Below the pieces are notes generated by a model. The model searched no databases. It saw only the letters and a list, made by a program, of their open reading frames with translations, and was not told the DNA's origin. Shown here piece by piece: positions 1-64,000 of a stretch of 64,000 nucleotides of DNA (the first letter of the stretch is position 1; each line of letters opens with the position of its first letter). The translations under genes and the position numbers were made by a program. The stretch is from Herbaspirillum frisingense GSF30. GTDB taxonomy: Bacteria; Pseudomonadota; Gammaproteobacteria; Burkholderiales; Burkholderiaceae_D. The stretch covers positions 1 through 64,000 of the forward strand of contig NZ_AEEC02000026.1 of the NCBI RefSeq assembly GCF_000300975.2. Direction: 5' to 3'.

Positions 1-30
1 AAAAAAAAGGAGCCCGAGGGCTCCTTTTTT
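1..30 (-). terminator. Rho-independent terminator of the lytic transglycosylase gene
   Basis: The stem GGAGCCC / GGGCTCC (9-15 and 18-24) has a two-base loop and is flanked by A8 on the left and T6 on the right. It therefore reads as a terminator on either strand. It lies about 45 bases past the stop of the leftward transglycosylase gene, and could also serve a rightward gene ending outside the window. Confidence 0.85.
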
Positions 31-74
31 GCGTTCTGAATACCGGTAATATCCAAATCGCAACGCACTGGCCC

Positions 75-1076
75 TTATAGGGCAGCGAGTTGTTCTTCCG
101 CCTTCGGCTTGGCAGCCGATGCCACGTTGTTGTTGGCCGGCTTGGGCTGCTCGGCGCTGGCGGCCACACCCGAGGCCGGCGGCAGCTTGACGGTTGCCGT
201 GGTGTAGATGGAGATGTTCTTGCCCATCGCGACCTGCTTCAGGTTCTGGTACTCGGACAATACCTTGATGCCATAACCACCGTCGTTGGCCATATCGGCC
301 GCGCCGACGTAGCTCTTCAGACCTGCTTCGACGGAGCCGCCACGGGTGACATATTCCTTCAGAATCTGCGAACCGACGCGAATGTTGGCGACCGGATTGA
401 GGGCTGCCTTGATGCCGCCCAGCTCCTGGAACTTGTCGTGGTGCACCTTGGCCATCACCTGCATCAGTCCCTGCGCACCCATCGGGCTCTCGGCGAAGGG
501 GTTGAAGCGCGATTCGATGGCGATCACCGACAGGATCAGCAGCGGATCGAGCTTGATGTCACGGGCCGTCAGGTAGGCGGCCGACACCAGCATGTCGGCA
601 GCGTCACTGGCCACGCGATAGCGTTTGGCCAGCCAGTTGGTGACCAGCTTCTGCTGACGCGGGTTGCCCAGCAGCTGGCGATCTTCGGCCGACAGGTTCT
701 GCGCTGCCAGCGGGGTGATCGGCGCAGGCTGCACCGTATCGGCCGCCATCACGCCTGCCAGGGCGGTGGTAGGAGCCACGGGTGCCGTGGGCGACATCAG
801 TTCGGCCAGACCCGGGGTGGCCGGGGCGTCGGCTTGCTGGACTTCTTCCGTGGCATCGGAGAAGGGGGACATGCTGATCAGCTTGTCGGCCAGGTCCGGA
901 TTGAAGAACATCAGGCCCAGCACGAACAGCGCGGCAATGCCGAGTATCGTCAGAACACGATGGGCGATGCCGAAAAATTGAGCAATGCGCGAGTTGCCGG
1001 AGAGATTCCGGAAATTCACGCGGCGAAGCACCTGCGGGACGCCTGATAAAGGCGCCTCGGAAGCTTGGTTGGACAT
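75..1076 (-). CDS. Membrane-anchored lytic transglycosylase (SLT/Slt70 fold)
   Basis: This 333-aa protein should cleave the MurNAc-GlcNAc bond of peptidoglycan at the periplasmic face of the inner membrane. One hydrophobic segment (about residues 41-58) is followed by a Pro/Ala-rich linker. The SLT catalytic domain starts near residue 140. The family signature is visible as AIESRFNP (catalytic Glu 188) followed by GAQGLMQV. The C-terminus is a low-complexity Ala/Lys/Pro tail. I chose the ATG at 1076 because an AGGAGG box lies 4 bases upstream; a longer reading frame to 1160 has no comparable ribosome site. It is a single-gene unit with its own promoter, a long leader and a terminator. The family assignment is firm, the precise cellular role is not. 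Confidence 0.88.
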   Translation of the reverse strand: MSNQASEAPLSGVPQVLRRVNFRNLSGNSRIAQFFGIAHRVLTILGIAALFVLGLMFFNPDLADKLISMSPFSDATEEVQQADAPATPGLAELMSPTAPVAPTTALAGVMAADTVQPAPITPLAAQNLSAEDRQLLGNPRQQKLVTNWLAKRYRVASDAADMLVSAAYLTARDIKLDPLLILSVIAIESRFNPFAESPMGAQGLMQVMAKVHHDKFQELGGIKAALNPVANIRVGSQILKEYVTRGGSVEAGLKSYVGAADMANDGGYGIKVLSEYQNLKQVAMGKNISIYTTATVKLPPASGVAASAEQPKPANNNVASAAKPKAEEQLAAL

Positions 1077-1371
1077 TGAACCTCCTGCATTATTGCGGCA
1101 AAAACAGGGCGCGCCTGGCCAAGAAGTGAAGACCAAACGGCTGAACTGTCGTCGCTGCAATCTATTACGTTACCGTCGCAAGGCGTTACGGCAAGGCCAT
1201 CCGCGAGGCCTGCTGGCCCTGCCGTCGGATGGCATGTTTCGGGGGGTAGGGCTGACGCCCTGGACACACTTCTTGAGTTGCTGGGACCCCGGATCCCTGG
1301 ATACCTTGCTTGGCTTGACTGTTTTGTTTCAAGCCTCTACGAGCCCACGGCTCACCTCTTCGGTTTAGAGT
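1077..1371 (-). other. Long structured 5' leader of the transglycosylase mRNA
   Basis: No reading frame here looks coding. On the leftward strand several stems are visible: GAGCC/GGCTC (1341-1353), GGCTTGA/TCAAGCC (1312-1318 with 1329-1335, ten-base loop), and GC-rich stems around 1250-1300. I recognise no known riboswitch class. The leader could hold an RNA regulatory element or simply be a long UTR. Confidence 0.35.
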
Positions 1372-1377
1372 GGGCGA

Positions 1378-1406
1378 ATTGTAGAAGCCACTTTATATCG
1401 AGTCAA
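1378..1406 (-). promoter_or_regulatory. Sigma-70 promoter of the lytic transglycosylase gene
   Basis: Read leftward, TTGACT (1406-1401) and TACAAT (1383-1378) are separated by exactly 17 bases, each one base off consensus. The predicted start is near 1371, which leaves about 295 nt of untranslated leader before the ATG at 1076. Confidence 0.7.
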
Positions 1407-1539
1407 TACTATGAAATTAGTTCTTTATAACTTTTGTGTATCATATTCAACGTGGCCTTCCTTCAAAAATCAATAGAATCAAGCGTTTGCCGGGGATAGT
1501 TGAGCCGGCTGTGATGCAAAAAGAAATTTGTTAAAAAGT

Positions 1540-3024
1540 ATGAAATACACTGATTTGCGTGACTTTATTTCCCAGTTGCAACAAAAAGGGGAGCTCAAAC
1601 GGGTCGCGCACCCGGTTTCCTCGCATCTGGAGATGACCGAAATCGCCGATCGCACCCTGCGAGCCGAAGGTCCGGCGCTCCTTTTTGAGCAGGTTGATCA
1701 GAAAAATATCCCCGTTTTAGCGAATCTTTTCGGTACTCCTCATCGCGTCGCACTCGGTATGGGGGCCGAAAGCATCAGTGAATTGCGCCGCATCGGCCAT
1801 CTGCTGGCGCGTCTGAAGGAGCCGGAGCCACCCAAGGGCATCAAGGATGTGCTGGATCTGGGCACGCTGGTGAAGTCGTTGTGGGACATGGCGCCCAAGG
1901 AGCGCGGCTCGGCACCGTGCCAGGATGTGGTGTGGGAAGGCAAGGACGTGGACCTGTCGCGCCTGCCGATCCAGCACTGCTGGCCTGGCGATATTGCACC
2001 GCTCATCACCTGGGGGCTGGTCATTACCAAGGGGCCGCACAAGAAGCGTCAGAATCTGGGCATCTATCGCCAGCAGGTGCTGGGTCCGAACAAGGTCATC
2101 ATGCGCTGGCTGGCCCATCGCGGTGGTGCGCTGGATTTCCGCGAACACTGCATCGCGCACCCCGGAAAACCCTATCCGGTGGCCGTTGCCCTGGGTGCCG
2201 ACCCGGCTACTATATTAGGAGCAGTCACACCGGTGCCGGATAACCTCTCGGAGTACCAGTTCGCCGGTCTCCTGCGCGGCAGTCGCACCGACCTGGTCAA
2301 GGCCATGGGCAGCGAGTTGCGCGTGCCGGCCTCGGCCGAGATCGTGCTGGAAGGGCATATCTATCCGGACGAAAAACATGCATCCGGATTCGAGCACGCG
2401 CTGGAAGGTCCGTATGGTGATCACACCGGTTACTACAATGAGCAGGACTGGTTCCCGGTCTTCACCATCGACCGCATCACCATGCGACGCGATGCCATCT
2501 ATCACTCCACCTATACCGGCAAGCCGCCTGACGAGCCGGCCGTGCTCGGCGTGGCCTTGAATGAAGTGTTCGTGCCGCTGCTGCAGAAGCAGTTCGCCGA
2601 GATCACCGATTTCTACCTGCCGCCGGAAGGGTGCAGCTACCGCATGGCGGTGGTGCAGATGAAGAAGTCCTATGCCGGCCACGCCAAGCGGGTGATGTTC
2701 GGGGTGTGGAGTTTCCTGCGCCAGTTCATGTACACCAAGTTCATCGTGGTGGTGGATGAGGATGTGGACATCCGCGACTGGAAGGAAGTGATCTGGGCCA
2801 TCACCACGCGTGTGGACCCGGTACGCGATACCGTCCTCGTCGATAACACGCCGATCGATTACCTGGACTTCGCCTCGCCCATCAGCGGGTTGGGCAGCAA
2901 GATGGGCATCGATGCGACCAACAAGTGGCCCGGCGAAACCAATCGCGAATGGGGAACGCCGATCGTGATGAGCGATGAGGTGAAGAAACGCGTCGATACC
3001 ATCTGGAAGGATCTCGGCATCTGA
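1540..3024 (+). CDS. ubiD: UbiD, 4-hydroxy-3-polyprenylbenzoate decarboxylase
   Basis: This prenylated-FMN-dependent decarboxylase removes the carboxyl group from the octaprenyl-hydroxybenzoate intermediate of ubiquinone synthesis. The 494-aa length matches the family. The N-terminus MKYTDLRDF and the block [17 protein letters not shown] with the following [11 protein letters not shown] are characteristic of UbiD. I start at the ATG at 1540; an in-frame TTG 12 bases upstream would add four residues, and neither has a clear Shine-Dalgarno. The gene stands alone between a long divergent spacer and the SRP RNA gene. Its activity needs the flavin prenyltransferase UbiX, which is not in this window. 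Confidence 0.94.
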
Positions 3025-3061
3025 TGTGCCGGCGTCACTGAAGCAGTGGATCAGCATCCGG

Positions 3062-3096
3062 AGGCCGCGCACATTGTTGACGCACTTGCGCGGCCT
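3062..3096 (+). terminator. Hairpin after ubiD
   Basis: A 9-bp inverted repeat AGGCCGCGC / GCGCGGCCT (3062-3070 and 3088-3096) with a 17-base loop lies 38 bases past the ubiD stop. It is followed only by a weak T-rich stretch, so termination is plausible rather than certain. Confidence 0.4.
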
Positions 3097-3151
3097 TGCA
3101 GTTTCTGATGCGGTGCAATGAATTAGCTGGCCGGGGTGATGTGAATTGGGA

Positions 3152-3157
3152 TACAAT
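3152..3157 (+). promoter_or_regulatory. -10 box of the SRP RNA gene
   Basis: TACAAT lies 7 bases before the predicted 5' end of the SRP RNA (3165), the spacing expected for a -10 element. I cannot identify a good -35. Confidence 0.5.
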
Positions 3158-3164
3158 GCTCCCC

Positions 3165-3262
3165 GGCGGGCCCCTGCGCATTGTGGCATGGTCAACCTGG
3201 TCAGGTCGGGAACGAAGCAGCCACAGCTATTTCCCACAAGTGCCGCAGACAAGGCTCGCCTC
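3165..3262 (+). ncRNA. ffs: 4.5S signal recognition particle RNA (small bacterial type)
   Basis: This is the RNA scaffold of the signal recognition particle, which binds Ffh and targets nascent membrane proteins to FtsY and the Sec translocon. The apical domain core GGTCAGGTC-GGGAAC-GAAGCAGCC is present at about 3189-3212. The GGAA tetraloop is closed by G-C where E. coli has C-G, a compensated change that supports the fold. The ends pair as GGCGGGCC (3165-3172) with GGCTCGCC (3253-3260). The length of about 98 nt fits the small SRP RNA class. The exact 3' end is estimated from pairing. Confidence 0.92.
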
Positions 3263-3275
3263 TTGATCTCATCTC

Positions 3276-3307
3276 AGCCGTTATGTTCGTCATGACGGCT
3301 TTCTGTA
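3276..3307 (+). terminator. Terminator of the SRP RNA gene
   Basis: A 10-bp stem AGCCGTTATG / CATGACGGCT with one G-T pair and a TTCGT loop (3276-3300) is followed by TTCTGT. It sits 14 bases beyond the folded end of the SRP RNA. Confidence 0.6.
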
Positions 3308-3373
3308 AGTCCCCCCCTTCCAAAGAGACTACACCGCCGCTCCATGTGCGGCGGCCTGCATGTTGGATACTCG

Positions 3374-4381
3374 CTATCGGCGGGCGTCCAGGCGATCTGC
3401 CAGGATGGCCGACACGCCCGTGAAAGCCGGATACTCCGCCGTGATCACATAGGTCGGAATGGCCTGGGTCAGGACCGACATACGCCCCTTGTTCTCGAAG
3501 CGCGCCCGGAAGGGTGAGCGGGCGAAATAATCCCCCAGGTGTGGAACCACGCCGCCACCGATATAGATACCGCCGAGCGCACCCAGCGTCAGCGCCAAGT
3601 CGGCTGCCACCGTACCCAGCATGCTGCAGAACAGGTCCACCGTTTCGCGGCAGATGGCATCGCCTTGCTGGAGCGCACCTTCCACGATGTCAGCCGCCTT
3701 CAACTCGGCAGCGGGATGGCCGTCGATGGCCAGCAGGGCGCGATGGATGAACTCCAGACCCGGGCCGGACACCAGGCGCTCCGCCGATACGTGCTCATGG
3801 AATTGCCAGGCATAGGCCAGCACCGCCGCTTCACGCGGATTGGCCGGGGCGAAGGCCACATGCCCGCCTTCGCTGGCCAGCGGCAACCAGTGGCCGTCAC
3901 CGCGGACCAGACCGCCCACACCCAGCCCGGTGCCAGCGCCGACCAGGCCGATCGGCTCACCACTCTTGGGCGCACCGCCACCGATCTGCTGCAGCTCGTC
4001 GGCGCGCAATTGCGGGACCGCCATTGAAAGCGCGGTGAAGTCATTGACCACCAGCAGCAGGTCCAGCCCCAGCAATTGCCGTGCAGCCTCGATGGAAAAG
4101 GCCCAGTCGTGGTTGGTCATCTTGATCTGGTCGCCTTGTACCGGATTGGCGATGGCCACCACGGCGTGCCGGACCGGTGGCTGGCCTGCCAGCTGGAGAT
4201 AGGCCTGTACGGCATCGGTGAATTCCGGATAGTCGGCACCGCGCAGCACCTGTACCTGTTCGATGCGGCCTGGTGCCGTTTCCAGCGCGAAGCGGGCATT
4301 GGTGCCACCGATATCGGCCAACAAGCGCGGCCCGTCGGCCTGCGCCTTGGAAGTAGAAGGAGAGGGGGCTCCGGTTTGCAT
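3374..4381 (-). CDS. glk: Glucokinase
   Basis: The enzyme phosphorylates glucose to glucose-6-phosphate with ATP at the entry to glycolysis and the Entner-Doudoroff pathway. The phosphate-binding signature [15 protein letters not shown] is near the N-terminus, followed by [13 protein letters not shown] and the glycine-rich [13 protein letters not shown] of the hexokinase/ROK-like ATPase fold. With the ATG at 4381 it is 335 aa, near the usual 320-340. An upstream ATG at 4423 would add 14 residues unlike the family; AAGGAC precedes the chosen start. It is the only sugar kinase here and is not next to sugar-transport genes. Confidence 0.92.
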
Positions 4382-4508
4382 AGGGTTGTCCTTGTTGTCT
4401 TCGTTCCGTAGGGGCGGCAGCACGCAGGGCGTCGCCGCCGGTCGGAATGCATCGGGTCATTGAGGCCTGCCTGAAGGGTATGAGGCAGACCGGCGCGCCA
4501 GGTTCCGA

Positions 4509-4526
4509 CGGATGGTCGTCCATCCG
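4509..4526 (-). terminator. Possible hairpin terminator after the TPR gene
   Basis: CGGATGG / CCATCCG with a TCGT loop lies 17 bases past the TPR gene stop. There is no T run, so termination here may depend on Rho. Confidence 0.3.
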
Positions 4527-4543
4527 CGACGGCGCGCATGGTA

Positions 4544-6361
4544 TCAGTGTTGGGTCAGGCGTTGTTGGAGTGCTGAGCGGACCTGGGCAATGACCTCGTT
4601 CCAGTCGTCCGTCTGGGTCTGGCGGAAGATCGTGAAGGAGGGATACCAGGGGGTGTCGCTACGGTCCAGCTGCCAGCGCCAGCAGGTATTGACGCGATTG
4701 AGCAGCCACACCGGCTTGCCCAGGGCGCCGGCCAAGTGGCATACCGAGGTGTCGACACTGATCAGCAGGTCCAGATGGGCGAGCAGCCCCGAGGTGTCGG
4801 CGAAGTCACGCAGTGCTCCAGAGCAATCCTTGACGTGGCTGGCCAGCGGATGGCTGTGCAACTGGGCCAGCGCCGTGTCGCCGACCTGCACCGAATAGAA
4901 TTCCAGCTGAGCGTGCTCGCGTGCCAGTTCCACCACCGGTGCCAGCGCATCGAAGGGGAGCGATCGTTGACCGTCGATGCGCACGGCGTCCGGATGGGTT
5001 TGCGCCGAACTGCCGGCCCAGACCAGTCCCACGCGCAGGGCGCGGTTGTGCGGCAGGCGTTGCGCCCAGTCGCTCCAGGCACTGGCGTCAGGCAACAGGT
5101 AGGGCGCGCGCGGAATGTCTTCTTCGCTGAATGACTGGCACGCCAGCGGCAAGCTCATCAATGGGCAGTGCACATCGAAGGCCGGGCGCATGAAGCGCTG
5201 GCTGCTGATGACCTCCGCCGCCCCGGGGACATTGCCCAGCAGCTTGACCAGGGCAGGTTGCACTTCCAGGATCACGCGCGCACCCATGGCCGCCACCAGC
5301 GGCACGTACCGTACGAATTGAAGGGTGTCGCCAAAGCCCTGTTCGGCGTGCAGAAGGATAGTCTTTCCCTCCAGCGAAAAATCGCCCAGCCAGAGCGGCT
5401 CGGTGAAGTGGCGCAACTGACCTTGCATCTGTTCGGTGTACCAGCGCGCCTCGTAGGCGCGCCAGCCATTCTGGTAGTCCCCTTGCAGCAATTGCATGAG
5501 GGCGTCGTTCCACGGCGCGGAGGAGGCGTCTGGATTCAATTGGCGGGCGCGATCATAGGAGTCGGTGGCCTCGTCAAAGCGACGCAGGGTTTCCAGGGTC
5601 GAGCCCCGATTGAACCACAGGTCGGCCGAGCTATCGTCCAGCGCCAGGGCTTGGTCATAGGCTTGCAGCGCTTCCAGCGGGCGTTGCAGCTGCACCAGGA
5701 CATAGCCCCGGTTGGACAGCGCCTGGTAGAAATCAGGCTTTACCGTGAGTGCGCGGTCGTAGGCGGCCAGGGCTTCTTCCAGCAGGTAGCTGTCCTTGCA
5801 GGTATTGCCGAGGTTGAACCAGGCTTCGATGAAGTCCGGGCGCAGGGTCAGGGCCGAGCTATACGACTGGCGTGCGTCGGCGTAGGCAAACAGGTCGTGC
5901 TGCGCATTGCCTTGCTGGAACCAGGCATCGGGATTGTCCGGGTTCATCTTCAGCGTCCGCGCGAAGTCTTCCAGGGCTTCGGCGGAACGTCCGAGACGCC
6001 GCAAGGCTGTACCACGCCGCAGCAAGGCGTCGGGAAAATCAGGTTTGGCGGCGATCAGGTGGTCGTAGCGGGCGACGGCTTCCTCGTCCCGGCCCAGTTG
6101 TTCGAGCGCCCCTGCGTGGTCGAAGTAGGTATCCAGGTGGCCGGGATTGAGGTCGATGGCCTTCGCCAGTTGCGCCTCGGCGGCGGCCCAGTCTTCCTGA
6201 TGCAGCTTGAGCATGCCATACAGGTAATTGGCTTCGAAATGCCGGGGCAGCTTGAGCAGGACTTTCTTGTACAGCTCCTCGGCCGGCGCCAGATCGCCTT
6301 TTTGATGCAGCGCGAGGGCTTTTTGCAGCAGGATGAGGGAAGGATTGGCTTGCTGACGCAT
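4544..6361 (-). CDS. TPR-repeat protein with C-terminal GT9-like glycosyltransferase domain
   Basis: The 605-aa protein has about eight tetratricopeptide repeats in roughly residues 1-290, with repeated patterns such as AWFNLGNT, ALAAYDRAL and DLWFNRGS. The C-terminal half resembles glycosyltransferase family 9 (heptosyltransferase-like) domains: HAEQGFGDTLQFVRY near residue 335 and DLLISVDTSVCHLAGALGKPVWLL near the end. Fusions of this type are common in Burkholderiales and often lie near surface or flagellin glycosylation genes, but no acceptor is identifiable here. There is no signal peptide, so a cytoplasmic role is expected. The substrate is unknown. Confidence 0.75.
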   Translation of the reverse strand: MRQQANPSLILLQKALALHQKGDLAPAEELYKKVLLKLPRHFEANYLYGMLKLHQEDWAAAEAQLAKAIDLNPGHLDTYFDHAGALEQLGRDEEAVARYDHLIAAKPDFPDALLRRGTALRRLGRSAEALEDFARTLKMNPDNPDAWFQQGNAQHDLFAYADARQSYSSALTLRPDFIEAWFNLGNTCKDSYLLEEALAAYDRALTVKPDFYQALSNRGYVLVQLQRPLEALQAYDQALALDDSSADLWFNRGSTLETLRRFDEATDSYDRARQLNPDASSAPWNDALMQLLQGDYQNGWRAYEARWYTEQMQGQLRHFTEPLWLGDFSLEGKTILLHAEQGFGDTLQFVRYVPLVAAMGARVILEVQPALVKLLGNVPGAAEVISSQRFMRPAFDVHCPLMSLPLACQSFSEEDIPRAPYLLPDASAWSDWAQRLPHNRALRVGLVWAGSSAQTHPDAVRIDGQRSLPFDALAPVVELAREHAQLEFYSVQVGDTALAQLHSHPLASHVKDCSGALRDFADTSGLLAHLDLLISVDTSVCHLAGALGKPVWLLNRVNTCWRWQLDRSDTPWYPSFTIFRQTQTDDWNEVIAQVRSALQQRLTQH

Positions 6362-6646
6362 GGATTGGTTCGGGAGAGAAAAGGGGGCAGGCGGCGTGGC
6401 CGGCCTGAGCGTGCAGCAAGTGTCCCAAATTCATTCCGATTTATCCAGCGGATTACAGGTGGAATTGCCGCCTATATCTTCCTTGCGGCTGCTTGGGTCG
6501 CCGCAAGCGGCAATGTGGCTTTTCTTTTACACTAGGACGACGTCAGACAACTGACGGTCGACGCAAGCCGGCATCGACCGCTTATCTTCATTTGTGCTCA
6601 TGCAGGTATTGCGCCACAACGATCACGCCACTACGGAGTCTTCCCG
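6362..6646. other. Divergent intergenic region
   Basis: This spacer separates the leftward TPR gene from the rightward FAH-family gene and must hold both promoters. The only notable site is a small perfect hairpin CGTCAG-ACAA-CTGACG (6541-6556) about 90 bases before the FAH-family start, a possible operator. I see no convincing gene. Confidence 0.3.
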
Positions 6647-7330
6647 ATGAGTTTCGCCATCCCCGCACCCGCCCAGACCACGATCCCCGTGGTGGGTGGT
6701 GCTCCATTCCCGGTCCGCCGCATCTATTGCGTCGGTCGCAACTATGCCGCCCACGCCCGCGAAATGGGCCATGACCCGGACCGTGAGCCGCCATTCTTCT
6801 TCATGAAGCCGGCTGATGCGATCGTGCCGACCGACTCCGTGCTGCCCTATCCGGCCGCTACCGCCGATTACCATCACGAGATCGAGATGGTGGTGGCGCT
6901 GGCCAAGGGTGGTCGCGATATCCCGGTGGAACAGGCGCTGGATCTGGTCTACGGCTATGCCGTCGGCCTGGATATGACCCGCCGTGACATCCAGGCGCAG
7001 GCCAAGAAGCTGGGCCGCCCCTGGGACATGGCCAAGGGATTCGACCAGTCCGCACCCTGCGCACCGATCGTGCCGGTAGCCCAGTCCGGCCATCCAGAGC
7101 GCGGCGCGGTGTGGCTCAAGGTCAACGGCGAAGTGCGCCAGCAAGGCGACCTGTCGGACCTGATCTGGAGCGTGGCCGAGACCATTTCCTACCTGTCGGG
7201 TCTTGTCGAGCTGTTCCCGGGAGACATCATCTTCTCCGGCACGCCGGAAGGGGTGGGCGCGGTGGTCAAGGGCGATCGCCTGCAGGGGCATGTCGACGGC
7301 TTGCCCGATATCAACATCACCATCGGCTAA
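6647..7330 (+). CDS. Fumarylacetoacetate hydrolase (FAH) family protein
   Basis: The 227-aa enzyme belongs to the FAH fold, which includes acylpyruvases and 2-hydroxyhepta-2,4-diene-1,7-dioate isomerases that cleave or isomerise short beta-diketo acids with a bound divalent metal. Visible family blocks are RIYCVGRNYAAHARE, the metal-ligand segment HHEIEMVVAL, GYAVGLDMTRRD and the C-terminal FSGTPEGVGAV. The length and RNYAAHA motif fit the YcgM/FAHD1-like acylpyruvase group. The ATG has a CGGAG box at the right distance. No catabolic neighbours are present, so a housekeeping role such as oxaloacetate or acylpyruvate clearance is likely. The substrate is inferred only. Confidence 0.8.
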   Translation: MSFAIPAPAQTTIPVVGGAPFPVRRIYCVGRNYAAHAREMGHDPDREPPFFFMKPADAIVPTDSVLPYPAATADYHHEIEMVVALAKGGRDIPVEQALDLVYGYAVGLDMTRRDIQAQAKKLGRPWDMAKGFDQSAPCAPIVPVAQSGHPERGAVWLKVNGEVRQQGDLSDLIWSVAETISYLSGLVELFPGDIIFSGTPEGVGAVVKGDRLQGHVDGLPDINITIG

Positions 7331-7379
7331 GCCTTCGTACCGCTGCGCCAGCCGGTTCTTGCGGGCGGCTGTTTGACCT

Positions 7380-7420
7380 GGTTTCCGGCCTGCCGGCCCC
7401 GGCGGGTCGGGGCGGAAACC
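7380..7420 (+). terminator. Strong inverted repeat after the FAH-family gene
   Basis: GGTTTCCG (7380-7387) pairs with CGGAAACC (7413-7420), and the GC-rich interior can extend the stem. It lies 50 bases past the stop. No T run follows, so it may act as a Rho-dependent end or RNA-stabilising hairpin. Confidence 0.4.
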
Positions 7421-7451
7421 AAACTGTCATGAAGCGATTGGCGATGCGGCG

Positions 7452-7457
7452 TATAAT
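7452..7457 (+). promoter_or_regulatory. -10 box of the RNA helicase gene
   Basis: A perfect TATAAT lies about 200 bases upstream of the helicase ATG, with no good -35. If used, it gives a leader of about 190 nt, and long leaders are common for autoregulated DEAD-box helicase genes. The rest of 7331-7653 shows no gene. Confidence 0.4.
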
Positions 7458-7653
7458 AGGGAGTTCCGGGCGTGGCAGGTCGTCGTCCCGGTCAGCATCT
7501 TTTGCATCATCCGAAGCGCCCGGCCGCTCAGGTTTGGCCGGTTCGCCCGTAACACATCAACACAGAAAGCAATCAGAACCCGTGCGCATGCACCCCATGC
7601 ACCGGAGCCGCCTGGCGGCTGCCGCGGCGCTGTCGCACCGTTCGCAATAAACC

Positions 7654-9135
7654 ATGTCCGACACCACGTCCGCGTCCGCAGCACCGGCTGCACCCGCCGT
7701 CCGCTTCGAAGATTTCGGCCTCTCGCCCGATATCCTGAAAGCCCTGGCCGAGCAAGGCTATGTCCATCCCACCCCGATCCAGGCCCAGGCCATTCCTGTG
7801 GTGCTGCAAGGCCGGGACGTGATGGGCGCTGCCCAGACCGGTACCGGCAAGACCGCCGGCTTCTCGCTACCCATCATCCAGCGCCTGCTGCAACACGCCA
7901 GCCACAGCGCTTCACCGGCCCGCCACCCGGTGCGCGCCCTGATCCTGACGCCCACCCGCGAGCTGGCTGACCAGGTGGCCGACAACGTGGCCGCCTATTG
8001 CCGCTTCACTCCGCTGCGGTCCACCGTGGTCTTCGGTGGTGTAGACATGTCGCCGCAGACCGCCATCCTGCGCGCCGGCGTGGAAATCGTCATCGCCACT
8101 CCGGGCCGCCTGCTGGACCACGTGCAGCAGAAGACGGTGAACCTGTCGCAGACCCAGATCCTGGTGATGGACGAGGCCGACCGCATGCTGGACATGGGCT
8201 TCCTGCCGGACCTGCAGCGCATCATCAACCTGCTGCCCAAGCAGCGCCAGAACCTGCTGTTCTCGGCCACCTTCTCGCCGGAAATCAAGAAGCTGGCCGC
8301 CAGCTTCCAGAACAACCCGGTCACCATCGAAGTGGCCCGCAGCAACGCCACCGCCGAAAACGTCACACAGACCATCTACAAGGTGGATGAGGCGGCCAAG
8401 GCCGATGCAGTGAGCTTCATCATTCGCCAGCGCGAACTGAAGCAAGTGATCGTCTTCTCCAACACCAAGATCGGCGCATCGCGCCTGGCGCGTACCCTGC
8501 TGGCCGAAGGCGTCAAGGCCTCCGCCATCCACGGCGACAAGACCCAGGGCGAGCGCATGGCCGCGCTGGAAGCCTTCAAGCAGGGCCAGATCGAAGTGCT
8601 GGTGGCCACCGACGTGGCTGCACGTGGCCTGGATATCGCCGAGCTGCCCTGTGTGATCAACTACGATCTGCCCTACAACGCCGAAGACTACGTGCACCGT
8701 ATCGGTCGTACCGGTCGTGCCGGTGCCTCGGGCGACGCCATCTCGCTGTTCTGCGACAAGGACGACCGTCTGCTGACCGACATCGAGAAGCTGATCAAGA
8801 AGAAATTCGAACGTGCCGAGCTGGCTGGTTTTGCTCCCCGCGCGCGTCATGAACGCGGTGAACGCAGTGATCGTGGCGATCGGAGCGAACGCGGCGAGCG
8901 CGCCGACCGTGGCGAGCGCAGTGACCGTGGTGATCGTAGCGACCGCGGCGAACGCAGCCGCAGCAGCCGCGATGGCTATTCCGCTGCACCGCGTCGCGAG
9001 AAGGTCGATCCCTGGTTCCTCAAGCCCTACGAGCCCAGCGCCGTCGAAACCGTGTCCACCAAGCCGGAATTGCCCAAGAACAACCGTCCCAAGCCCAAGG
9101 TGGCCGCCCTGCTGGGCGGCATGCCCAAGCGCTGA
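7654..9135 (+). CDS. rhlE: DEAD-box ATP-dependent RNA helicase, RhlE type
   Basis: The protein unwinds RNA duplexes with ATP and is expected to help ribosome assembly or RNA turnover. All helicase motifs are visible: the Q motif (FEDFGLSPDILKAL...PTPIQ), AQTGTGKT (about 60-67), PTRELADQ, TPGRLLD, DEAD (173-176), SAT, VIVFSNTK, ATDVAARGLDI and HRIGRTGRAG. The C-terminal tail of about 110 residues has tandem RGERSDRGDRS-type Arg/Asp/Ser repeats encoded by repetitive DNA (about 8850-8960). Such tails bind RNA non-specifically. The RhlE name rests on core similarity and tail type; SrmB or DbpA is less likely. The gene converges on gluQ. Confidence 0.88.
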   Translation: MSDTTSASAAPAAPAVRFEDFGLSPDILKALAEQGYVHPTPIQAQAIPVVLQGRDVMGAAQTGTGKTAGFSLPIIQRLLQHASHSASPARHPVRALILTPTRELADQVADNVAAYCRFTPLRSTVVFGGVDMSPQTAILRAGVEIVIATPGRLLDHVQQKTVNLSQTQILVMDEADRMLDMGFLPDLQRIINLLPKQRQNLLFSATFSPEIKKLAASFQNNPVTIEVARSNATAENVTQTIYKVDEAAKADAVSFIIRQRELKQVIVFSNTKIGASRLARTLLAEGVKASAIHGDKTQGERMAALEAFKQGQIEVLVATDVAARGLDIAELPCVINYDLPYNAEDYVHRIGRTGRAGASGDAISLFCDKDDRLLTDIEKLIKKKFERAELAGFAPRARHERGERSDRGDRSERGERADRGERSDRGDRSDRGERSRSSRDGYSAAPRREKVDPWFLKPYEPSAVETVSTKPELPKNNRPKPKVAALLGGMPKR

Positions 9136-9141
9136 GCGCTT
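9127..9141. terminator. Hairpin with the helicase stop codon in its loop
   Basis: AAGCGC-TGA-GCGCTT is a perfect 6-bp inverted repeat whose three-base loop is the helicase stop codon. CTTT follows. It lies between the convergent helicase and gluQ genes, whose stops are 9 bases apart, and may serve as a compact two-way terminator. Confidence 0.45.
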
Positions 9142-9144
9142 CTT

Positions 9145-10035
9145 TCAGCGCGAGCCGAAACGCGCTTGCCAGCCGGTGAGCGCGCCATTCCAGAATCCTT
9201 CCCGGTCGCGGACCTGGCCTGTTTCGCTGGCCAGTCCGAGGAAAGCAGCGGCCTGCTGCAACTGTTGCAGTGGCTGTCCCAGGTCCAGTGCCTGCGCGCC
9301 GTTCTGCTTGGAAAACTTCTCCCCCGTCTCATTCACCAGCAGCGGTACATGCAGGTAGCGCGGGGTCGGATAGCCCAGCAAGCCTTGCAGGTAGATCTGC
9401 CGTGCCGTCGAGTCCAGCAGGTCGGCCCCGCGCACGACGTCAGTCACGCCCTGTTCGGCATCGTCCACCACCACCGCCAGCTGATAGGCCCAGAAGCCAT
9501 CGGCTCGCTGCAATACGAAATCCCCCACCTCCGAGGCCAGGTGCTGCGTCTGCGGCCCCAGCCAGCGATCTTCGAACTGCACCCGTTCCCCAGGCTGCCC
9601 GGCATCCGGCACGCGTAGCCTCAGGGTGCGGGCCTGCTTGCCCGGTGCCAGGCCGTGGCGGCAGGTGCCGGGATAGATGGCGGCGCCGTCACTGGCAGTG
9701 CCCACTCGCGAATCGGCGATTTCCTTGCGGCTGCAACCACAGGGATACACCATCGTGCCCAGCTTCTCCCGGGCCAGCTGGTAACGCGCCTTGCGCTGGC
9801 TCTGGACCAGTACCGGGCCGTCGGCATGCATGTCCAGCGCCGCCAGGGTCGCCACGATGTCATCGGCAGCACCCGGCACGGTGCGTGTTTCGTCGATATC
9901 CTCGATGCGCAGCAGCCAGCGTCCGTCGTGGACGCGTGCATCCAGGTAGCTGGCCAGTGCAGCCACCAGCGAACCGGCGTGCAGCGGCCCGGACGGGGAG
10001 GGCGCGAAGCGGCCGACGTAGGCGCAGGCGCTCAC
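9145..10035 (-). CDS. gluQ: Glutamyl-Q tRNA(Asp) synthetase
   Basis: The protein is a truncated glutamyl-tRNA synthetase paralogue. It activates glutamate and attaches it to queuosine at the wobble position of tRNA-Asp, and lacks the anticodon-binding domain. Visible are [22 protein letters not shown] (HIGH-like region), [10 protein letters not shown], zinc-site cysteines around [10 protein letters not shown] and CRHG, and the KMSKS-like EKFSKQNGA. From the GTG at 10035 it is 296 aa, the normal size. That GTG overlaps the TGA of the upstream LysR gene as GTGA, which suggests translational coupling; a longer frame to 10110 would run into the LysR gene and add non-family residues. Confidence 0.9.
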
Positions 10036-10970
10036 ATTGGCTCCGGCGCGGCGACCGGCCCGATCAGCGATGCACGTACCTGCGGTTGGGCTAGGTGCTG
10101 GATGAACCATTTGAGCGATTTGCCCTGTTCAGCCTTGGGCCAGGCCACCATGAAATTGTCGTTGGGTTTGGCGGCCAGGGTCTGTTTTTCGACCAGCGCC
10201 CCCGAGGCCAGGTAGGGCGCCGCCCAGATGCGGGGCAGGTGGCCGCAGCCCAGGCCCGCCAGTTGCGCCTGCAGCTTGTCGGCCACGGTGGCCACTGTCA
10301 GGGTTTCCTGGCCTGACAGCAGGCCCATGGTCAGGGTCGGCAGCGACTGGCTGTTGTCCCCCACGGCGATGGCGCGGTGGCTGCGTACCAGCTCGGCCGA
10401 CAAGGGCTCGTCGGCGGTGGCCAGCGGGTGCTGCGGCGCTACCGCGAATACCCAGTCCACGGCGCCCAGTTCCTGCATCTGGAAGCGGCCACTGGTGCGC
10501 ACGACCTCCGGCCCATCCAGGGTCACCCCGATGACCAGGTTGGCGCGGCCTTCGATCAGCTTTTCCCAGGCGCCGGTCAATACCCCGGGCGTGAAGCGCA
10601 GGCGGGTGCCGGATTGTTCGCGATCGAAGGCTTCGATGATGGGCAGCATCTTGTCGAAGGGGATCAGACTGTTGAGCACGATGTGCAGCTCGGTCTCGCG
10701 GCCGGTGGCGGTGCGTTTGACACGCTGTTCCAGGTCGCTGGCGGCCAGCAGCAGGTGCCGGCCCTCCTGCAACAATTGCAGCCCGGCCGGTGTCAACTGG
10801 GCTCGATGGCCACGGCGGTCGAACAGCAGCACGTCGAGATCGTCTTCCAGCTTGCGCACGCTGTAGGTCAGCGCCGAGGGCACGCGGTCCAGTGCCACGG
10901 CGGCGGCGGCAAAGCTGCCCTTGCGGTCGATCATGTCCAGGATCAGCAGGGATTCCAGGGTCAGGTTCAC
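10032..10970 (-). CDS. LysR-family transcriptional regulator
   Basis: This 312-aa protein has the N-terminal winged helix-turn-helix (residues 1-60, [35 protein letters not shown]) and a C-terminal LysR substrate-binding domain. It starts with GTG, preceded by GGGAAAG. It is divergent from the pirin-like gene 149 bases away, the usual arrangement for a LysR regulator and its target, and overlaps gluQ downstream by four bases. It resembles regulators of pirin or quinone-reductase genes in related bacteria, so control of the pirin-like and WrbA-like genes is my best guess. The inducer is unknown. Confidence 0.85.
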
Positions 10971-11041
10971 GTCGCTTTCCCTTGTTTAAAATTTTTGAAT
11001 GAACACTACGGATTTTAGACCTTATCTCGGGAAAAGTTAGC

Positions 11042-11051
11042 CACTATAGTG
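11042..11051. promoter_or_regulatory. Palindrome in the LysR/pirin divergent promoter region
   Basis: CACTATAGTG is a perfect 10-bp palindrome containing a TATAGT that could be the -10 of the pirin-like gene. Two TGTAC direct repeats follow within 50 bases. It is a reasonable candidate for the LysR binding site or for promoter occlusion. Confidence 0.35.
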
Positions 11052-11119
11052 ACGCCATCGACAAACATTTTGTACAAACCACTTCCGGTCTGTACGTTAC
11101 TTCAGAAAGAGGTGTTGAC

Positions 11120-11821
11120 ATGATGGAACTTCGCAAAGCGAACGATCGTGGCCACGCCAACCACGGTTGGCTGGATTCGTATCACAGCTTTTCCTTCGCG
11201 GATTACTATGATCCCAAGCACATGGGTTTCGGCCCGCTGCGCGTGATCAACGAGGACCGCGTGGCCGCTGGCCAGGGCTTTGGTACGCACGGCCACCGCG
11301 ACATGGAGATCATTTCCTACGTGCTCGAAGGCGAGCTGGCCCACAAGGACAGCATGGGTAACGGCAGCGTGATCCGTCCGGGTGACGTACAACGCATGAG
11401 CGCAGGCACCGGGGTACGGCACTCGGAGTACAACCACTCCCAGGACGGTACCACCCACTTCCTGCAGATCTGGATCATGCCGGACCGCGCCGGTGCCGAT
11501 CCTGGCTACCAGGAGGCGCATTTCTCGGCCGCCGACAAGGATGGCAAGTTGCGCCTGGTGGCTTCCGACGACGGTCGCGATGGTTCGGTCAGCCTGAATC
11601 AGGACGCCCAGCTGTATGCCGGCCTGTTCGACGGTGCCCAGCGTGCCGACTATGCCTTGCCGCAAGGCCGCCTCGGATATATTCACGTGGCCCGTGGCAA
11701 GGTCAGCGTCAACGGCCAGGCCCTGGAAGCCGGCGATGCCGTCAAGCTCAGTGCGGTCGACCGCATCGAGATCAGCGACGGCGACAAGGCGGAAGTCCTG
11801 TTGTTCGACCTGCCGCGCTGA
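11120..11821 (+). CDS. Pirin-like bicupin protein (YhhW/quercetin 2,3-dioxygenase type)
   Basis: The 233-aa protein has the pirin N-terminal cupin: HANHGWLDSYHSFSFADYYDP, then GFGTHGHRDMEIISYVLEGELAHKDS with metal-binding histidines and Glu. The C-terminal cupin is typically degenerate. Bacterial YhhW-type pirins can show quercetinase activity in vitro, but their physiological role is unclear; response to aromatic or electrophile stress is often proposed. AGAGGTG lies upstream of the ATG. It is followed 128 bases later by a WrbA-like flavodoxin, and the divergent LysR gene probably controls both. Confidence 0.85.
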   Translation: MMELRKANDRGHANHGWLDSYHSFSFADYYDPKHMGFGPLRVINEDRVAAGQGFGTHGHRDMEIISYVLEGELAHKDSMGNGSVIRPGDVQRMSAGTGVRHSEYNHSQDGTTHFLQIWIMPDRAGADPGYQEAHFSAADKDGKLRLVASDDGRDGSVSLNQDAQLYAGLFDGAQRADYALPQGRLGYIHVARGKVSVNGQALEAGDAVKLSAVDRIEISDGDKAEVLLFDLPR

Positions 11822-11949
11822 TGGATTCGGGTGTCTGCTGCGGCAGCCCCATGATTCTGTAGTCCCGTAGTCGCATTGCCCGCCGGTACCGATCACACCG
11901 GCGGATTTTCCACCGTGTCACTTCACTCTCTAGAGAAGGAATACCCGTC

Positions 11950-12525
11950 ATGACCAAAGTTGCCATCGTCTACCATTCCGGCTACGGCCACACCAAGAAG
12001 CAGGCTGAAGCCGTGCAGGCCGGCGCTGCTGGCGTTGCCGGCGCCGATGTCGAACTCATCGCCATCAGTGCCGAAGGCACCATCACCGACGCGCAGTGGG
12101 CCAGCCTGGATGCGGCCGACGCCATCATCTTCGGCTCGCCGACCTACATGGGTACCGTGTCCTGGCAGTTCAAGAAGTTTGCCGACGCATCCTCCAAGCC
12201 CTGGTTCAGCCAGAAGTGGAAGGACAAGGTCGGTGCCGCCTTCACCAACTCGGCGACCATGAACGGCGACAAGCTCTCGACCCTGCACTACCTGTTCACC
12301 CTGGGCATGCAGCACAGCATGATCTGGGTCGGCACCGGCCTGATGCCATCGAACAGCAAGGCTGCCCAACGCAACGACATCAACTTCGTCGGTTCCTTCT
12401 CGGGCCTGATGGCGCAAAGCCCGTCGGATTCCTCGCCGGAAGAAGGCCCGCTGCCGGGCGACCTGGAAACCGCCAAGCTCTTCGGTGCACGCGTGGTGGA
12501 AACCGCAGCCAAGTTCAAGAAGTAA
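11950..12525 (+). CDS. WrbA-like flavodoxin-family NAD(P)H:quinone oxidoreductase
   Basis: The 191-aa protein begins with a beta-strand and the FMN phosphate loop YHSGYGHTKKQAEAV, and contains FGSPTYMGTVSWQFKKF, which holds the flavin ring in flavodoxin-like quinone reductases. These enzymes reduce quinones by two electrons and limit redox cycling. The ribosome site GAAGGAAT lies upstream. The pairing with a pirin-like gene and a LysR regulator suggests a small quinone or electrophile-stress module. It could also be called a flavodoxin family protein. Confidence 0.83.
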   Translation: MTKVAIVYHSGYGHTKKQAEAVQAGAAGVAGADVELIAISAEGTITDAQWASLDAADAIIFGSPTYMGTVSWQFKKFADASSKPWFSQKWKDKVGAAFTNSATMNGDKLSTLHYLFTLGMQHSMIWVGTGLMPSNSKAAQRNDINFVGSFSGLMAQSPSDSSPEEGPLPGDLETAKLFGARVVETAAKFKK

Positions 12526-12562
12526 GCAGCAGGAAGCATCCAGCAACCGCCACGGCGGACGC

Positions 12563-12600
12563 AAAAAAGCCGGCCTCAGTTCACTGGGGCCGGCTTTTTC
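12563..12600. terminator. Bidirectional terminator between wrbA-like and trhO genes
   Basis: A6 is followed by GCCGGCCTCAG, a TTCA loop, CTGGGGCCGGC and T5. The 11-bp stem has one G-T pair. It ends both convergent genes. Confidence 0.9.
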
Positions 12601-12619
12601 ATTGCTGCAGGACGGGCGA

Positions 12620-13510
12620 TCAGGCCTGGGCGGACGCGGTTTCCTGTGTTTCTTCACCCTTGCGCTGCGCCGAAGCGCAATGCGGGCAGGACTTGCCCGG
12701 CACATAGTCTGGCGACAACTGCTCGCGTGGCGTGACCACGGCGCGGCAGGCGAAGCACTGGGCGGTCTGGGTTTCCTTCAGTTCCGGGCTCAGGGCGGTG
12801 CGGTAGTCGAAGACGAAGCAGTCGCCGTTGTAGTGGGCGCCGCCGACATCCTCGAAATACTTCAGGATGCCGCCTTCCAGCTGGTAGACATGGTCATAGC
12901 CGATGTTTTGCATGTGGATGGCGGCCTTTTCGCAGCGGATCCCGCCGGTGCAGAAGGTGACCACGGTCTTGCCTTCGAAGTCGGCCCTGTGGTCCTCGAT
13001 GACCTTGGGGAATTCGGTGAACTTGCTGATGCGGTAGTCGACCGTGTTCTCGAAGGTGCCGACATCGACCTCGAAGCCATTGCGGGTATCGACCATCACC
13101 ACCGGACGGCCCTCGTCATCATGGCCCTGGTCCAGCCAGCGCTTGAGCTCCCTGGGTTCCACGAAGGGCGCCCGGCCCAGCTCGGGCTTGATCAGCGGAT
13201 GCTTCATGGTGATGATTTCAGCCTTCAGTTTCACCAGCATGCGCGTGAACGGTTGCTTCTCGGAATAGCTTTCCTTGACGATCAGGTCGGCGAAACGCGG
13301 ATCGGCGCGCAGCCAGGCAAGGAAGGCGTCGATGTCCGGCCGCAGGCCGGCCAGGAACAGGTTGATGCCTTCCGGGCTCAGGATCACCGTGCCACGCAAG
13401 TTGTGTTGTTGGCAAAACGCGAGGAATTCGGGACGCTTTTCAGCGGTATCGTCGAAGCTGACGAATTTGTAGGCGGCGATGTTGACGTAGGGTGTATCGG
13501 GGGACTGCAT
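12620..13510 (-). CDS. trhO: tRNA uridine(34) hydroxylase TrhO (YceA family), rhodanese fold
   Basis: Members of this family catalyse prephenate-independent formation of 5-hydroxyuridine at position 34 of tRNAs. The rhodanese-like loop [13 protein letters not shown] places the active-site cysteine at 187, inside a domain starting near residue 130. The N-terminal acylphosphatase-like part contains [11 protein letters not shown]. Near the C-terminus, two paired Cys motifs (CFAC and CPHC) look like a small metal site. Length 296 aa. The ATG at 13510 starts directly at the conserved N-terminus. It was formerly annotated as a rhodanese-related sulfurtransferase. Confidence 0.85.
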
Positions 13511-13669
13511 GGTTCGTTACTCAGCTCTAAGTCTTTGAATTGTCAGCATTATATACGCGCGGCCCAGGCGTTCGCAGCAATTTGCCGGCGCCTGCCCGGC
13601 TGGATGTCGCTTCTCTGATGCAGATCAAGGCGGCTTCTAGCAATATTTCGAGCAGATTTGTGTAAATTG

Positions 13670-13695
13670 TTCACAGGCAGTTGAATTCCTGTGAA
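13670..13695. repeat. Inverted repeat upstream of dnaE
   Basis: TTCACAGG (13670-13677) and CCTGTGAA (13688-13695) are perfect 8-bp arms separated by 10 bases, about 55 bases before the dnaE ATG. The geometry fits a dimeric repressor operator. It is not a LexA site of the CTGT-N8-ACAG type. Confidence 0.4.
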
Positions 13696-13749
13696 AAGCT
13701 GGTCTCGCAAAGCCGAAGTGCATCCCAAGCTCCGGTAAAATGTCGTCCT

Positions 13750-17208
<3,459 letters not shown>

Positions 17209-17246
17209 TCTGTCGGGTCCCAGTCACATAAAACAACATAATTACC

Positions 17247-18500
17247 ATGCAGATTTCCTCGTGTCGGCTGCCGTCGCTCGCCGTCCTTCTGGCCTTTTCT
17301 TCGCTAGGCCTGGTGTTGCCCAACCTGTCCAATGCCAGTCTGTTTTTGCTGGTCCTCCTGGGCATCGTGACCCTGTTCGTCTATCGCCACCAGACGCCCG
17401 GGTGGCAAGCCCAACTGCCATCGATGAAAGTGCTCTTCATCGTCATGGCCCTGCCGGCCCTGGCAGTGTTGATCCATCAGGTGGGTGTGGGGCACTTCAC
17501 CTTCCGTGACTATGACCGCCCATTGCGGCTGGCCTTCTTCGTGATGGTGTTCCTGGCGGTCTGGCGCGTGACCGATATGGCGCTGGACTGGCTGCCATGG
17601 GCCTGGATGCTGGCCTGCGTCCTGTGTTTCGCCAAGGCCTGGATGATCACCGATGGCGGCAGCCTGCCCAATTCCGGCAGCCTGGGTTTCATGGCAGGGA
17701 TTGCGTTTTCGAACGCGGCCATGCTCATCGGCACCTGGCTGTTATTGTCACTGCAACTGCCGATGTCGACCTTGCAGCGCGGCTTGCGCATCGTGGCCAT
17801 CGTCCTGGCCCTGGGCGTGACCTTCATGGTCAAGACCCGCGGCACCTGGCTGGTGCTGCCGTTCTATGCGGTCTTCCTGATTCTGTATCTGAAGCAACTG
17901 AGCATGATGCGCAAGATGCTGATCCTGCTGCTGCCGCTGGTACTGGTGGGCGTTGCCATGCTCTCCAGCGACATGGTGAAGCATCGCATCTACGACATCG
18001 GTGATGACATCCAGGCGTATTCCGATCGCAGTGACCGCGAAACTTCCGTGGGCCAGCGCCTGCAGATCTGGCTCGGTTCCTGGCAGCTCTATCGCGAGCA
18101 TCCTGGATTCGGCGTGGGGCGGGAAGGATTCAAGCCGGAACTGCATCGCCTGGCCGACAAGGGAGAGATCTCCAACGCCGTGGCCGAGCTTCCGCACTCG
18201 CACAATGGCATGCTGTTCCAGATGGCGCTGTGGGGGACTGGCGGCCTGGTGGCCTGGGTGCTGACCTACCTGGTCCCGCTGGTGATGTTCTGGCGGGAAC
18301 TGGGGCACGCCGACGTGAAGGTAAGGACCTACGCCGCCATGGGCGTGGCTTTGTGCCTGGGCTACTGGGTATTCGACTTTACCGATGTGATGTTCTTCTG
18401 GGTGATCCTCAATGGCTTCTACACGATCAACCTGGCCATCTTCTTCTGCGCGATAGGGCGGTGCAAGCAGGCTTCGGCCGGCCTGCCCGCGAACGCCTAG
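17247..18500 (+). CDS. O-antigen ligase family membrane protein (WaaL-like), copy 1
   Basis: The 417-aa polytopic inner-membrane protein has about ten hydrophobic segments and a large periplasmic loop near residues 255-320, containing TSVGQRLQIWLGSWQLYREHPGFGVGREGF and the HSHNGMLFQMALWGTGG block of the Wzy_C/O-antigen ligase family. Such proteins transfer undecaprenyl-linked glycans to lipid A-core, or to proteins in the PglL variant. It starts 38 bases after dnaE with a weak ribosome site and converges on a leftward glycosyltransferase cluster that carries a second ligase-like gene at its far end. Ligase versus polymerase cannot be decided from sequence. Confidence 0.8.
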   Translation: MQISSCRLPSLAVLLAFSSLGLVLPNLSNASLFLLVLLGIVTLFVYRHQTPGWQAQLPSMKVLFIVMALPALAVLIHQVGVGHFTFRDYDRPLRLAFFVMVFLAVWRVTDMALDWLPWAWMLACVLCFAKAWMITDGGSLPNSGSLGFMAGIAFSNAAMLIGTWLLLSLQLPMSTLQRGLRIVAIVLALGVTFMVKTRGTWLVLPFYAVFLILYLKQLSMMRKMLILLLPLVLVGVAMLSSDMVKHRIYDIGDDIQAYSDRSDRETSVGQRLQIWLGSWQLYREHPGFGVGREGFKPELHRLADKGEISNAVAELPHSHNGMLFQMALWGTGGLVAWVLTYLVPLVMFWRELGHADVKVRTYAAMGVALCLGYWVFDFTDVMFFWVILNGFYTINLAIFFCAIGRCKQASAGLPANA

Positions 18501-18516
18501 CCGCGCTGGTCAGCCG

Positions 18517-19557
18517 CTATTGCGGCGATGCCTGTCGGTCGGCGATCCAGCCTTGGACGATGTCCAGCACGCTCTGCACGCTGATGGCGAGCATGCAATC
18601 GCAGGTCATGATGCGCAGTTTTTCGCAGCCCTGGCAGGACGGTTGATCGGTGCACAGATTGCTGGCGCGCTTGCCCAGTGCCGCCCAGCGACCGGGGTGC
18701 ATGGGGCGCGTCGGGGGGAACAGGCCAAGGGTACGCTGACCGATCGCTGCCGACAGGTGCAGCGGACCGGTACCGCTGGCAATCAGGCCGTCGGCCTGAG
18801 CGATGAATTGCGTCAACCGCGCCAGGCTCATCGTGCCGCAGGTATTGACCACGTGCGGCAGAGCCAGCAGGGCGCCGGCATGCTGCTCCAGCCACTTTCC
18901 TTCGTCGGCGCTGCCGGTGAGCCAGATACGCAGCCCAGGTTGCTGTTGCAGTGTCTGTGCCAGCGCCGTATAGCGCTCTACCGGCCATTCGCGGCCGTGG
19001 CCGTTGGACTTGGTGTGCAGGATCAGGTTGAACGCGTGGGGCGCAAACTCTGCCGCGATCCCGGCGTCAACCGGAATCGAAAAATGATAGCTGTCGGCAA
19101 TCTGTTCGCGAGTCGGAATATGGCTGTCGCCATAGGGGCGCAGGAACTCGAAGTTGATCTGTGACTCGTGGTTCTCGGACAAGCCCTTGCTGAAGCGCAC
19201 CCTGTCATTGCAGTAGATCAGCTGGTATACCTTCTGCCGCGCATTGCCGATCCGGTGCTTCACCCGTGCGAAGAAGGCGGCCTTGGCCAGGTCGCGGTTG
19301 GGCTGGGCCAGGATCACGGTGTCGATGTCGCTGGCACGCAGGAAACCATAGAGCTTCTCGCCCACATCCTCTTCTTCCACGACGTCATCGATGTCGTCGC
19401 AATAGCGCACCACGTCGGCCGCATAGCGGCGGCACAGCATGCTGATCCTGACCCCGGGGTTGAGTCCTTTCAGGCGCGCTGCCATCGGCAGGGTCAGGAC
19501 GATATCGCCGATGTTGTCGGTACGACTGATGAGGATGTGCTTGCTGGTGATCGGCAT
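18517..19557 (-). CDS. Glycosyltransferase family 9 (heptosyltransferase-like)
   Basis: The 346-aa protein has the GT9 N-terminus ILISRTDNIGDIVLTLPMAARLK and the C-terminal nucleotide-sugar region with LIASGTGPLHLSAAIGQRTLGLFPP, close to ADP-heptose transferases such as WaaC, WaaF and RfaQ. It should add a heptose or similar sugar to the lipopolysaccharide core at the inner face of the inner membrane. I chose the ATG at 19557, just before the conserved strand. It is the last gene of the leftward run ligase-msbA-GT9-GT8-GT9. Near its end several cysteines (CTDQPSCQGCEKLRIMTCDCM) form an unusual cluster. Confidence 0.82.
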   Translation of the reverse strand: MPITSKHILISRTDNIGDIVLTLPMAARLKGLNPGVRISMLCRRYAADVVRYCDDIDDVVEEEDVGEKLYGFLRASDIDTVILAQPNRDLAKAAFFARVKHRIGNARQKVYQLIYCNDRVRFSKGLSENHESQINFEFLRPYGDSHIPTREQIADSYHFSIPVDAGIAAEFAPHAFNLILHTKSNGHGREWPVERYTALAQTLQQQPGLRIWLTGSADEGKWLEQHAGALLALPHVVNTCGTMSLARLTQFIAQADGLIASGTGPLHLSAAIGQRTLGLFPPTRPMHPGRWAALGKRASNLCTDQPSCQGCEKLRIMTCDCMLAISVQSVLDIVQGWIADRQASPQ

Positions 19558-19598
19558 GGCAGGAACGAAAGTGAGTCTGTTCTTCTTGGTGGGCGAGT

Positions 19599-20585
19599 TT
19601 AGCGGGCGCGGCGCTTGCGCAGATAGCGCACATACCACTTCAGGCTCTCCAGCGGGCGTCCCTGGCGGTACATGAAGCGCGAATGCATGCGCAGTTCCTT
19701 GGTGTTGCGCGGCTCCTGGTCCAGTGCCATGTCGGTCCAGGGCGAGATGTCCAGGTAGCGGCGGAACAGGTCGCAGGCCTCATGCCGGCTCCATGCCGCC
19801 CATGGTTTCACGGCACCGGCGAAGTGCACGAAGATGGCCTTGCCCACCGGCTTGAGCGCGAACTTGTTGACGTTGAGGTCGTGGATCAGGTCGTACAGGT
19901 AGTTCCATTTCGGTGACAGATATCGCGCCCGGCCGTTGAGGACGATGTTGAGCGCGTCCTGGTCGTTGAAACGCATGTCGGTCTTGCTGTCCAGCAGCGC
20001 TTCCAGCGTCTTGGGCGTGATGTCTTCGGCCAGCCATTTGCGGATGTTGATGAAGATCACCCCACCGTTGAAATATTCGTTGTGTGCCAGTCCCAGTGCC
20101 GCCACCCGACGTTGCAGCGTCACCGGCGCGTCCGGTACCACCACTGCGATGTCGTTGGAGATATCCATGTCCACCAGTTCATCGACGCGGTTGAAGCACA
20201 GGATGTCGGCGTCCAGATACAGCACGCGATCGGTCGCCTCGGCCAGCACGGTGGGGATCACCAGGCGTGTGAAGATCGACAGCGAATAATGCGAATGGCC
20301 CAGGAAGTGCGAGAACTGGGTGAAATCGTTCAGGTCCAGCAGGTGTAGTTCGGTCTTGACCCGATACATCGACTCAAGCTGCTTCAGGCGCCGCTGATGG
20401 TCTTCCGATACTTCGAAGGCCAGCACGTGGAAGGTGAAATGCTGCCCCGGATTATTGGCCACGATGGAAGCAATGGTGCCACCCATGGCGCGGAAATAAT
20501 TGTTGTCCACGCAAAACGCAATGTGGAAGGAGGGCTTGCCGTTACCGGGCTGCGCCTGGATTTCTGCTTGGCTTGGGACGTTCAT
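19599..20585 (-). CDS. Glycosyltransferase family 8 (LPS galactosyl/glucosyltransferase-like)
   Basis: This 328-aa protein shows GT8 features: the N-terminal strand HIAFCVDNNYFRAMGGTIASI, the DxD metal-nucleotide site in RVLYLDADILCFN, FNGGVIFINIRKW, and NDQDALNIVLNGRARYLSPKWNY. WaaJ/RfaJ-type members add galactose or glucose to the LPS outer core. Its ATG overlaps the TGA of the upstream GT9 gene as TGATG, so translation is probably coupled. The long in-frame extension to 20783 lies inside that neighbour and is rejected. Confidence 0.86.
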   Translation of the reverse strand: MNVPSQAEIQAQPGNGKPSFHIAFCVDNNYFRAMGGTIASIVANNPGQHFTFHVLAFEVSEDHQRRLKQLESMYRVKTELHLLDLNDFTQFSHFLGHSHYSLSIFTRLVIPTVLAEATDRVLYLDADILCFNRVDELVDMDISNDIAVVVPDAPVTLQRRVAALGLAHNEYFNGGVIFINIRKWLAEDITPKTLEALLDSKTDMRFNDQDALNIVLNGRARYLSPKWNYLYDLIHDLNVNKFALKPVGKAIFVHFAGAVKPWAAWSRHEACDLFRRYLDISPWTDMALDQEPRNTKELRMHSRFMYRQGRPLESLKWYVRYLRKRRAR

Positions 20586-21688
20586 CAGATGGCTTTCATG
20601 ACTTGTTCGACGCTGACCGCCTTGACCCAGTCGCGGCGGCCCGGGGCGGTGATGACGACGCTGTTGGCGCGATCGACCGGTACCCATTCCGGATTCTTCT
20701 GCCGCATCAGGGCGATCACCGGCACGCGTACTGCGTTGGCCAGGTGCATCACGGCCGTCTCCACCGAGATGATCAGGTCGCATTCAGCCAGCATGGCCGG
20801 CAACTGGAAGAAGTTCTCTTCGGCGCTGAAGAGTTGCGTGCGCTGCAGCTGGTAGCGGCCGATCACCTCGCGCGCATTGGCCAGTTCCTGCGGTACCGCG
20901 TTGACGATGAAGCAGGCATCCTGCCAGCCCTCGCGCGCCTGCATGGCCTGGATCAGCGCGGCCACCTGTTCCAGCGTCCAGCAGCGCTTCCTGGTCTTGG
21001 CGTAGGGATTGATGAACACCAGCTTGCCGCTGCGTGCGGCGAATTGCCAGCGCACCAGTTGCTCCTGCGCATACTGGTGCCATTGCAGCGGGATGTCCAC
21101 GAACGGGAACCGCGCCTCGTCCTTGACCTCCAGTCCACTCAACTGACGGAACCAGAAGGCATACACATCGCTGATGTGATGCTCCGGATCGTTGCTGCGG
21201 TAGCTCGGCATCTCGGCATCCAGCTGCCGGTAGGCCAGCAGATGATGCGGCTGGAACAGCGAGACCTTCTTGCGCATGCCGACCACCCAGCCTTCCGGAC
21301 TGATCTCGCGCGCCAGACCGGCGTAGAGGTGCGGGCGCAGGGTCGCCAGCGATACCACGATGGGATAGTGCTCGCCACGCGCCTCGGCGATGGAGGCGCG
21401 ATACAGCTCCGGACTGTAGGTGCGGGTGTAGACCTTGTCGAAGAAGGAGCAGGCGGCCGTCCAGTCGTAGAGCGAATACTTCTTCAGGTGCGGCCACTGG
21501 CTGGCGTCAGCCGTGCGGCGCACTTCATCGACCCACAGGTGGACCTTCAGATGCGGATTCTGCGCGGCGAAAGCCTTGAAGAAATTCTGCAGATAGGTGA
21601 AGTCGCCCAGGGCCAGATGGGCGATGAAGAGGATCTTGTCGGATTTCTTCAGCAGGTCGGCGGGGATCAGGCAGTTTTGCATGGGCAT
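20585..21688 (-). CDS. GT9-like glycosyltransferase, divergent
   Basis: The 367-aa protein starts with KILFIAHLALGDFTYLQNFFKAF, a heptosyltransferase-type first Rossmann fold, and ends with LIISVETAVMHLANAVRVPVIAL, the GT9 donor-binding region. The middle is not typical, so sugar specificity cannot be guessed. It starts 2 bases after the msbA stop; ATGs at 21688 and 21682 are both possible. It overlaps the following GT8 gene by one base. The position right behind msbA suggests lipopolysaccharide core assembly coupled to export. Confidence 0.78.
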   Translation of the reverse strand: MPMQNCLIPADLLKKSDKILFIAHLALGDFTYLQNFFKAFAAQNPHLKVHLWVDEVRRTADASQWPHLKKYSLYDWTAACSFFDKVYTRTYSPELYRASIAEARGEHYPIVVSLATLRPHLYAGLAREISPEGWVVGMRKKVSLFQPHHLLAYRQLDAEMPSYRSNDPEHHISDVYAFWFRQLSGLEVKDEARFPFVDIPLQWHQYAQEQLVRWQFAARSGKLVFINPYAKTRKRCWTLEQVAALIQAMQAREGWQDACFIVNAVPQELANAREVIGRYQLQRTQLFSAEENFFQLPAMLAECDLIISVETAVMHLANAVRVPVIALMRQKNPEWVPVDRANSVVITAPGRRDWVKAVSVEQVMKAI

Positions 21689-21690
21689 GC

Positions 21691-23433
21691 TCAGACGGAG
21701 GCTTCCTGTTGCTGGGAGAACTGCAGGCGGTACAGGTTGGCGTAGACCCCTTCCTTCTGCAGCAGTGCCTGGTGGTTGCCCACTTCGACGATCTGTCCGT
21801 GCGACAGCACCACGATGCGGTCGGCACGTTCGATGGTGGACAGGCGGTGGGCGATGACGAAGGTGGTGCGGCCCTGCATCAGGCGATCCAGCGCCGCCTG
21901 CACGGCGCGTTCGGACTCGGTATCCAGCGCCGAGGTGGCTTCGTCCAGGATCAGGATGGGCGCATCCTTGTAGATGGCGCGGGCAATGGCTACACGCTGG
22001 CGCTGACCGCCGGACAGGCGCGAGCCGTTGTCACCGATACGCGTCTGCAGGCCTTCCGGCAAGCCCGCCACCACATCGTTGAGGTGCGCGGCCTCGACGG
22101 CTGCGGCCACGCGCGCTGCGTCGGGGCTGGGGTCGCCATAGGCGATGTTGGCGGCCAGGGTGTCATCGAAGAGCACCGTGTTCTGGTTCACCATCGCGAT
22201 CTGCTGGCGCAGGCTGGGCAGGGAGATGGTTTCGATGGGGCGGCCGTCGAGCAGGATTTCACCCGAGGTGCTGGAATAGAAGCCGGGGATGAGGCTCACC
22301 AGGGTGGACTTGCCACCGCCGGACATGCCCACGAAGGCGATGGTCTCGCCCGCTTCGACCTGCAGGTTGAGGTTCTTCAGCGCCAGTTGCTCGTGGCCCG
22401 GATAGGCGAAGCTGACATCGACGAAGTCCAGCTTGCCGGTCGCGCGTGCGGTCAGTGGCTGGCCGGTGGTGCGTTCGGTGGTCTTGTCGATCAGGTTGTA
22501 GACTTCTTCGGCAGCGGCCATGCCGCGTTGCAGGGGGCCGTTGATTTCGGCCAGCTGCTTCAACGGTGCCAGCAGCATCAGCATGGCGGTGATGAAGGAG
22601 ACGAAGCCGCCCACGGTGATCTGGCCGTTGCCGGACTGGATCAGGGCCATCACGATGACGATCGCCACCGCGGTGGCGGTCATGAGCTGGGTGATGGGAA
22701 CGGTGGAGGCAAAGGCGGCCGTCATGCGCATGGTGTAGCTGCGCAGGTTCTCGGCACGACGATGGAAGCGCTCCTTCTCGTAGTCCTGGCCGCCGAAGAT
22801 CTTGATGACCTGCTGGGCGCGGGTGGTTTCCTCGATGACCTGGGTCATCTCGGCGTTGACGTTGAGTGAATCACGGTTCAGTTTCTTGAGGCGCTTGCCG
22901 GTGGTGCGCACCACGATGGTCACCAGCGGCAGCAGGACCAGGGTGACGATGGTCAGCACCCAGTTCAGGTACAGCAGCCAGGCCAGCAGGCCTAGCACGG
23001 TCAGTGCCGAACGCAGGATGGAGGTGAAGACCTTGGTCACCATGTCGATGATCTGCTGCACTTCGAACATCATCGAATTGATCACCTTGCCCACCGTATT
23101 GGTGGCATAGAACTGCACCGGCAGGTCCAGCATGCGGGCGAACATCTGGCGGCGCAGTTCGTTGAGGATGCGGGTGGACACCCAGGTCATCATGTAAGAA
23201 CTGGTAAAGGTGGCGATGCCGCGGATGAAGAAGATGCCGATCACCGCCGCCGGCACCAGCCAGAGCGAGAAGGTCGGCTTGCCCACGAAGCCCTTGTCCA
23301 GCAGCACCTGGAAGATGTAGGGCACCACCGGTTCGGTGGCGGCGGTGACGATCATGGCGATGAATGCCACGGCCAGCCGCTTCTTGTAGGGCAAGTGCAG
23401 GGCCGCCAGGCGTTTCATGTTGTAGGACAGCAT
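21691..23433 (-). CDS. msbA: Lipid A-core flippase MsbA
   Basis: This ABC half-transporter should flip lipid A-core across the inner membrane as a homodimer. The N-terminal 320 residues form the six-helix type IV exporter domain. The nucleotide-binding domain has Walker A GMSGGGKSTL (about 367-376), signature LSGGQRQRVAIARA, Walker B ILILDEATSALD and H-loop VIAHRLST. From the ATG at 23433 it is 580 aa, as in E. coli (582). lpxK, the usual E. coli neighbour, is absent; here the gene sits between a ligase-like gene and glycosyltransferases. A longer frame to 23529 overlaps the ligase gene and is rejected. Confidence 0.93.
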   Translation of the reverse strand: MLSYNMKRLAALHLPYKKRLAVAFIAMIVTAATEPVVPYIFQVLLDKGFVGKPTFSLWLVPAAVIGIFFIRGIATFTSSYMMTWVSTRILNELRRQMFARMLDLPVQFYATNTVGKVINSMMFEVQQIIDMVTKVFTSILRSALTVLGLLAWLLYLNWVLTIVTLVLLPLVTIVVRTTGKRLKKLNRDSLNVNAEMTQVIEETTRAQQVIKIFGGQDYEKERFHRRAENLRSYTMRMTAAFASTVPITQLMTATAVAIVIVMALIQSGNGQITVGGFVSFITAMLMLLAPLKQLAEINGPLQRGMAAAEEVYNLIDKTTERTTGQPLTARATGKLDFVDVSFAYPGHEQLALKNLNLQVEAGETIAFVGMSGGGKSTLVSLIPGFYSSTSGEILLDGRPIETISLPSLRQQIAMVNQNTVLFDDTLAANIAYGDPSPDAARVAAAVEAAHLNDVVAGLPEGLQTRIGDNGSRLSGGQRQRVAIARAIYKDAPILILDEATSALDTESERAVQAALDRLMQGRTTFVIAHRLSTIERADRIVVLSHGQIVEVGNHQALLQKEGVYANLYRLQFSQQQEASV

Positions 23434-23480
23434 CGGGAGAATCCTTGCGTGCAGGTAATGCGGGTAACGAAAAGGTGAGA

Positions 23481-24707
23481 TTATGCCGTGTTCGCCGGTC
23501 CAGCAGGCTGTTGCCGTGCCAATGACCACAGGATGACCCCCAGGAAGGCGAACATCATCACGCCATTGTTGTGTGTCAGGAAAGCCTGGGTCAGCCCGAA
23601 GGCCAGATAACTCAGCATGAGCATCATGCCGGCGCCGGCGGCCATACGAGCCTCGATGCTCCTGCCAGGGACGGCCCGCCCGGCAAACAGCCGCAATGGC
23701 AGCAGGTACAGCATCAACACGGCCAGCAAGCCGGGGATGCCATGTTTGACCAGGGCATCCAGGTATTCATTGTGCAGGTGGGTATGCTCTGCCACCGAGG
23801 TCGATGCCAGTCCTTCCTCGACCATGTGCTGCTTGGCCTGCATCATGCCTTCCTTGCCGAAGCCCAGCAGCAGGTGGCGGGGCGCCAGGTACAGCCCCAC
23901 ACGCAGCATCTCCAGGCGCGCGCCCACCGAGGACTGGGCATCGGCGTGTTGCAGGTAACCGCCGGCCTCGCTCACGGCCTGCCGGTAGCGTGCGGTCAGC
24001 GGCGAATGGGGTAGCAGCGCCAGTACCGCCAGTGCGGCCAGAGCGAGCACGGCTGGCTTGAGCAGGCGCCGGGCCTGGCCGGCACGTATCAGCAGGTATG
24101 CGGCCAGGATCGCGCAGAAGGGCAGGGCCAGCCAGCTGCCGCGGCTGCCGCTGAGCAGCGTGGCGACCAGGGCCATCAGAACGCCGGTGGCATGCAGCAG
24201 TTTCCAGCGCAGCCCGTGGCCCAGCGCCAGCGCACGCGCCAGCCCATGGGCCGACAGTACCGCCAGCAGCGCGCTGATGTTGCCGTACTGGATCGGATTG
24301 GTACTGCCGCCCGGACGGTCCATGCCCCAGGCCAGCCATTGCCACAGACTCAACAGCCCGGCGCCGATGGCGCCGACCGCCGCACCCGACCACAGCGCGC
24401 CCGGCCGGGGCGGGAACGTGCACAGCAGCAGCAGTGCCGGGATCGCCAGCAGGAAGCGCAAGGGCGCATCGTATTCCCGCCCCGGTGCGTGATGTATCAG
24501 GTTCAGGGCCACATGCAACAGGAAATAGAAGCCCAGGGCGGCGATGAACAGGTAATCCGGAGCTGCCAGGCGGAGGCGGGGAGAGGCGGGCCGCAACAAT
24601 ACCGTCGCACCCAGCACCAGCATCCCCGCACCCAGGGAAAAACCGCTTGCGATGACCAGCGAAATTGCCGACAGCAGGAAGACAGCCAGTGAGGTATAGG
24701 TGGGCAT
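23481..24707 (-). CDS. O-antigen ligase family membrane protein (WaaL-like), copy 2
   Basis: This 408-aa inner-membrane protein has many hydrophobic helices and the family's periplasmic loop, with SSVGARLEMLRVGLYLAPRHLLLGFGKEGM and the EHTHLHNEYLDALVKHGIPGLL block. The conserved His in HLHNEYLD is typical of Wzy_C ligases. It leads the leftward glycan operon, 47 bases ahead of msbA. It differs clearly from copy 1 at the far side of the cluster; one may ligate O-antigen and the other another glycan or protein. The ATG at 24707 is chosen at the first hydrophobic helix, with a weak ribosome site. Confidence 0.8.
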   Translation of the reverse strand: MPTYTSLAVFLLSAISLVIASGFSLGAGMLVLGATVLLRPASPRLRLAAPDYLFIAALGFYFLLHVALNLIHHAPGREYDAPLRFLLAIPALLLLCTFPPRPGALWSGAAVGAIGAGLLSLWQWLAWGMDRPGGSTNPIQYGNISALLAVLSAHGLARALALGHGLRWKLLHATGVLMALVATLLSGSRGSWLALPFCAILAAYLLIRAGQARRLLKPAVLALAALAVLALLPHSPLTARYRQAVSEAGGYLQHADAQSSVGARLEMLRVGLYLAPRHLLLGFGKEGMMQAKQHMVEEGLASTSVAEHTHLHNEYLDALVKHGIPGLLAVLMLYLLPLRLFAGRAVPGRSIEARMAAGAGMMLMLSYLAFGLTQAFLTHNNGVMMFAFLGVILWSLARQQPAGPANTA

Positions 24708-24850
24708 GGAAAGCGAAAGAACGCGCAGGCGGGCCGCGAAGTGCGCATTGTAATCGATGCGCTGCGGCCATCGCCTTGCGCCGGGGCGTGGTGCCCGGCA
24801 ATTCTGCGATACGTGTTGCGCCCGTCCGCGCCGGGCGACCTGGGGCCGGA

Positions 24851-26314
24851 TCACATCAGGATGATGTCGTACTGCTCCTGCTGATAATCGCTCTGGACCT
24901 GCAGTGACACCGGCTTGCCGATGAAGTCCCCCAACATGGCCAGGTGCTGCGACTCTTCTTCGAGGAACATGTCCACCACCACCTGCGAGGCCAGGATGCG
25001 GAATTCACGGGGGTTGAACTGCTTGGCCTCGCGCATGACCTCGCGCAGGATTTCGTAACACACCGTACGCGGCGTCTTGACCTGGCCGCGCCCCTTGCAG
25101 GCCGGGCAAGTCTCGCACAGGATATGGGCCAGCGATTCGCGGGTGCGCTTGCGCGTCATCTCTACCAGGCCCAGCGTGGAGAAGCCCGACACCGAGATCT
25201 TGGTGCGGTCGCGTTGCAGCGCCTTGCCCAGTTCGGCCAGCACCGCCTGGCGGTGCTCCGTGCTCTCCATGTCGATGAAGTCCAGGATGATGATGCCGCC
25301 CAGGTTGCGCAGCCGCAGCTGGCGGGCAATGGCATGTGCCGCTTCCAGGTTGGTCTTGAAGATGGTGTCGTCGAAGTTGCGACCATTGACGAAGCTGCCG
25401 GTGTTGACGTCGATGGTGGTCATCGCCTCGGTCTGGTCGACGATCAGGTAACCGCCCGACTTCAGGTCCACCCGACGTCCCAGGGCGCGTTCGATTTCCT
25501 CTTCCACGCCATACAGGTCGAACAGCGGACGCTCGCCGCGATAGTGCATCAGCTTGGGCAGCACCGAGGGGGTATAGATGGCGCCGAACTCCTGCAGCAT
25601 GTGGAAGTTCTCGCGTGAATCGACCTGGATGGTGGCAGTCTGGTCGGACACGAAGTCACGCAGCACACGCTGGGCCAGCGACAGGTCCTGATGCAGCAGC
25701 GTGGGCGCCGGCTTGGTCTTGGCCTGCTTGGTGATGGTGGCCCAGGTGGTGCGCAGGTATTCGACGTCCATCTGCAGGTCGGCGTCGGAAGCATCCTCGG
25801 CCATGGTGCGGATGATGAAGCCGCCTTTTTCCTCGGCCGGCAGCAGGGCTTGCACCTTGCTGCGCAAGAGCTCGCGCTCGGCTTCGTTCTCGATACGCTG
25901 GGAAATGCCGATGTGCTTGTCCTGCGGCAGGTAGACCAGCATGCGCCCGGCAATGGAGATCTGCGTGGACAGGCGCGCACCCTTGGTGCCGATCGGGTCC
26001 TTGATCACCTGTACCGTGATGGTCTGGCCATCGTGCAGCAGTTTCTCGATGGGGATGGCAGGCGCGTTCTGGCCATCGTGCGGACGGGCTTCCCAGATGT
26101 CGGCCACGTGCAGGAAGGCGGCGCGCTCCAGACCGATGTCGATGAAGGCTGACTGCATGCCCGGCAGCACCCGGACCACCTTGCCCAGGTAGATGTTGCC
26201 GGCCAGGCCGCGCGAGAGGGTGCGCTCGATGTGCAACTCCTGCACGGCCCCTTGCAGGATCAGCGCAACCCGCGTCTCCTGCGGCGTGATGTTGATGAGG
26301 ATGTCTTCGCTCAT
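24851..26314 (-). CDS. rng: Ribonuclease G
   Basis: This 487-aa single-strand endoribonuclease of the RNase E/G family matures the 5' end of 16S rRNA and turns over some mRNAs. The N-terminus EDILINITPQETRVALI, the S1 domain (GNIYLGKVVRVLPGMQSAFIDIG), the catalytic metal region (MTTIDVNTGSFV...ILDFIDME) and the zinc-link cysteines in CETCPACKG are all present. The length excludes RNase E, which carries a long C-terminal scaffold. Its ATG overlaps the maf stop as ATGA. It is the last gene of the hemF operon. Confidence 0.95.
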   Translation of the reverse strand: MSEDILINITPQETRVALILQGAVQELHIERTLSRGLAGNIYLGKVVRVLPGMQSAFIDIGLERAAFLHVADIWEARPHDGQNAPAIPIEKLLHDGQTITVQVIKDPIGTKGARLSTQISIAGRMLVYLPQDKHIGISQRIENEAERELLRSKVQALLPAEEKGGFIIRTMAEDASDADLQMDVEYLRTTWATITKQAKTKPAPTLLHQDLSLAQRVLRDFVSDQTATIQVDSRENFHMLQEFGAIYTPSVLPKLMHYRGERPLFDLYGVEEEIERALGRRVDLKSGGYLIVDQTEAMTTIDVNTGSFVNGRNFDDTIFKTNLEAAHAIARQLRLRNLGGIIILDFIDMESTEHRQAVLAELGKALQRDRTKISVSGFSTLGLVEMTRKRTRESLAHILCETCPACKGRGQVKTPRTVCYEILREVMREAKQFNPREFRILASQVVVDMFLEEESQHLAMLGDFIGKPVSLQVQSDYQQEQYDIILM

Positions 26315-26925
26315 AGGATTCGAACGCCCGCTTGTTGTAGTAGTTGAGCCGTCTCGAATAGCGGCAGTCCCATGATACCGGAATGGCTGCCCACGATATT
26401 GCTGATGAACACCGACGCCAGACCCTGGATACCATAGGCGCCGGCCTTGTCGTAGGGTTCGACGGTATTGCAGTAGGCGGCGATGGCCTCGGCGGTGAGC
26501 GGCGCGAAACTGACGTCGGACTGCTGCACGATCTGCCAGACCTCGGTTTCCACGCCCAGCGTCACGCCCACGGCCACGCTGGTCAGGACCTGGTGCGTAC
26601 GGCCGGAGAGCAGGGTGATCATGCGCACCGCTTCGTCATGGTCGGCCGGCTTGCCCAGGATCAGGTCGTCCACCACCACGGTGGTATCGGCCGACAGCAG
26701 CGGCCGGTGCGGCAATTGGCGCAGCATCATGGTCTGCTGGGCGCTGTCGAGCTTGGCGCGGGTGACGCGGGCGACGTAGTCCAGCGGGGCTTCCCCGGGC
26801 AATACGCTTTCGTCGACTTCCTTGTCCGAGAGCATCAGTTCGAAATCGATGCCGATCTGGCGCAGCAGTTCGCGGCGGCGCGGGCTTTTCGAGGCGAGGT
26901 AGATTTTGTGGTCCGCTTGTTTCAT
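26311..26925 (-). CDS. maf: Maf/YhdE nucleoside triphosphate pyrophosphatase
   Basis: The enzyme hydrolyses non-canonical or excess nucleotides such as dTTP, UTP and modified forms to the monophosphate. The 204-aa protein begins KIYLASKSPRRRELL, with the catalytic Asp in SADTTVVV (D80) and the KAGAYGIQG motif. Starts at 26925 and 26937 are both possible; neither has a strong ribosome site, and I chose the one nearest the conserved strand. The much longer open frame to 27846 runs antiparallel through rlmH and rsfS in another frame and is not coding. The stop overlaps rng by four bases. Confidence 0.9.
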   Translation of the reverse strand: MKQADHKIYLASKSPRRRELLRQIGIDFELMLSDKEVDESVLPGEAPLDYVARVTRAKLDSAQQTMMLRQLPHRPLLSADTTVVVDDLILGKPADHDEAVRMITLLSGRTHQVLTSVAVGVTLGVETEVWQIVQQSDVSFAPLTAEAIAAYCNTVEPYDKAGAYGIQGLASVFISNIVGSHSGIMGLPLFETAQLLQQAGVRIL

Positions 26926-26981
26926 TGAGCCATGCATGTCAAGGGCCGCTGCCCGGGAGGCGAGGCCGGCGGTGGACGGGT

Positions 26982-27452
26982 TCAGGCGCGGTGATACGGG
27001 TGGTTCTGCGTAATCGACCACGCGCGGTACAGTTGCTCGGCCAGCATCACCCGCACCATGCCATGTGGCAAGGTCATGCTGGAGATGCGGATGAGCGTGT
27101 CGGCGCCGGCCTTGAAGCCGGGATCGAGTCCATCGGCACCGCCGATGACGAAGGCCACGTCGCGGCCATCCTGCTGCCACTGGACCAGCTGCTGCGACAA
27201 CTGTACCGAGGTCCAGTCGCGTCCGCGCTCGTCCAGTGCAATCACGCGCGCGCCCTTGGGCAGCGCGGCTTCGATCTTTTCGCGTTCCTGTGCCATCACG
27301 GTCTCGGCCGTGCGGCTGCCGGAGCGTTCGACGGGTTTGATTTCCTTCAGGATGATCCGGCATTCCGGTGGCATGCGCTTGGCATACTCCTGGAAGCCGG
27401 TCTCGATCCACGCCGGCATCTTGTGGCCGACGGCAGCAATCACCAGTTGCAT
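26982..27452 (-). CDS. rlmH: 23S rRNA pseudouridine(1915) N3-methyltransferase RlmH
   Basis: This 156-aa SPOUT methyltransferase modifies pseudouridine 1915 in helix 69 of 23S rRNA on assembled 70S ribosomes. Visible are [15 protein letters not shown], the trefoil-knot SAM site [10 protein letters not shown] and the C-terminal [25 protein letters not shown]...HPYHR. The ATG at 27452 overlaps the rsfS stop as TGATG. The rsfS-rlmH pairing is conserved in most bacteria. Confidence 0.96.
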
Positions 27453-28264
27453 CAAGCCTTGCTGGTGCGCTTGGCGGCCGGCTTCTTGGCGGTCTCGCTC
27501 TTGGCGGGCGCCACGCGCACGGTCTTGCCGGTCGGGGTCTTGGGGGCAGCGGTTCTGCTACGGGTGGTCGCAGCCTTGGGCGCGGCGGTCTTGCTGCCGG
27601 CAGCGGTGCGGGTGGTGGTGGTCTTGGCGGCGGTGGTCTTGGTGCCGGTGGTGCGCGTGGTCCTGGTGGCAGCAGTCTTCGCACCGGTAGCGCCCGTGGT
27701 ACGGGTGGTACGGGTCGTGCCGGCTGCAGCGCGGGTGCCGGTGGTGGTGCTGGTCGAGGTGGCGCGCGGCTTGCGGGCCGGCTTCTTCGGTGCATCCTCG
27801 TCGTCGTCCAGGGCCTGGCTGGCTTCGACCGCTTCGGCCTGGGCACGCGTACGGCGGATCTTGGGGGCCGGCTCCTCGTCGGCGGCAGCGCGCTTGGCGG
27901 AGGCCGAGGTACCGGTGCGCTTGGCCGCGCCCAGCTTCACTTCCTTGTCGCCCCAGATTTCTTCCAGGCGGTAGTAGGTGCGGATGGCCGGCTGCATGAT
28001 GTGTACGATCATGTCACCCAGGTCGACCAGTACCCACTCGCCGGTGTCTTCGCCTTCGATGCTCACGACGTTGCCGCCCTTGGCCTTGACCTTGTCGCGC
28101 ACCGAGGCGGCCAGCGCCTTGGTCTGGCGGTTCGAGGTACCGGAGGCGATCGCCACGCGGTCGAACAGGCTGGTCAGGTGGGTGGTGTCATAGATGCGGA
28201 TTTCTTGCGCCTTGACGTCTTCCAGAGCGTCCACGACCAGGGTTTGCAGTTTTTTGATGTCCAT
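27452..28264 (-). CDS. rsfS: Ribosomal silencing factor RsfS with long basic tail
   Basis: RsfS binds uL14 on the 50S subunit and blocks subunit joining when nutrients are scarce. Residues 1-110 are the canonical domain ([57 protein letters not shown]). The usual length is 105-130 aa, but here 160 further residues follow, made almost only of Thr, Ala, Lys, Arg, Pro and Gly with repeated TTRTTRT and [10 protein letters not shown] runs, like an H1-type histone tail. The tail is in frame, high in GC and repetitive. Start and stop overlap both neighbours by one base (TAATG with nadD, TGATG with rlmH). Confidence 0.92.
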
Positions 28265-28932
28265 TATTGAGTTCGGTACAGATGTTGTTGTTCGATATAG
28301 TCTAGCACCCTGCCCGGGATCAGCGAATCGGGTCGGATGCCGCGTTGCAGCTGGGCACGGATTTCAGTCGACGAGATATCGACCGCCAGCCCGAGGGCCA
28401 GGTAGCCGTATCCGTGCGTGGTGCTGCGGATCTCTTGCGGCGCAGCGTTGCGCCGCTTGAATTCTTCCCTCACGGCCGGCGGCACGTGGGCGTCGGCCAG
28501 CTCGAAACCGGGCCGAGAGGCGGCACACAGGTGCGCCAGTTCAAACAGTTCCTGCCAGTGCTGCCAGGTGTCCAGGTGCTGCAGCTGGTCGGCGCCCATC
28601 AGGAACACGATGGACACCTCCGGCCCCAGTTCGGCACGCAGGGCGCGCAGGGTATCGATGGTATAGGTCGCGCTGGCGCGGCGGATTTCCTGCTCATCGA
28701 TGACCACCGGCACCCGCTGGCGATCGAAGGCCAGGCGCACCATCTCCACCCGGTCCGCCGGCGCGGCTTGCAGACCGTGCTTTTGCCACGGGTTGCCGGT
28801 GGGAATGACGCGCAATTCGTCCGGATGCAGCAGATCCACGAAGTGCTCGGCCAGCTTGACATGCCCATTGTGGACAGGATCGAAGCTGCCGCCAAGCACG
28901 GCAATGCAGCGCTGCGCCGCGGGCGGCGCCAT
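28264..28932 (-). CDS. nadD: Nicotinate-nucleotide adenylyltransferase
   Basis: NadD makes nicotinate adenine dinucleotide from NaMN and ATP in NAD synthesis. The 222-aa protein has the nucleotidylyltransferase signature LGGSFDPVHNGHVKLAEH, the PTGNPWQK loop, IVFLMGADQLQHLDTW and the C-terminal ISSTEIRAQL. The ATG at 28932 overlaps the hemF stop as TAATG; an ATG nine bases upstream is possible. nadD-rsfS-rlmH is a widely conserved order. Confidence 0.95.
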   Translation of the reverse strand: MAPPAAQRCIAVLGGSFDPVHNGHVKLAEHFVDLLHPDELRVIPTGNPWQKHGLQAAPADRVEMVRLAFDRQRVPVVIDEQEIRRASATYTIDTLRALRAELGPEVSIVFLMGADQLQHLDTWQHWQELFELAHLCAASRPGFELADAHVPPAVREEFKRRNAAPQEIRSTTHGYGYLALGLAVDISSTEIRAQLQRGIRPDSLIPGRVLDYIEQQHLYRTQ

Positions 28933-29852
28933 TACAGCCATTCCTTGTGGACCAGGAAGTCCGAATACAGTGCGGCCTCCGGGCTGCCGGCTTCCGGGTG
29001 CCAGTCATAGCGCCATTTCACCAGCGGTGGCATGGACATCAGGATGGATTCGGTGCGGCCTCCCGACTGCAGCCCGAACAGGGTGCCACGGTCGAAGACC
29101 AGGTTGAATTCCACGTAGCGTCCGCGACGATAGGCCTGGAAGTCACGCTCGCGTTCGCCATAGGGCGTCTCGCGGCGGGCCGCCACGATGGGCAGGTAGG
29201 CCTCCAGGAAGGCGTCCCCCACGCTGCGCTGCATGGCAAAGGCCTGCTCGAAGGGCAGGGCGTTGAAATCGTCGAAGAAGATGCCGCCCACGCCACGCGG
29301 CTCCTTGCGGTGCTTCAGGTAGAAATACTCATCGCACCAGGTCTTGAAGCGCGGGTACAGATCGTCGCCGTATGGCTGTAGCGCATCGCGACAGGTGCGG
29401 TGGAAATGGCGGGCGTCATCCTCGACCCCGTAGTAGGGCGTCAGGTCCATGCCGCCGCCGAACCACCAGACCGCTTCTTCTCCCTCTGCATGGGTGGTGA
29501 AGAAGCGCACGTTCATGTGCACCGTCGGGATATAGGGATTGCGCGGATGCAGCACCAGCGACACCCCCATGGCTTCCCAGGCACGGCCGGCCAGCTGCGG
29601 GCGGTTGGCGGCTGCCGACGGCGGCAGGTTCTTGCCCATCACGTGCGAAAAGCCCACGCCGCCGCGCTCCAGCAGGTTTCCTTCTTCCAGCAGGCGCGAA
29701 GTGCCGCCGCCGCCTTCCGGACGTTCCCACGAATCCGACAGGAAGGCCTTGCCATCGGCGGCTTCCAGGGCCGCGACGATGCGCTGTTGCAGGTCTTGCA
29801 GGTAGGCCTTGACGGCGGCGGTGTGGGTGGAGGCGTTGGAATGGGTGGTCAC
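28932..29852 (-). CDS. hemF: Coproporphyrinogen III oxidase, oxygen-dependent
   Basis: HemF converts coproporphyrinogen III to protoporphyrinogen IX with O2 in haem synthesis. Family blocks are [29 protein letters not shown] and [33 protein letters not shown]. The best start is the GTG at 29852, giving 306 aa, close to the E. coli 299; the open frame continues 36 codons upstream through the promoter region without a ribosome site. It is the first gene of a run with nadD, rsfS, rlmH, maf and rng. Its presence implies an aerobic lifestyle. Confidence 0.93.
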
Positions 29853-29904
29853 GGCGGGTCGCTCTGGTGCACGGTTATTGGGCGGAAATGCGTTCCAACC
29901 CGCG

Positions 29905-29910
29905 ATTGTA
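29905..29910 (-). promoter_or_regulatory. -10 box for the hemF operon
   Basis: Read leftward, TACAAT lies about 55 bases before the hemF GTG. No clear -35 is seen. It sits between the mscS terminator and hemF, where the operon promoter is expected. Confidence 0.4.
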
Positions 29911-29936
29911 CCTTGCCCGCCCCTTCGTGGGGCGGC

Positions 29937-29968
29937 AAAAGCCGGTCCGGCGGGCGCCACGGACCGGC
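29937..29968 (-). terminator. Terminator of the mscS-family gene
   Basis: GCCGGTCC (29941-29948) pairs with GGACCGGC (29961-29968), and on the leftward strand the stem is followed by TTTT. It lies 17 bases past the channel gene stop and isolates it from hemF. A second stem, CCGCCCC/GGGGCGG with a TTCGT loop, lies at 29917-29935. Confidence 0.65.
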
Positions 29969-29985
29969 GGTGTGGGGCGTTAGCC

Positions 29986-30816
29986 TCAGGTTTGCGGTGG
30001 TTGCGCCAGCGGCACGGCCACCTGGTAGGTAGCGGGTGCCGGCCAGCCTTCCTTCAGGCAGACCTCGGCGATGGCATTCTGCACATCGGTATAGACCTGG
30101 CCGAAATTGGGTGTCGGGGCATGTACGCGCAGGGCGATCAGGGTGCCGGTGGCGTTGAATTCCTGGATCACGATGCCCGGTGCCGGCGTCTGCAGCACAT
30201 TGGGAATGGCCTTGATGCGCTCGGTCAGCTTGGCGATGGCCACCTGGGGATCGACGCTGTAGGCAATCTGGCAACGCAGGTCGGTGCGGCGCGTGGCATT
30301 GACGTTGTAGTTGATGATGTTTTCCGAGAACAGCTTGTTGTTGCCGATGATCACGCGCAGGTTGTTGTCGGTGGTGATGATGGTGGTCACCAGGCCGATG
30401 TCGGAAACCGTTCCGGTCTGCCCGGCGGCGGTGATGTAGTCGCCCACCTTGAAGGGACGCAGCACCACCAGGAAGATGCCGGCCGCGAAGTTCGACAGCA
30501 GGCCCGACCAGGCCACGCCCAGCGCCACGCCGACCGCGCCGATCATGGCGGCAAAGGAGGTGGTGGGAATGCCGCAGACTTCCAGGATGCCCATCACCAG
30601 CAGGATGCGCAGGATCACGTGCATGGCCGAGCTGGCGTAGTTGATCAGGGTGGTCTCGAACTGGCGCACGGTCAGCACCCGGCGCACCACCTTGGACAGG
30701 GTGTTGATGAACATGCCGCCGATGATCCAGATGGCGATGGCGGCGATGACCTTCAGGCCGAATGGCACCAGGTAGAGGTTGATGAGGGTGTCGAAGTTGA
30801 GCAGGTGTTCAGGCAT
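29986..30816 (-). CDS. Small-conductance mechanosensitive channel, MscS family
   Basis: The 276-aa inner-membrane channel matches E. coli MscS in size (286 aa). There are three N-terminal hydrophobic helices; the pore helix has the Gly/Ala pattern [32 protein letters not shown], followed by the beta domain ([28 protein letters not shown]) and a C-terminal alpha/beta cage. It opens on membrane stretch during hypo-osmotic shock and releases solutes. AAAAGGAAG precedes the ATG. It is a single-gene unit. Confidence 0.92.
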
Positions 30817-30913
30817 CGGGGCTTCCTTTTCTTCGGTGGTGGCGTGTCGTGCTTAGTCTGCCGGCATGGGCTTTTGTTGCAGTCGGCGGGTGGCGTGCAT
30901 GAAGCATAAAGCG

Positions 30914-30952
30914 ACTGTCCCCCGCAACACACCGGGCGTTGCGGGGGACAGT
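30914..30952. repeat. Perfect 15-bp inverted repeat between mscS and purD
   Basis: ACTGTCCCCCGCAAC (30914-30928) and its exact complement (30938-30952) flank a nine-base loop. It lies 19 bases past the purD stop. There is no T run, so it is either a Rho-assisted purD terminator or a copy of a dispersed palindromic repeat. Confidence 0.65.
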
Positions 30953-30971
30953 GGGTCGTACGGTGTTCGGC

Positions 30972-32240
30972 TTAGCGCTTCAGGGCGCGCCAGCCGATGT
31001 CGCGGCGCATCTGCGAGCCGGCGAAGTGGATCAGGTCGGCGGCGTCGTAGGCGTGCTTCTGCGCGACTTTCACGCTGTCACCCAGGCCCACCACGCACAG
31101 CACGCGGCCGCCCGAGGTGGTCAGCTTGTCGCCGGTCAGGGTGGTGCCGGCGTGGAAGGTCACGCAATCGACGGTTTCGGCCGGGATGTCGGTGATCAGG
31201 TCGCCACGGCGCGGTTCTTCCGGATAACCGTGGGCGGCCATCACCACGCCCAGCGCGGTGCGGCGATCCCATTCCAGCTCGACCTTGTCCAGCGTGCCGG
31301 TCACAGCGTGTTCGAACACCGTCAGCAGATCGGTCTTCAGGCGCGCCATGATGGGCTGGGTTTCAGGGTCGCCCATGCGGCAGTTGAATTCCAGCGTCTT
31401 GGGGTTGCCTTCGGCGTCGATCATCAGGCCGGCATACAGGAAGCCGGAGAAGGGGATGCCATCCTTGGCCATGCCCTGCACGGTCGGTACGATGATCTCG
31501 CGCATCACGCGGGCATGCAGCGCCGGAGTCACAATGGGGGCAGGGGAGTAGGCGCCCATGCCGCCGGTATTGGGACCCTGGTCGTTGTCCTGCAGGCGCT
31601 TGTGGTCCTGGCTGGTGGCCAGCGGCAGGATGTTCTTGCCGTCCACCATGACGATGAAGGAAGCCTCTTCGCCGGCCAGGAATTCCTCGATCACCACGCG
31701 TGCACCGGCATCGCCCAGCTTGTTGTCGGAGAGCATCATGTCCACCGCCGAATGCGCCTCTTCCAGCGTCATGGCGACCACCACGCCCTTGCCGGCGGCC
31801 AGGCCGTCGGCCTTGATGACGATGGGGGCGCCCTTCTTGGCGATGTAGTCATGCGCGGCCGCCACGTCCGAGAAGGTCTGGTACTCGGCAGTGGGAATGG
31901 CGTGGCGCTGCATGAAGGCCTTGGCGAAGTCCTTGGAGCTTTCCAGTTGCGCCGCTTCCTTGGTGGGGCCGAAGATCTTCAGGCCACGGGCGCGGAAGAC
32001 GTTGACGATGCCGGCTGCCAGCGGGCCTTCCGGGCCGACCACGGTCAGCGCCACGTGTTCCTGCTCGACGAAGTCGGCCAGGGCCACCGGATCGGTGATG
32101 GCGATGTTCTGCAGGCGCTCGTCGAGTGCGGTGCCACCGTTGCCGGGAGCGACGTAGACCGTCTGGATGCGCGGCGACTTGGCGATGGCCCAGGCCAGCG
32201 CATGTTCACGGCCACCGGAGCCAACAACTAGGATTTTCAT
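30972..32240 (-). CDS. purD: Phosphoribosylamine-glycine ligase
   Basis: PurD joins phosphoribosylamine and glycine with ATP in the second step of purine synthesis. The 422-aa ATP-grasp protein begins KILVVGSGGREHALAWAIAKSP and contains HNDQGPNTGGMGAYSP-type residues (here DNDQGPNTGGMGAYSPAP) and EFNCRMGDPETQ. The ATG at 32240 lacks a recognisable Shine-Dalgarno. In E. coli purD follows purH; here it follows the yebC-type gene by 51 bases, so the two are probably co-transcribed. Confidence 0.96.
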   Translation of the reverse strand: MKILVVGSGGREHALAWAIAKSPRIQTVYVAPGNGGTALDERLQNIAITDPVALADFVEQEHVALTVVGPEGPLAAGIVNVFRARGLKIFGPTKEAAQLESSKDFAKAFMQRHAIPTAEYQTFSDVAAAHDYIAKKGAPIVIKADGLAAGKGVVVAMTLEEAHSAVDMMLSDNKLGDAGARVVIEEFLAGEEASFIVMVDGKNILPLATSQDHKRLQDNDQGPNTGGMGAYSPAPIVTPALHARVMREIIVPTVQGMAKDGIPFSGFLYAGLMIDAEGNPKTLEFNCRMGDPETQPIMARLKTDLLTVFEHAVTGTLDKVELEWDRRTALGVVMAAHGYPEEPRRGDLITDIPAETVDCVTFHAGTTLTGDKLTTSGGRVLCVVGLGDSVKVAQKHAYDAADLIHFAGSQMRRDIGWRALKR

Positions 32241-32291
32241 GGGATAGGGAGGTAAAAGTGGCGAATGGGCAAAATGGGCAAAAGCGGAGAA

Positions 32292-33017
32292 TTATTCTTC
32301 GATCACGGCGTTGGTATAGAGCTCCTGGGTGTCGTCCAGGTTCTCCAGCGCATCCAGCAGTTTCTGCATCCTGACGCCGTCTTCGCCTGCGAACACGGTT
32401 TCGGTGGCAGGCTTCATGGTGATCTCGGCGACTTCGGCCTTGAAGCCGGCAGCTTCCATGGCGGCCTTGACGGCGGCGAAGTCGTTGGGCGCGGTCAGCA
32501 CTTCGATGCCGCCTTCCTCGTCGGTGACCACATCTTCGGCGCCGGCTTCCAGGGCCGCTTCCATGATGGCGTTCTCGTCAGTGCCGGGGGCGTACATCAG
32601 CTGGCCGCAGTGCTTGAAGAGGAAGGCCACCGAGCCTTCGGTCCCCATGTTGCCGCCGAACTTGGAGAAGGCGTGGCGTACTTCGGCCACGGTGCGCACG
32701 CGGTTGTCGGTCATGCAATCGACGATGATGGCCGCGCCGTTGATGCCGTAGCCCTCATAGCGCACTTCCTCGTAGTTCACGCCGTCCAGGGCGCCGGTGC
32801 CGCGCTGGATGGCACGGGTCACGTTGTCCTTGGGCATGTTGGCGTCGGAGGCGCGGTCCACCGCCAGGCGCAGGCGCGGGTTGGCGTCCGGGTCGCCGCC
32901 ACCCATGCGGGCGGCCACGGTGATTTCCTTGATCAGGCGGGTCCAGATACGACCACGCCTTTCGTCCTGACGGCCTTTACGGTGCTGAATATTGGCCCAT
33001 TTGCTGTGTCCAGCCAT
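32292..33017 (-). CDS. YebC/PmpR-family (TACO1) translation/transcription factor
   Basis: The 241-aa protein has the family N-terminus [18 protein letters not shown] and the blocks [39 protein letters not shown] and [18 protein letters not shown]. Members were named transcriptional regulators (PmpR), and YebC-type proteins have more recently been linked to relieving ribosome stalling at proline runs. AGGAAG precedes the ATG. In many genomes the gene lies next to ruvC; here its downstream neighbour is purD. Confidence 0.93.
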
Positions 33018-33248
33018 GTTGAATCTTCCTGCAAGATGGTGAGGGCAGAACCGTCCCTGTGCGGCAATCCGTGATGATCGGCAGGCGCTGCGGCAGGGCC
33101 GGCAGGCGCGGACGACGGATCGGCGCGGACGGGGACAAGGTTCGGACAGGACCGATAATGCTTTCCTGCCGCCATGTTCTGACTATAATCGGGCGGGCAT
33201 TTTACCATACCGCCACCCTGTGATTTTTGCCTTCGAAGCCGAGTTGAC

Positions 33249-34934
33249 ATGATTAATCCCCTTCCCATTGCCACCCATTCCGACGGGCAACTGTGCCTGT
33301 TGCCGCAACTGGCCAATCGCCATGGCTGCATCACCGGTGCCACCGGCACCGGCAAGACGGTGACCCTGCAGGTGCTGGCCCAGGCGCTGTCCGATATCGG
33401 CGTGCCGGTGTTCATGGCCGACGTCAAGGGTGACCTGTCCGGCCTGGGCAAGGCCGGCAGTGCTTCGCCCAAGACCACCGCACGCCTGGCCCAGCTGGGC
33501 CTGCCCGAACCGGCCTGGGCCGCGGCCCCGGTCGCCTTCTGGGATGTCTATGGCGAAAAGGGCCATCCGGTGCGCGCCACCATTTCCGACATGGGGCCGC
33601 TGATGCTGGCTCGCATGCTCAACCTGAACGACACCCAGCAGGGCGTGCTGCAACTGGTGTTCAAGATCGCCGACGACCATGGCCTGCTGCTGCTCGACAC
33701 CAAGGACCTGCGCGCCATGCTGCAGCATGTGGGCGAGAACGCGGCGCAGTTCAAGACCGAATACGGCAACATCTCGGCCGCCAGCGTGGGCGCCATCCAG
33801 CGCGGCCTGATCGCCATCGACGAGCAGGGCGGCGACCAGTTCTTCGGCGAACCGATGCTCAACATCGAGGACTGGATGCAGACCGACGCCCAGGGGCGCG
33901 GCATCATCAACATCCTGGCTGCGGACCGGCTCATGAATGCGCCGCGCCTGTATTCCACCTTCCTGCTGTGGATGCTCTCGGAACTGTTCGAACACCTGCC
34001 CGAAGTGGGCGACCTGGACAAGCCCAAGATGGCCTTCTTCTTCGACGAAGCCCACCTGCTCTTCGACGAAGCCCCCAAGCCACTCCTGCAGAAGATCGAA
34101 CAGGTGGTGCGCCTGATCCGCTCCAAGGGTGTGGGCGTCTATTTCGTCACCCAGAACCCGCTGGACATTCCCGACACCGTGCTGGGCCAGCTCGGCAACC
34201 GCGTACAGCACGCCCTGCGCGCCTATACCCCGCGCGACCAGAAGGCTGTCACGGCGGCGGCCGAGACCTTCCGTCCCAATCCCATGCTCAATACCGCCAA
34301 GGCCATCACCGAGCTGGGTGTGGGCGAGGCGCTGGTGTCCTTCCTCGATGAAAAGGGCCGGCCCAACGTGGTCGAGCGCGGCTATGTGCTGACCCCGGCT
34401 TCGCAGATCGGCCCGGTCACCGATGACGAGCGCCGGGCGCTGATCGCGTCGTCGCTGGTGGCCGGCGTCTATGAACAGGTGATCGACCGCGAATCGGCCT
34501 ATGAGCGCCTCAAGGGCCGCGCCGTGCAGCAACCGCAAGCTGCTCCGCAAGCGCCGCCACAAGCGGCCCCTGCCCCGTCCTCGGCACCGCCGGTGGACGA
34601 CAACGCCTGGGGGGCGTCAGCCGGCCGCAGCGCGCCGTCGCCGACGCCGTCGTCGCGTCCCGCCGGGGGAACCCGCATGTCGCCCCGCCAGTCGCAGACA
34701 CAGCCGCAGCCGCAGCCACAGCAGCAACCGGCCCCGCAACAGAACGACGGCGGCGGCCTGGGCGATCTGTTGAAGGATGCCGCCGGCGGCATCTTCGGTA
34801 ATGGCGGTGGCGGCAATCGCCGCAGCGATTCGCCCCTGCAGGCCATGGTCAAGTCGGCCGCCCGCAGCATCGGTTCGCAGGTCGGTCGCGAACTCATTCG
34901 CGGCGTACTGGGTTCGCTGATGAAGAAGCGCTGA
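33249..34934 (+). CDS. HerA/YjgR-type P-loop ATPase (DUF853 family)
   Basis: The 561-aa cytoplasmic protein has Walker A GATGTGKT (30-37), [12 protein letters not shown], and Walker [14 protein letters not shown], followed by [41 protein letters not shown], the hallmark of the YjgR/DUF853 group of HerA-FtsK-like ATPases. From about residue 425 comes a Pro/Gln/Ala/Ser-rich linker and a short conserved C-terminal segment. The function is not established; relation to HerA suggests DNA translocation or processing, but there is no NurA-like nuclease next door. A TATAAT lies at 33184-33189. Confidence 0.82.
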
Positions 34935-34992
34935 TGCGCCCGCGCCCGACCGTCGCCGGCGGAGGGCGGGCGCAGGCATTACAATCGCGGCC

Positions 34993-35907
34993 ATGACAGC
35001 CGCCACCTCCCACTCCACGCCGCGCCAGGTTTTCCTGGGCGGCCTCCTGCTCGCCATCGTCGGCGCCATCTTCTTTTCCGCCAAGGCCATCGTGGCCAAG
35101 CTGATGTACCGCTACCAGGTCGATGCGGTCATGGTGATCACGCTGCGCATGCTCTTTTCCTTCCCCATGTTCGCCGTCGTGGCGATCTGGAAGGCGCGTA
35201 CCCAGCCGCCGCTGGCGCGGGCCGACTACCTGCGCATCGTGGTGCTGGGGCTGATGGGCTATTACCTGTCGAGCTTCCTCGACTTCCTCGGCCTGCAATA
35301 CATCTCCGCCGGGCTGGAACGGCTGATCCTGTTCCTCACGCCGTCCTTCGTGATGCTGATCGCCTTTTTCTTCTTCAAGCGCAAGGTCGGCTGGATCGAA
35401 TGGGCCGCCTTGCTGGTGTCCTACTTCGGTACCGTGCTGGTGCTGCAGCACGACCTGCATACCGGTGGCAGCGACGTCCTCCTCGGCAGTGCCCTGGTAC
35501 TGGGCTCGGCCTTCAGCTATTCGATCTACCTGATTTCCTCCGGCGAACTGGTGCGCCGGGTTGGCGCGATGCGGCTGGTGGCCTATGCCATGTGCGTCTC
35601 CAGCGTGGCCTGCGTGATCCAGTTCTTCGTGCTGCGTGCACCGGCCGAGCTGTTTACGCAGGTAGCCCCGGTGTACCAGCTTTCACTTTTCAACGCGGTG
35701 TTCTGCACCGTATTGCCGGTGTTCCTCACCATGGTGGCGGTGGCCCGCATTGGCGCGCCCACGGCGGCGCAGGCCGGCCTGGTCGGGCCGGTATCCACGC
35801 TCTTCATGGGCGCGGCGCTGCTGGACGAACCCATCACCGGCATCCAGCTGGTCGGCACCGCGCTGGTGCTGGCCGGCATGTGGCTGCTGTCGCGCAAGAA
35901 GCGCTAA
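34993..35907 (+). CDS. EamA/DMT-superfamily transporter, copy 1
   Basis: The 304-aa inner-membrane protein has ten hydrophobic helices in two EamA repeats; SFLDFLGLQYISAGLERLILFLTPSFV and GAALLDEPITGIQLVGTALVLAGMWLLSRKK are typical ends of each repeat. Members export amino acids, metabolites or drugs; the substrate is unknown. There is no Shine-Dalgarno, and a TACAAT (34980-34985) ends 7 bases before the ATG, so the transcript may be leaderless. Confidence 0.85.
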   Translation: MTAATSHSTPRQVFLGGLLLAIVGAIFFSAKAIVAKLMYRYQVDAVMVITLRMLFSFPMFAVVAIWKARTQPPLARADYLRIVVLGLMGYYLSSFLDFLGLQYISAGLERLILFLTPSFVMLIAFFFFKRKVGWIEWAALLVSYFGTVLVLQHDLHTGGSDVLLGSALVLGSAFSYSIYLISSGELVRRVGAMRLVAYAMCVSSVACVIQFFVLRAPAELFTQVAPVYQLSLFNAVFCTVLPVFLTMVAVARIGAPTAAQAGLVGPVSTLFMGAALLDEPITGIQLVGTALVLAGMWLLSRKKR

Positions 35908-35977
35908 GGCGTTCTATACTGCCCCACCGGAACTGAATTTCCAGACAGTCCGCTCACCGCAAATCAAGGAGACCCAG

Positions 35978-36952
35978 ATGGCAAAAGCAATCCGCATGAG
36001 CAAGACCGGCGGCCCCGAGGTGATGGAATACGTGGACGTCGAAGTCGGCCAGCCCGGGCCGGGCGAGGTCCGCATCCGTCACGCCGCCGTCGGCCTGAAC
36101 TTCATCGATTGCTATTTCCGCTCCGGTCTCTATCCGCAACCGCTGCCTGCCGGTCTGGGCCAGGAGGGCGCCGGCACCATCGAAGAACTGGGCGCCGGCG
36201 TGACCGGCTTCCAGGTTGGTGACCGGGTGGCCTATGCCGGGCGCCCCAACGGCGCCTATGCCGAAGAGCGCGTGATGCCGGCCGATATCCTGGTCAAGCT
36301 GCCCGACGCGATCAGCTTCGACACGGCTGCGGCCATGATGCTGCAGGGCATGACCGTGCAATACCTGCTGCGCCAGACCTATGCGCTGCAACCGGGCGAC
36401 ACCATCCTGTTCCATGCCGCCGCCGGTGGCATCGGCCTGATCGCCTGCCAGTGGGCCCGTGCGCTGGGCGTGAACCTGATCGGTACCGTCAGCAGCGAGG
36501 AGAAGGCGGCCCTGGCCAGGCAGCACGGCGCGGCCCACGTGATCAACTACAAGACCGAGAACTTCGTCGAACGCGTCAAGGACATCACCGGCGGGCGTGG
36601 CGTACAGGTGGTGTATGACTCCATCGGCAAGGACACCTTCATCGGCTCCCTGGATTGCCTGCGTCCACGCGGCATGATGGTCAGTTTCGGCAATGCCTCC
36701 GGTCCGGTGGCGCCGTTCGGGGTGTCCGAACTGGCCTCGCGCGGCTCGCTGTTCCTGACCCGGCCTTCGCTAGGCAACTACACCTCCACCCGCGCCGAAC
36801 TGGACGCCACCGCCGGCGACCTGTTCGACATGGTCCAGAGCAACAAGATCAGCATCGAGATCAACCAGCGCTACGCCCTGAAGGACGTGGCCCAGGCCCA
36901 TGCCGACCTGGAGGGGCGCAAGACCACCGGCTCCACCATCCTGATCCCCTGA
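35978..36952 (+). CDS. qor: Zinc-independent NADPH:quinone oxidoreductase (Qor/zeta-crystallin family)
   Basis: This 324-aa medium-chain reductase begins KAIRMSKTGGPEVMEYVDVEVGQPGPGEVRIRHAAVGLNFIDCYFRSGLY and has the NADPH-binding AAAGGIGLIACQWARALG, as in E. coli QorA. It reduces quinones one electron at a time and may protect against oxidative stress. AAGGAG lies 7 bases before the ATG at 35978; a longer frame from 35750 overlaps the transporter in a different frame and is rejected. The last codons lie in an 8-bp tandem repeat that includes the stop. Confidence 0.9.
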   Translation: MAKAIRMSKTGGPEVMEYVDVEVGQPGPGEVRIRHAAVGLNFIDCYFRSGLYPQPLPAGLGQEGAGTIEELGAGVTGFQVGDRVAYAGRPNGAYAEERVMPADILVKLPDAISFDTAAAMMLQGMTVQYLLRQTYALQPGDTILFHAAAGGIGLIACQWARALGVNLIGTVSSEEKAALARQHGAAHVINYKTENFVERVKDITGGRGVQVVYDSIGKDTFIGSLDCLRPRGMMVSFGNASGPVAPFGVSELASRGSLFLTRPSLGNYTSTRAELDATAGDLFDMVQSNKISIEINQRYALKDVAQAHADLEGRKTTGSTILIP

Positions 36953-36971
36953 TCCCCTGATCCCCTGATCC
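36941..36971 (+). repeat. 8-bp tandem repeat across the qor stop codon
   Basis: CTGATCCC occurs in 3.9 head-to-tail copies, the last ending with CTGATCC. The qor TGA is inside the second copy. Later copies present TGA in other frames. Confidence 0.8.
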
Positions 36972-36996
36972 ACCATCTCACCGACCAGGAGCCGCC

Positions 36997-37167
36997 ATGG
37001 ACCAGCCCCGCCACGATCCCGGCAGCCGCAATCCCATGGATCATCCGCCCGAGCAGGATAGCGGCGCCGACGGCTCGCCCAAGTTCGGGCGGCTGTTGGC
37101 GGTGCTGATCTGCGCGGTACTGCTGATCGTCGTCATCACCTTCGCGAGCGAAGCCTACTTTTCATAG
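36997..37167 (+). CDS. Small single-pass membrane protein, 56 aa
   Basis: This short gene starts with ATG preceded by CCAGGAG at the right distance and ends with TAG at 37165. It encodes a Pro/Asp-rich hydrophilic N-terminus (about 30 residues), KFGR, one hydrophobic segment LLAVLICAVLLIVVITF (33-49) and a short SEAYFS end. It lies 44 bases after qor in the same direction and may be co-transcribed. Similar small unknown membrane proteins are common in Burkholderiales. I do not recognise a function. Confidence 0.6.
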   Translation: MDQPRHDPGSRNPMDHPPEQDSGADGSPKFGRLLAVLICAVLLIVVITFASEAYFS

Positions 37168-37280
37168 CGAACTCGAAATTCTTCGGTGTGAATCTCGCAA
37201 GATATCCATAAATCACATCAACAATGCGCCGATAGCGCATTTCTTCCCGTCTTGATCGTCAAATGCAGCCTCTGCGCCTG

Positions 37281-37294
37281 CGCGAATATTCGCG
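37281..37294. promoter_or_regulatory. 14-bp perfect palindrome before the binding-protein gene
   Basis: CGCGAATATTCGCG lies 40 bases before the ATG at 37335. Its length and symmetry fit a dimeric regulator site. A second small hairpin, AATGCGC/GCGCATT, is at 37234-37252. Confidence 0.4.
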
Positions 37295-37334
37295 TCGGCG
37301 CCGTCAGGGGCGAACATTTTGACGGGAGTGGGAG

Positions 37335-38567
37335 ATGGGATGGAAATGGCACCGGGGCCGCTATAGCGGCGCACCCGGTTATCCGTGGCGGATCTGGGGC
37401 CTGGTCCTGTTGCTGTGCGCAGGTGCGGTGGCAGCTGCGCCGGGCAATATGGGCAGCAGCGGCAGCGCAATCACCCGGACCAGCGCACACGGCGTTCCCG
37501 GGGTCAGCGAGACCGAGATCATCCTCGGCCAGTCGGCGCCGTTTTCCGGTCCGGCCGGCGAGCTTGGACGGGATTTCCAGGAGGGGGCGCAAAGCTACTT
37601 TGCCCGGGTCAATGCGCGTGGCGGCGTCTACGGCCGTCGCGTCAGGCTGCTGAGCCTGGACGATCGCTACGAACCCGAGCGGGCACTGGCCAATACCCAG
37701 CAACTGATCTGGCGCGACAAGGTGTTCGCCCTGTTCGGCTACTCCGGCACGCCCACGGTACTGGCGGCATTGCCGGTCATCCGCGAGGCCGGCATTCCCC
37801 TGTTTGCACCGCTGTCGGGCTCGTCTGCGCTGCGCCAGCCCTTCAATCGCCTGCTCTTCCACATCCGTGCCAGCTACGTCCAGGAGACCGAATTCCTGCT
37901 GCGCCAGCTGAAGAGCACCGGTCGCCGCCGTGTGGCGGTGTTCTACCAGAACGACGAACTCGGCAAGGGCCTGCTGGATATCCTGCGCCAGCGTGTGCCG
38001 CTCTACGGCCTCACGCTGGTGGGTAGCGCCGGTATCGAACGCAACAGTGATGCTGTGGCTGCGGCGGCTGCCGAGCTGGCCCGGGCGCGGCCCGACGTGG
38101 TGATCCAGGTGGTGTCCTACCAGCCAGCGGCGGCCATGATCAACCGCATGCGCGCTGGTGGTTACCTGGGCGGGTTCTCGCACTATTCCTTCGTTGGTAG
38201 CACCTCCCTGTCGGCGCGCCTGAAAAACGCCGGCGTCGGCGCCGAGGTCACCCAGGTCGTGCCCTTTCCCAATAAGGCCCGCCTGCGCATCGTCTACGAA
38301 TACCAGCAGGCCATGGCCCATACCCCCGGGATCGACTGCAACTTTACCGGCCTGGAAGGCTACATCGCCGCCCGCGCCCTGGTGGAAGGCCTGCGCCGCG
38401 CCGGCCGCGATCTCACCCGTGAAGGCCTGATCCGGGCCCTGGAGAGCATCACCCCGGCCAACTACGAGGGTGGTGGCTTCAGCCTGCATTTCACGCCGAC
38501 CGACCACAGCGGTTCGGATTTCGTCGACCTGACCGCCATCGGCGCCGGCGGACGCTTCATCAACTAG
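37335..38567 (+). CDS. Periplasmic ABC-type binding protein, branched-chain amino acid type
   Basis: The 410-aa protein has a hydrophobic export segment (IWGLVLLLCAGAVAAAP, about residues 20-36), then the type I periplasmic fold of the LivJ/Peripla_BP_6 family: VSETEIILGQSAPFSGPAGELGRDFQEGAQSYFARVNARGGVYGRRV and FGYSGTPTVLAALPVIREAGIPLFAPLSG. No permease or ATPase genes are nearby, so it is an orphan that may share a transporter or act as a sensor. GGGAG precedes the ATG. The ligand cannot be read from sequence. Confidence 0.85.
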   Translation: MGWKWHRGRYSGAPGYPWRIWGLVLLLCAGAVAAAPGNMGSSGSAITRTSAHGVPGVSETEIILGQSAPFSGPAGELGRDFQEGAQSYFARVNARGGVYGRRVRLLSLDDRYEPERALANTQQLIWRDKVFALFGYSGTPTVLAALPVIREAGIPLFAPLSGSSALRQPFNRLLFHIRASYVQETEFLLRQLKSTGRRRVAVFYQNDELGKGLLDILRQRVPLYGLTLVGSAGIERNSDAVAAAAAELARARPDVVIQVVSYQPAAAMINRMRAGGYLGGFSHYSFVGSTSLSARLKNAGVGAEVTQVVPFPNKARLRIVYEYQQAMAHTPGIDCNFTGLEGYIAARALVEGLRRAGRDLTREGLIRALESITPANYEGGGFSLHFTPTDHSGSDFVDLTAIGAGGRFIN

Positions 38568-38657
38568 CCGCCCCGTCCCACAGGGCCGGGGCGGGTTTGC
38601 GCTACACTGCAGCCTTCGGCCGATCCGGCCTTCTCTCATCCGCCTCAAGGATTTGCC

Positions 38658-39596
38658 GTGACTGCTAGCCGCTATGCCACGCTTGCCGCTGCTCCGTATT
38701 CGGGCGTGGCGCTGATCGCCGCCTGCTCGGCAGGCTTCCTGTGGGGGACCGGCGCGCTGGTGGTCAATATCCTGATCGCCCGCTACGGCTTTGCCCCGGG
38801 CGATATCTCCTTCTGGCGCTTCGCCGTCGGCGCGATCTTCCTGTGCCTGATCTTCGGCACCCGCATCCACCTGCCCACCTTGCGTACGCTGCTCGTGCCG
38901 GTGGTGCTGGCCGGCGCCACCATGGCCGGTTACGTGCTGTGCTGGTTCCTCGGCATCGAACGTATCGGCGCGGCGATTCCGACCTTGATCGCGCTCTGCC
39001 TGCCGCCAGTCTTTTCCACCCTGATCGCGCTGGCACGCGGGCAGGAGCGGCTGGACCTGTCACTGGCGGTGATCCTGACCGCCGCCCTGGGCGGCACCGT
39101 GTTGATCGTCGCCCGTCATGGCGGGATGGGGGAGGCCGGTCAGGCTGACCTCATCATCGGCCTGCTGTGCTCGGTGGCCTCGGCGCTGCTCTATACCGGT
39201 TTCACACTGGTCAGCGGGCGCCTCTCATCAGCCCTGGGCGCAGGGCAGGCGGCCACCTGCCTGACCGTGGTGGCCGCGCTGGTGATGGGCCTGACGACCC
39301 TCGCGCGCCCCCTGCAATGGCCGTCCGGCATTCCGCCCCAGGCCTGGTTCCTCTATCTGGGCGTGGTCACGGCGGCGCTGGCTTTGCTGGTCTTCAGCTG
39401 GGGCGCGGCGCGCCTCACTCCCACTGCCTTGACGGTGGCCACCCTGATCGAACCGCTGACCGCGGTCGTGCTCTCCGCGCTGCTGCTGGGTGAGCGGCTG
39501 GGCGCCAGCCAGTGGGCCGGCGGCGTGCTGCTGTTGTTGAGCATCTGGGGACTGGGGCGGAGGCTGTCGCGTCCCACCCCATCAGAGCAAACCTAG
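38658..39596 (+). CDS. EamA/DMT-superfamily transporter, copy 2
   Basis: The 312-aa membrane protein has ten predicted helices; SAGFLWGTGALVVNILIARYG starts the first EamA repeat and LTVATLIEPLTAVVLSALLLGERL ends the second. It is not close in sequence to the copy at 34993. It starts with GTG behind CAAGGA. The CTAG at 39593-39596 supplies the stop codon for this gene and, on the other strand, for the DUF4136 lipoprotein. The substrate is unknown. Confidence 0.85.
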   Translation: MTASRYATLAAAPYSGVALIAACSAGFLWGTGALVVNILIARYGFAPGDISFWRFAVGAIFLCLIFGTRIHLPTLRTLLVPVVLAGATMAGYVLCWFLGIERIGAAIPTLIALCLPPVFSTLIALARGQERLDLSLAVILTAALGGTVLIVARHGGMGEAGQADLIIGLLCSVASALLYTGFTLVSGRLSSALGAGQAATCLTVVAALVMGLTTLARPLQWPSGIPPQAWFLYLGVVTAALALLVFSWGAARLTPTALTVATLIEPLTAVVLSALLLGERLGASQWAGGVLLLLSIWGLGRRLSRPTPSEQT

Positions 39597-40246
39597 TCGA
39601 CCGGCTGCCCGTCCTTGTCCACCTTGATGCGGATGCGGCGCGTCACGCCACTCGGGCCGGGGAAGTCCTCGAAGGCCGAGCGCACCATGTAGGGCATGGC
39701 CGCCGCCAGTCCGGCGCGATTGCCTTCGCTGTCTACCACCACGTCGAACAGTTTCTTGCCGTCGGCCACATTGCTGATGCCGATCTGCAGCCGCCTCAGG
39801 AAGACCGGGTAGCTGGTGGTCTGCATGGGGCCGCCATACCAGAACGGATCATAGAATGGACCGTAGGGACCATAGAAGCCGAACGGCCGTGGCCCGAAGC
39901 GTCCCCAGCCCGGTGCCGGGCCGTAGAAGAAGGGATCGTAGGCCGGCCGGCTGACCACCACCTGCTCGGTATTGATGCCGTAGCTGAAGCTGACGTTGAG
40001 CTGGGCCTGTTTCGGCTGGGCCGCTTCGGTAAAGCCCAGGAACTGCAGTTCCTGCCGGATCAGGCCGGCGTAGTTCTGGTATTCCAGGTCGTTTTCCTGT
40101 GCCGGGGTGGGGGCGAAGGCATAAGCCTTGTCGTTGTCGGCCGGGGACCAGGCGTGGAAGGAGGTGACATTGCTCTCGATCACCGAGGCGCAACCGGACA
40201 GCAGCAGACCCGCCGCCGCGATGAAGGGGTAAAGCCAGCGTTTCAT
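39593..40246 (-). CDS. DUF4136 family lipoprotein
   Basis: The 217-aa protein has a lipoprotein signal peptide with the lipobox LLSGC (Cys about residue 18), so it is lipidated and likely anchored in the outer membrane. The body has the DUF4136 pattern: NVTSFHAW, then AQLNVSFSYGINTEQVVV and an aromatic Gly/Pro/Tyr/Phe stretch (GRFGPRPFGFYGPYGPFYDPFWYGG), ending with KLFDVVVDSEGN and a conserved FPGPSG. GGAG precedes the ATG at 40246. The function of the family is unknown. Confidence 0.82.
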   Translation of the reverse strand: MKRWLYPFIAAAGLLLSGCASVIESNVTSFHAWSPADNDKAYAFAPTPAQENDLEYQNYAGLIRQELQFLGFTEAAQPKQAQLNVSFSYGINTEQVVVSRPAYDPFFYGPAPGWGRFGPRPFGFYGPYGPFYDPFWYGGPMQTTSYPVFLRRLQIGISNVADGKKLFDVVVDSEGNRAGLAAAMPYMVRSAFEDFPGPSGVTRRIRIKVDKDGQPVD

Positions 40247-40666
40247 GAAGATGCTCCAGTGGAAAAGGCCAGGCGCCGGGCGGATGGCTGGGCTCTCTGC
40301 GGACGCCAGGTCAATGACCAGGGCCGCCGGGAAGCAGTAGGACAAGGGGCCGGGACTTTCTATCCCGGGCGCACCGTCCGGCCGCTTCCTGCGCAGTGCT
40401 GCCCCATCCTGGGGCGCGCGCCACGGTCGCTATTGTAGTGCCGCCGTGCTGCCTTGGCGAACCATGGCGGTCGGCGGTGGTCTTTCACCGGACGCGTCCC
40501 CGATTCCCGGCTGGTTTTTCAGCCCGTTTTCAGCCCGATAGCATCCGCGTGATGCGGGATGATTGGTAAAATCGGGTTTTTGCTGCACCTGATTTAGATT
40601 GCGACTGTCGTCGCCTTCATCTCACCTCATCTCCATTATCTCCATTTCCACTCTGGACAGGCCTCC
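40247..40666. other. Divergent intergenic region between the lipoprotein gene and pepN
   Basis: This 420-base stretch contains no convincing gene. A TAAAAT (40567-40572) about 95 bases before pepN could be its -10. The last 50 bases are rich in CATCTC/CTCCAT pyrimidine runs. An imperfect hairpin lies at 40541-40560. Confidence 0.3.
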
Positions 40667-43363
40667 ATGCGCACCGATACGCCTCAGACGATCTACCGTA
40701 AAGACTACGCCGCTCCCAACTATCTGGCCGACACCGTCGAGATGGGCTTCGACCTTGATCCCGCCGACACCCGCGTGGCCACCCGTATCACGATGACCCG
40801 CAACCCGGCCGCCAAGGGCCGCGACCTCGTGCTCTTCGGCGAGGAACTGGAACTGGTGGCCCTGCGCCTGAACGGCAAGACGCTCTCGCAAGACAAGGGG
40901 GATTTCCGCATTGCCGCCGGCGTGCTGACCATCCCCGCCGCGCCGGCCAGCGTGGAACTGGAAATCGAGACCCTGATCCACCCCGACCGCAACACCTCGC
41001 TCATGGGCCTGTATGTGTCCAATGGCAATTTCTTCACCCAGTGCGAAGCCGAGGGCTTCCGCAAGATCACCTATTTCCCCGACCGTCCGGATGTGATGGC
41101 CCGGTTCACCGTCATGCTGCGCGCCGACAAGGCCCGCTACCCGGTGCTGCTGTCCAACGGCAACCTGATCGAAGAGGGCGCCCTGCCCGATGGCCGCCAC
41201 TACGCCAAGTGGGAAGACCCGTTCAAGAAGCCCTCCTATCTCTTCGCCCTGGTGGCCGGCCAGCTGGTCTGCCAGGAAGAAACCGTCCGCCTGCATTCCG
41301 GCCGTGACGCGCTGCTGCAGGTGTGGGTGGAAGAGGGCAACCTGGACAAGACCCAGCACGCCATGGATTCGCTCAAGAACAGCATCGACTGGGACGTCGA
41401 ACGCTTCGGCCTGGACCTGGACCTGGAGCGTTTCATGATCGTCGCGGTGGGCGACTTCAACATGGGCGCCATGGAAAACAAGGGCTTGAACATCTTCAAC
41501 ACCAAGTTCGTGCTGGCCAACCCGCGTATCGCCACCGATGTGGATTTCGCCAACATCGAAGCCGTGGTCGGCCACGAATACTTCCACAACTGGACCGGCA
41601 ACCGCGTCACCTGCCGCGACTGGTTCCAGCTCTCGCTGAAGGAAGGCCTGACCGTCTTCCGCGACCAGGAATTCTCGGCCGACATGATCGGCAGCGACAG
41701 CGGCCGCGCCGTCAAGCGCATCGACGACGTGCGCGTGCTGCGCCAGGCGCAGTTCCCGGAAGACGCCGGCCCCATGGCGCATCCGGTGCGCCCCGACTCC
41801 TACGTGGAAATCAACAATTTCTACACCGTCACCGTCTATGAAAAGGGCGCCGAAGTGGTGCGCATGTACCAGACCCTGCTGGGCCGCGAGGGCTTCCGCA
41901 AGGGCATGGACCTGTACTTCGAACGGCACGACGGCCAGGCCGTCACCTGCGACGATTTCCGCGCCGCCATGGCCGACGCCAATGGCCGCGACCTTTCCCA
42001 GTTCGAGCGCTGGTACAGCCAGGCCGGCACGCCGCTGCTGCAAGCCGCCGCCGACTACGATGCCAAGCGCAAGACCCTGACACTGACCCTGGAGCAAAGC
42101 TGCCCGGCCACGCCCGGCCAGAAGAAGAAACAGCCCTTCCACATCCCCGTGGCCGTCGGCCTGCTGGACGCCCAGGGCCGCGACCTGGCACTGACCCTGG
42201 AGGGGGAAAAGAAAGCCGGTGCCACCACCCGCGTACTGGAACTGACCAAGGCCAAGCAAAGCTTCCGCTTCATCAACGTCGACCAGAAGCCGGTGCCTTC
42301 GCTGCTGCGCGGCTTCTCCGCACCGGTGGTGCTGCAGTTCGACTATAGCGATGCCGAGCTGGCCTTCCTGATGGCCCACGACAGCGACGCCTTCAACCGC
42401 TGGGAAGCCGGCCAGCGCCTGGCCACCCGGCGCCTGCTGAACCTCACCGTGGCCGTGCAGGCGGCACGCCAGTCCGGTCATGTGGTGGCGGTCGACACCG
42501 TGCTCAACAACCTGCAACATGATGGCGCCCTGGCCGATGCCCTGCGCGCCACCCTGCAGGACGAATCGCTGGACCCGGCCTTCCGCGAACTGGTACTGAC
42601 CCTGCCGTCGGAGACCATGATCGCCGAGCAGATGGAAGTCATCGACCCGCACGCCATCCACGTGGCGCGCCAGTTCCTGCGCCGCTCGCTGGCGCGCGAA
42701 CTGCGCGACGAGCTGCTGGCCGTCTACCGCAGCCACCAGACGCCCGGTGCCTACAGCCCGGATGCCGCCTCTGCCGGCCGTCGTGCACTCAAGAACGTGG
42801 CCCTGTCCTACCTGGCCGAACTGGATGACGAAGAGGCCATGGCCCTGGCCCGGCAACAGGACGAGGATGCCAACAACATGACCGACCGCCTGGCCGCGCT
42901 GTCGGCCATCCTCAACAGCGCTGCATCGGGCAAGAGCGAGGCGCTGCAGCGCTTCTATACCGAGTTCGAACAGGAAGCCCTGGTCATCGACAAGTGGTTC
43001 ACGCTGCAGGCCACGGCCCGCAATGCCGACGTCAACACCGTGCGCACCCTGACCGAACACCCGGCCTTCACCCTGAAGAACCCCAATCGCGCCCGCAGCC
43101 TGATCTTCAGCTTCTGCAACGGCAATCCGTCCGCCTTCCATGCACTGGATGGCAACGGCTACGCCTTCTGGGCCGAGCAGGTCATCGCCCTCAATGGCAG
43201 CAATCCCCAGGTCGCAGCGCGCCTGGCGCGCAGCCTGGACCGCTGGCGCAAGTACACCCCGGCGCTGCAGGAAAAGATGCGTCTGGCCCTGCAGCAGGTG
43301 GCAGGCACGCCGAAGCTGTCGCGCGACGTGGCCGAAGTGATCACCAAGGCGCTGGCCGATTGA
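40667..43363 (+). CDS. pepN: Aminopeptidase N
   Basis: This is an 898-aa zinc M1 aminopeptidase that removes N-terminal residues from peptides in the cytoplasm. The GAMEN exopeptidase motif is in FNMGAMENKGLNIFN. The zinc site is HEYFH (303-307) with the third ligand E326 in LKEGLTVFRDQEF, the same geometry as E. coli PepN. The C-terminal helical domain is complete. The start ATGCGCACCGAT follows a pyrimidine-rich stretch without a clear Shine-Dalgarno. It is followed 77 bases later by fbp. Confidence 0.96.
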   Translation: MRTDTPQTIYRKDYAAPNYLADTVEMGFDLDPADTRVATRITMTRNPAAKGRDLVLFGEELELVALRLNGKTLSQDKGDFRIAAGVLTIPAAPASVELEIETLIHPDRNTSLMGLYVSNGNFFTQCEAEGFRKITYFPDRPDVMARFTVMLRADKARYPVLLSNGNLIEEGALPDGRHYAKWEDPFKKPSYLFALVAGQLVCQEETVRLHSGRDALLQVWVEEGNLDKTQHAMDSLKNSIDWDVERFGLDLDLERFMIVAVGDFNMGAMENKGLNIFNTKFVLANPRIATDVDFANIEAVVGHEYFHNWTGNRVTCRDWFQLSLKEGLTVFRDQEFSADMIGSDSGRAVKRIDDVRVLRQAQFPEDAGPMAHPVRPDSYVEINNFYTVTVYEKGAEVVRMYQTLLGREGFRKGMDLYFERHDGQAVTCDDFRAAMADANGRDLSQFERWYSQAGTPLLQAAADYDAKRKTLTLTLEQSCPATPGQKKKQPFHIPVAVGLLDAQGRDLALTLEGEKKAGATTRVLELTKAKQSFRFINVDQKPVPSLLRGFSAPVVLQFDYSDAELAFLMAHDSDAFNRWEAGQRLATRRLLNLTVAVQAARQSGHVVAVDTVLNNLQHDGALADALRATLQDESLDPAFRELVLTLPSETMIAEQMEVIDPHAIHVARQFLRRSLARELRDELLAVYRSHQTPGAYSPDAASAGRRALKNVALSYLAELDDEEAMALARQQDEDANNMTDRLAALSAILNSAASGKSEALQRFYTEFEQEALVIDKWFTLQATARNADVNTVRTLTEHPAFTLKNPNRARSLIFSFCNGNPSAFHALDGNGYAFWAEQVIALNGSNPQVAARLARSLDRWRKYTPALQEKMRLALQQVAGTPKLSRDVAEVITKALAD

Positions 43364-43440
43364 TCACCGGAAAAGATGATTCGACGATCTTTTATTTCCC
43401 TCATTCATAAATCATAAAACCACCCACAAGGAAGACCATC

Positions 43441-44442
43441 ATGAAACGCATCAGCCTCACGCAACACCTGATCGAGCAGCAGCGCCTGCACAACAAGATT
43501 CCGTCCGAACTGCGCCTGTTGATCGAAGTCGTCGGTCGCGCCTGCAAGTCGATCTCGCATGCCGTCGGCAAGGGTGCGCTGGGCGAAGTGCTGGGCAGCG
43601 CCGGCAGCGAAAACGTGCAAGGCGAAGTGCAGAAGAAGCTGGATGTGATTTCCAATGAAATCCTGCTGGAAGCCAATGAGTGGGGTGGTCACCTGGCGGC
43701 CATGGCCTCCGAGGAAATGGAGACCATCCACCGCATCCCCAACCGCTACCCAAAGGGCGAATACCTGTTGATGTTCGATCCGCTGGACGGCTCCTCCAAC
43801 ATCGACGTCAACGTCTCCATCGGCACCATCTTCTCCGTGCTGAAGGCACCCGACGGCATGACCGAGCCGAGCGAGCAGGACTTCATGCAGCCCGGCACCA
43901 AACAGGTCGCTGCCGGCTACGCCGTGTATGGCCCGCAGACCGTGCTGGTACTGACCACCGGCGACGGCGTGCACTGCTTCACGCTGGACCGCGAAATGGG
44001 CGCCTGGGTGCTGACCCAGAAGGACATCCGCATTCCTGAAGACACCAAGGAATTCGCCATCAACGCCTCCAACGAGCGTCACTGGTTCCCGCCGGTCAAG
44101 CGCTACGTGGATGAAATGCTGGCCGGCACCACCGGTCCGCGCGGCAAGGATTTCAACATGCGCTGGATCGCCTCCATGGTGGCCGACGTGCATCGCATCC
44201 TCAATCGTGGCGGCATCTTCATGTACCCGGCCGACGCCCGCGAACCCGGCAAGCCGGGCAAGCTGCGTCTGATGTACGAAGCCAACCCGATGGCCTTCAT
44301 CGTCGAACAGGCCGGTGGTGCCGCCACCGATGGTCAACAGCGCATCATGGATATCCAGCCGGAAAAGCTGCACCAGCGCGTAGCGGTGTTCCTGGGTTCC
44401 AAGAACGAAGTCGACCGCGTCACCTCCTACCACCAGCAGTAA
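43441..44442 (+). CDS. fbp: Fructose-1,6-bisphosphatase class 1
   Basis: This 333-aa enzyme dephosphorylates fructose-1,6-bisphosphate in gluconeogenesis and the Calvin cycle. The metal-binding motif [23 protein letters not shown] starts near residue 111, and [22 protein letters not shown] is the class 1 C-terminal signature. ACAAGGAAG precedes the ATG. No Calvin-cycle genes are nearby, so gluconeogenesis is the expected role. It could be co-transcribed with pepN. Confidence 0.96.
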
Positions 44443-44450
44443 GTACTGAT

Positions 44451-44467
44451 GCTGGCCCCCGGCCAGC
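44451..44467. terminator. Hairpin between convergent fbp and diguanylate cyclase genes
   Basis: GCTGGCC-CCC-GGCCAGC lies 8 bases past the fbp stop and immediately next to the cyclase stop. There is no T run on either side. Confidence 0.4.
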
Positions 44468-44468
44468 C

Positions 44469-46049
44469 TCAGTCAGCTGATACGGGGGCCGGCGCAGGCA
44501 TACCCGCCTGCGCCATGCGTACCTGATTGCGGCCACCGCGCTTGGCTTCGTAGAGCGCGGCATCGGCCCGCCCCAGCAGTTCTTCCACCGAGCGCGAAGC
44601 GCCCTCCAGCAGATCCAGCGCGCACACGCCGGCGCTGACCGTCACCACGCCTACCGGATTGCCACGATGCCCCAGGTCCAGCGCCTGGATGCCGGCGCGT
44701 ATCTTCTCGGCCACCACCATGGCACCCTCGGCATCGGTCTCGGGCAGGAGCATCACCATTTCCTCGCCACCATAGCGCGCCGCCAGATCCCCCGGGCGCC
44801 GCTGGCGCTCCTTCAGGACCAGGGCGATGCGACGCAGGCATTCATCGCCGGCCTGGTGGCCATACAGGTCGTTGTACTGCTTGAAGAAATCGACATCGAT
44901 CATCACCAGCGACAGGGCCGCGCCGCTGCGCGTGGCACGCCGGAATTCGGCATCCAGCACCATGTCCAGATGGCGCCGGTTGGCCAGGGTAGTCAGGCCA
45001 TCCTGGTGCGCCAGCAACTCCAGCTGCTTGTTGGCCTGGCGCAGTTCGCCCATGGCCTGCAGGGCACGGTCCTCGGCGGCCAGGCGTAGCTCGATCTGGC
45101 CGATCAGGCGCCAGCCGAACATGGCGATGATCAACAACAGCAGCGACACGGCCGCCCCATAGACAATGGTTTGCTGGCGCCAGTCGGCCAGGGCTTCGTC
45201 GCGCGCGATGGTGACTGTCACCACCAGCGGGAATGCCTGCACCGATTGGTAGGACAGGTAGCGATAGGTGTCGTCCAGCGGTGAGAGGATTTCCGCGTGG
45301 CCGCTGGCCGGGCCGCCCAGCAACTGACGGATGCTGGCATCTGCCGTGATGTCGCGGCCGATGTAGCCGGCCTCGAAGGGCTGGCGCGTGAGCACCGTGC
45401 CCGGACGCAGCACCAGCAGGATGGAACTGCTCTTGCCGATATCCACCGTCTGGTACAGCGCGTTGAAGTGGTCCACCCGCAGGGTCGCCAGCAATACACC
45501 GGCAAAGCTGCCGTCGGGGTGGTTCAGCCGGCGCGACATGGGAATGATCCAGTTGCCGGTACTGCGGCTGACCAGGGTCGCACTGATGTGGGGTTCGCTG
45601 TCCTCGTGGTCGCGATGGTAGATGAAGTAGGCGCGGTCGGCATTGTTGGCATCAGCCGGCCGTGGTGTGGATGAACTGGCCATGCGATTGCCGGCGGCAT
45701 CGTAGATGTAGAGCCCGTCCAGCTGCGGCATTTCCTTGGACAGCTGGCGCAGCAGGGGGGACATGCCACGGGTGTGGGCGGGGTCCACGCCGGTTTCGTA
45801 GATGCGGTCGCTGATGTTGATCAGGGAGCCATGGGTCGCCTGGAACACGTCATAGGCATGACGCGCCAGCGCCTTGGCGATATTGCCGGAATAGATGCGG
45901 GTGTTTTCCACCTGGGCCAGACGGGCGCTCAAGCTTTGCCAGGTATGGCCGGCGGCGATGGCAATGCAGATCAGGATCACGAAAAGTCGCGCCCGGCGCG
46001 CCACCGAATGGCGCGCAACCCGTCCCGCCTTTGCCAATATGGGCCGCAT
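44469..46049 (-). CDS. Diguanylate cyclase with periplasmic Cache-type sensor
   Basis: The 526-aa membrane protein has a helix at about 21-38, a periplasmic double-Cache-like region (40-293) and a second helix at about 296-313. A coiled segment leads to a GGDEF domain from about residue 345. The active-site motif reads GGEEM (427-431) instead of GGEEF; the final residue is the least critical. An inhibitory RxxD site (RPGD, 418-421) lies five residues before it. The domain should make cyclic di-GMP with product inhibition. GGGGAGAG precedes the ATG at 46049. The sensed ligand is unknown. Confidence 0.88.
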   Translation of the reverse strand: MRPILAKAGRVARHSVARRARLFVILICIAIAAGHTWQSLSARLAQVENTRIYSGNIAKALARHAYDVFQATHGSLINISDRIYETGVDPAHTRGMSPLLRQLSKEMPQLDGLYIYDAAGNRMASSSTPRPADANNADRAYFIYHRDHEDSEPHISATLVSRSTGNWIIPMSRRLNHPDGSFAGVLLATLRVDHFNALYQTVDIGKSSSILLVLRPGTVLTRQPFEAGYIGRDITADASIRQLLGGPASGHAEILSPLDDTYRYLSYQSVQAFPLVVTVTIARDEALADWRQQTIVYGAAVSLLLLIIAMFGWRLIGQIELRLAAEDRALQAMGELRQANKQLELLAHQDGLTTLANRRHLDMVLDAEFRRATRSGAALSLVMIDVDFFKQYNDLYGHQAGDECLRRIALVLKERQRRPGDLAARYGGEEMVMLLPETDAEGAMVVAEKIRAGIQALDLGHRGNPVGVVTVSAGVCALDLLEGASRSVEELLGRADAALYEAKRGGRNQVRMAQAGMPAPAPVSAD

Positions 46050-46160
46050 GTAAAGTCTCTCCCCTCCCGGCGGCACTTTCCCCGCGCAGGGGAGGCCGTT
46101 TTGACCAGTATAAGGAGAAGGCGGGCGGCACCGCGTCGCGATCAGTCCACGAAAACGCCC

Positions 46161-47072
46161 TCAATTCAACGGCTGGGACGGCAGCGCCGGCCGCCGCATC
46201 AGCCGCACGCTGTGCAAGGCCGTCAGCAGCACCGACAGCCAGATCGGGCCATAGGTCCCAAGCTGTGAGAGGTGCAGCGATTCACCCAGCACCGCCATGG
46301 CCACCAGCACCAGCAGCACCGGTTCCACATAGCCCAGGATGCCGAACAGGCCCATCGGCAGCAGTTTTCCGGCGCGCAGGTAGCTGGTCAGGGCGATCAT
46401 GCTGATCACGCCCAGCCCCGGGATCAGCAGCCACATGGACGGGGTCCGCACGGTGGCCGCCAGCGAGGCGCTCATGAGCACGGCGACCAGGGAAGGCAGC
46501 GCCAGCACCATCAGCTCCACCGCAAAGATCAGCAGGGAGTCCAGCTTGATGCGCCGGCGCAGGATGAAGTAGGGCGGATAGCCAAATGCCACGGCCAGCG
46601 TCGGCCAGGAAAAGGCACGCGTCATCCACAGTTCGTGCGCAACGCCGATGCATGCACACAGCACCGCCAGGCGCTGCAGCAGGTTCATTTTCTCGCCGTA
46701 GTAGAAGCGTCCCACCAACACCATCGACAGCGGCAGCAGGAAGTAGCCGAGCGAGACTTCCAGCGCCCGCCCGTTCACCGACGCCCACAGGAACAGCCAT
46801 TGTTGCAGGGCCAGCAAGGCCGCCATCGCCAGTGTCACCAGGCAGGTACCGGGACGCCCCAGCAACTGCGCCACGGCCGCCCGCAGCCGTGGCAGCTCGC
46901 CGCGCCAGGCCAGCAGGCCGACCACGGTCAACAGGGTACCGAGGATGCGCCAGGCAAAGATGTCGGTACCGTCCAGCGGGGCCAGCAGGCGGGTATAACC
47001 GGAGAGGAAGGCGAACAGCGCGGACGCCAGCACGGACAAGCCGATGCCACGACCGATTTCTTGAGGATTCAT
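46161..47072 (-). CDS. EamA-family transporter, RarD-like
   Basis: The 303-aa membrane protein has ten predicted helices and the RarD pattern: YTRLLAPLDGTDIFAWRILGTLL, QQWLFLWASVNGRALEVSLGYFLLPLSMVLVGRFYYGEKM, FGYPPYFILRRRI and ILGYVEPVLLVLVAMAVLGESL. RarD was named for chloramphenicol sensitivity, but its substrate is not known. It reads in the same direction as the cyclase, 111 bases upstream of it. This is the third EamA-type protein in the window. Confidence 0.85.
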   Translation of the reverse strand: MNPQEIGRGIGLSVLASALFAFLSGYTRLLAPLDGTDIFAWRILGTLLTVVGLLAWRGELPRLRAAVAQLLGRPGTCLVTLAMAALLALQQWLFLWASVNGRALEVSLGYFLLPLSMVLVGRFYYGEKMNLLQRLAVLCACIGVAHELWMTRAFSWPTLAVAFGYPPYFILRRRIKLDSLLIFAVELMVLALPSLVAVLMSASLAATVRTPSMWLLIPGLGVISMIALTSYLRAGKLLPMGLFGILGYVEPVLLVLVAMAVLGESLHLSQLGTYGPIWLSVLLTALHSVRLMRRPALPSQPLN

Positions 47073-47163
47073 TGCAAGACCAGAGGACGGCCCGCGCCAG
47101 GGAAAGGCGCCGGCAAAAGCGCGATTCTACGGCATGCCGTCGCGCTGCGCGGATCGCACAATG

Positions 47164-47187
47164 AAAAGCCCCGGCCGAGGCCGGGGC
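47164..47187 (-). terminator. Terminator of the small exported protein gene
   Basis: GCCCCGGCC / GGCCGGGGC (9-bp perfect stem, two-base loop) is followed on the leftward strand by TTTT. It lies about 100 bases past the stop at 47288. Confidence 0.7.
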
Positions 47188-47287
47188 AGTGGTGCGAGGG
47201 TACGAGTGTGTAGGGGGGCGATGGTGCAAATGGTCACTGGTCAAACCTTGGCTAAGCCAGGACCTTCAGTCCTTGCCCAGCCAGCAA

Positions 47288-47614
47288 TCAGGCGCCCGGC
47301 GAGGTGCCCATGGGGCCGTCCTTCAGTTCGCGGGCATAGTTGTTGGGACGACCATTGGGGACCTCATACCCCTTGGGATCCACATACTGGCCGTTCTGGC
47401 CGCTTTCCTGCATGCCAGCCGGCGAGCCGGTTGGTTGACCCTGGTAGTTGTAGTACTGCGGCGACGAAGAGGACGAGGACGATGGCGACGCATCGTATTG
47501 CTGCTGCTGCGTACCCTGCATGCCGTTGCCACCCTGGTCATAGGATTGGGCGTAGGCGCCAGTGGCGAAAGTGGCGGCGGCCAGCACGGCGGCGGTGAGG
47601 AAAGTCTTGGTCAT
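47288..47614 (-). CDS. Small exported Gln/Ser-rich protein of unknown function
   Basis: The 108-aa protein has a clear Sec signal peptide (MTKTFLTAAVLAAATFATGAYA, cleavage after AYA) and a mature part of about 86 residues rich in Gln, Ser, Gly, Tyr and Pro: a QQQQ run, a run of seven serines, and a C-terminal YVDPKGYEVPNGRPNNYARELKDGP. It has no cysteines. AAAGGAGA precedes the ATG, and a strong terminator follows. I know no family for it; the composition suggests a disordered periplasmic or secreted protein. Confidence 0.75.
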   Translation of the reverse strand: MTKTFLTAAVLAAATFATGAYAQSYDQGGNGMQGTQQQQYDASPSSSSSSSPQYYNYQGQPTGSPAGMQESGQNGQYVDPKGYEVPNGRPNNYARELKDGPMGTSPGA

Positions 47615-48245
47615 GGCTGTTCTCCTTTATCCTTGATTGATCATTGCTTGCTGCCCATGGGCAAGTGTTGCAGTGTTGCGCCAGGCGATGGCAGGTTGCA
47701 CGGGCAGGCAGTCCGGAAGAATCGTTTTCCCCGAGGCCGTTGGCGTTTGTGGAAAACTTGGCTTCATCATAGGAAGCTGTGGCCGCGCCAACAGTCGGAA
47801 AGCCCAGCATGTTGTTGTCAGACGTTTCTCGCGTGTCCGACAGTCGCGGCGGGTCAGGATGCGCATGTCGGTCAAGGGAAAAAGCCGGCAGGAAAGCACG
47901 ACTCCTGAAGCTCATCAAGCGCAATCCTTGCAGGGTAGCGGAGCCTGGCCCCCCGGGTGCCGCGCGTGCAATGAACAGAGGAGGCCGGAATGAATGTCAG
48001 CGCACAGGCTGACAGGACCGGGACGATTCGTTACAAAACGTATCCATGCCCGGATCTGGTGCGCCCTGATGGGTCTGCAAGCTCCGTCAGGCGACAAACA
48101 CGGCTGTCGCAAAATCATCGCCGTACTGACTTCCTTGATCAAATTCATGCCGACGCCTGCTGCAATCGGGTTATGCTGACCTGATCACACCAGCCAATGA
48201 CGCCGCTACGGGGGACGTCATGATGATGCAAGGAAGGGGGACAGC
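47615..48245. other. Long divergent intergenic region
   Basis: These 631 bases lie between a leftward exported protein and a rightward binding protein. Apart from the possible small gene at 47990 I see no gene. A hairpin GTCAGC/GCTGAC sits at 47996-48013. The region could hold regulators of both neighbours or an unrecognised RNA. Confidence 0.3.
47990..48184 (+). CDS. Possible small protein, 64 aa (doubtful)
   Basis: An ATG at 47990 is preceded by AGAGGAGG at ideal spacing. The frame gives 64 residues with many Arg, Asp and Gln and no membrane or signal sequence. A second ATG four bases later opens a different frame of similar length. Neither protein looks like a known family, and codon use is not decisive. 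The excellent ribosome site is the only support. Confidence 0.25.
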   Translation: MNVSAQADRTGTIRYKTYPCPDLVRPDGSASSVRRQTRLSQNHRRTDFLDQIHADACCNRVMLT

Positions 48246-49055
48246 ATGCATAGATTCCTGCCAGCGATGCTGCTGGCGACCATGGCCGTCACGGTCCTGC
48301 CGCTGTCGGTGCAGGCCGCCGAATGCACGAAGGTCGTCATCTCTGCCGATTCGGATTACGCACCTTTGCATTGGTACGACGGCAAGCGCCTGACCGGCGC
48401 CAGCATCGAGATCGCCACCCGCGCACTCAGTGCGCTGAACATTCCCTATGAGGTCCGCTATGTCGGGCCTTTTCACCGCGTCCTCAAGGAGGCCGAAAGC
48501 GGTGAAGTCGCCTTGGTCTCTTCCCTCAAGAACACGCCCGAACGCCAGCAATACCTGGCCTATGCCTCGGTGCCGCTGTTCCGCAACCCGATCGCCGTGT
48601 TCGTGGCACGCAACAATCGCTTCTCCTTCAGCGGCTGGAAGGACCTGATCGGCAAGCGCGGGGCCATTACGCTAGGCAACCAGTTCGGTGGCGGCTTCGA
48701 CGAATTCATGCGCGACAACCTCATCATCGAGACCGCGCAGAAGGTCTACATGAATTTCAGCAAGCTCGATTCGGGCCGTATCGACTATCTCATCACCGGT
48801 TACTACAGCGGCATGATCTACCTGAACCAGACCGGCCAGTCCGAGAACTTCATGCCGCTGCGCCCCTTCGTCAGCGAGACCGACAATTACATCGCCATGA
48901 GCAAGGCCAGCCCCTGCGTGAAATACCTGCCACGCATCAACGCGCAACTGGAGGCAATGCAAAAGCGCGGCGAATTGCGCGCCGTCCTGCAGAGCTTCGA
49001 GACTGACTTGCGCATCGATCCGGCCAATCAGGACGAGCCACCACGGCCGCGATAG
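48246..49055 (+). CDS. Periplasmic solute-binding protein, family 3 (amino-acid type)
   Basis: The 269-aa protein has a Sec signal peptide (MHRFLPAMLLATMAVTVLPLSVQAA) and the type II periplasmic fold of family 3 binding proteins: VVISADSDYAPLHWYDGKRLTGASIEIATRAL, PFHRVLKEAESGEVALVSSLKNTPERQQYLAYASVPLFRNPIAVFVARN, and DYLITGYYSGMIYL. Two cysteines (in ECTKV and SPCVKYL) may form a disulphide. There are no ABC transporter genes nearby; a chemoreceptor gene follows, so it might feed a signalling pathway. AAGGAAGGGGG precedes the ATG. Confidence 0.82.
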   Translation: MHRFLPAMLLATMAVTVLPLSVQAAECTKVVISADSDYAPLHWYDGKRLTGASIEIATRALSALNIPYEVRYVGPFHRVLKEAESGEVALVSSLKNTPERQQYLAYASVPLFRNPIAVFVARNNRFSFSGWKDLIGKRGAITLGNQFGGGFDEFMRDNLIIETAQKVYMNFSKLDSGRIDYLITGYYSGMIYLNQTGQSENFMPLRPFVSETDNYIAMSKASPCVKYLPRINAQLEAMQKRGELRAVLQSFETDLRIDPANQDEPPRPR

Positions 49056-49288
49056 ACCAGCACCCGGTGCCGGCGCGGGAAATCCCGGTTTGAAGCCGGA
49101 AAGCGGCTTTGTTCCGCCCAAGGCCACCGTTGCTGCCGGGTTACATTGTCATCAGCGCGGACGCTGCCGTCCCCGGCAGGGCGCGGAAGCGTCCACATCC
49201 ACATCAATGCTCACACGCAAGCCTCGCCACAGAACGAGGCAGTGCGAGCTTGCCATTTATCCAAGAATCCAAGAGACGGAGAGGCCCC

Positions 49289-50812
49289 TTGAAGCTGCGT
49301 ACCAAAATCATCTGGCTGTGTGCCACCACCCTGATCGGCATCCTGGTGATCGCCGCGGTCTCGCTGACCACGCTCAGGCGCACCATGATGGAAGAACGCG
49401 AGGCGCAGCTGTCCTTGCTGGTGACCCTGGCCAAGGCGGCGGCCGAAAAGGCGCAGGCCCAGGAGCAGGCCGGCAAGCTGACCCGCGAGCAGGCCCAGGC
49501 CCAGGCCAAGATGGTCATCGGCAGTTTTGCCAAGGAGCAGAACTACTACTTCGTACGTGGCTACAGCGACGACTTCAACTACGTGCACCCCAATCCCAAG
49601 CGCGTGGGTATCCAGGACAAGACCGCCAAGGAAGATGGTGATCGCTACCGCGCCGCCCTGCAGGGTAAGGAAATCGGCCTGCTCATCGCCGAAGGCACGC
49701 GTCCCAATACCACCGAGAAGGTGCAGAAGCTGTATGCGGTGACCCGCTTCGCGCCGTGGGACTGGACCATCGGCTTCGGCGCCTACATCGATGACATCAA
49801 CCAGGCCTTCTATCGCAATGCCCTGGTCCTGCTGTTGCTGGGGGCGGTACTGATGGGTGCCATTGCCACCATGGCCGCCTTCATCCTGCGCTCCATCCTG
49901 CGCCAACTGGGCGGCGAGCCGGCACGGGCGGTGGAGATCGTGGAGCAGATCGCGCAAGGGGACCTGTCCACCGCCGTGGCGCTGAAGGCCAACGACCGCC
50001 ACAGCCTGCTGCATTCCATTGAAACCATGCGGCGCAGCCTCTCGGGTATCGTCCAGGGCGTGCGTCAGGGGACGGACACCATCACCACCGCTTCCGGCGA
50101 AATCGCCGCCGGCAATCTGGATCTGTCGTCGCGTACCGAGCAGCAAGCCAGCGCGCTGGAGGAGACCGCCTCCTCAATGGAAGAACTCACTTCCATCGTG
50201 CGCCAGAATGCCGACAATGCCAGCCAGGCCAACCAGCTGGCCATCACCGCCTCCGGCGTGGCGGCCGATGGCGGCAAGGTGATCGAGCAGGTGGTGGGCA
50301 CCATGGCCGACATCAACAGCGCCTCCACCAAGATTGCCGACATCATCGGCGTGATCGACGGCATTGCCTTCCAGACCAACATCCTGGCCCTGAACGCAGC
50401 GGTGGAAGCGGCACGGGCCGGCGAGCAGGGGCGCGGGTTTGCGGTGGTGGCATCGGAAGTGCGCAATCTGGCCCAGCGCAGCGCCCAGGCCGCCAAGGAA
50501 ATCAAGGGCCTGATCGAGGATTCGGTCGGCAAGGTGGACAACGGTTCGCATCTGGTCGAGCAGGCCGGCCGCACCATGCAGGAAATCGTCACCAGCGTGC
50601 GCCATGTGGCCGACGTGGTGGCCGAGATCAGTGCCGCCAGCCGCGAGCAGAGTGCCGGCATCGAGGAAGTCAACCGCGCCATCACGCAGATGGACCAGGT
50701 GACCCAACAGAATGCCGCGCTGGTGGAGGAGGCCGCAGCAGCGGCGGCCTCCATGCAGGACCAGGCGGCCCAGCTGGCGCAACTGGTGACGGTGTTCCGT
50801 CTGCCGGGTTGA
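49289..50812 (+). CDS. Methyl-accepting chemotaxis protein with single Cache sensor
   Basis: The 507-aa chemoreceptor has a helix at about 7-27, a periplasmic sCache_2-like domain ([32 protein letters not shown] and [18 protein letters not shown]), a second helix (about 190-213), a HAMP segment ([28 protein letters not shown]) and the signalling hairpin with [44 protein letters not shown]. The start is most likely the TTG at 49289, behind GGAGAGG, directly before the first helix; the frame is open to 49109 but that part is not protein-like. There is no C-terminal NWETF-type methylation tether. The ligand is unknown; sCache_2 domains often bind small organic acids. Confidence 0.9.
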
Positions 50813-50816
50813 GTCG

Positions 50817-51197
50817 GTGGGTTCCCGTCCTCTCGCCTCTGGCAGCTCCGGCGCACCGGCCTATCGCCAGCTTTCACCCGAGCAGGTGCAGCAGGTGCTG
50901 GACTATATCGATGCCAACCTGCAGCGCAATATCACCGTGTCCACCCTGGCGGCGATGTGTCATCTTTCATCCAGTTGCTTCAGCCGGGTCTTCAAGGCCA
51001 GCACCGGCTACACACTTTGCCAGTGGATGATGCGCCAGCGATTGCAGCGCGCGCAGGTGTTGCTGGCGGAGCCGGGACGCACGGTGGTGGATGTGGCCAT
51101 CGCCGTGGGTTTTCATGACCAGAGCCATTTCCTGCGCCAGTTCAAGCGCATCACGGGAACGACGGTACAGGAGTGGCGCCAGCGGTCGCTGACATGA
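50817..51197 (+). CDS. Stand-alone AraC-family DNA-binding protein
   Basis: The 126-aa protein is essentially one AraC domain of two helix-turn-helices: NITVSTLAAMCHLSSSCFSRVFKASTGYTLCQWMMRQRLQRAQVLL and RTVVDVAIAVGFHDQSHFLRQFKRITGTTVQEWR. There is no effector domain, as in MarA and SoxS, so activity would be set by abundance. It starts with GTG 4 bases after the chemoreceptor stop and must be co-transcribed with it. Targets are unknown; the neighbours are the simplest candidates. Confidence 0.82.
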   Translation: MGSRPLASGSSGAPAYRQLSPEQVQQVLDYIDANLQRNITVSTLAAMCHLSSSCFSRVFKASTGYTLCQWMMRQRLQRAQVLLAEPGRTVVDVAIAVGFHDQSHFLRQFKRITGTTVQEWRQRSLT

Positions 51198-51301
51198 CGT
51201 CGCCTGTTTCCCGGATCGCCAGATTGACGAATCGACGGAATCGATGCGCGGGCATTGATTCATCTGCAGCAGAGATTAATCTTGCGGTTCGCCTAGCCAG
51301 C

Positions 51302-51331
51302 AAAAAAGCCCGCAGTTGCGTTGCGGGCCTT
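51302..51331. terminator. Bidirectional terminator between AraC and DUF3297 genes
   Basis: A6 is followed by GCCCGCA, a seven-base loop, TGCGGGC and CTTT. The leftward reading, with T6, is the stronger and would end the DUF3297 transcript. Confidence 0.75.
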
Positions 51332-51385
51332 TGTGTTGTTGAGCTGGAATGGCTGTGATCGGCAATATCAACGATATCAGCGATC

Positions 51386-51634
51386 TCAACGATAGAAGGG
51401 TTCGACCCGCCCCTTGAGCTTGGACATCATCGGATTGCCCTTGCGATCCAGTGCGCGGCCGGCGGGAATCTTGACCCAGCCTTCGCTGATGCAATATTCG
51501 CTGACGTTGTTCAATTCCTTGTCGTTGAGCTTGATGCCGATGTCGTGCTCGAAGATGGCGGCATCGTAATGCGGGCTGCGGGGATCGACGCTGAGGCGGT
51601 CGGGGAGGGCGGGGCGTTGTGCGGTATCGTTCAT
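51386..51634 (-). CDS. DUF3297 family protein
   Basis: The 82-aa protein shows the DUF3297 pattern PALPDRLSVDPRSPHYDAAIFEHDIGIKLNDKELNNVSEYCISEGWVKIPAGRALDRKGNPM. The family is widespread in proteobacteria, small and soluble, and has no known function; its basic C-terminal loop hints at nucleic acid or ribosome contact, but this is a guess. The ATG at 51634 is chosen at the conserved region, with no clear Shine-Dalgarno. It is a single-gene unit with a good terminator. Confidence 0.8.
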   Translation of the reverse strand: MNDTAQRPALPDRLSVDPRSPHYDAAIFEHDIGIKLNDKELNNVSEYCISEGWVKIPAGRALDRKGNPMMSKLKGRVEPFYR

Positions 51635-51893
51635 GGGCGCGATTATCGGATATAAAAACGGGCAAGACAATTATTTCATATCCGCAAGCAGGCCTGTATT
51701 GCCGTCGTGCCAAGCCTTGCTCTCGCACCTTCCAGTCCCAGGTCTTCCTTCCCACTGACGGAGCTCGCTGCGCAGGCGTGACGTCGTCCTACTATCCGCA
51801 GGGCATTTTCCGACAGCAAGGCTGGCCGCTCGCCGATAGCGCTGCCGCCCCTGGCATCGCATCCTTGGGGCCTCTGATCTTGCGCGAGGATGT

Positions 51894-53276
51894 ATGCGAT
51901 CTACTGTCGAGGAAATGCAGGCCGCCGAATCGGCCGCCCGGGCCTACCGTCCACAGGCCGATGAGCTTGTGCCCAGCCTGCTGCATGGCAAGCTGTTGGC
52001 GCCCGCTCCCGATGCAGACGCGCTGGCGTCGGCCCGTCAATATCTGGAGCAGCAATTGCGGGCCGCCGAAGCGCTGCCTTGTGATCTCCCGGAAGATGCC
52101 CACGCGCTGGCTGGGTGGATGGAGCGGCGCGCGGCTGATGTCGGCCAGGCTTATGCCGCTTATCTTCAGAAGCGTCAGGCTGGGGCGCCGCGTCGCTTTT
52201 TCAGCGGCAAGGCGCATGCACTCAATTTTCTGCGCCGCGTGGCCCCGACCAAGCTGGTCGATGGCGCCTGGCTCTACAGCGCTCTGGAACGCTGGCGCGA
52301 CCCGCTGTTCCGCCCGTTGATCCTGACCTATCTCGAAGAGCTGGGTGATGGCGACCCTGCCATGAACCACGTCAGCCTGTACCGCAGCCTGCTGGCCGCC
52401 CATGGCGGAGAACCGGCGCTGCCCCTGTCCGAACCTCATTACGTGCAGGGCGCGCTCCAGCTGGCGCTGGCCTACCACGGCGGGCAATACGAAGCGGAGA
52501 TGTTCGGCTTCAACCTGGGCTATGAACAGTTGCCCCTGCATCTGCTCATTACCGCCTACGAGCTCAACGAACTGGGGATCGATCCCTACTATTTCACCCT
52601 GCACGTCACCATCGACAATGCTGCCAGCGGACATGCGCGCAAGGCCGCGGACGCCGTGGCCCAGGCAGCAACACAGGCAGCCGATCCGCAACAGTTCCTG
52701 CAGGGCGTGCGGCGGGGCTACCTGCTCAACGACCTGGGCCTGAGCACGATGGATGTGATCAATTCCTTCGACCTTGAGCAGGAGGTGGTGAGCGTGATGC
52801 AGGAAAAGGCGCAGTTCGGCCGGATGATGCATTCCGACTACTGCCGCATCGGTGGCAAGACCGTCAACCAATGGCTGGAACAGCCGGACGGGATGGCGCG
52901 TTTCCTGGAAGAATTGACCAAGGCCAGCTGGATAGTGCGGGCGGCGCCGGCAGAGGAAAGCCGCTTCTGGCGACTCATCGATGCGCCGGGTGGGCAGATG
53001 TTCGGTGTCTTCGACGATTACGAAAAGCAAACCATCCGTGAATGGATAGAAACAGGCTGGAGTGACGCCAAGCGCCAGCCCAGTTATCGCGCGCTGGCAC
53101 GCGGGCGCCAGGTGGAGTCGATGGCGCCGCAGGGCGGGCCACGCGGCGTCGTTGGCTCAACCCAGCAGCTCGATGCGCTGGTGGAGCAGATGTCGCCTGG
53201 CCGCCATCACTTCGTGCCAGGACTGGAAGCGACACGGCGCTTCAGCGCCCTCTACCGGACAGCATGTGTGGCATGA
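51894..53276 (+). CDS. Heme-oxygenase-like diiron oxidase (HDO) family protein, iron-containing redox enzyme
   Basis: The 460-aa cytoplasmic protein has a central all-helical domain matching the 'iron-containing redox enzyme' (Haem_oxygenase_2-like) group: YLEELGDGDPAMNHVSLYRSLL (145-167), EMFGFNLGYEQLPLHLLITAYELNELGIDPYYFTLHVTIDNAASGHARKAADAV (202-255). Candidate iron ligands are E149, H159, E211, H237, D241 and H247. HDO enzymes oxidise amino-acid or fatty-acid substrates, for example in N-oxygenation or C-C cleavage. The first 100 and last 150 residues do not resemble anything I know. No biosynthetic partner genes are adjacent. The start is the ATG at 51894 with GAGG upstream. Confidence 0.68.
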   Translation: MRSTVEEMQAAESAARAYRPQADELVPSLLHGKLLAPAPDADALASARQYLEQQLRAAEALPCDLPEDAHALAGWMERRAADVGQAYAAYLQKRQAGAPRRFFSGKAHALNFLRRVAPTKLVDGAWLYSALERWRDPLFRPLILTYLEELGDGDPAMNHVSLYRSLLAAHGGEPALPLSEPHYVQGALQLALAYHGGQYEAEMFGFNLGYEQLPLHLLITAYELNELGIDPYYFTLHVTIDNAASGHARKAADAVAQAATQAADPQQFLQGVRRGYLLNDLGLSTMDVINSFDLEQEVVSVMQEKAQFGRMMHSDYCRIGGKTVNQWLEQPDGMARFLEELTKASWIVRAAPAEESRFWRLIDAPGGQMFGVFDDYEKQTIREWIETGWSDAKRQPSYRALARGRQVESMAPQGGPRGVVGSTQQLDALVEQMSPGRHHFVPGLEATRRFSALYRTACVA

Positions 53277-53369
53277 CGGTGTGGCAGGAAAGCACGGATG
53301 GCATGCGCAATTCCCGTCGAGCGGGAGTGTCGTCCTCAAGGAAACGGACGGGCATCGCCCCGGCTCGGC

Positions 53370-53375
53370 TATAAT
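53370..53375 (+). promoter_or_regulatory. -10 box for the 40-aa protein gene
   Basis: A perfect TATAAT lies about 150 bases before the small gene at 53522. The -35 region is poor. With the terminator at 53668 it defines a transcript of about 310 nt. Confidence 0.35.
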
Positions 53376-53521
53376 TGCCGGCCTTGATCCGCTCAAGTCA
53401 GGTTGTCAGCGTTCCCACGCGGCAACGGTCACAGCGGACCATGCCTGATCGCCGCGCCGCAAGTCGCGGCCTACCCCACATCTGTCATTGGATCGGCCCC
53501 GCGCCGGTCGTAGGAGAAATC

Positions 53522-53644
53522 ATGAACATCCGTTCCAGAAAACGCCTGGTCTATCGTCGCCACCGCATCGGCATGCTCATTGCCGCCATTGAAGCGCTGA
53601 TGGCGCTGGAAGAAGCCACGCTGGAAGCCAAGAAGGCAGCGTAA
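53522..53644 (+). CDS. Small basic protein, 40 aa
   Basis: An ATG preceded by GTAGGAGAA at correct spacing opens a 40-codon gene ending TAA. The N-terminal 16 residues are very basic (RSRKRLVYRRHR), followed by an amphipathic Ala/Leu/Glu helix (MLIAAIEALMALEEATLEAKKAA). A strong terminator follows 24 bases later. Gene structure and helix amphipathicity support a real small protein, perhaps binding RNA or membranes. I know no family. Confidence 0.6.
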   Translation: MNIRSRKRLVYRRHRIGMLIAAIEALMALEEATLEAKKAA

Positions 53645-53667
53645 GCGTTCCAATACGCCCAGAAAAG

Positions 53668-53691
53668 ACCGGCCCGAGAGGCCGGTTTTTT
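53668..53691 (+). terminator. Terminator of the 40-aa protein gene
   Basis: ACCGGCC-CGAGA-GGCCGGT is followed by T6. It is a textbook rho-independent terminator. Confidence 0.9.
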
Positions 53692-53879
53692 CTTGCCTGG
53701 CCGGATATCCCCGCCTGATGTCAATTGAAACAAACGCGTGAACTCCTGACATCGATGTGTAACTGCGTCGCCTCAAGATACACCCATGCCGAAACGCAAA
53801 CGCAAGCCCGGATGCATATCGGCAGCAAAGCCCCACATTGACGACCCGTCACCACATTGACATTGAATTGGAGAACATC

Positions 53880-54038
53880 ATGCGCATCTTCAGCACCCTC
53901 TTCACCGGCCTGATCCTGACCCTGGTTGCCACCGCTGCCCGCGCCGACAGCATCTTCACCGGTGCCATGGACTACGAGTCGCCGCTGCCCATGATCCTGC
54001 ACGTCGGCGGACGCCTGATCGGCCGGCTCTTCAGCTGA
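53880..54038 (+). CDS. Small exported protein, 52 aa
   Basis: The ATG at 53880 is preceded by TTGGAGAAC. Residues 1-22 form a Sec signal peptide (MRIFSTLFTGLILTLVATAARA) followed by a 30-residue mature part ending HVGGRLIGRLFS. The mature peptide is short and ends with an amphipathic basic segment. An upstream in-frame ATG at 53838 is less likely. I know no family. It lies 100 bases before the SRAP gene, possibly on the same transcript. Confidence 0.55.
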   Translation: MRIFSTLFTGLILTLVATAARADSIFTGAMDYESPLPMILHVGGRLIGRLFS

Positions 54039-54138
54039 GGCAATGGGTGGTGCCATGGCCGGCCGCGTGCCGGCCCACGCCCCGGACCTGGTCTGCTATG
54101 GCACAATCAGCCGCCTTCAGCGTGAGAAACCACCCCGC

Positions 54139-54807
54139 ATGTGCGTCAACTACAAGCCCACTCCCAGATCCGAGATCACCACCCTGACCGGGGCCGATAC
54201 CAGCGCTACCCCGGACTGGCCCGACGAGACCTGGCAGGACTATGCCGCGCCGATGGTGCGTGCCGGCCTGGAAGGGGAGCCCGAACTCATCGTCGGTACC
54301 TACGGCATGATGCCCCGGCGCAAGCTGCAGCCCGGCCTGCAGATATCGACCATGAATGCCCGTGCCGAAACCATCGGCGAGAAGCGCAGCTATGCCGGCC
54401 CCTGGCGCCAGGGCCATACCTGCCTGTTGCCGATGCAGTGCTTCTATGAACCGAACTATGAATCCGGCCGCGCCCAGCGCTGGGCCATCGGCATGGCCGA
54501 CGACCAACCGTTCTGCGTGGCCGGCCTCTGGCGCGCCTGGGAAGAGGCCGAGGGCGGCTATGCTTTTTCGTTTACGCAGATCACCATCAACGCTGACCAG
54601 CATCCGTTGATGAAGCGTTTTCACAAGCCTGGAGAGGAAAAGCGCAACCTGGTCATCATCCCGCGCGCGCACTATCAGCAATGGCTCAATGCCGGCACGC
54701 CCGAGCGCGCAGTGGCGATGCTGCTGAACTATCCGGCCACGCAGATGAAGGCGTGGCCCGCGCCCAAGGCGCAGGCCGGCGGGCAGCAGAGCGGCTTCCT
54801 GTTCTGA
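54139..54807 (+). CDS. SRAP/YedK (HMCES) abasic-site crosslinking protein
   Basis: This 222-aa SOS response-associated peptidase-fold protein forms a thiazolidine crosslink with abasic sites in single-stranded DNA through Cys2, which shields replication forks. The start is fixed by the family rule that Met1 is removed to expose Cys2: MCVNYKP at 54139. The other active-site residues match YedK: N73 in TMNARAET, E104 in QCFYEPNYE and H155 in NADQHPLMKRFH. Canonical members begin MCGR; the MCVNYKP variant is a known subgroup in proteobacteria. I see no LexA box. Confidence 0.9.
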   Translation: MCVNYKPTPRSEITTLTGADTSATPDWPDETWQDYAAPMVRAGLEGEPELIVGTYGMMPRRKLQPGLQISTMNARAETIGEKRSYAGPWRQGHTCLLPMQCFYEPNYESGRAQRWAIGMADDQPFCVAGLWRAWEEAEGGYAFSFTQITINADQHPLMKRFHKPGEEKRNLVIIPRAHYQQWLNAGTPERAVAMLLNYPATQMKAWPAPKAQAGGQQSGFLF

Positions 54808-54832
54808 GTGATTCGCACTGCTGCCCAGGGAG

Positions 54833-57800
54833 TTACCAGCGATAACGCCAGCCCGCCACCACGGCGTGCTGGGTCTGCAGGTCGTTCAGGCCCAGGTTGT
54901 AGTCAAGGAACAGGCTCGACGCCTGGCCCAGCTTGCCGGATAGGCCCGCTCCCAGCACCAGGCCGTCGCGCTTCTGTTGCAGGCCGGCGACCTGGAAGTT
55001 GACGCCCGGCGCGCCCTGGAAGGAGGCATTGAGGCTACCGCCGGCATCCAGCCATTGATGGCTCCAGAAGGCGCGCAGCTCGCTCTGCAGCTTGCCATCT
55101 TCGCGCAGGGGCAGGTGCCAGCGGGCACCTACCATCGACACCGCCGAGCGTGAAGTCTGTGCACTGGCATTGAGGCCGAGCGCACCGGCACCGGTTTCGG
55201 AGAAGGCATCCTGGCGCAGCAGCGTGCCTTGCAGCGAGACCAGCGGCTCGAACACGTAGCTGCCGCGATCGATGCGATAGCTGGCCTCGGCATGCAGGCC
55301 GAGTTCATCGCCGTTGTAGTCACCGGCCGCGCGCGAGACATCATTGCCGATCACGATGCTGCGCTGGGTAGCGTACTGGTTGCGGCCATAACCGACGATG
55401 CCCTTGAAGCGCCAGTCACCGCTCTGGTACTGCGCGTACACGGCGACCTGATGGCCTTCCACCTTGGCGCTGTCGCCGGCGGTGTTGTAGGCCAGGCGGG
55501 TATTGTCGTAGTGATAGGCCAGGCCCATGCTCCAGCGATCATCCAGCACCCGTTCCACCCCCATCAGCAGACCATTGCTGTTGCTGGTGTAGCCGGCGGC
55601 ATTGCCGTCGGAGCGGGTATTGCCATGGCCGCCCGCAACCTGCGCCCAGGCGCCGCCATCCTCGCGCACACGCAGGGGCCACAGACCGCTGCTGCCATTG
55701 CTGCTGTCGGTCATGGTGGCGGCGCTGTACTGGTAGTCATAGCGATCCGTCTCGGCGGAGGCCAGTTGCAGCTGGCTCATCGCAAAACCGCTGCCGCCGG
55801 AGAAGGCGGACCCGCCGCCGATGTTGCGGTTACCCAGGGTCTGCAGCGATTGGCCCATCAGGCCCAGCGTGGACAGGCCCTGATAGGCGCGCCCCCCCAG
55901 GCTCTCGAAGGCGCTGCGCGCCTGCGCCGCCGACAGGCCGTCGATCAGCGCCAGCTTGGCGCGCATGGCGCTGGACAGGCTTGCCAACTGGCCGGCCTGG
56001 GTCAGGGCATTGGCCACGCTGGCCTGGTTGCCGGTGGTGGTGACCGAGGCATAGCTGTTGCCATTGCGCGCCATCGTCAATTGCACCGCATTGCCGATGT
56101 AGCTGACCGTAGGCGAGACAAAGGCGAAGTCGCTGCGCACGGCATTGAAGCTGCCGCTCACGGTGCCGCTGGTCGACAGGATGGTATAGGGCGTGCTCAG
56201 CGCATAGGCGCCGCTGCCGGCGGCGATGGACAGGCTGCCGGCCAGGGCGGCATTGCCGTTGACCTGGATCAGGCCGCCGCTGCCGTCGGCGCTGGTGCTG
56301 ACCTGGGTGGTGGCGCCGTCCTGCAGGTTCAGATTGCCCTGGACCGTCAGCGTCGAAGTGCCGGCCGTGGCCAGCGTGCCACCGGCGGCCACCGTGGTGC
56401 TGCCCACCGTGCCGGTGCCGGAGAGGGTGCCGCCACTGTTGACGCGCACTGTGCCGCCCAGCACGCCATTGACGCTGAGCTTGCCGCCATTGACATTGGT
56501 GCTGCCGGCGAAGCTGGTCGAGTTGCCGCTGAAGACCGTTTCGCCGGCCAGCTGGTTGATCGTGCCGTTGCCCGAGATGGCCGCTGCCAGCGTGTAGTTG
56601 CTGCTGCCGCTGGCATTGTGGTTCAGGTTCAGCGTACCGTTGCCGGCGCCGAAAGCCAGCGATGTGGTGTCGAGCTGGCCGGGCGCGGCTGCCGTGCTGC
56701 CAGGCGCGGCACCGACGTTGAGGGTACCTGTGGAACCACTGCTGGTGGCGATGCGGATCACCGAGGCGGTAGCGCGCGCACCGTCGCTGATGGTCAGGGT
56801 GCCATTGCCACCGGCCCCGACATGCAAGGCATTGGTGGTGATCCAGGCCGAGTTGGCACCGGTCAGCGTCACGCTGCCGTTGCTGTTGGCATTGTTGGCG
56901 ATATAGCTGCGGTTGCCGGTGACCTGGCCGCCATCGGAGATGGTCAGCGTACCGTTGCCCAGACGACCGACGTTGACGTCCGAGCTGCTGCTCCAGGTGG
57001 AGCCGGCCCCGGTCACCGTCATGGTGCCGGAGGCGCCATTGAGGTCGCCCAGCAAGCCCTGCACATCGTTGATACGGCCACCGGCCGAGATGACTACGCT
57101 GCCCGTGGCGCCATTGTTGTGGCCGACAAAGAAGTCTCCCGAGTGGTTCCAGACCGAGCCGCTGCCAGTGACCAGGGCGCTGCTGTTGGACCCCGCTTCG
57201 GTTCCCACATAGCCATCGGTGCTGGTGACGTTGCCGCCTCCCGAGATGGTCAGGTTGCCATTGCCGACGTTGCCCACGTAGAGCACGCCGGTGTTGATCC
57301 ACTTGCTGCCGCTGCCGGACACGGTGACATTGCCGCTGCTGCCGGCCAGGTGGCCGACCAGGGCGCCGGTATCGGTGACTACGCCGCCATTGCTGATACT
57401 GAGGTTGCCGCTGGCGCCGTCGCCGTAGCCGATCGACAGGCGATCGCTGGCGGTGAAGTTGGCATTGTTGACCGTGAGCGTACCGCGCGCGCCAGTGATG
57501 TCACCCAGATGCACGACCGCGGCGGTGGCATTGGCACCACCGCTGACGGTGAGCCATCCGGTACCGCCAGTGGAACCGGAGCCGGCGTCACCGCCCACGG
57601 TGAGGTTGCCCGCCGCCAGCGAAGAACCGGCGCCGCTGACATTGACGCTGCTGTTGGAGGTGTCCTGGCGCCCGATCACCGTATTGGCGCTGCTGACATT
57701 GGCACCGTCGCTGATGGTGAGGTTGCCATTGTTGACCGTGCCCACGAAGAGCGAACCGGTATTGGTCCAGCGACTGCCGGCGCCGCTGATATTGACGGTG

Positions 57801-58603
57801 GACAGTGTGCTGCCGGCGGTACCGATCACGCCGGTGACGGAATCCACCGTGGAACCACCGGTAATGGAAAGGCTGGCGCTGCCGCCACTGCCGACTGTGA
57901 GCCGGTCGCCGATCAGCCATTGCGCCCCGTTGATCAGGCTGGCGCTGCCATTGCTGCCGCCGCCGCTACCCAGCACCACCGAGCCGCTCATGTTGACGAC
58001 ACCACCATTGACCTGCATCGTGCCGACCGCCCCGGTGTTGCCGATGACCAGGCCGTTGCCGATCAGGCTGCTGTCGGTATTGATCGTGAGGTTGCCTACG
58101 CCACCGCTGGCACCACCGACATAGGTGGTACCGCTGATGTTGGCGACCGCACCGGCGTCAAGCGTCAACGATCCGACGCCATTGAGGCCGACGGTCGCAT
58201 CGCTGCTGCTGTTGAGCCTGGCGCTGCCATTGGTGCCGCTGCCGGTGACGGTAATGGTGCCGTTGGAACCGTTGCTGTTGCCGATCAGGACCGACGAGGT
58301 GTTCAGCGTCGCCTGGTTGATCTGCAGGTTGCCCACCGTACTGCCGCCGACGGTCAGTGCCTGGATGGTGGTGTTGCTGGAAAGCACCGGATCGACGCCG
58401 GGATAGGCATTGATGACCGCAGCATCCGTGGACGTGGGTGCTGCCCCCGTCCATTGCCAGTTGCTGTCGTTGGTCCAGTTGTTGTCGACGTTGCCGGTCC
58501 ACGACGCCACCTGGGCGTGCGCGGCGCTGCCGATCAGCAGCAGTGTTGCCAGTGCACTGACTGGCAACGGTCTTGCATGAGCGAAGCTGCGCTTCGATTG
58601 CAT
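54833..58603 (-). CDS. Type V autotransporter with T5SS/PEP-CTERM-type repeats
   Basis: The 1256-aa protein has a signal peptide (MQSKRSFAHARPLPVSALATLLLIGSAAHAQ). A passenger of about 750 residues follows, built of imperfect repeats of about 45-60 residues with the theme GNGTLTISDGG-VT...GSNGSV-VTGAGS-W, as in the T5SS/PEP-CTERM-associated repeat family. Next comes a Gly/Thr-rich autotransporter-associated segment (SGNGTINQLAGETVFSGN...GTLSGTGTV) and a C-terminal 12-strand beta-barrel (about 985-1256) ending in aromatic WRYRW. The passenger should form a beta-helix on the cell surface, probably for adhesion or aggregation. A GGGGGG box precedes the ATG at 58603; the frame is open further upstream to 58771. 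Confidence 0.88.
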   Translation of the reverse strand: MQSKRSFAHARPLPVSALATLLLIGSAAHAQVASWTGNVDNNWTNDSNWQWTGAAPTSTDAAVINAYPGVDPVLSSNTTIQALTVGGSTVGNLQINQATLNTSSVLIGNSNGSNGTITVTGSGTNGSARLNSSSDATVGLNGVGSLTLDAGAVANISGTTYVGGASGGVGNLTINTDSSLIGNGLVIGNTGAVGTMQVNGGVVNMSGSVVLGSGGGSNGSASLINGAQWLIGDRLTVGSGGSASLSITGGSTVDSVTGVIGTAGSTLSTVNISGAGSRWTNTGSLFVGTVNNGNLTISDGANVSSANTVIGRQDTSNSSVNVSGAGSSLAAGNLTVGGDAGSGSTGGTGWLTVSGGANATAAVVHLGDITGARGTLTVNNANFTASDRLSIGYGDGASGNLSISNGGVVTDTGALVGHLAGSSGNVTVSGSGSKWINTGVLYVGNVGNGNLTISGGGNVTSTDGYVGTEAGSNSSALVTGSGSVWNHSGDFFVGHNNGATGSVVISAGGRINDVQGLLGDLNGASGTMTVTGAGSTWSSSSDVNVGRLGNGTLTISDGGQVTGNRSYIANNANSNGSVTLTGANSAWITTNALHVGAGGNGTLTISDGARATASVIRIATSSGSTGTLNVGAAPGSTAAAPGQLDTTSLAFGAGNGTLNLNHNASGSSNYTLAAAISGNGTINQLAGETVFSGNSTSFAGSTNVNGGKLSVNGVLGGTVRVNSGGTLSGTGTVGSTTVAAGGTLATAGTSTLTVQGNLNLQDGATTQVSTSADGSGGLIQVNGNAALAGSLSIAAGSGAYALSTPYTILSTSGTVSGSFNAVRSDFAFVSPTVSYIGNAVQLTMARNGNSYASVTTTGNQASVANALTQAGQLASLSSAMRAKLALIDGLSAAQARSAFESLGGRAYQGLSTLGLMGQSLQTLGNRNIGGGSAFSGGSGFAMSQLQLASAETDRYDYQYSAATMTDSSNGSSGLWPLRVREDGGAWAQVAGGHGNTRSDGNAAGYTSNSNGLLMGVERVLDDRWSMGLAYHYDNTRLAYNTAGDSAKVEGHQVAVYAQYQSGDWRFKGIVGYGRNQYATQRSIVIGNDVSRAAGDYNGDELGLHAEASYRIDRGSYVFEPLVSLQGTLLRQDAFSETGAGALGLNASAQTSRSAVSMVGARWHLPLREDGKLQSELRAFWSHQWLDAGGSLNASFQGAPGVNFQVAGLQQKRDGLVLGAGLSGKLGQASSLFLDYNLGLNDLQTQHAVVAGWRYRW

Positions 58604-58947
58604 GATTCCCCCCCTGGGTAGAGGCTGCCTGTTGCCGACATCTCTTAGCGGATGAGCTGGCGTTGCAGCCGATGCTTGTTGTTGATTGATCTTTACGGAA
58701 ACCCGCAAGGATTTTACAAGCATCAAAACGAATTTTTGGCAGGAGAGATGATTTTTTGTGATCTTGCGCACGGGGGAGGCATGATCATTCCCGTTGACCG
58801 GTACTTCGGTTTCACTTGGCGGGATTGCGGCGTGGCCGTACGCAGCTCTGGAACAGGCTTGGGCAGGGCAGGGAGCGGGCTTCAGGAGACGGCGCTGCCG
58901 TCCCCATCAACATCACGGGCGACGGCAGTGCCAGCCAGGTCATCGAG
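58604..58947 (-). other. Intergenic region upstream of the autotransporter
   Basis: These 344 bases are less GC-rich near 58680-58760 and should contain the autotransporter promoter on the leftward strand; I cannot pick a convincing -10/-35 pair. I see no gene and no clear terminator for the nemA-like gene. Confidence 0.3.
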
Positions 58948-60048
58948 TCAGGCAGCCTGGTAGGTCGGATAGTCGGTATAGCCTTCGGCGCCGCCACCGT
59001 AGAAGGTGTTGCGGTCGGCCTCCGCCCAGGGGGCGTCCAGACGCAGACGTTCCACCAGGTCGGGATTGGCGATGAAGGGGCGGCCGAAGGCCACCATGTC
59101 GGCATGCCCCGAGGCGACCGCATCCATCGCCATCTGGCGCTGGTAGCTGTTGTTGGCGATGTAAAGGCCACCGAAGGCGGCGTGCAGCTTCTTGAAATCG
59201 AATTCCGATGCTGCGTTGCTGCCCCGGGTCTGGCCTTCGACGCAGTGCAGATAGGCCAGGCCCAGCTTGCCCAGTTGCTCGGCGTAGTACAGGTAGGTAC
59301 GCTCGGGATCGCTGTCCAGCGGGATGTCACCGGCCGAGCGGGTCAGCGGCGACAGGCGCACGCCCACGCGATCGGCACCCCAGATATCGGCGACGGCGGT
59401 GACCACTTCCACCGGGAAACGCACGCGATTTTCCAGCGAGCCACCGTACTGGTCGGTGCGGTGATTGGTGCTGTCGCGCACGAACTGCTCCAGCAGATAG
59501 CCATTGGCCGAATGCACTTCCACCCCATCGAAGCCGGCTTCCTTGGCCAGCCGCGCAGCGTGGCGATAGTCCTCCAGCAGGCGCGGGATTTCGGCAGTCT
59601 CCAGAGCACGTGGCATGGAGGGCCTTGCCTGCGTCTGCGACTCCAGGAATACCAGCTCACCCGCCTGGATCGCCGAGGGGGCGACCGGCGCTGCGCCGTT
59701 TTCCTGCAATGAGCTATGCGAGACCCGGCCTACGTGCCAAAGCTGGTTGACGATCTTGCCACCTGCTGCGTGGACCGCATCGGTGATCTTGCGCCAGGCC
59801 GCGACGTGTTCCTCGGTGTAGAGACCTGGGGTGAAGGCATAGCCGCGGCCTTCGCGCGAAATATTGGTGGCTTCGCTGATGATGAGACCGGCCGAGGCGC
59901 GCTGGCGATAGTATTCGATGGCCAGTTCGCTGTGCACGCCCTGCATGTCAGCGCGTGAGCGCGTCAGCGGAGCCATGGCAATGCGGTTGGCGACGTCGAT
60001 GGCGCCGATGCGGGTGGGGGAAAACAGATCAGATCCGGTGTGCGACAT
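58948..60048 (-). CDS. nemA: Old yellow enzyme family ene-reductase (NemA-like)
   Basis: The 366-aa FMN protein is an alkene reductase with TIM-barrel fold: LFSPTRIGAIDVANRIAMAPLTRSRAD, LIISEATNISREGRGY, NQLWHVGRVSH, VHSANGYLLEQFVRDSTNHRTDQYGGSLENR and VAFGRPFIANPDLVERL. NemA relatives reduce N-ethylmaleimide, nitrate esters, chromate and other electrophiles with NADPH. AAGGAGT precedes the ATG at 60048. The divergent LysR gene is the expected regulator, although E. coli uses a TetR protein (NemR). The symbol is by similarity. Confidence 0.85.
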   Translation of the reverse strand: MSHTGSDLFSPTRIGAIDVANRIAMAPLTRSRADMQGVHSELAIEYYRQRASAGLIISEATNISREGRGYAFTPGLYTEEHVAAWRKITDAVHAAGGKIVNQLWHVGRVSHSSLQENGAAPVAPSAIQAGELVFLESQTQARPSMPRALETAEIPRLLEDYRHAARLAKEAGFDGVEVHSANGYLLEQFVRDSTNHRTDQYGGSLENRVRFPVEVVTAVADIWGADRVGVRLSPLTRSAGDIPLDSDPERTYLYYAEQLGKLGLAYLHCVEGQTRGSNAASEFDFKKLHAAFGGLYIANNSYQRQMAMDAVASGHADMVAFGRPFIANPDLVERLRLDAPWAEADRNTFYGGGAEGYTDYPTYQAA

Positions 60049-60155
60049 GATGTTGACTCCTTCTGGTGAGGTGGTGATGGTCGTCATCATCGGCAATGGG
60101 AAGAAATTCGGCCAATTTATTATTGATAAAACAGATTTATCGTAGACAATATATC

Positions 60156-60284
60156 TAGAACTCATTTCATAAATAGTCGTGAGATGCGTTCTGGTCAGAA
60201 AGGGCGCTGGCCGCGTTGCGCTCCTTGCACTTCATCCCAAAGGGGACTCGCTCGCACTCGCGCCTATTTATGAAATGAGTTCTA
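60156..60284. mobile_element. 129-bp MITE-like element with perfect 21-bp terminal inverted repeats
   Basis: The left end (60156-60176) and right end (60264-60284) are exact reverse complements over 21 bases, containing GAACTCATTTCATAAATAG. The 87-base interior is GC-rich and has no reading frame of note. If the outermost TA at each end is the target duplication, the element fits small non-autonomous elements mobilised by an IS630/Tc1 or IS5-like transposase; no such transposase is in the window. The right end stops one base before the ATG of the LysR gene, so the element fills most of the divergent promoter region. It could alternatively be a very large fold-back regulatory structure. Confidence 0.65.
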
Positions 60285-60285
60285 T

Positions 60286-61185
60286 ATGAAATACGACCTC
60301 AACCTGTTGCCGGTCTTCGTCGCCCTGATGGAGGAGCGCAGCGTCACGCGGGCCGCCTCGCGACTGGGCATGACGCAGGCAGCTTTGTCCAATGCGCTGG
60401 CCCGGCTGCGCCTGACCCTGCAGGATCCCCTGTTCATCCGCGAGCGCTACGGCATGCGCCCCACGCCCAAGGCTGAATTGCTTGCCCCCGCGCTGGTGGC
60501 GGCACTGGCGTCGATGGATGCGGTGGTATTGGGCCAGCAGGCCTTCGAACCGGGGCACGCCGATCACCTGATCACCATCGCACCCAACAGCTATGTCGAG
60601 TTTGTCCTGGTGCCGCAGCTGGTGGCCCGCCTGAGCGTGGTGGCGCCAGGTGTGCGCCTGCGCACCTTGCCTTTCGGCACCGACCTGGCCGAGACCGGCG
60701 TGAGTTCAGGCGATACCGCCATGGTGCTGGGACGCATCAATGACGCCCCGGATAACCTGGTGGTCCAGCACATCGGCGAGGATGGCCTGGCCTGCGTCGT
60801 ACGGGCCGACCATCCGCTCATCGGCACGCGCATCGGCAAGCGCCAGTATGAGCGCATGAAGCACGTCAACGTGCTGCCGCCCGGCCGTCTGCGCACCGGC
60901 CTGTTCCAGGCGCTGGAGCGCAGGGGCCTGCGACGCGAGGTCACCGTCTCGGTCACGCATTTCGCCTCCATCCCGGAGATCGTGGCCGCGACCGATTACT
61001 GTGCGACCCTGCCCATGCAGATCTGCAAGCGACTCGTCCACGATACCCGCTTGAAGGTACTGCCGGCGCCAGTCGATCTGGGTACTTTCCCGCTGCACAT
61101 GGCCTGGCACGTCCGTTATCGCGACGATCCGGCGCATATCTGGTTGCGCAAGCTGGTGGCAGAGGTGGCGCAGGCCCTGGGTTAA
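60286..61185 (+). CDS. LysR-family transcriptional regulator next to nemA-like gene
   Basis: The 299-aa protein starts MKYDLNLLPVFVALMEERSVTRAASRLGMTQAALSNALARLRLTLQDPLF, a standard LysR helix-turn-helix of the NodD/NahR-like group, followed by the substrate-binding domain. The ATG at 60286 is the expected family start, but its upstream region is the end of the inverted-repeat element, so the ribosome site is only the weak GAAATGAG within that repeat. It is divergent from the nemA-like gene and probably regulates it. The inducer is unknown; an aromatic or electrophilic compound is plausible. Confidence 0.85.
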   Translation: MKYDLNLLPVFVALMEERSVTRAASRLGMTQAALSNALARLRLTLQDPLFIRERYGMRPTPKAELLAPALVAALASMDAVVLGQQAFEPGHADHLITIAPNSYVEFVLVPQLVARLSVVAPGVRLRTLPFGTDLAETGVSSGDTAMVLGRINDAPDNLVVQHIGEDGLACVVRADHPLIGTRIGKRQYERMKHVNVLPPGRLRTGLFQALERRGLRREVTVSVTHFASIPEIVAATDYCATLPMQICKRLVHDTRLKVLPAPVDLGTFPLHMAWHVRYRDDPAHIWLRKLVAEVAQALG

Positions 61186-61291
61186 GTGCCGGTAATCGGT
61201 GGAAGTGACGGCGGGGCGTTTTCAGGGTGTAGACGAGGGGCGGGCGTCGGTGCGCGTAGCATTTCCGACTAACGCGGTGATGTCCTGCCGA

Positions 61292-61319
61292 TTGCCGATA
61301 GGGCGATCGCTTGTATCAT
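61292..61319 (+). promoter_or_regulatory. Possible promoter of the LysE-family gene
   Basis: TTGCCG (61292-61297) and TATCAT (61314-61319) are 16 bases apart, 56 bases before the ATG. Confidence 0.4.
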
Positions 61320-61374
61320 TGCGGCTCCTGCCTTCGCCGATGAAGGTTTTTCCGAACCCCCAACTGGTCACATC

Positions 61375-62007
61375 ATGCCTCTTGATACGCTCCTGCTGTT
61401 TGTACCGGCCTGCTTTGCATTGAACATGGCTTTCGGGCCGAACAATCTGCTGTCCATCACCATCGGCGCGCATTACGGCTTGCGGCTGGCAATTCTGGCT
61501 TCCGTCGGGCGCGTAGTCGCCTTTGCGATCATGATCGCCGTGGCCGCGCTGGGCATGGGAGCATTGCTCATGGCGTCGCAACTGGCCTTCACGGTCTGCA
61601 AGCTGCTGGGCGCCGCCTATCTGGTCTGGCTGGGTTTCAAGGTCTTCTTTTCCAGGGCGACGCTGTCCGTTGACGGTCTTGCGGGGGAGCAGGCGCGCGG
61701 CGATATCCGCACCTTCATCCGCAGGGAATTCCTGGTCGCCATCGGCAACCCCAAGGCGATCCTGGTCTTCACTGCCTTTTTCCCGCAGTTCGTGGTTCCC
61801 GGCAATTACTGGGTCAGTTTCCTCATCCTCGGCGGGATCTTCCTGAGCCTGGAAGTGGTCGCGATCGCGGCCTACGCCTATGCGGGCAGCCGGCTTTCCG
61901 GCGTGATCCAGAATGCCCAGGGGCTGCGCTGGATGAACCGCATCAGCGGCGGCACCATGATTCTGTTCGGCGCCATCCTTGCGCTGGCCAAGCGGCCTGC
62001 TGCATAG
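61375..62007 (+). CDS. LysE/RhtB-family amino-acid exporter
   Basis: The 210-aa inner-membrane protein has six hydrophobic helices and the family features FGPNNLLSITIGAHYGLRLAILASVGRVVAF near the start, LLGAAYLVWLGFKVFFSR in the middle and REFLVAIGNPKAILVFTAFFPQFV. LysE/RhtB proteins export lysine, homoserine, threonine or related compounds and are often induced by LysR regulators. Here the LysR gene upstream reads the same way but is 190 bases away and closer to nemA. The substrate cannot be read from sequence. The ribosome site is weak. Confidence 0.87.
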   Translation: MPLDTLLLFVPACFALNMAFGPNNLLSITIGAHYGLRLAILASVGRVVAFAIMIAVAALGMGALLMASQLAFTVCKLLGAAYLVWLGFKVFFSRATLSVDGLAGEQARGDIRTFIRREFLVAIGNPKAILVFTAFFPQFVVPGNYWVSFLILGGIFLSLEVVAIAAYAYAGSRLSGVIQNAQGLRWMNRISGGTMILFGAILALAKRPAA

Positions 62008-62057
62008 CGTCGTTGCAGCGTCAGGACGCTAGCGCGAGCATTCGTGTCAACAAGGTA

Positions 62058-63083
62058 TCAAGCAGTATCGGTAAAAGAGCGGGTAGCGCGGGCTGCATAT
62101 TTGTCTTCGATTCGTTGGCTCATGGCATAGCCAAAGGCCTGGCACGGGATTTCAATATAGCGGTAACCCAGATAGCCGAGCAGGACCATGAGTGGCAGGA
62201 AGAGGTAGCCTCCGCCATAGTCGGACATCAGGGCGATCAAAGGTGTATGGACCAGATACAGCGAGTACGAGATTTTTCCGACCCAGACCACCCATTGCGG
62301 ATAGAAGTCATTGTTTTTCAGCGAGATGATGACAAGCAGACTGCAGATGATAACGACCGAGGCATGGAAATGCGGTATTGGTATGGCCGAGTTGACGCCT
62401 AGGGCAATGACCAGCAGCGGCACCCATTTGGGTGAGATTTTCGGCAGGTGATCCCGATACTGGTAAATGAGACAGCCGGCTATCATGCCGTCGATGCGGA
62501 ACCACGCGTTGAGCATCAAAGGAGCTGATAGGGCCCACACCGCCACATACAGGACCACCAATACCAGTGCGATTCTGCGGCGGAACAGGAAGATACCCAG
62601 CAACATCACATAGAACCATTCTTCCAGGGACAGGCTCCAGTAATATCCGAACACCCCGCATTCGGATACCTTCACACACTTGAAATACAGGTAGAGATTT
62701 GCGTACTGGAAAAGCACAGCAATCGCGTGATGAATGTTGTTTCTTACCGAGCCTGTGTGAGTACCACCTCCCACAATGACTACTACGGTCAGCCAGAATG
62801 CCAGCCAAAAGAACGCAGGCCCCATCGTGCGGCACCAGCGACGGCTAAGGAATATGAATGCAATGGCCGAGCCAGTCTGCCGTTGGGTGATGCGATCCAG
62901 TGAGGCCGATACCAGATAACCGCTCAGCACGAAGAAAAGGTCAACTCCAAACCATCCCGAGAACCAGTGCAAATTGATGTATTGCGTCTGCTCCGTCCCC
63001 AGCGGAGAACTGGCCCAATGTGCCAGTATGACCAGCAGAATGGCGCATCCCCTGACCGCATCCAAATTCTTGTTATGTTCCAT
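62058..63083 (-). CDS. Acyltransferase family 3 membrane protein (OafA/YrhL type)
   Basis: The 341-aa protein has about ten membrane helices and the acyltransferase 3 pattern: NKNLDAVRGCAILLVILAHW with the catalytic His, WFGVDLFFVLSGYLVSASLDR, and SLSLEEWFYVMLLGIFLFRRR. Family members O-acetylate polysaccharides, LPS or peptidoglycan. Base composition is visibly lower in GC than the neighbours, with more ATA, AAT and TTT codons, which suggests transfer. A GTG 24 bases upstream (63107) is an alternative start. It is not next to other glycan genes; it may modify O-antigen. Confidence 0.82.
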   Translation of the reverse strand: MEHNKNLDAVRGCAILLVILAHWASSPLGTEQTQYINLHWFSGWFGVDLFFVLSGYLVSASLDRITQRQTGSAIAFIFLSRRWCRTMGPAFFWLAFWLTVVVIVGGGTHTGSVRNNIHHAIAVLFQYANLYLYFKCVKVSECGVFGYYWSLSLEEWFYVMLLGIFLFRRRIALVLVVLYVAVWALSAPLMLNAWFRIDGMIAGCLIYQYRDHLPKISPKWVPLLVIALGVNSAIPIPHFHASVVIICSLLVIISLKNNDFYPQWVVWVGKISYSLYLVHTPLIALMSDYGGGYLFLPLMVLLGYLGYRYIEIPCQAFGYAMSQRIEDKYAARATRSFTDTA

Positions 63084-63284
63084 TTTTACTTTCTTGGGTA
63101 ATGCCACCGATCCGAGAGCTAAGTGGGATTACGTTCTTCCGGTAGGAAATACCGGTTTGCATAGTGCGTCTGGCTTCCTGCCACGATCGGGTGACCTCGA
63201 CCTCATCTTTGCCCCCCACGCTGAGTGGCATCCATCACGCATTTCCCTCTTCGTCGCAGGATGGAACGGCAGTTGCCCCACATA

Positions 63285-63392
63285 TGGAAAAGGGTTCCAG
63301 GCACAGGCCAGGAACCCTTTTGAATCGGAGTCGGGACGAGCGTCGACTTACGGGAGTGCGGCACTCTTGCCAAAAATAAGCTGTTTAGTGGC
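63285..63392 (-). ncRNA. Candidate small RNA of about 105 nt
   Basis: Leftward from a predicted start near 63392 (TATAAT at 63404-63399), the transcript would fold into at least one internal stem (GAGTG/CACTC around 63355-63367) and end in the hairpin AAAAGGGTTCC/GGAACCCTTTT. The -35 is poor (TTTCAA at 17 bases). The hairpin could instead end the TetR mRNA, whose stop lies about 355 bases upstream on this strand. Confidence 0.3.
63288..63321. terminator. Bidirectional rho-independent terminator
   Basis: An 11-bp perfect stem AAAAGGGTTCC (63288-63298) and GGAACCCTTTT (63311-63321) encloses a 12-base loop. It is flanked by no close gene end: the TetR stop is about 355 bases away and the acyltransferase gene starts, not ends, 205 bases beyond. 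Confidence 0.75.
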
Positions 63393-63398
63393 AAAAAA

Positions 63399-63404
63399 AT
63401 TATA
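63399..63404 (-). promoter_or_regulatory. -10-like TATAAT, leftward
   Basis: A perfect TATAAT read leftward lies in an AT-rich patch upstream of the orphan terminator. It could drive the candidate sRNA or the acyltransferase gene through a partly terminated leader. Confidence 0.35.
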
Positions 63405-63676
63405 GCGTAAAGAAAGATTGATTGAAAGCAGCCAGCTCCGGGTGTGGTGCTGGCTCTCACTGGATCGGATTCCGATCATTTCGCCAGTGGAGTTGCGAGC
63501 CAGGTGGAGAAATCGATGCGATGCGTCGGTACGGGTTTGCCGATGGCCATGATGGTTCTGAGCTGATCCTGTTGTCGTCTCCGGTACAGCGCCTGCTGAT
63601 CAGCACAATTGCGTGCGCCCCTGCCCGACCGCTGGAGTTCGTTGCAGACTGGAAGAACCAGCGGCCAGCGCTCTCT

Positions 63677-64000
63677 TCAGGGAAGCAGTCCCGCTTGACG
63701 ATATCCCTCGATAATCTGGTCATAGACGGCGATGTCCCCTTGCCCGCGCGCGATGAGCTGGGCGCCTTCGATTGCCGCAAAGATCGCCAGGGCCCGGGTC
63801 CTGGCCTGCTTGAGTTCTTTCGTGCCGTGGCTGCCTTGGGCCAGCAGCGATGCGAGCCAGTCGACATTCATCTGATTGAATCGGTCAAGTTCGGCGCGCA
63901 CTTCAGGAGGGAGATCGTCATGCTCGGCTGACATGATGCCGCACAGACACATGCGGTTATCGTCCGCCAGTGCGGCCCGGAAGATATCGGTGTACTGCTG
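63677..64000 (-). CDS. TetR-family regulator, C-terminal part (cut by the window edge)
   Basis: The visible 107 residues are the ligand-binding C-terminal region of a TetR/AcrR regulator: QQYTDIFRAALADDNRMCLCGIMSAEHDDLPPEV, then NMNVDWLASLL-like residues and ARTRALAIFAAIEGAQLIARGQGDIAVYDQIIEGYRQAGLLP. The helix-turn-helix part lies beyond base 64000, so the apparent Met at 63952 is internal and not the start. Regulators with the MCLCGxxxAE motif often respond to electrophiles or fatty-acid-like ligands. The target is unknown; it is likely outside the window. Confidence 0.75.
   Translation of the reverse strand, partial: QQYTDIFRAALADDNRMCLCGIMSAEHDDLPPEVRAELDRFNQMNVDWLASLLAQGSHGTKELKQARTRALAIFAAIEGAQLIARGQGDIAVYDQIIEGYRQAGLLP

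Follow-up and report, generated by a model that had tools for sequence, protein, structure and literature searches.

Genes and features at the locus

The window, a stretch of 64,000 nucleotides from Herbaspirillum frisingense GSF30, contains a divergent gene pair, a NemA-like ene-reductase on the minus strand and a LysR-type regulator on the plus strand, with a 129-bp element directly before the start codon of the latter that is very probably a small non-autonomous transposable element (MITE). The features discussed below, with the evidence for each in brackets, are as follows.

58948-60048, minus strand: old-yellow-enzyme / NemA-like ene-reductase, divergent from the LysR gene (open reading frame, domain search)
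60106-60155, plus strand: block upstream of LysR in fixed register in the homologues (ATTT..GAAATTTATT..CAGATAT...CAATATAT), intact (homologue comparison)
60123-60150, plus strand: promoter-like site TTGATA-16-GACAAT (consensus match alone; 0.3-0.4 expected by chance)
60156-60284, plus strand: MITE copy with both flanking TA (target-site duplication), 129 bp, the element proper being 60158-60282 (repeat, genome copies, empty sites)
60156-60157, no strand: left TA of the target-site duplication, probable at this locus (empty sites of the C77 and C74 copies)
60158-60176, plus strand: left terminal inverted repeat GAACTCATTTCATAAATAG, the same end as that of an 859-bp IS5-family transposon (sequence comparison)
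60212-60228, no strand: inverted inner arm of hairpin A (CGCGTTGCGCTCCTTGC), fused at CCTTGC (60223-60228) to the 3' arm of hairpin B (comparison; 36 bp shorter than the 165-bp L037 form)
60264-60282, minus strand: right terminal inverted repeat (sequence comparison)
60283-60284, no strand: right TA of the target-site duplication, probable at this locus (empty sites of the C77 and C74 copies)
60286-61185, plus strand: LysR-type regulator, 299 aa, intact (open reading frame, domain search)

The left arm of the element (TAGAACTCATTTCATAAATAG, 60156-60176) has its exact 21-base reverse complement at 60264-60284, and a single base (T60285) separates the right arm from the LysR ATG at 60286. When 90% identity is accepted, a repeat finder lengthens the arms to 31 nt. 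Apart from the 21-bp repeat, no inverted repeat of 16 nt or more within 400 bases was found in the region searched (57000-63500), and at the composition of the window chance would give only about 2.4e-5 perfect 21-bp inverted repeats (spacer 3-400) per 64 kb. The strand folds at -61.6 kcal/mol (z-score -7.9), a value reached by none of 200 shuffles. The element is thus short (129 bp here, 272 bp in its full form), bounded by exact 21-bp arms and devoid of a gene of its own, as MITEs are.

Dispersed copies and empty sites

The same genome holds two 272-bp copies of the element (C77:39705-39976 and C74:68265-68536), to which the window copy is 95% identical over its left 56 bases and 97-98% identical over its right 62-66 bases, as well as a 37-base fragment on C89 (89% identical); with up to two mismatches allowed, the end motif forms only three pairs in this genome, namely those of the window, C77 and C74 copies. 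The 129-bp sequence is matched at E <= 0.001 in 29 of 34 Herbaspirillum genomes (this one counted), and the 272-bp copy, when used as the query against the GTDB family, finds matches in 83 of 392 genomes and 14 of 44 genera, where two candidates were scored per genome and part of the matches represent the core with other ends. Among plasmids, there was no match to the 272-bp element, nor to one element of the TIR2 class.

The flanks of the C77 copy are joined, with a single TA at the insertion point, in all 10 relatives that were aligned, and all five relatives aligned for the C74 copy show the same arrangement. At the window locus, the empty site is seen in Herbaspirillum sp. AP02 (G020), the sole match across the joint among the other 33 genomes of the genus; removal of the element and of one TA leaves the same length as in AP02 (11 nt vs. 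11). The AP02 joint reads TCTCCATG vs. TCTATATG in the window, that is, with CC at a position for which AT has to be assumed in the window lineage, and since AP02 has no TA at the target, the TA duplication at this particular locus is inferred from the equal length and from the other two sites. The original prediction had read a small non-autonomous transposable element from exact 21-bp inverted repeats, TA ends and an 87-base gene-free interior, all of which are borne out on the window sequence, and the search that it had suggested, of this genome and its relatives with the 129 bp, indeed returned copies at unrelated sites, a TA target-site duplication at the two full-length sites (C77 and C74) and empty sites with a single TA there. 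Hence, we consider the 129 bases to be a genuine MITE of a Herbaspirillum genome, of the identity, origin and position given here, with a probability of about 0.88; as a single insertion, it is an ordinary one.

The LysR gene and its upstream region

LysR homologues of alpha-, beta- and gammaproteobacteria have in common a block that extends from -53 to the ATG in fixed register and includes a -10-like CAATAT at -12 to -7, each position of which is kept in 66-84% of loci (79 loci in the profile, L122 left out). The counterpart of this block in the window (60106-60155) is probably the regulator-binding site together with the promoter. The promoter-like TTGATA-16-GACAAT within it, a weak match, is the sole such site in 59990-60400, lies left of the MITE and is the same in AP02, where its second hexamer ends 9 nt before the ATG. 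No GGAG, GAGG or AGGA occurs near the ATG in 79 of 80 homologous LysR loci, AP02 included. Since there is no Shine-Dalgarno sequence and the conserved block closes with a -10-like box shortly ahead of the ATG, at a distance of about 7 nt, the LysR gene is probably leaderless. The same 50-base block, found from alpha- to gammaproteobacteria (loci L044-L123), marks the subfamily as a candidate conserved leaderless regulator gene. Many of these homologues are divergent from frames that resemble old-yellow-enzyme, aldo/keto-reductase or DJ-1/PfpI-like genes, according to a by-eye reading of the neighbours in which some loci gave no clear neighbour.

These comparisons modify the original prediction with respect to the promoter. 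The proposed loss of a native ribosome site is wrong, given the lack of a Shine-Dalgarno sequence in nearly all homologous loci, and the proposed replacement of part of the LysR promoter is not supported by the empty site, which is equal in length so that nothing has visibly been removed, or by the position of the promoter-like site to the left of the MITE. As for the view that the element occupies a promoter region shared by the two genes, a conserved block does exist between them, but it lies left of the MITE and is intact. That the regulation of the LysR/ene-reductase pair has been rewired is nonetheless plausible.

Two other readings of the element bear on this junction. A native regulatory fold-back of the nemA-lysR junction would account for a repeat that stands exactly at the regulator start and folds strongly; however, AP02 lacks the repeat, none of the 80 homologous loci has it within 70 nt ahead of the start, and the MITE is present at unrelated sites in this and other genomes. 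Given the empty site and the dispersed copies, we reject the fold-back, to which we attach next to no probability. A better case, albeit still an unlikely one, can be made for a MITE from which transcription starts or is driven outward, so that LysR expression is raised or rewired in the way described for some Correia elements: outward promoters have been reported in MITEs (PMC10969869), and the LysR coding sequence is conserved. Against this, no sigma-70-like site was found within the MITE, although a consensus scan is weak evidence. We retain the reading as a MITE inserted between the probable promoter, left intact, and the LysR start.

A partner transposon of the IS5 family

Pairs of the same ends that are 855 bases apart in G012 and G033 bracket an 859-bp insertion sequence (IS) with two overlapping frames, which encode DUF4096 (PF13340) and DDE_Tnp_1 (PF01609). 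Both halves of its transposase score above the cut-off of the NCBIfam model for the IS5 family (NF033580), and the IS shows the IS4/5-type N-terminal domain, the DDE domain, the two overlapping frames and the length of 0.8-0.9 kb of that family. Its terminal repeats are those of the MITE, which accordingly carries the ends of an autonomous transposon. Thus, the 859-bp Herbaspirillum IS (G012:C3:1019937-1020795, with copies in G033) resembles the MITE in its terminal repeats and TA-type ends and differs from it in carrying the two-frame DUF4096/DDE transposase, only the ends being common to both; such an element is what we take to be a 'type II' MITE. The MITE target is TA. The IS427 subgroup of IS5 is characterized by a TA target together with a subgroup-specific transposase clade, and the 859-bp IS may or may not be one of its members.

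At E <= 1e-30, the 859-bp IS occurs in 3 of the 34 genomes of the genus, of which G033 holds 12 copies, G012 a single copy and G010 a shortened one; none was found in the genome of the window at either E <= 1e-30 or E <= 0.001, and this is a 93-contig assembly in which an unassembled IS is possible. Most of these genomes thus have the MITE but not its transposon, with the qualification that draft assemblies may miss IS copies. Current mobility of the window MITE is doubtful because the transposase was not found in its own genome. The 12 copies in G033 (e.g., L155:508-1366) are 99-100% identical in the DDE half, and this genome contains 82 end motifs in all; it is likely a site of recent IS activity.

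In other genera, the same ends flank relatives of the IS that measure 856-867 bp by script boundaries (L229, L230, L239, L242 and L246), with transposases 68-81% identical; 15 of 392 genomes matched at E <= 1e-25. Among plasmids, the IS gave only partial matches, in 8 records of Deinococcus and Leptospira, none of which covered more than 47% of its length. We also considered a derivation of the GAACTC-ended IS from a GGGTCTGTTAAC-ended IS and dropped it, the relatives in other genera being without that motif beside the end.

The window copy as an internal-deletion form

The full 272-bp element consists of a terminal stem of more than 20 bp, a hairpin A, a tiny CCC/GGG hairpin and a hairpin B, and in an alignment of 17 copies from four genera (A3), 45 of 108 predicted pairs show a change on both sides that keeps the pairing. 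Compared with a 165-bp copy in G019 (L037), in which hairpin A is itself inverted and hairpin B truncated, the window copy shows one 36-base gap between CCTTGC repeats; the joint is identical in L009, a 128-bp copy elsewhere in G019. Hairpin A is accordingly inverted in the window copy, and most of A and B has been lost by deletion at the CCTTGC repeats, which leaves one long hairpin. A 125-bp copy (L010, G012:C5:208915-209039) represents another sort of rearranged short form, the outer parts of both sides making up one long palindrome of the left half.

A folded core with different ends across Burkholderiales

The folded core is also found with ends other than those described above. Among 18 loci picked from matches to hairpin A only, 17 proved to be elements of 266-282 bp that combine this core with the ends TAGGGCCTGTTAACA...TGTTAACAGGCCCTA or variants thereof, the remaining locus (L216) having no clear right end. 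A search with the hairpin A core over 399 genomes of the order, in which two candidates were scored per genome, matched 28 genomes and 20 of 158 genera (30 loci). Of these loci, 25 were scanned for ends, the other five being GAACTC-ended copies or partial views of them: nine belong to the GGGYCTGTTAACA class, one to AGAGTGCCTAACATAATG, two to GGAACCTCTGATTAAGTC and one to GGGAGACTCTGATG, two lay so close to a contig end that the script could not be applied (by eye, L258 among them is of the GGGCCTGTTAACA class), and 10 gave only short or unrelated hairpins. The AGAGTGCCTAACATAATG, GGAACCTCTGATTAAGTC and GGGAGACTCTGATG kinds are singly weak matches (E 5e-8 to 2e-4 per genome) with one or two loci each. 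These rare-ended elements are nearly of one size (266-273 bp), apart from L265, which is longer (399 bp), and L257, L267 and L271 share the fold. One genome (G060) carries both main end kinds.

We aligned 28 elements of five end kinds (A4; 11, 14, 1, 1 and 1 elements), in which the GCAAGGCG, CAAC and ACCC..GG motifs are kept in all or nearly all rows. Pairing was found in 96.0% of cells (69.9% when shuffled, 36-39% when slid), 73 of 85 pairs are changed on both sides and the covariation score is 0.684 vs. 0.189, where it should be kept in mind that the structure was derived from A4 itself and that related rows inflate such pair counts. G.U pairs account for 76 of 2278 standard cells; that is, the changes are two-sided, as in DNA palindromes.

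The second class of ends also has an insertion sequence. An 818-bp IS5-type element on a viral contig (L279:3347-4164) has the GGGCCTGTTAACA ends of the second ~270-bp class and an IS5-type transposase, the DDE part of which, compared over 116 residues with its counterpart in the GAACTC-ended IS, is 26% identical; a search of five genomes for an IS with TIR2 gave no end pair at IS spacing. Viral contigs contain three further GGGCCTGTTAACA-ended elements of 267-271 bp (L281:11134-11404, L283:935-1204 and L286:365-631), all of which keep the three-branched fold, L283 and L286 being strongly diverged in sequence.

The simplest reading of these elements is a common core whose ends have changed; an independent assembly of similar folds is less likely, though it may apply to the rarest end kinds. 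Under this reading, the window MITE would be what remains of a three-branched mobile hairpin of ~270 bp, belonging to a Burkholderiales superfamily in which the core is inherited while the terminal repeats are exchanged among different IS5-family transposons, a proposal to which we give even odds. In the superfamily core, a central ACCC-nnn-GGG hairpin and a bulged base at the foot accompany two hairpins whose internal loops, around GCAAGGCG / GCAACGC, are conserved. Since the pairs change on both sides almost without wobble intermediates, we propose that the core may be kept either by selection or by arm-to-arm copying of DNA; the latter could also carry a newly acquired end to the other end of the element, which would swap its transposase partner.

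It is further possible, though we think it rather less probable than the superfamily itself, that the folded core is a functional structured module (DNA or RNA), carried as cargo by several transposon ends, as opposed to a transposon remnant. The five kinds of ends go together with the same core motifs, bulges and overall length, and most pairs of A4 are changed on both sides; however, the rarity of wobble pairs fits arm-to-arm copying of DNA palindromes as well as selection, the window copy is without most of the core, and Rfam gave no match up to E 1 for L001, L002 and L144. We favor an inherited core with exchanged ends, with selection and arm-to-arm copying both as candidate forces behind its conservation. 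MITEs are usually viewed as passive remnants of one transposon; if the superfamily is real, a core of constant fold and size that passes from one kind of ends to another would make MITEs modular parasites with a lineage of their own. The folded core with exchangeable ends is the part worth following, and the forces that conserve it could be tested directly in this system.

MITEs of IS5-family insertion sequences are a known class. The window family agrees with them in being short and gene-free, with the terminal inverted repeats of an IS, a TA duplication, dispersed copies and a strong fold, and is unlike them in its 272-bp, three-branched and strictly paired fold and in the presence of the same core with other ends. 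Correia elements of Neisseria have a terminal sequence and a core other than those of the window MITE, from which they also differ in length, a separation made by description. Correia elements are folded and often lie beside promoters, and RNase III is reported to cut their transcripts in the terminal repeats (PMC10969869), in which respects the window MITE may be likened to them. In the titles and abstract openings of the literature on MITEs and repeats of Herbaspirillum, Oxalobacteraceae, Burkholderiales and Polaromonas, we found no account of this family; the Polaromonas JS666 genome paper, subscription journals or ISfinder may have one.

Predicted effect of the insertion on LysR expression

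The MITE stands between the -10-like box and the LysR ATG, with the conserved block intact up to 60155, and would thus add a strong hairpin leader to the LysR transcript. According to our model, an IS5-family transposase not found now in this genome would have moved the MITE in trans into a TA, so that it came to lie downstream of the -10-like box and ahead of the ATG in a gene that is probably leaderless. Transcription from the old promoter would now begin near the left end of the MITE, giving a leader of about 129 nt whose stem, more than 20 bp long, would reach to within two bases of the AUG. Opening the region from -18 to +13 around the AUG is predicted to cost 17.5 kcal/mol in this leader mRNA (a start at 60157 being assumed), vs. 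0.2 kcal/mol for the initial 14 nt of the AP02 mRNA, taken as leaderless, and a weak GAG within the MITE (60277-60279) might serve as a poor Shine-Dalgarno sequence. LysR translation would consequently be lowered or made dependent on cutting of the stem by RNase III, which, speculatively, would restore a short leader in the manner reported for Correia terminal repeats (PMC10969869). The ene-reductase would keep its operator, and the pair would become less responsive or fixed at one level. We see the chances as evenly balanced for the expression part of this model taken alone, that is, for LysR production that is lowered or RNase III-dependent.

The regulator itself appears to have been maintained. 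Relative to AP02, dN/dS is 0.055 for LysR and 0.056 for the ene-reductase, values that indicate strong purifying selection on a LysR gene functional now or until recently, and since the LysR frame is intact and conserved relative to AP02, the insertion should be recent or tolerated. The locus offers a natural test of how a long perfect hairpin acts when placed between the -10 box and the start codon of a regulator gene that is probably leaderless, in a pair that, to judge from the neighbouring enzymes, may serve in electrophile or carbonyl stress. Beyond the ene-reductase, the minus strand of the window carries a long repeat-bearing frame (54833-58771), the C-terminal part of which looks autotransporter-like by eye in the list of open reading frames.
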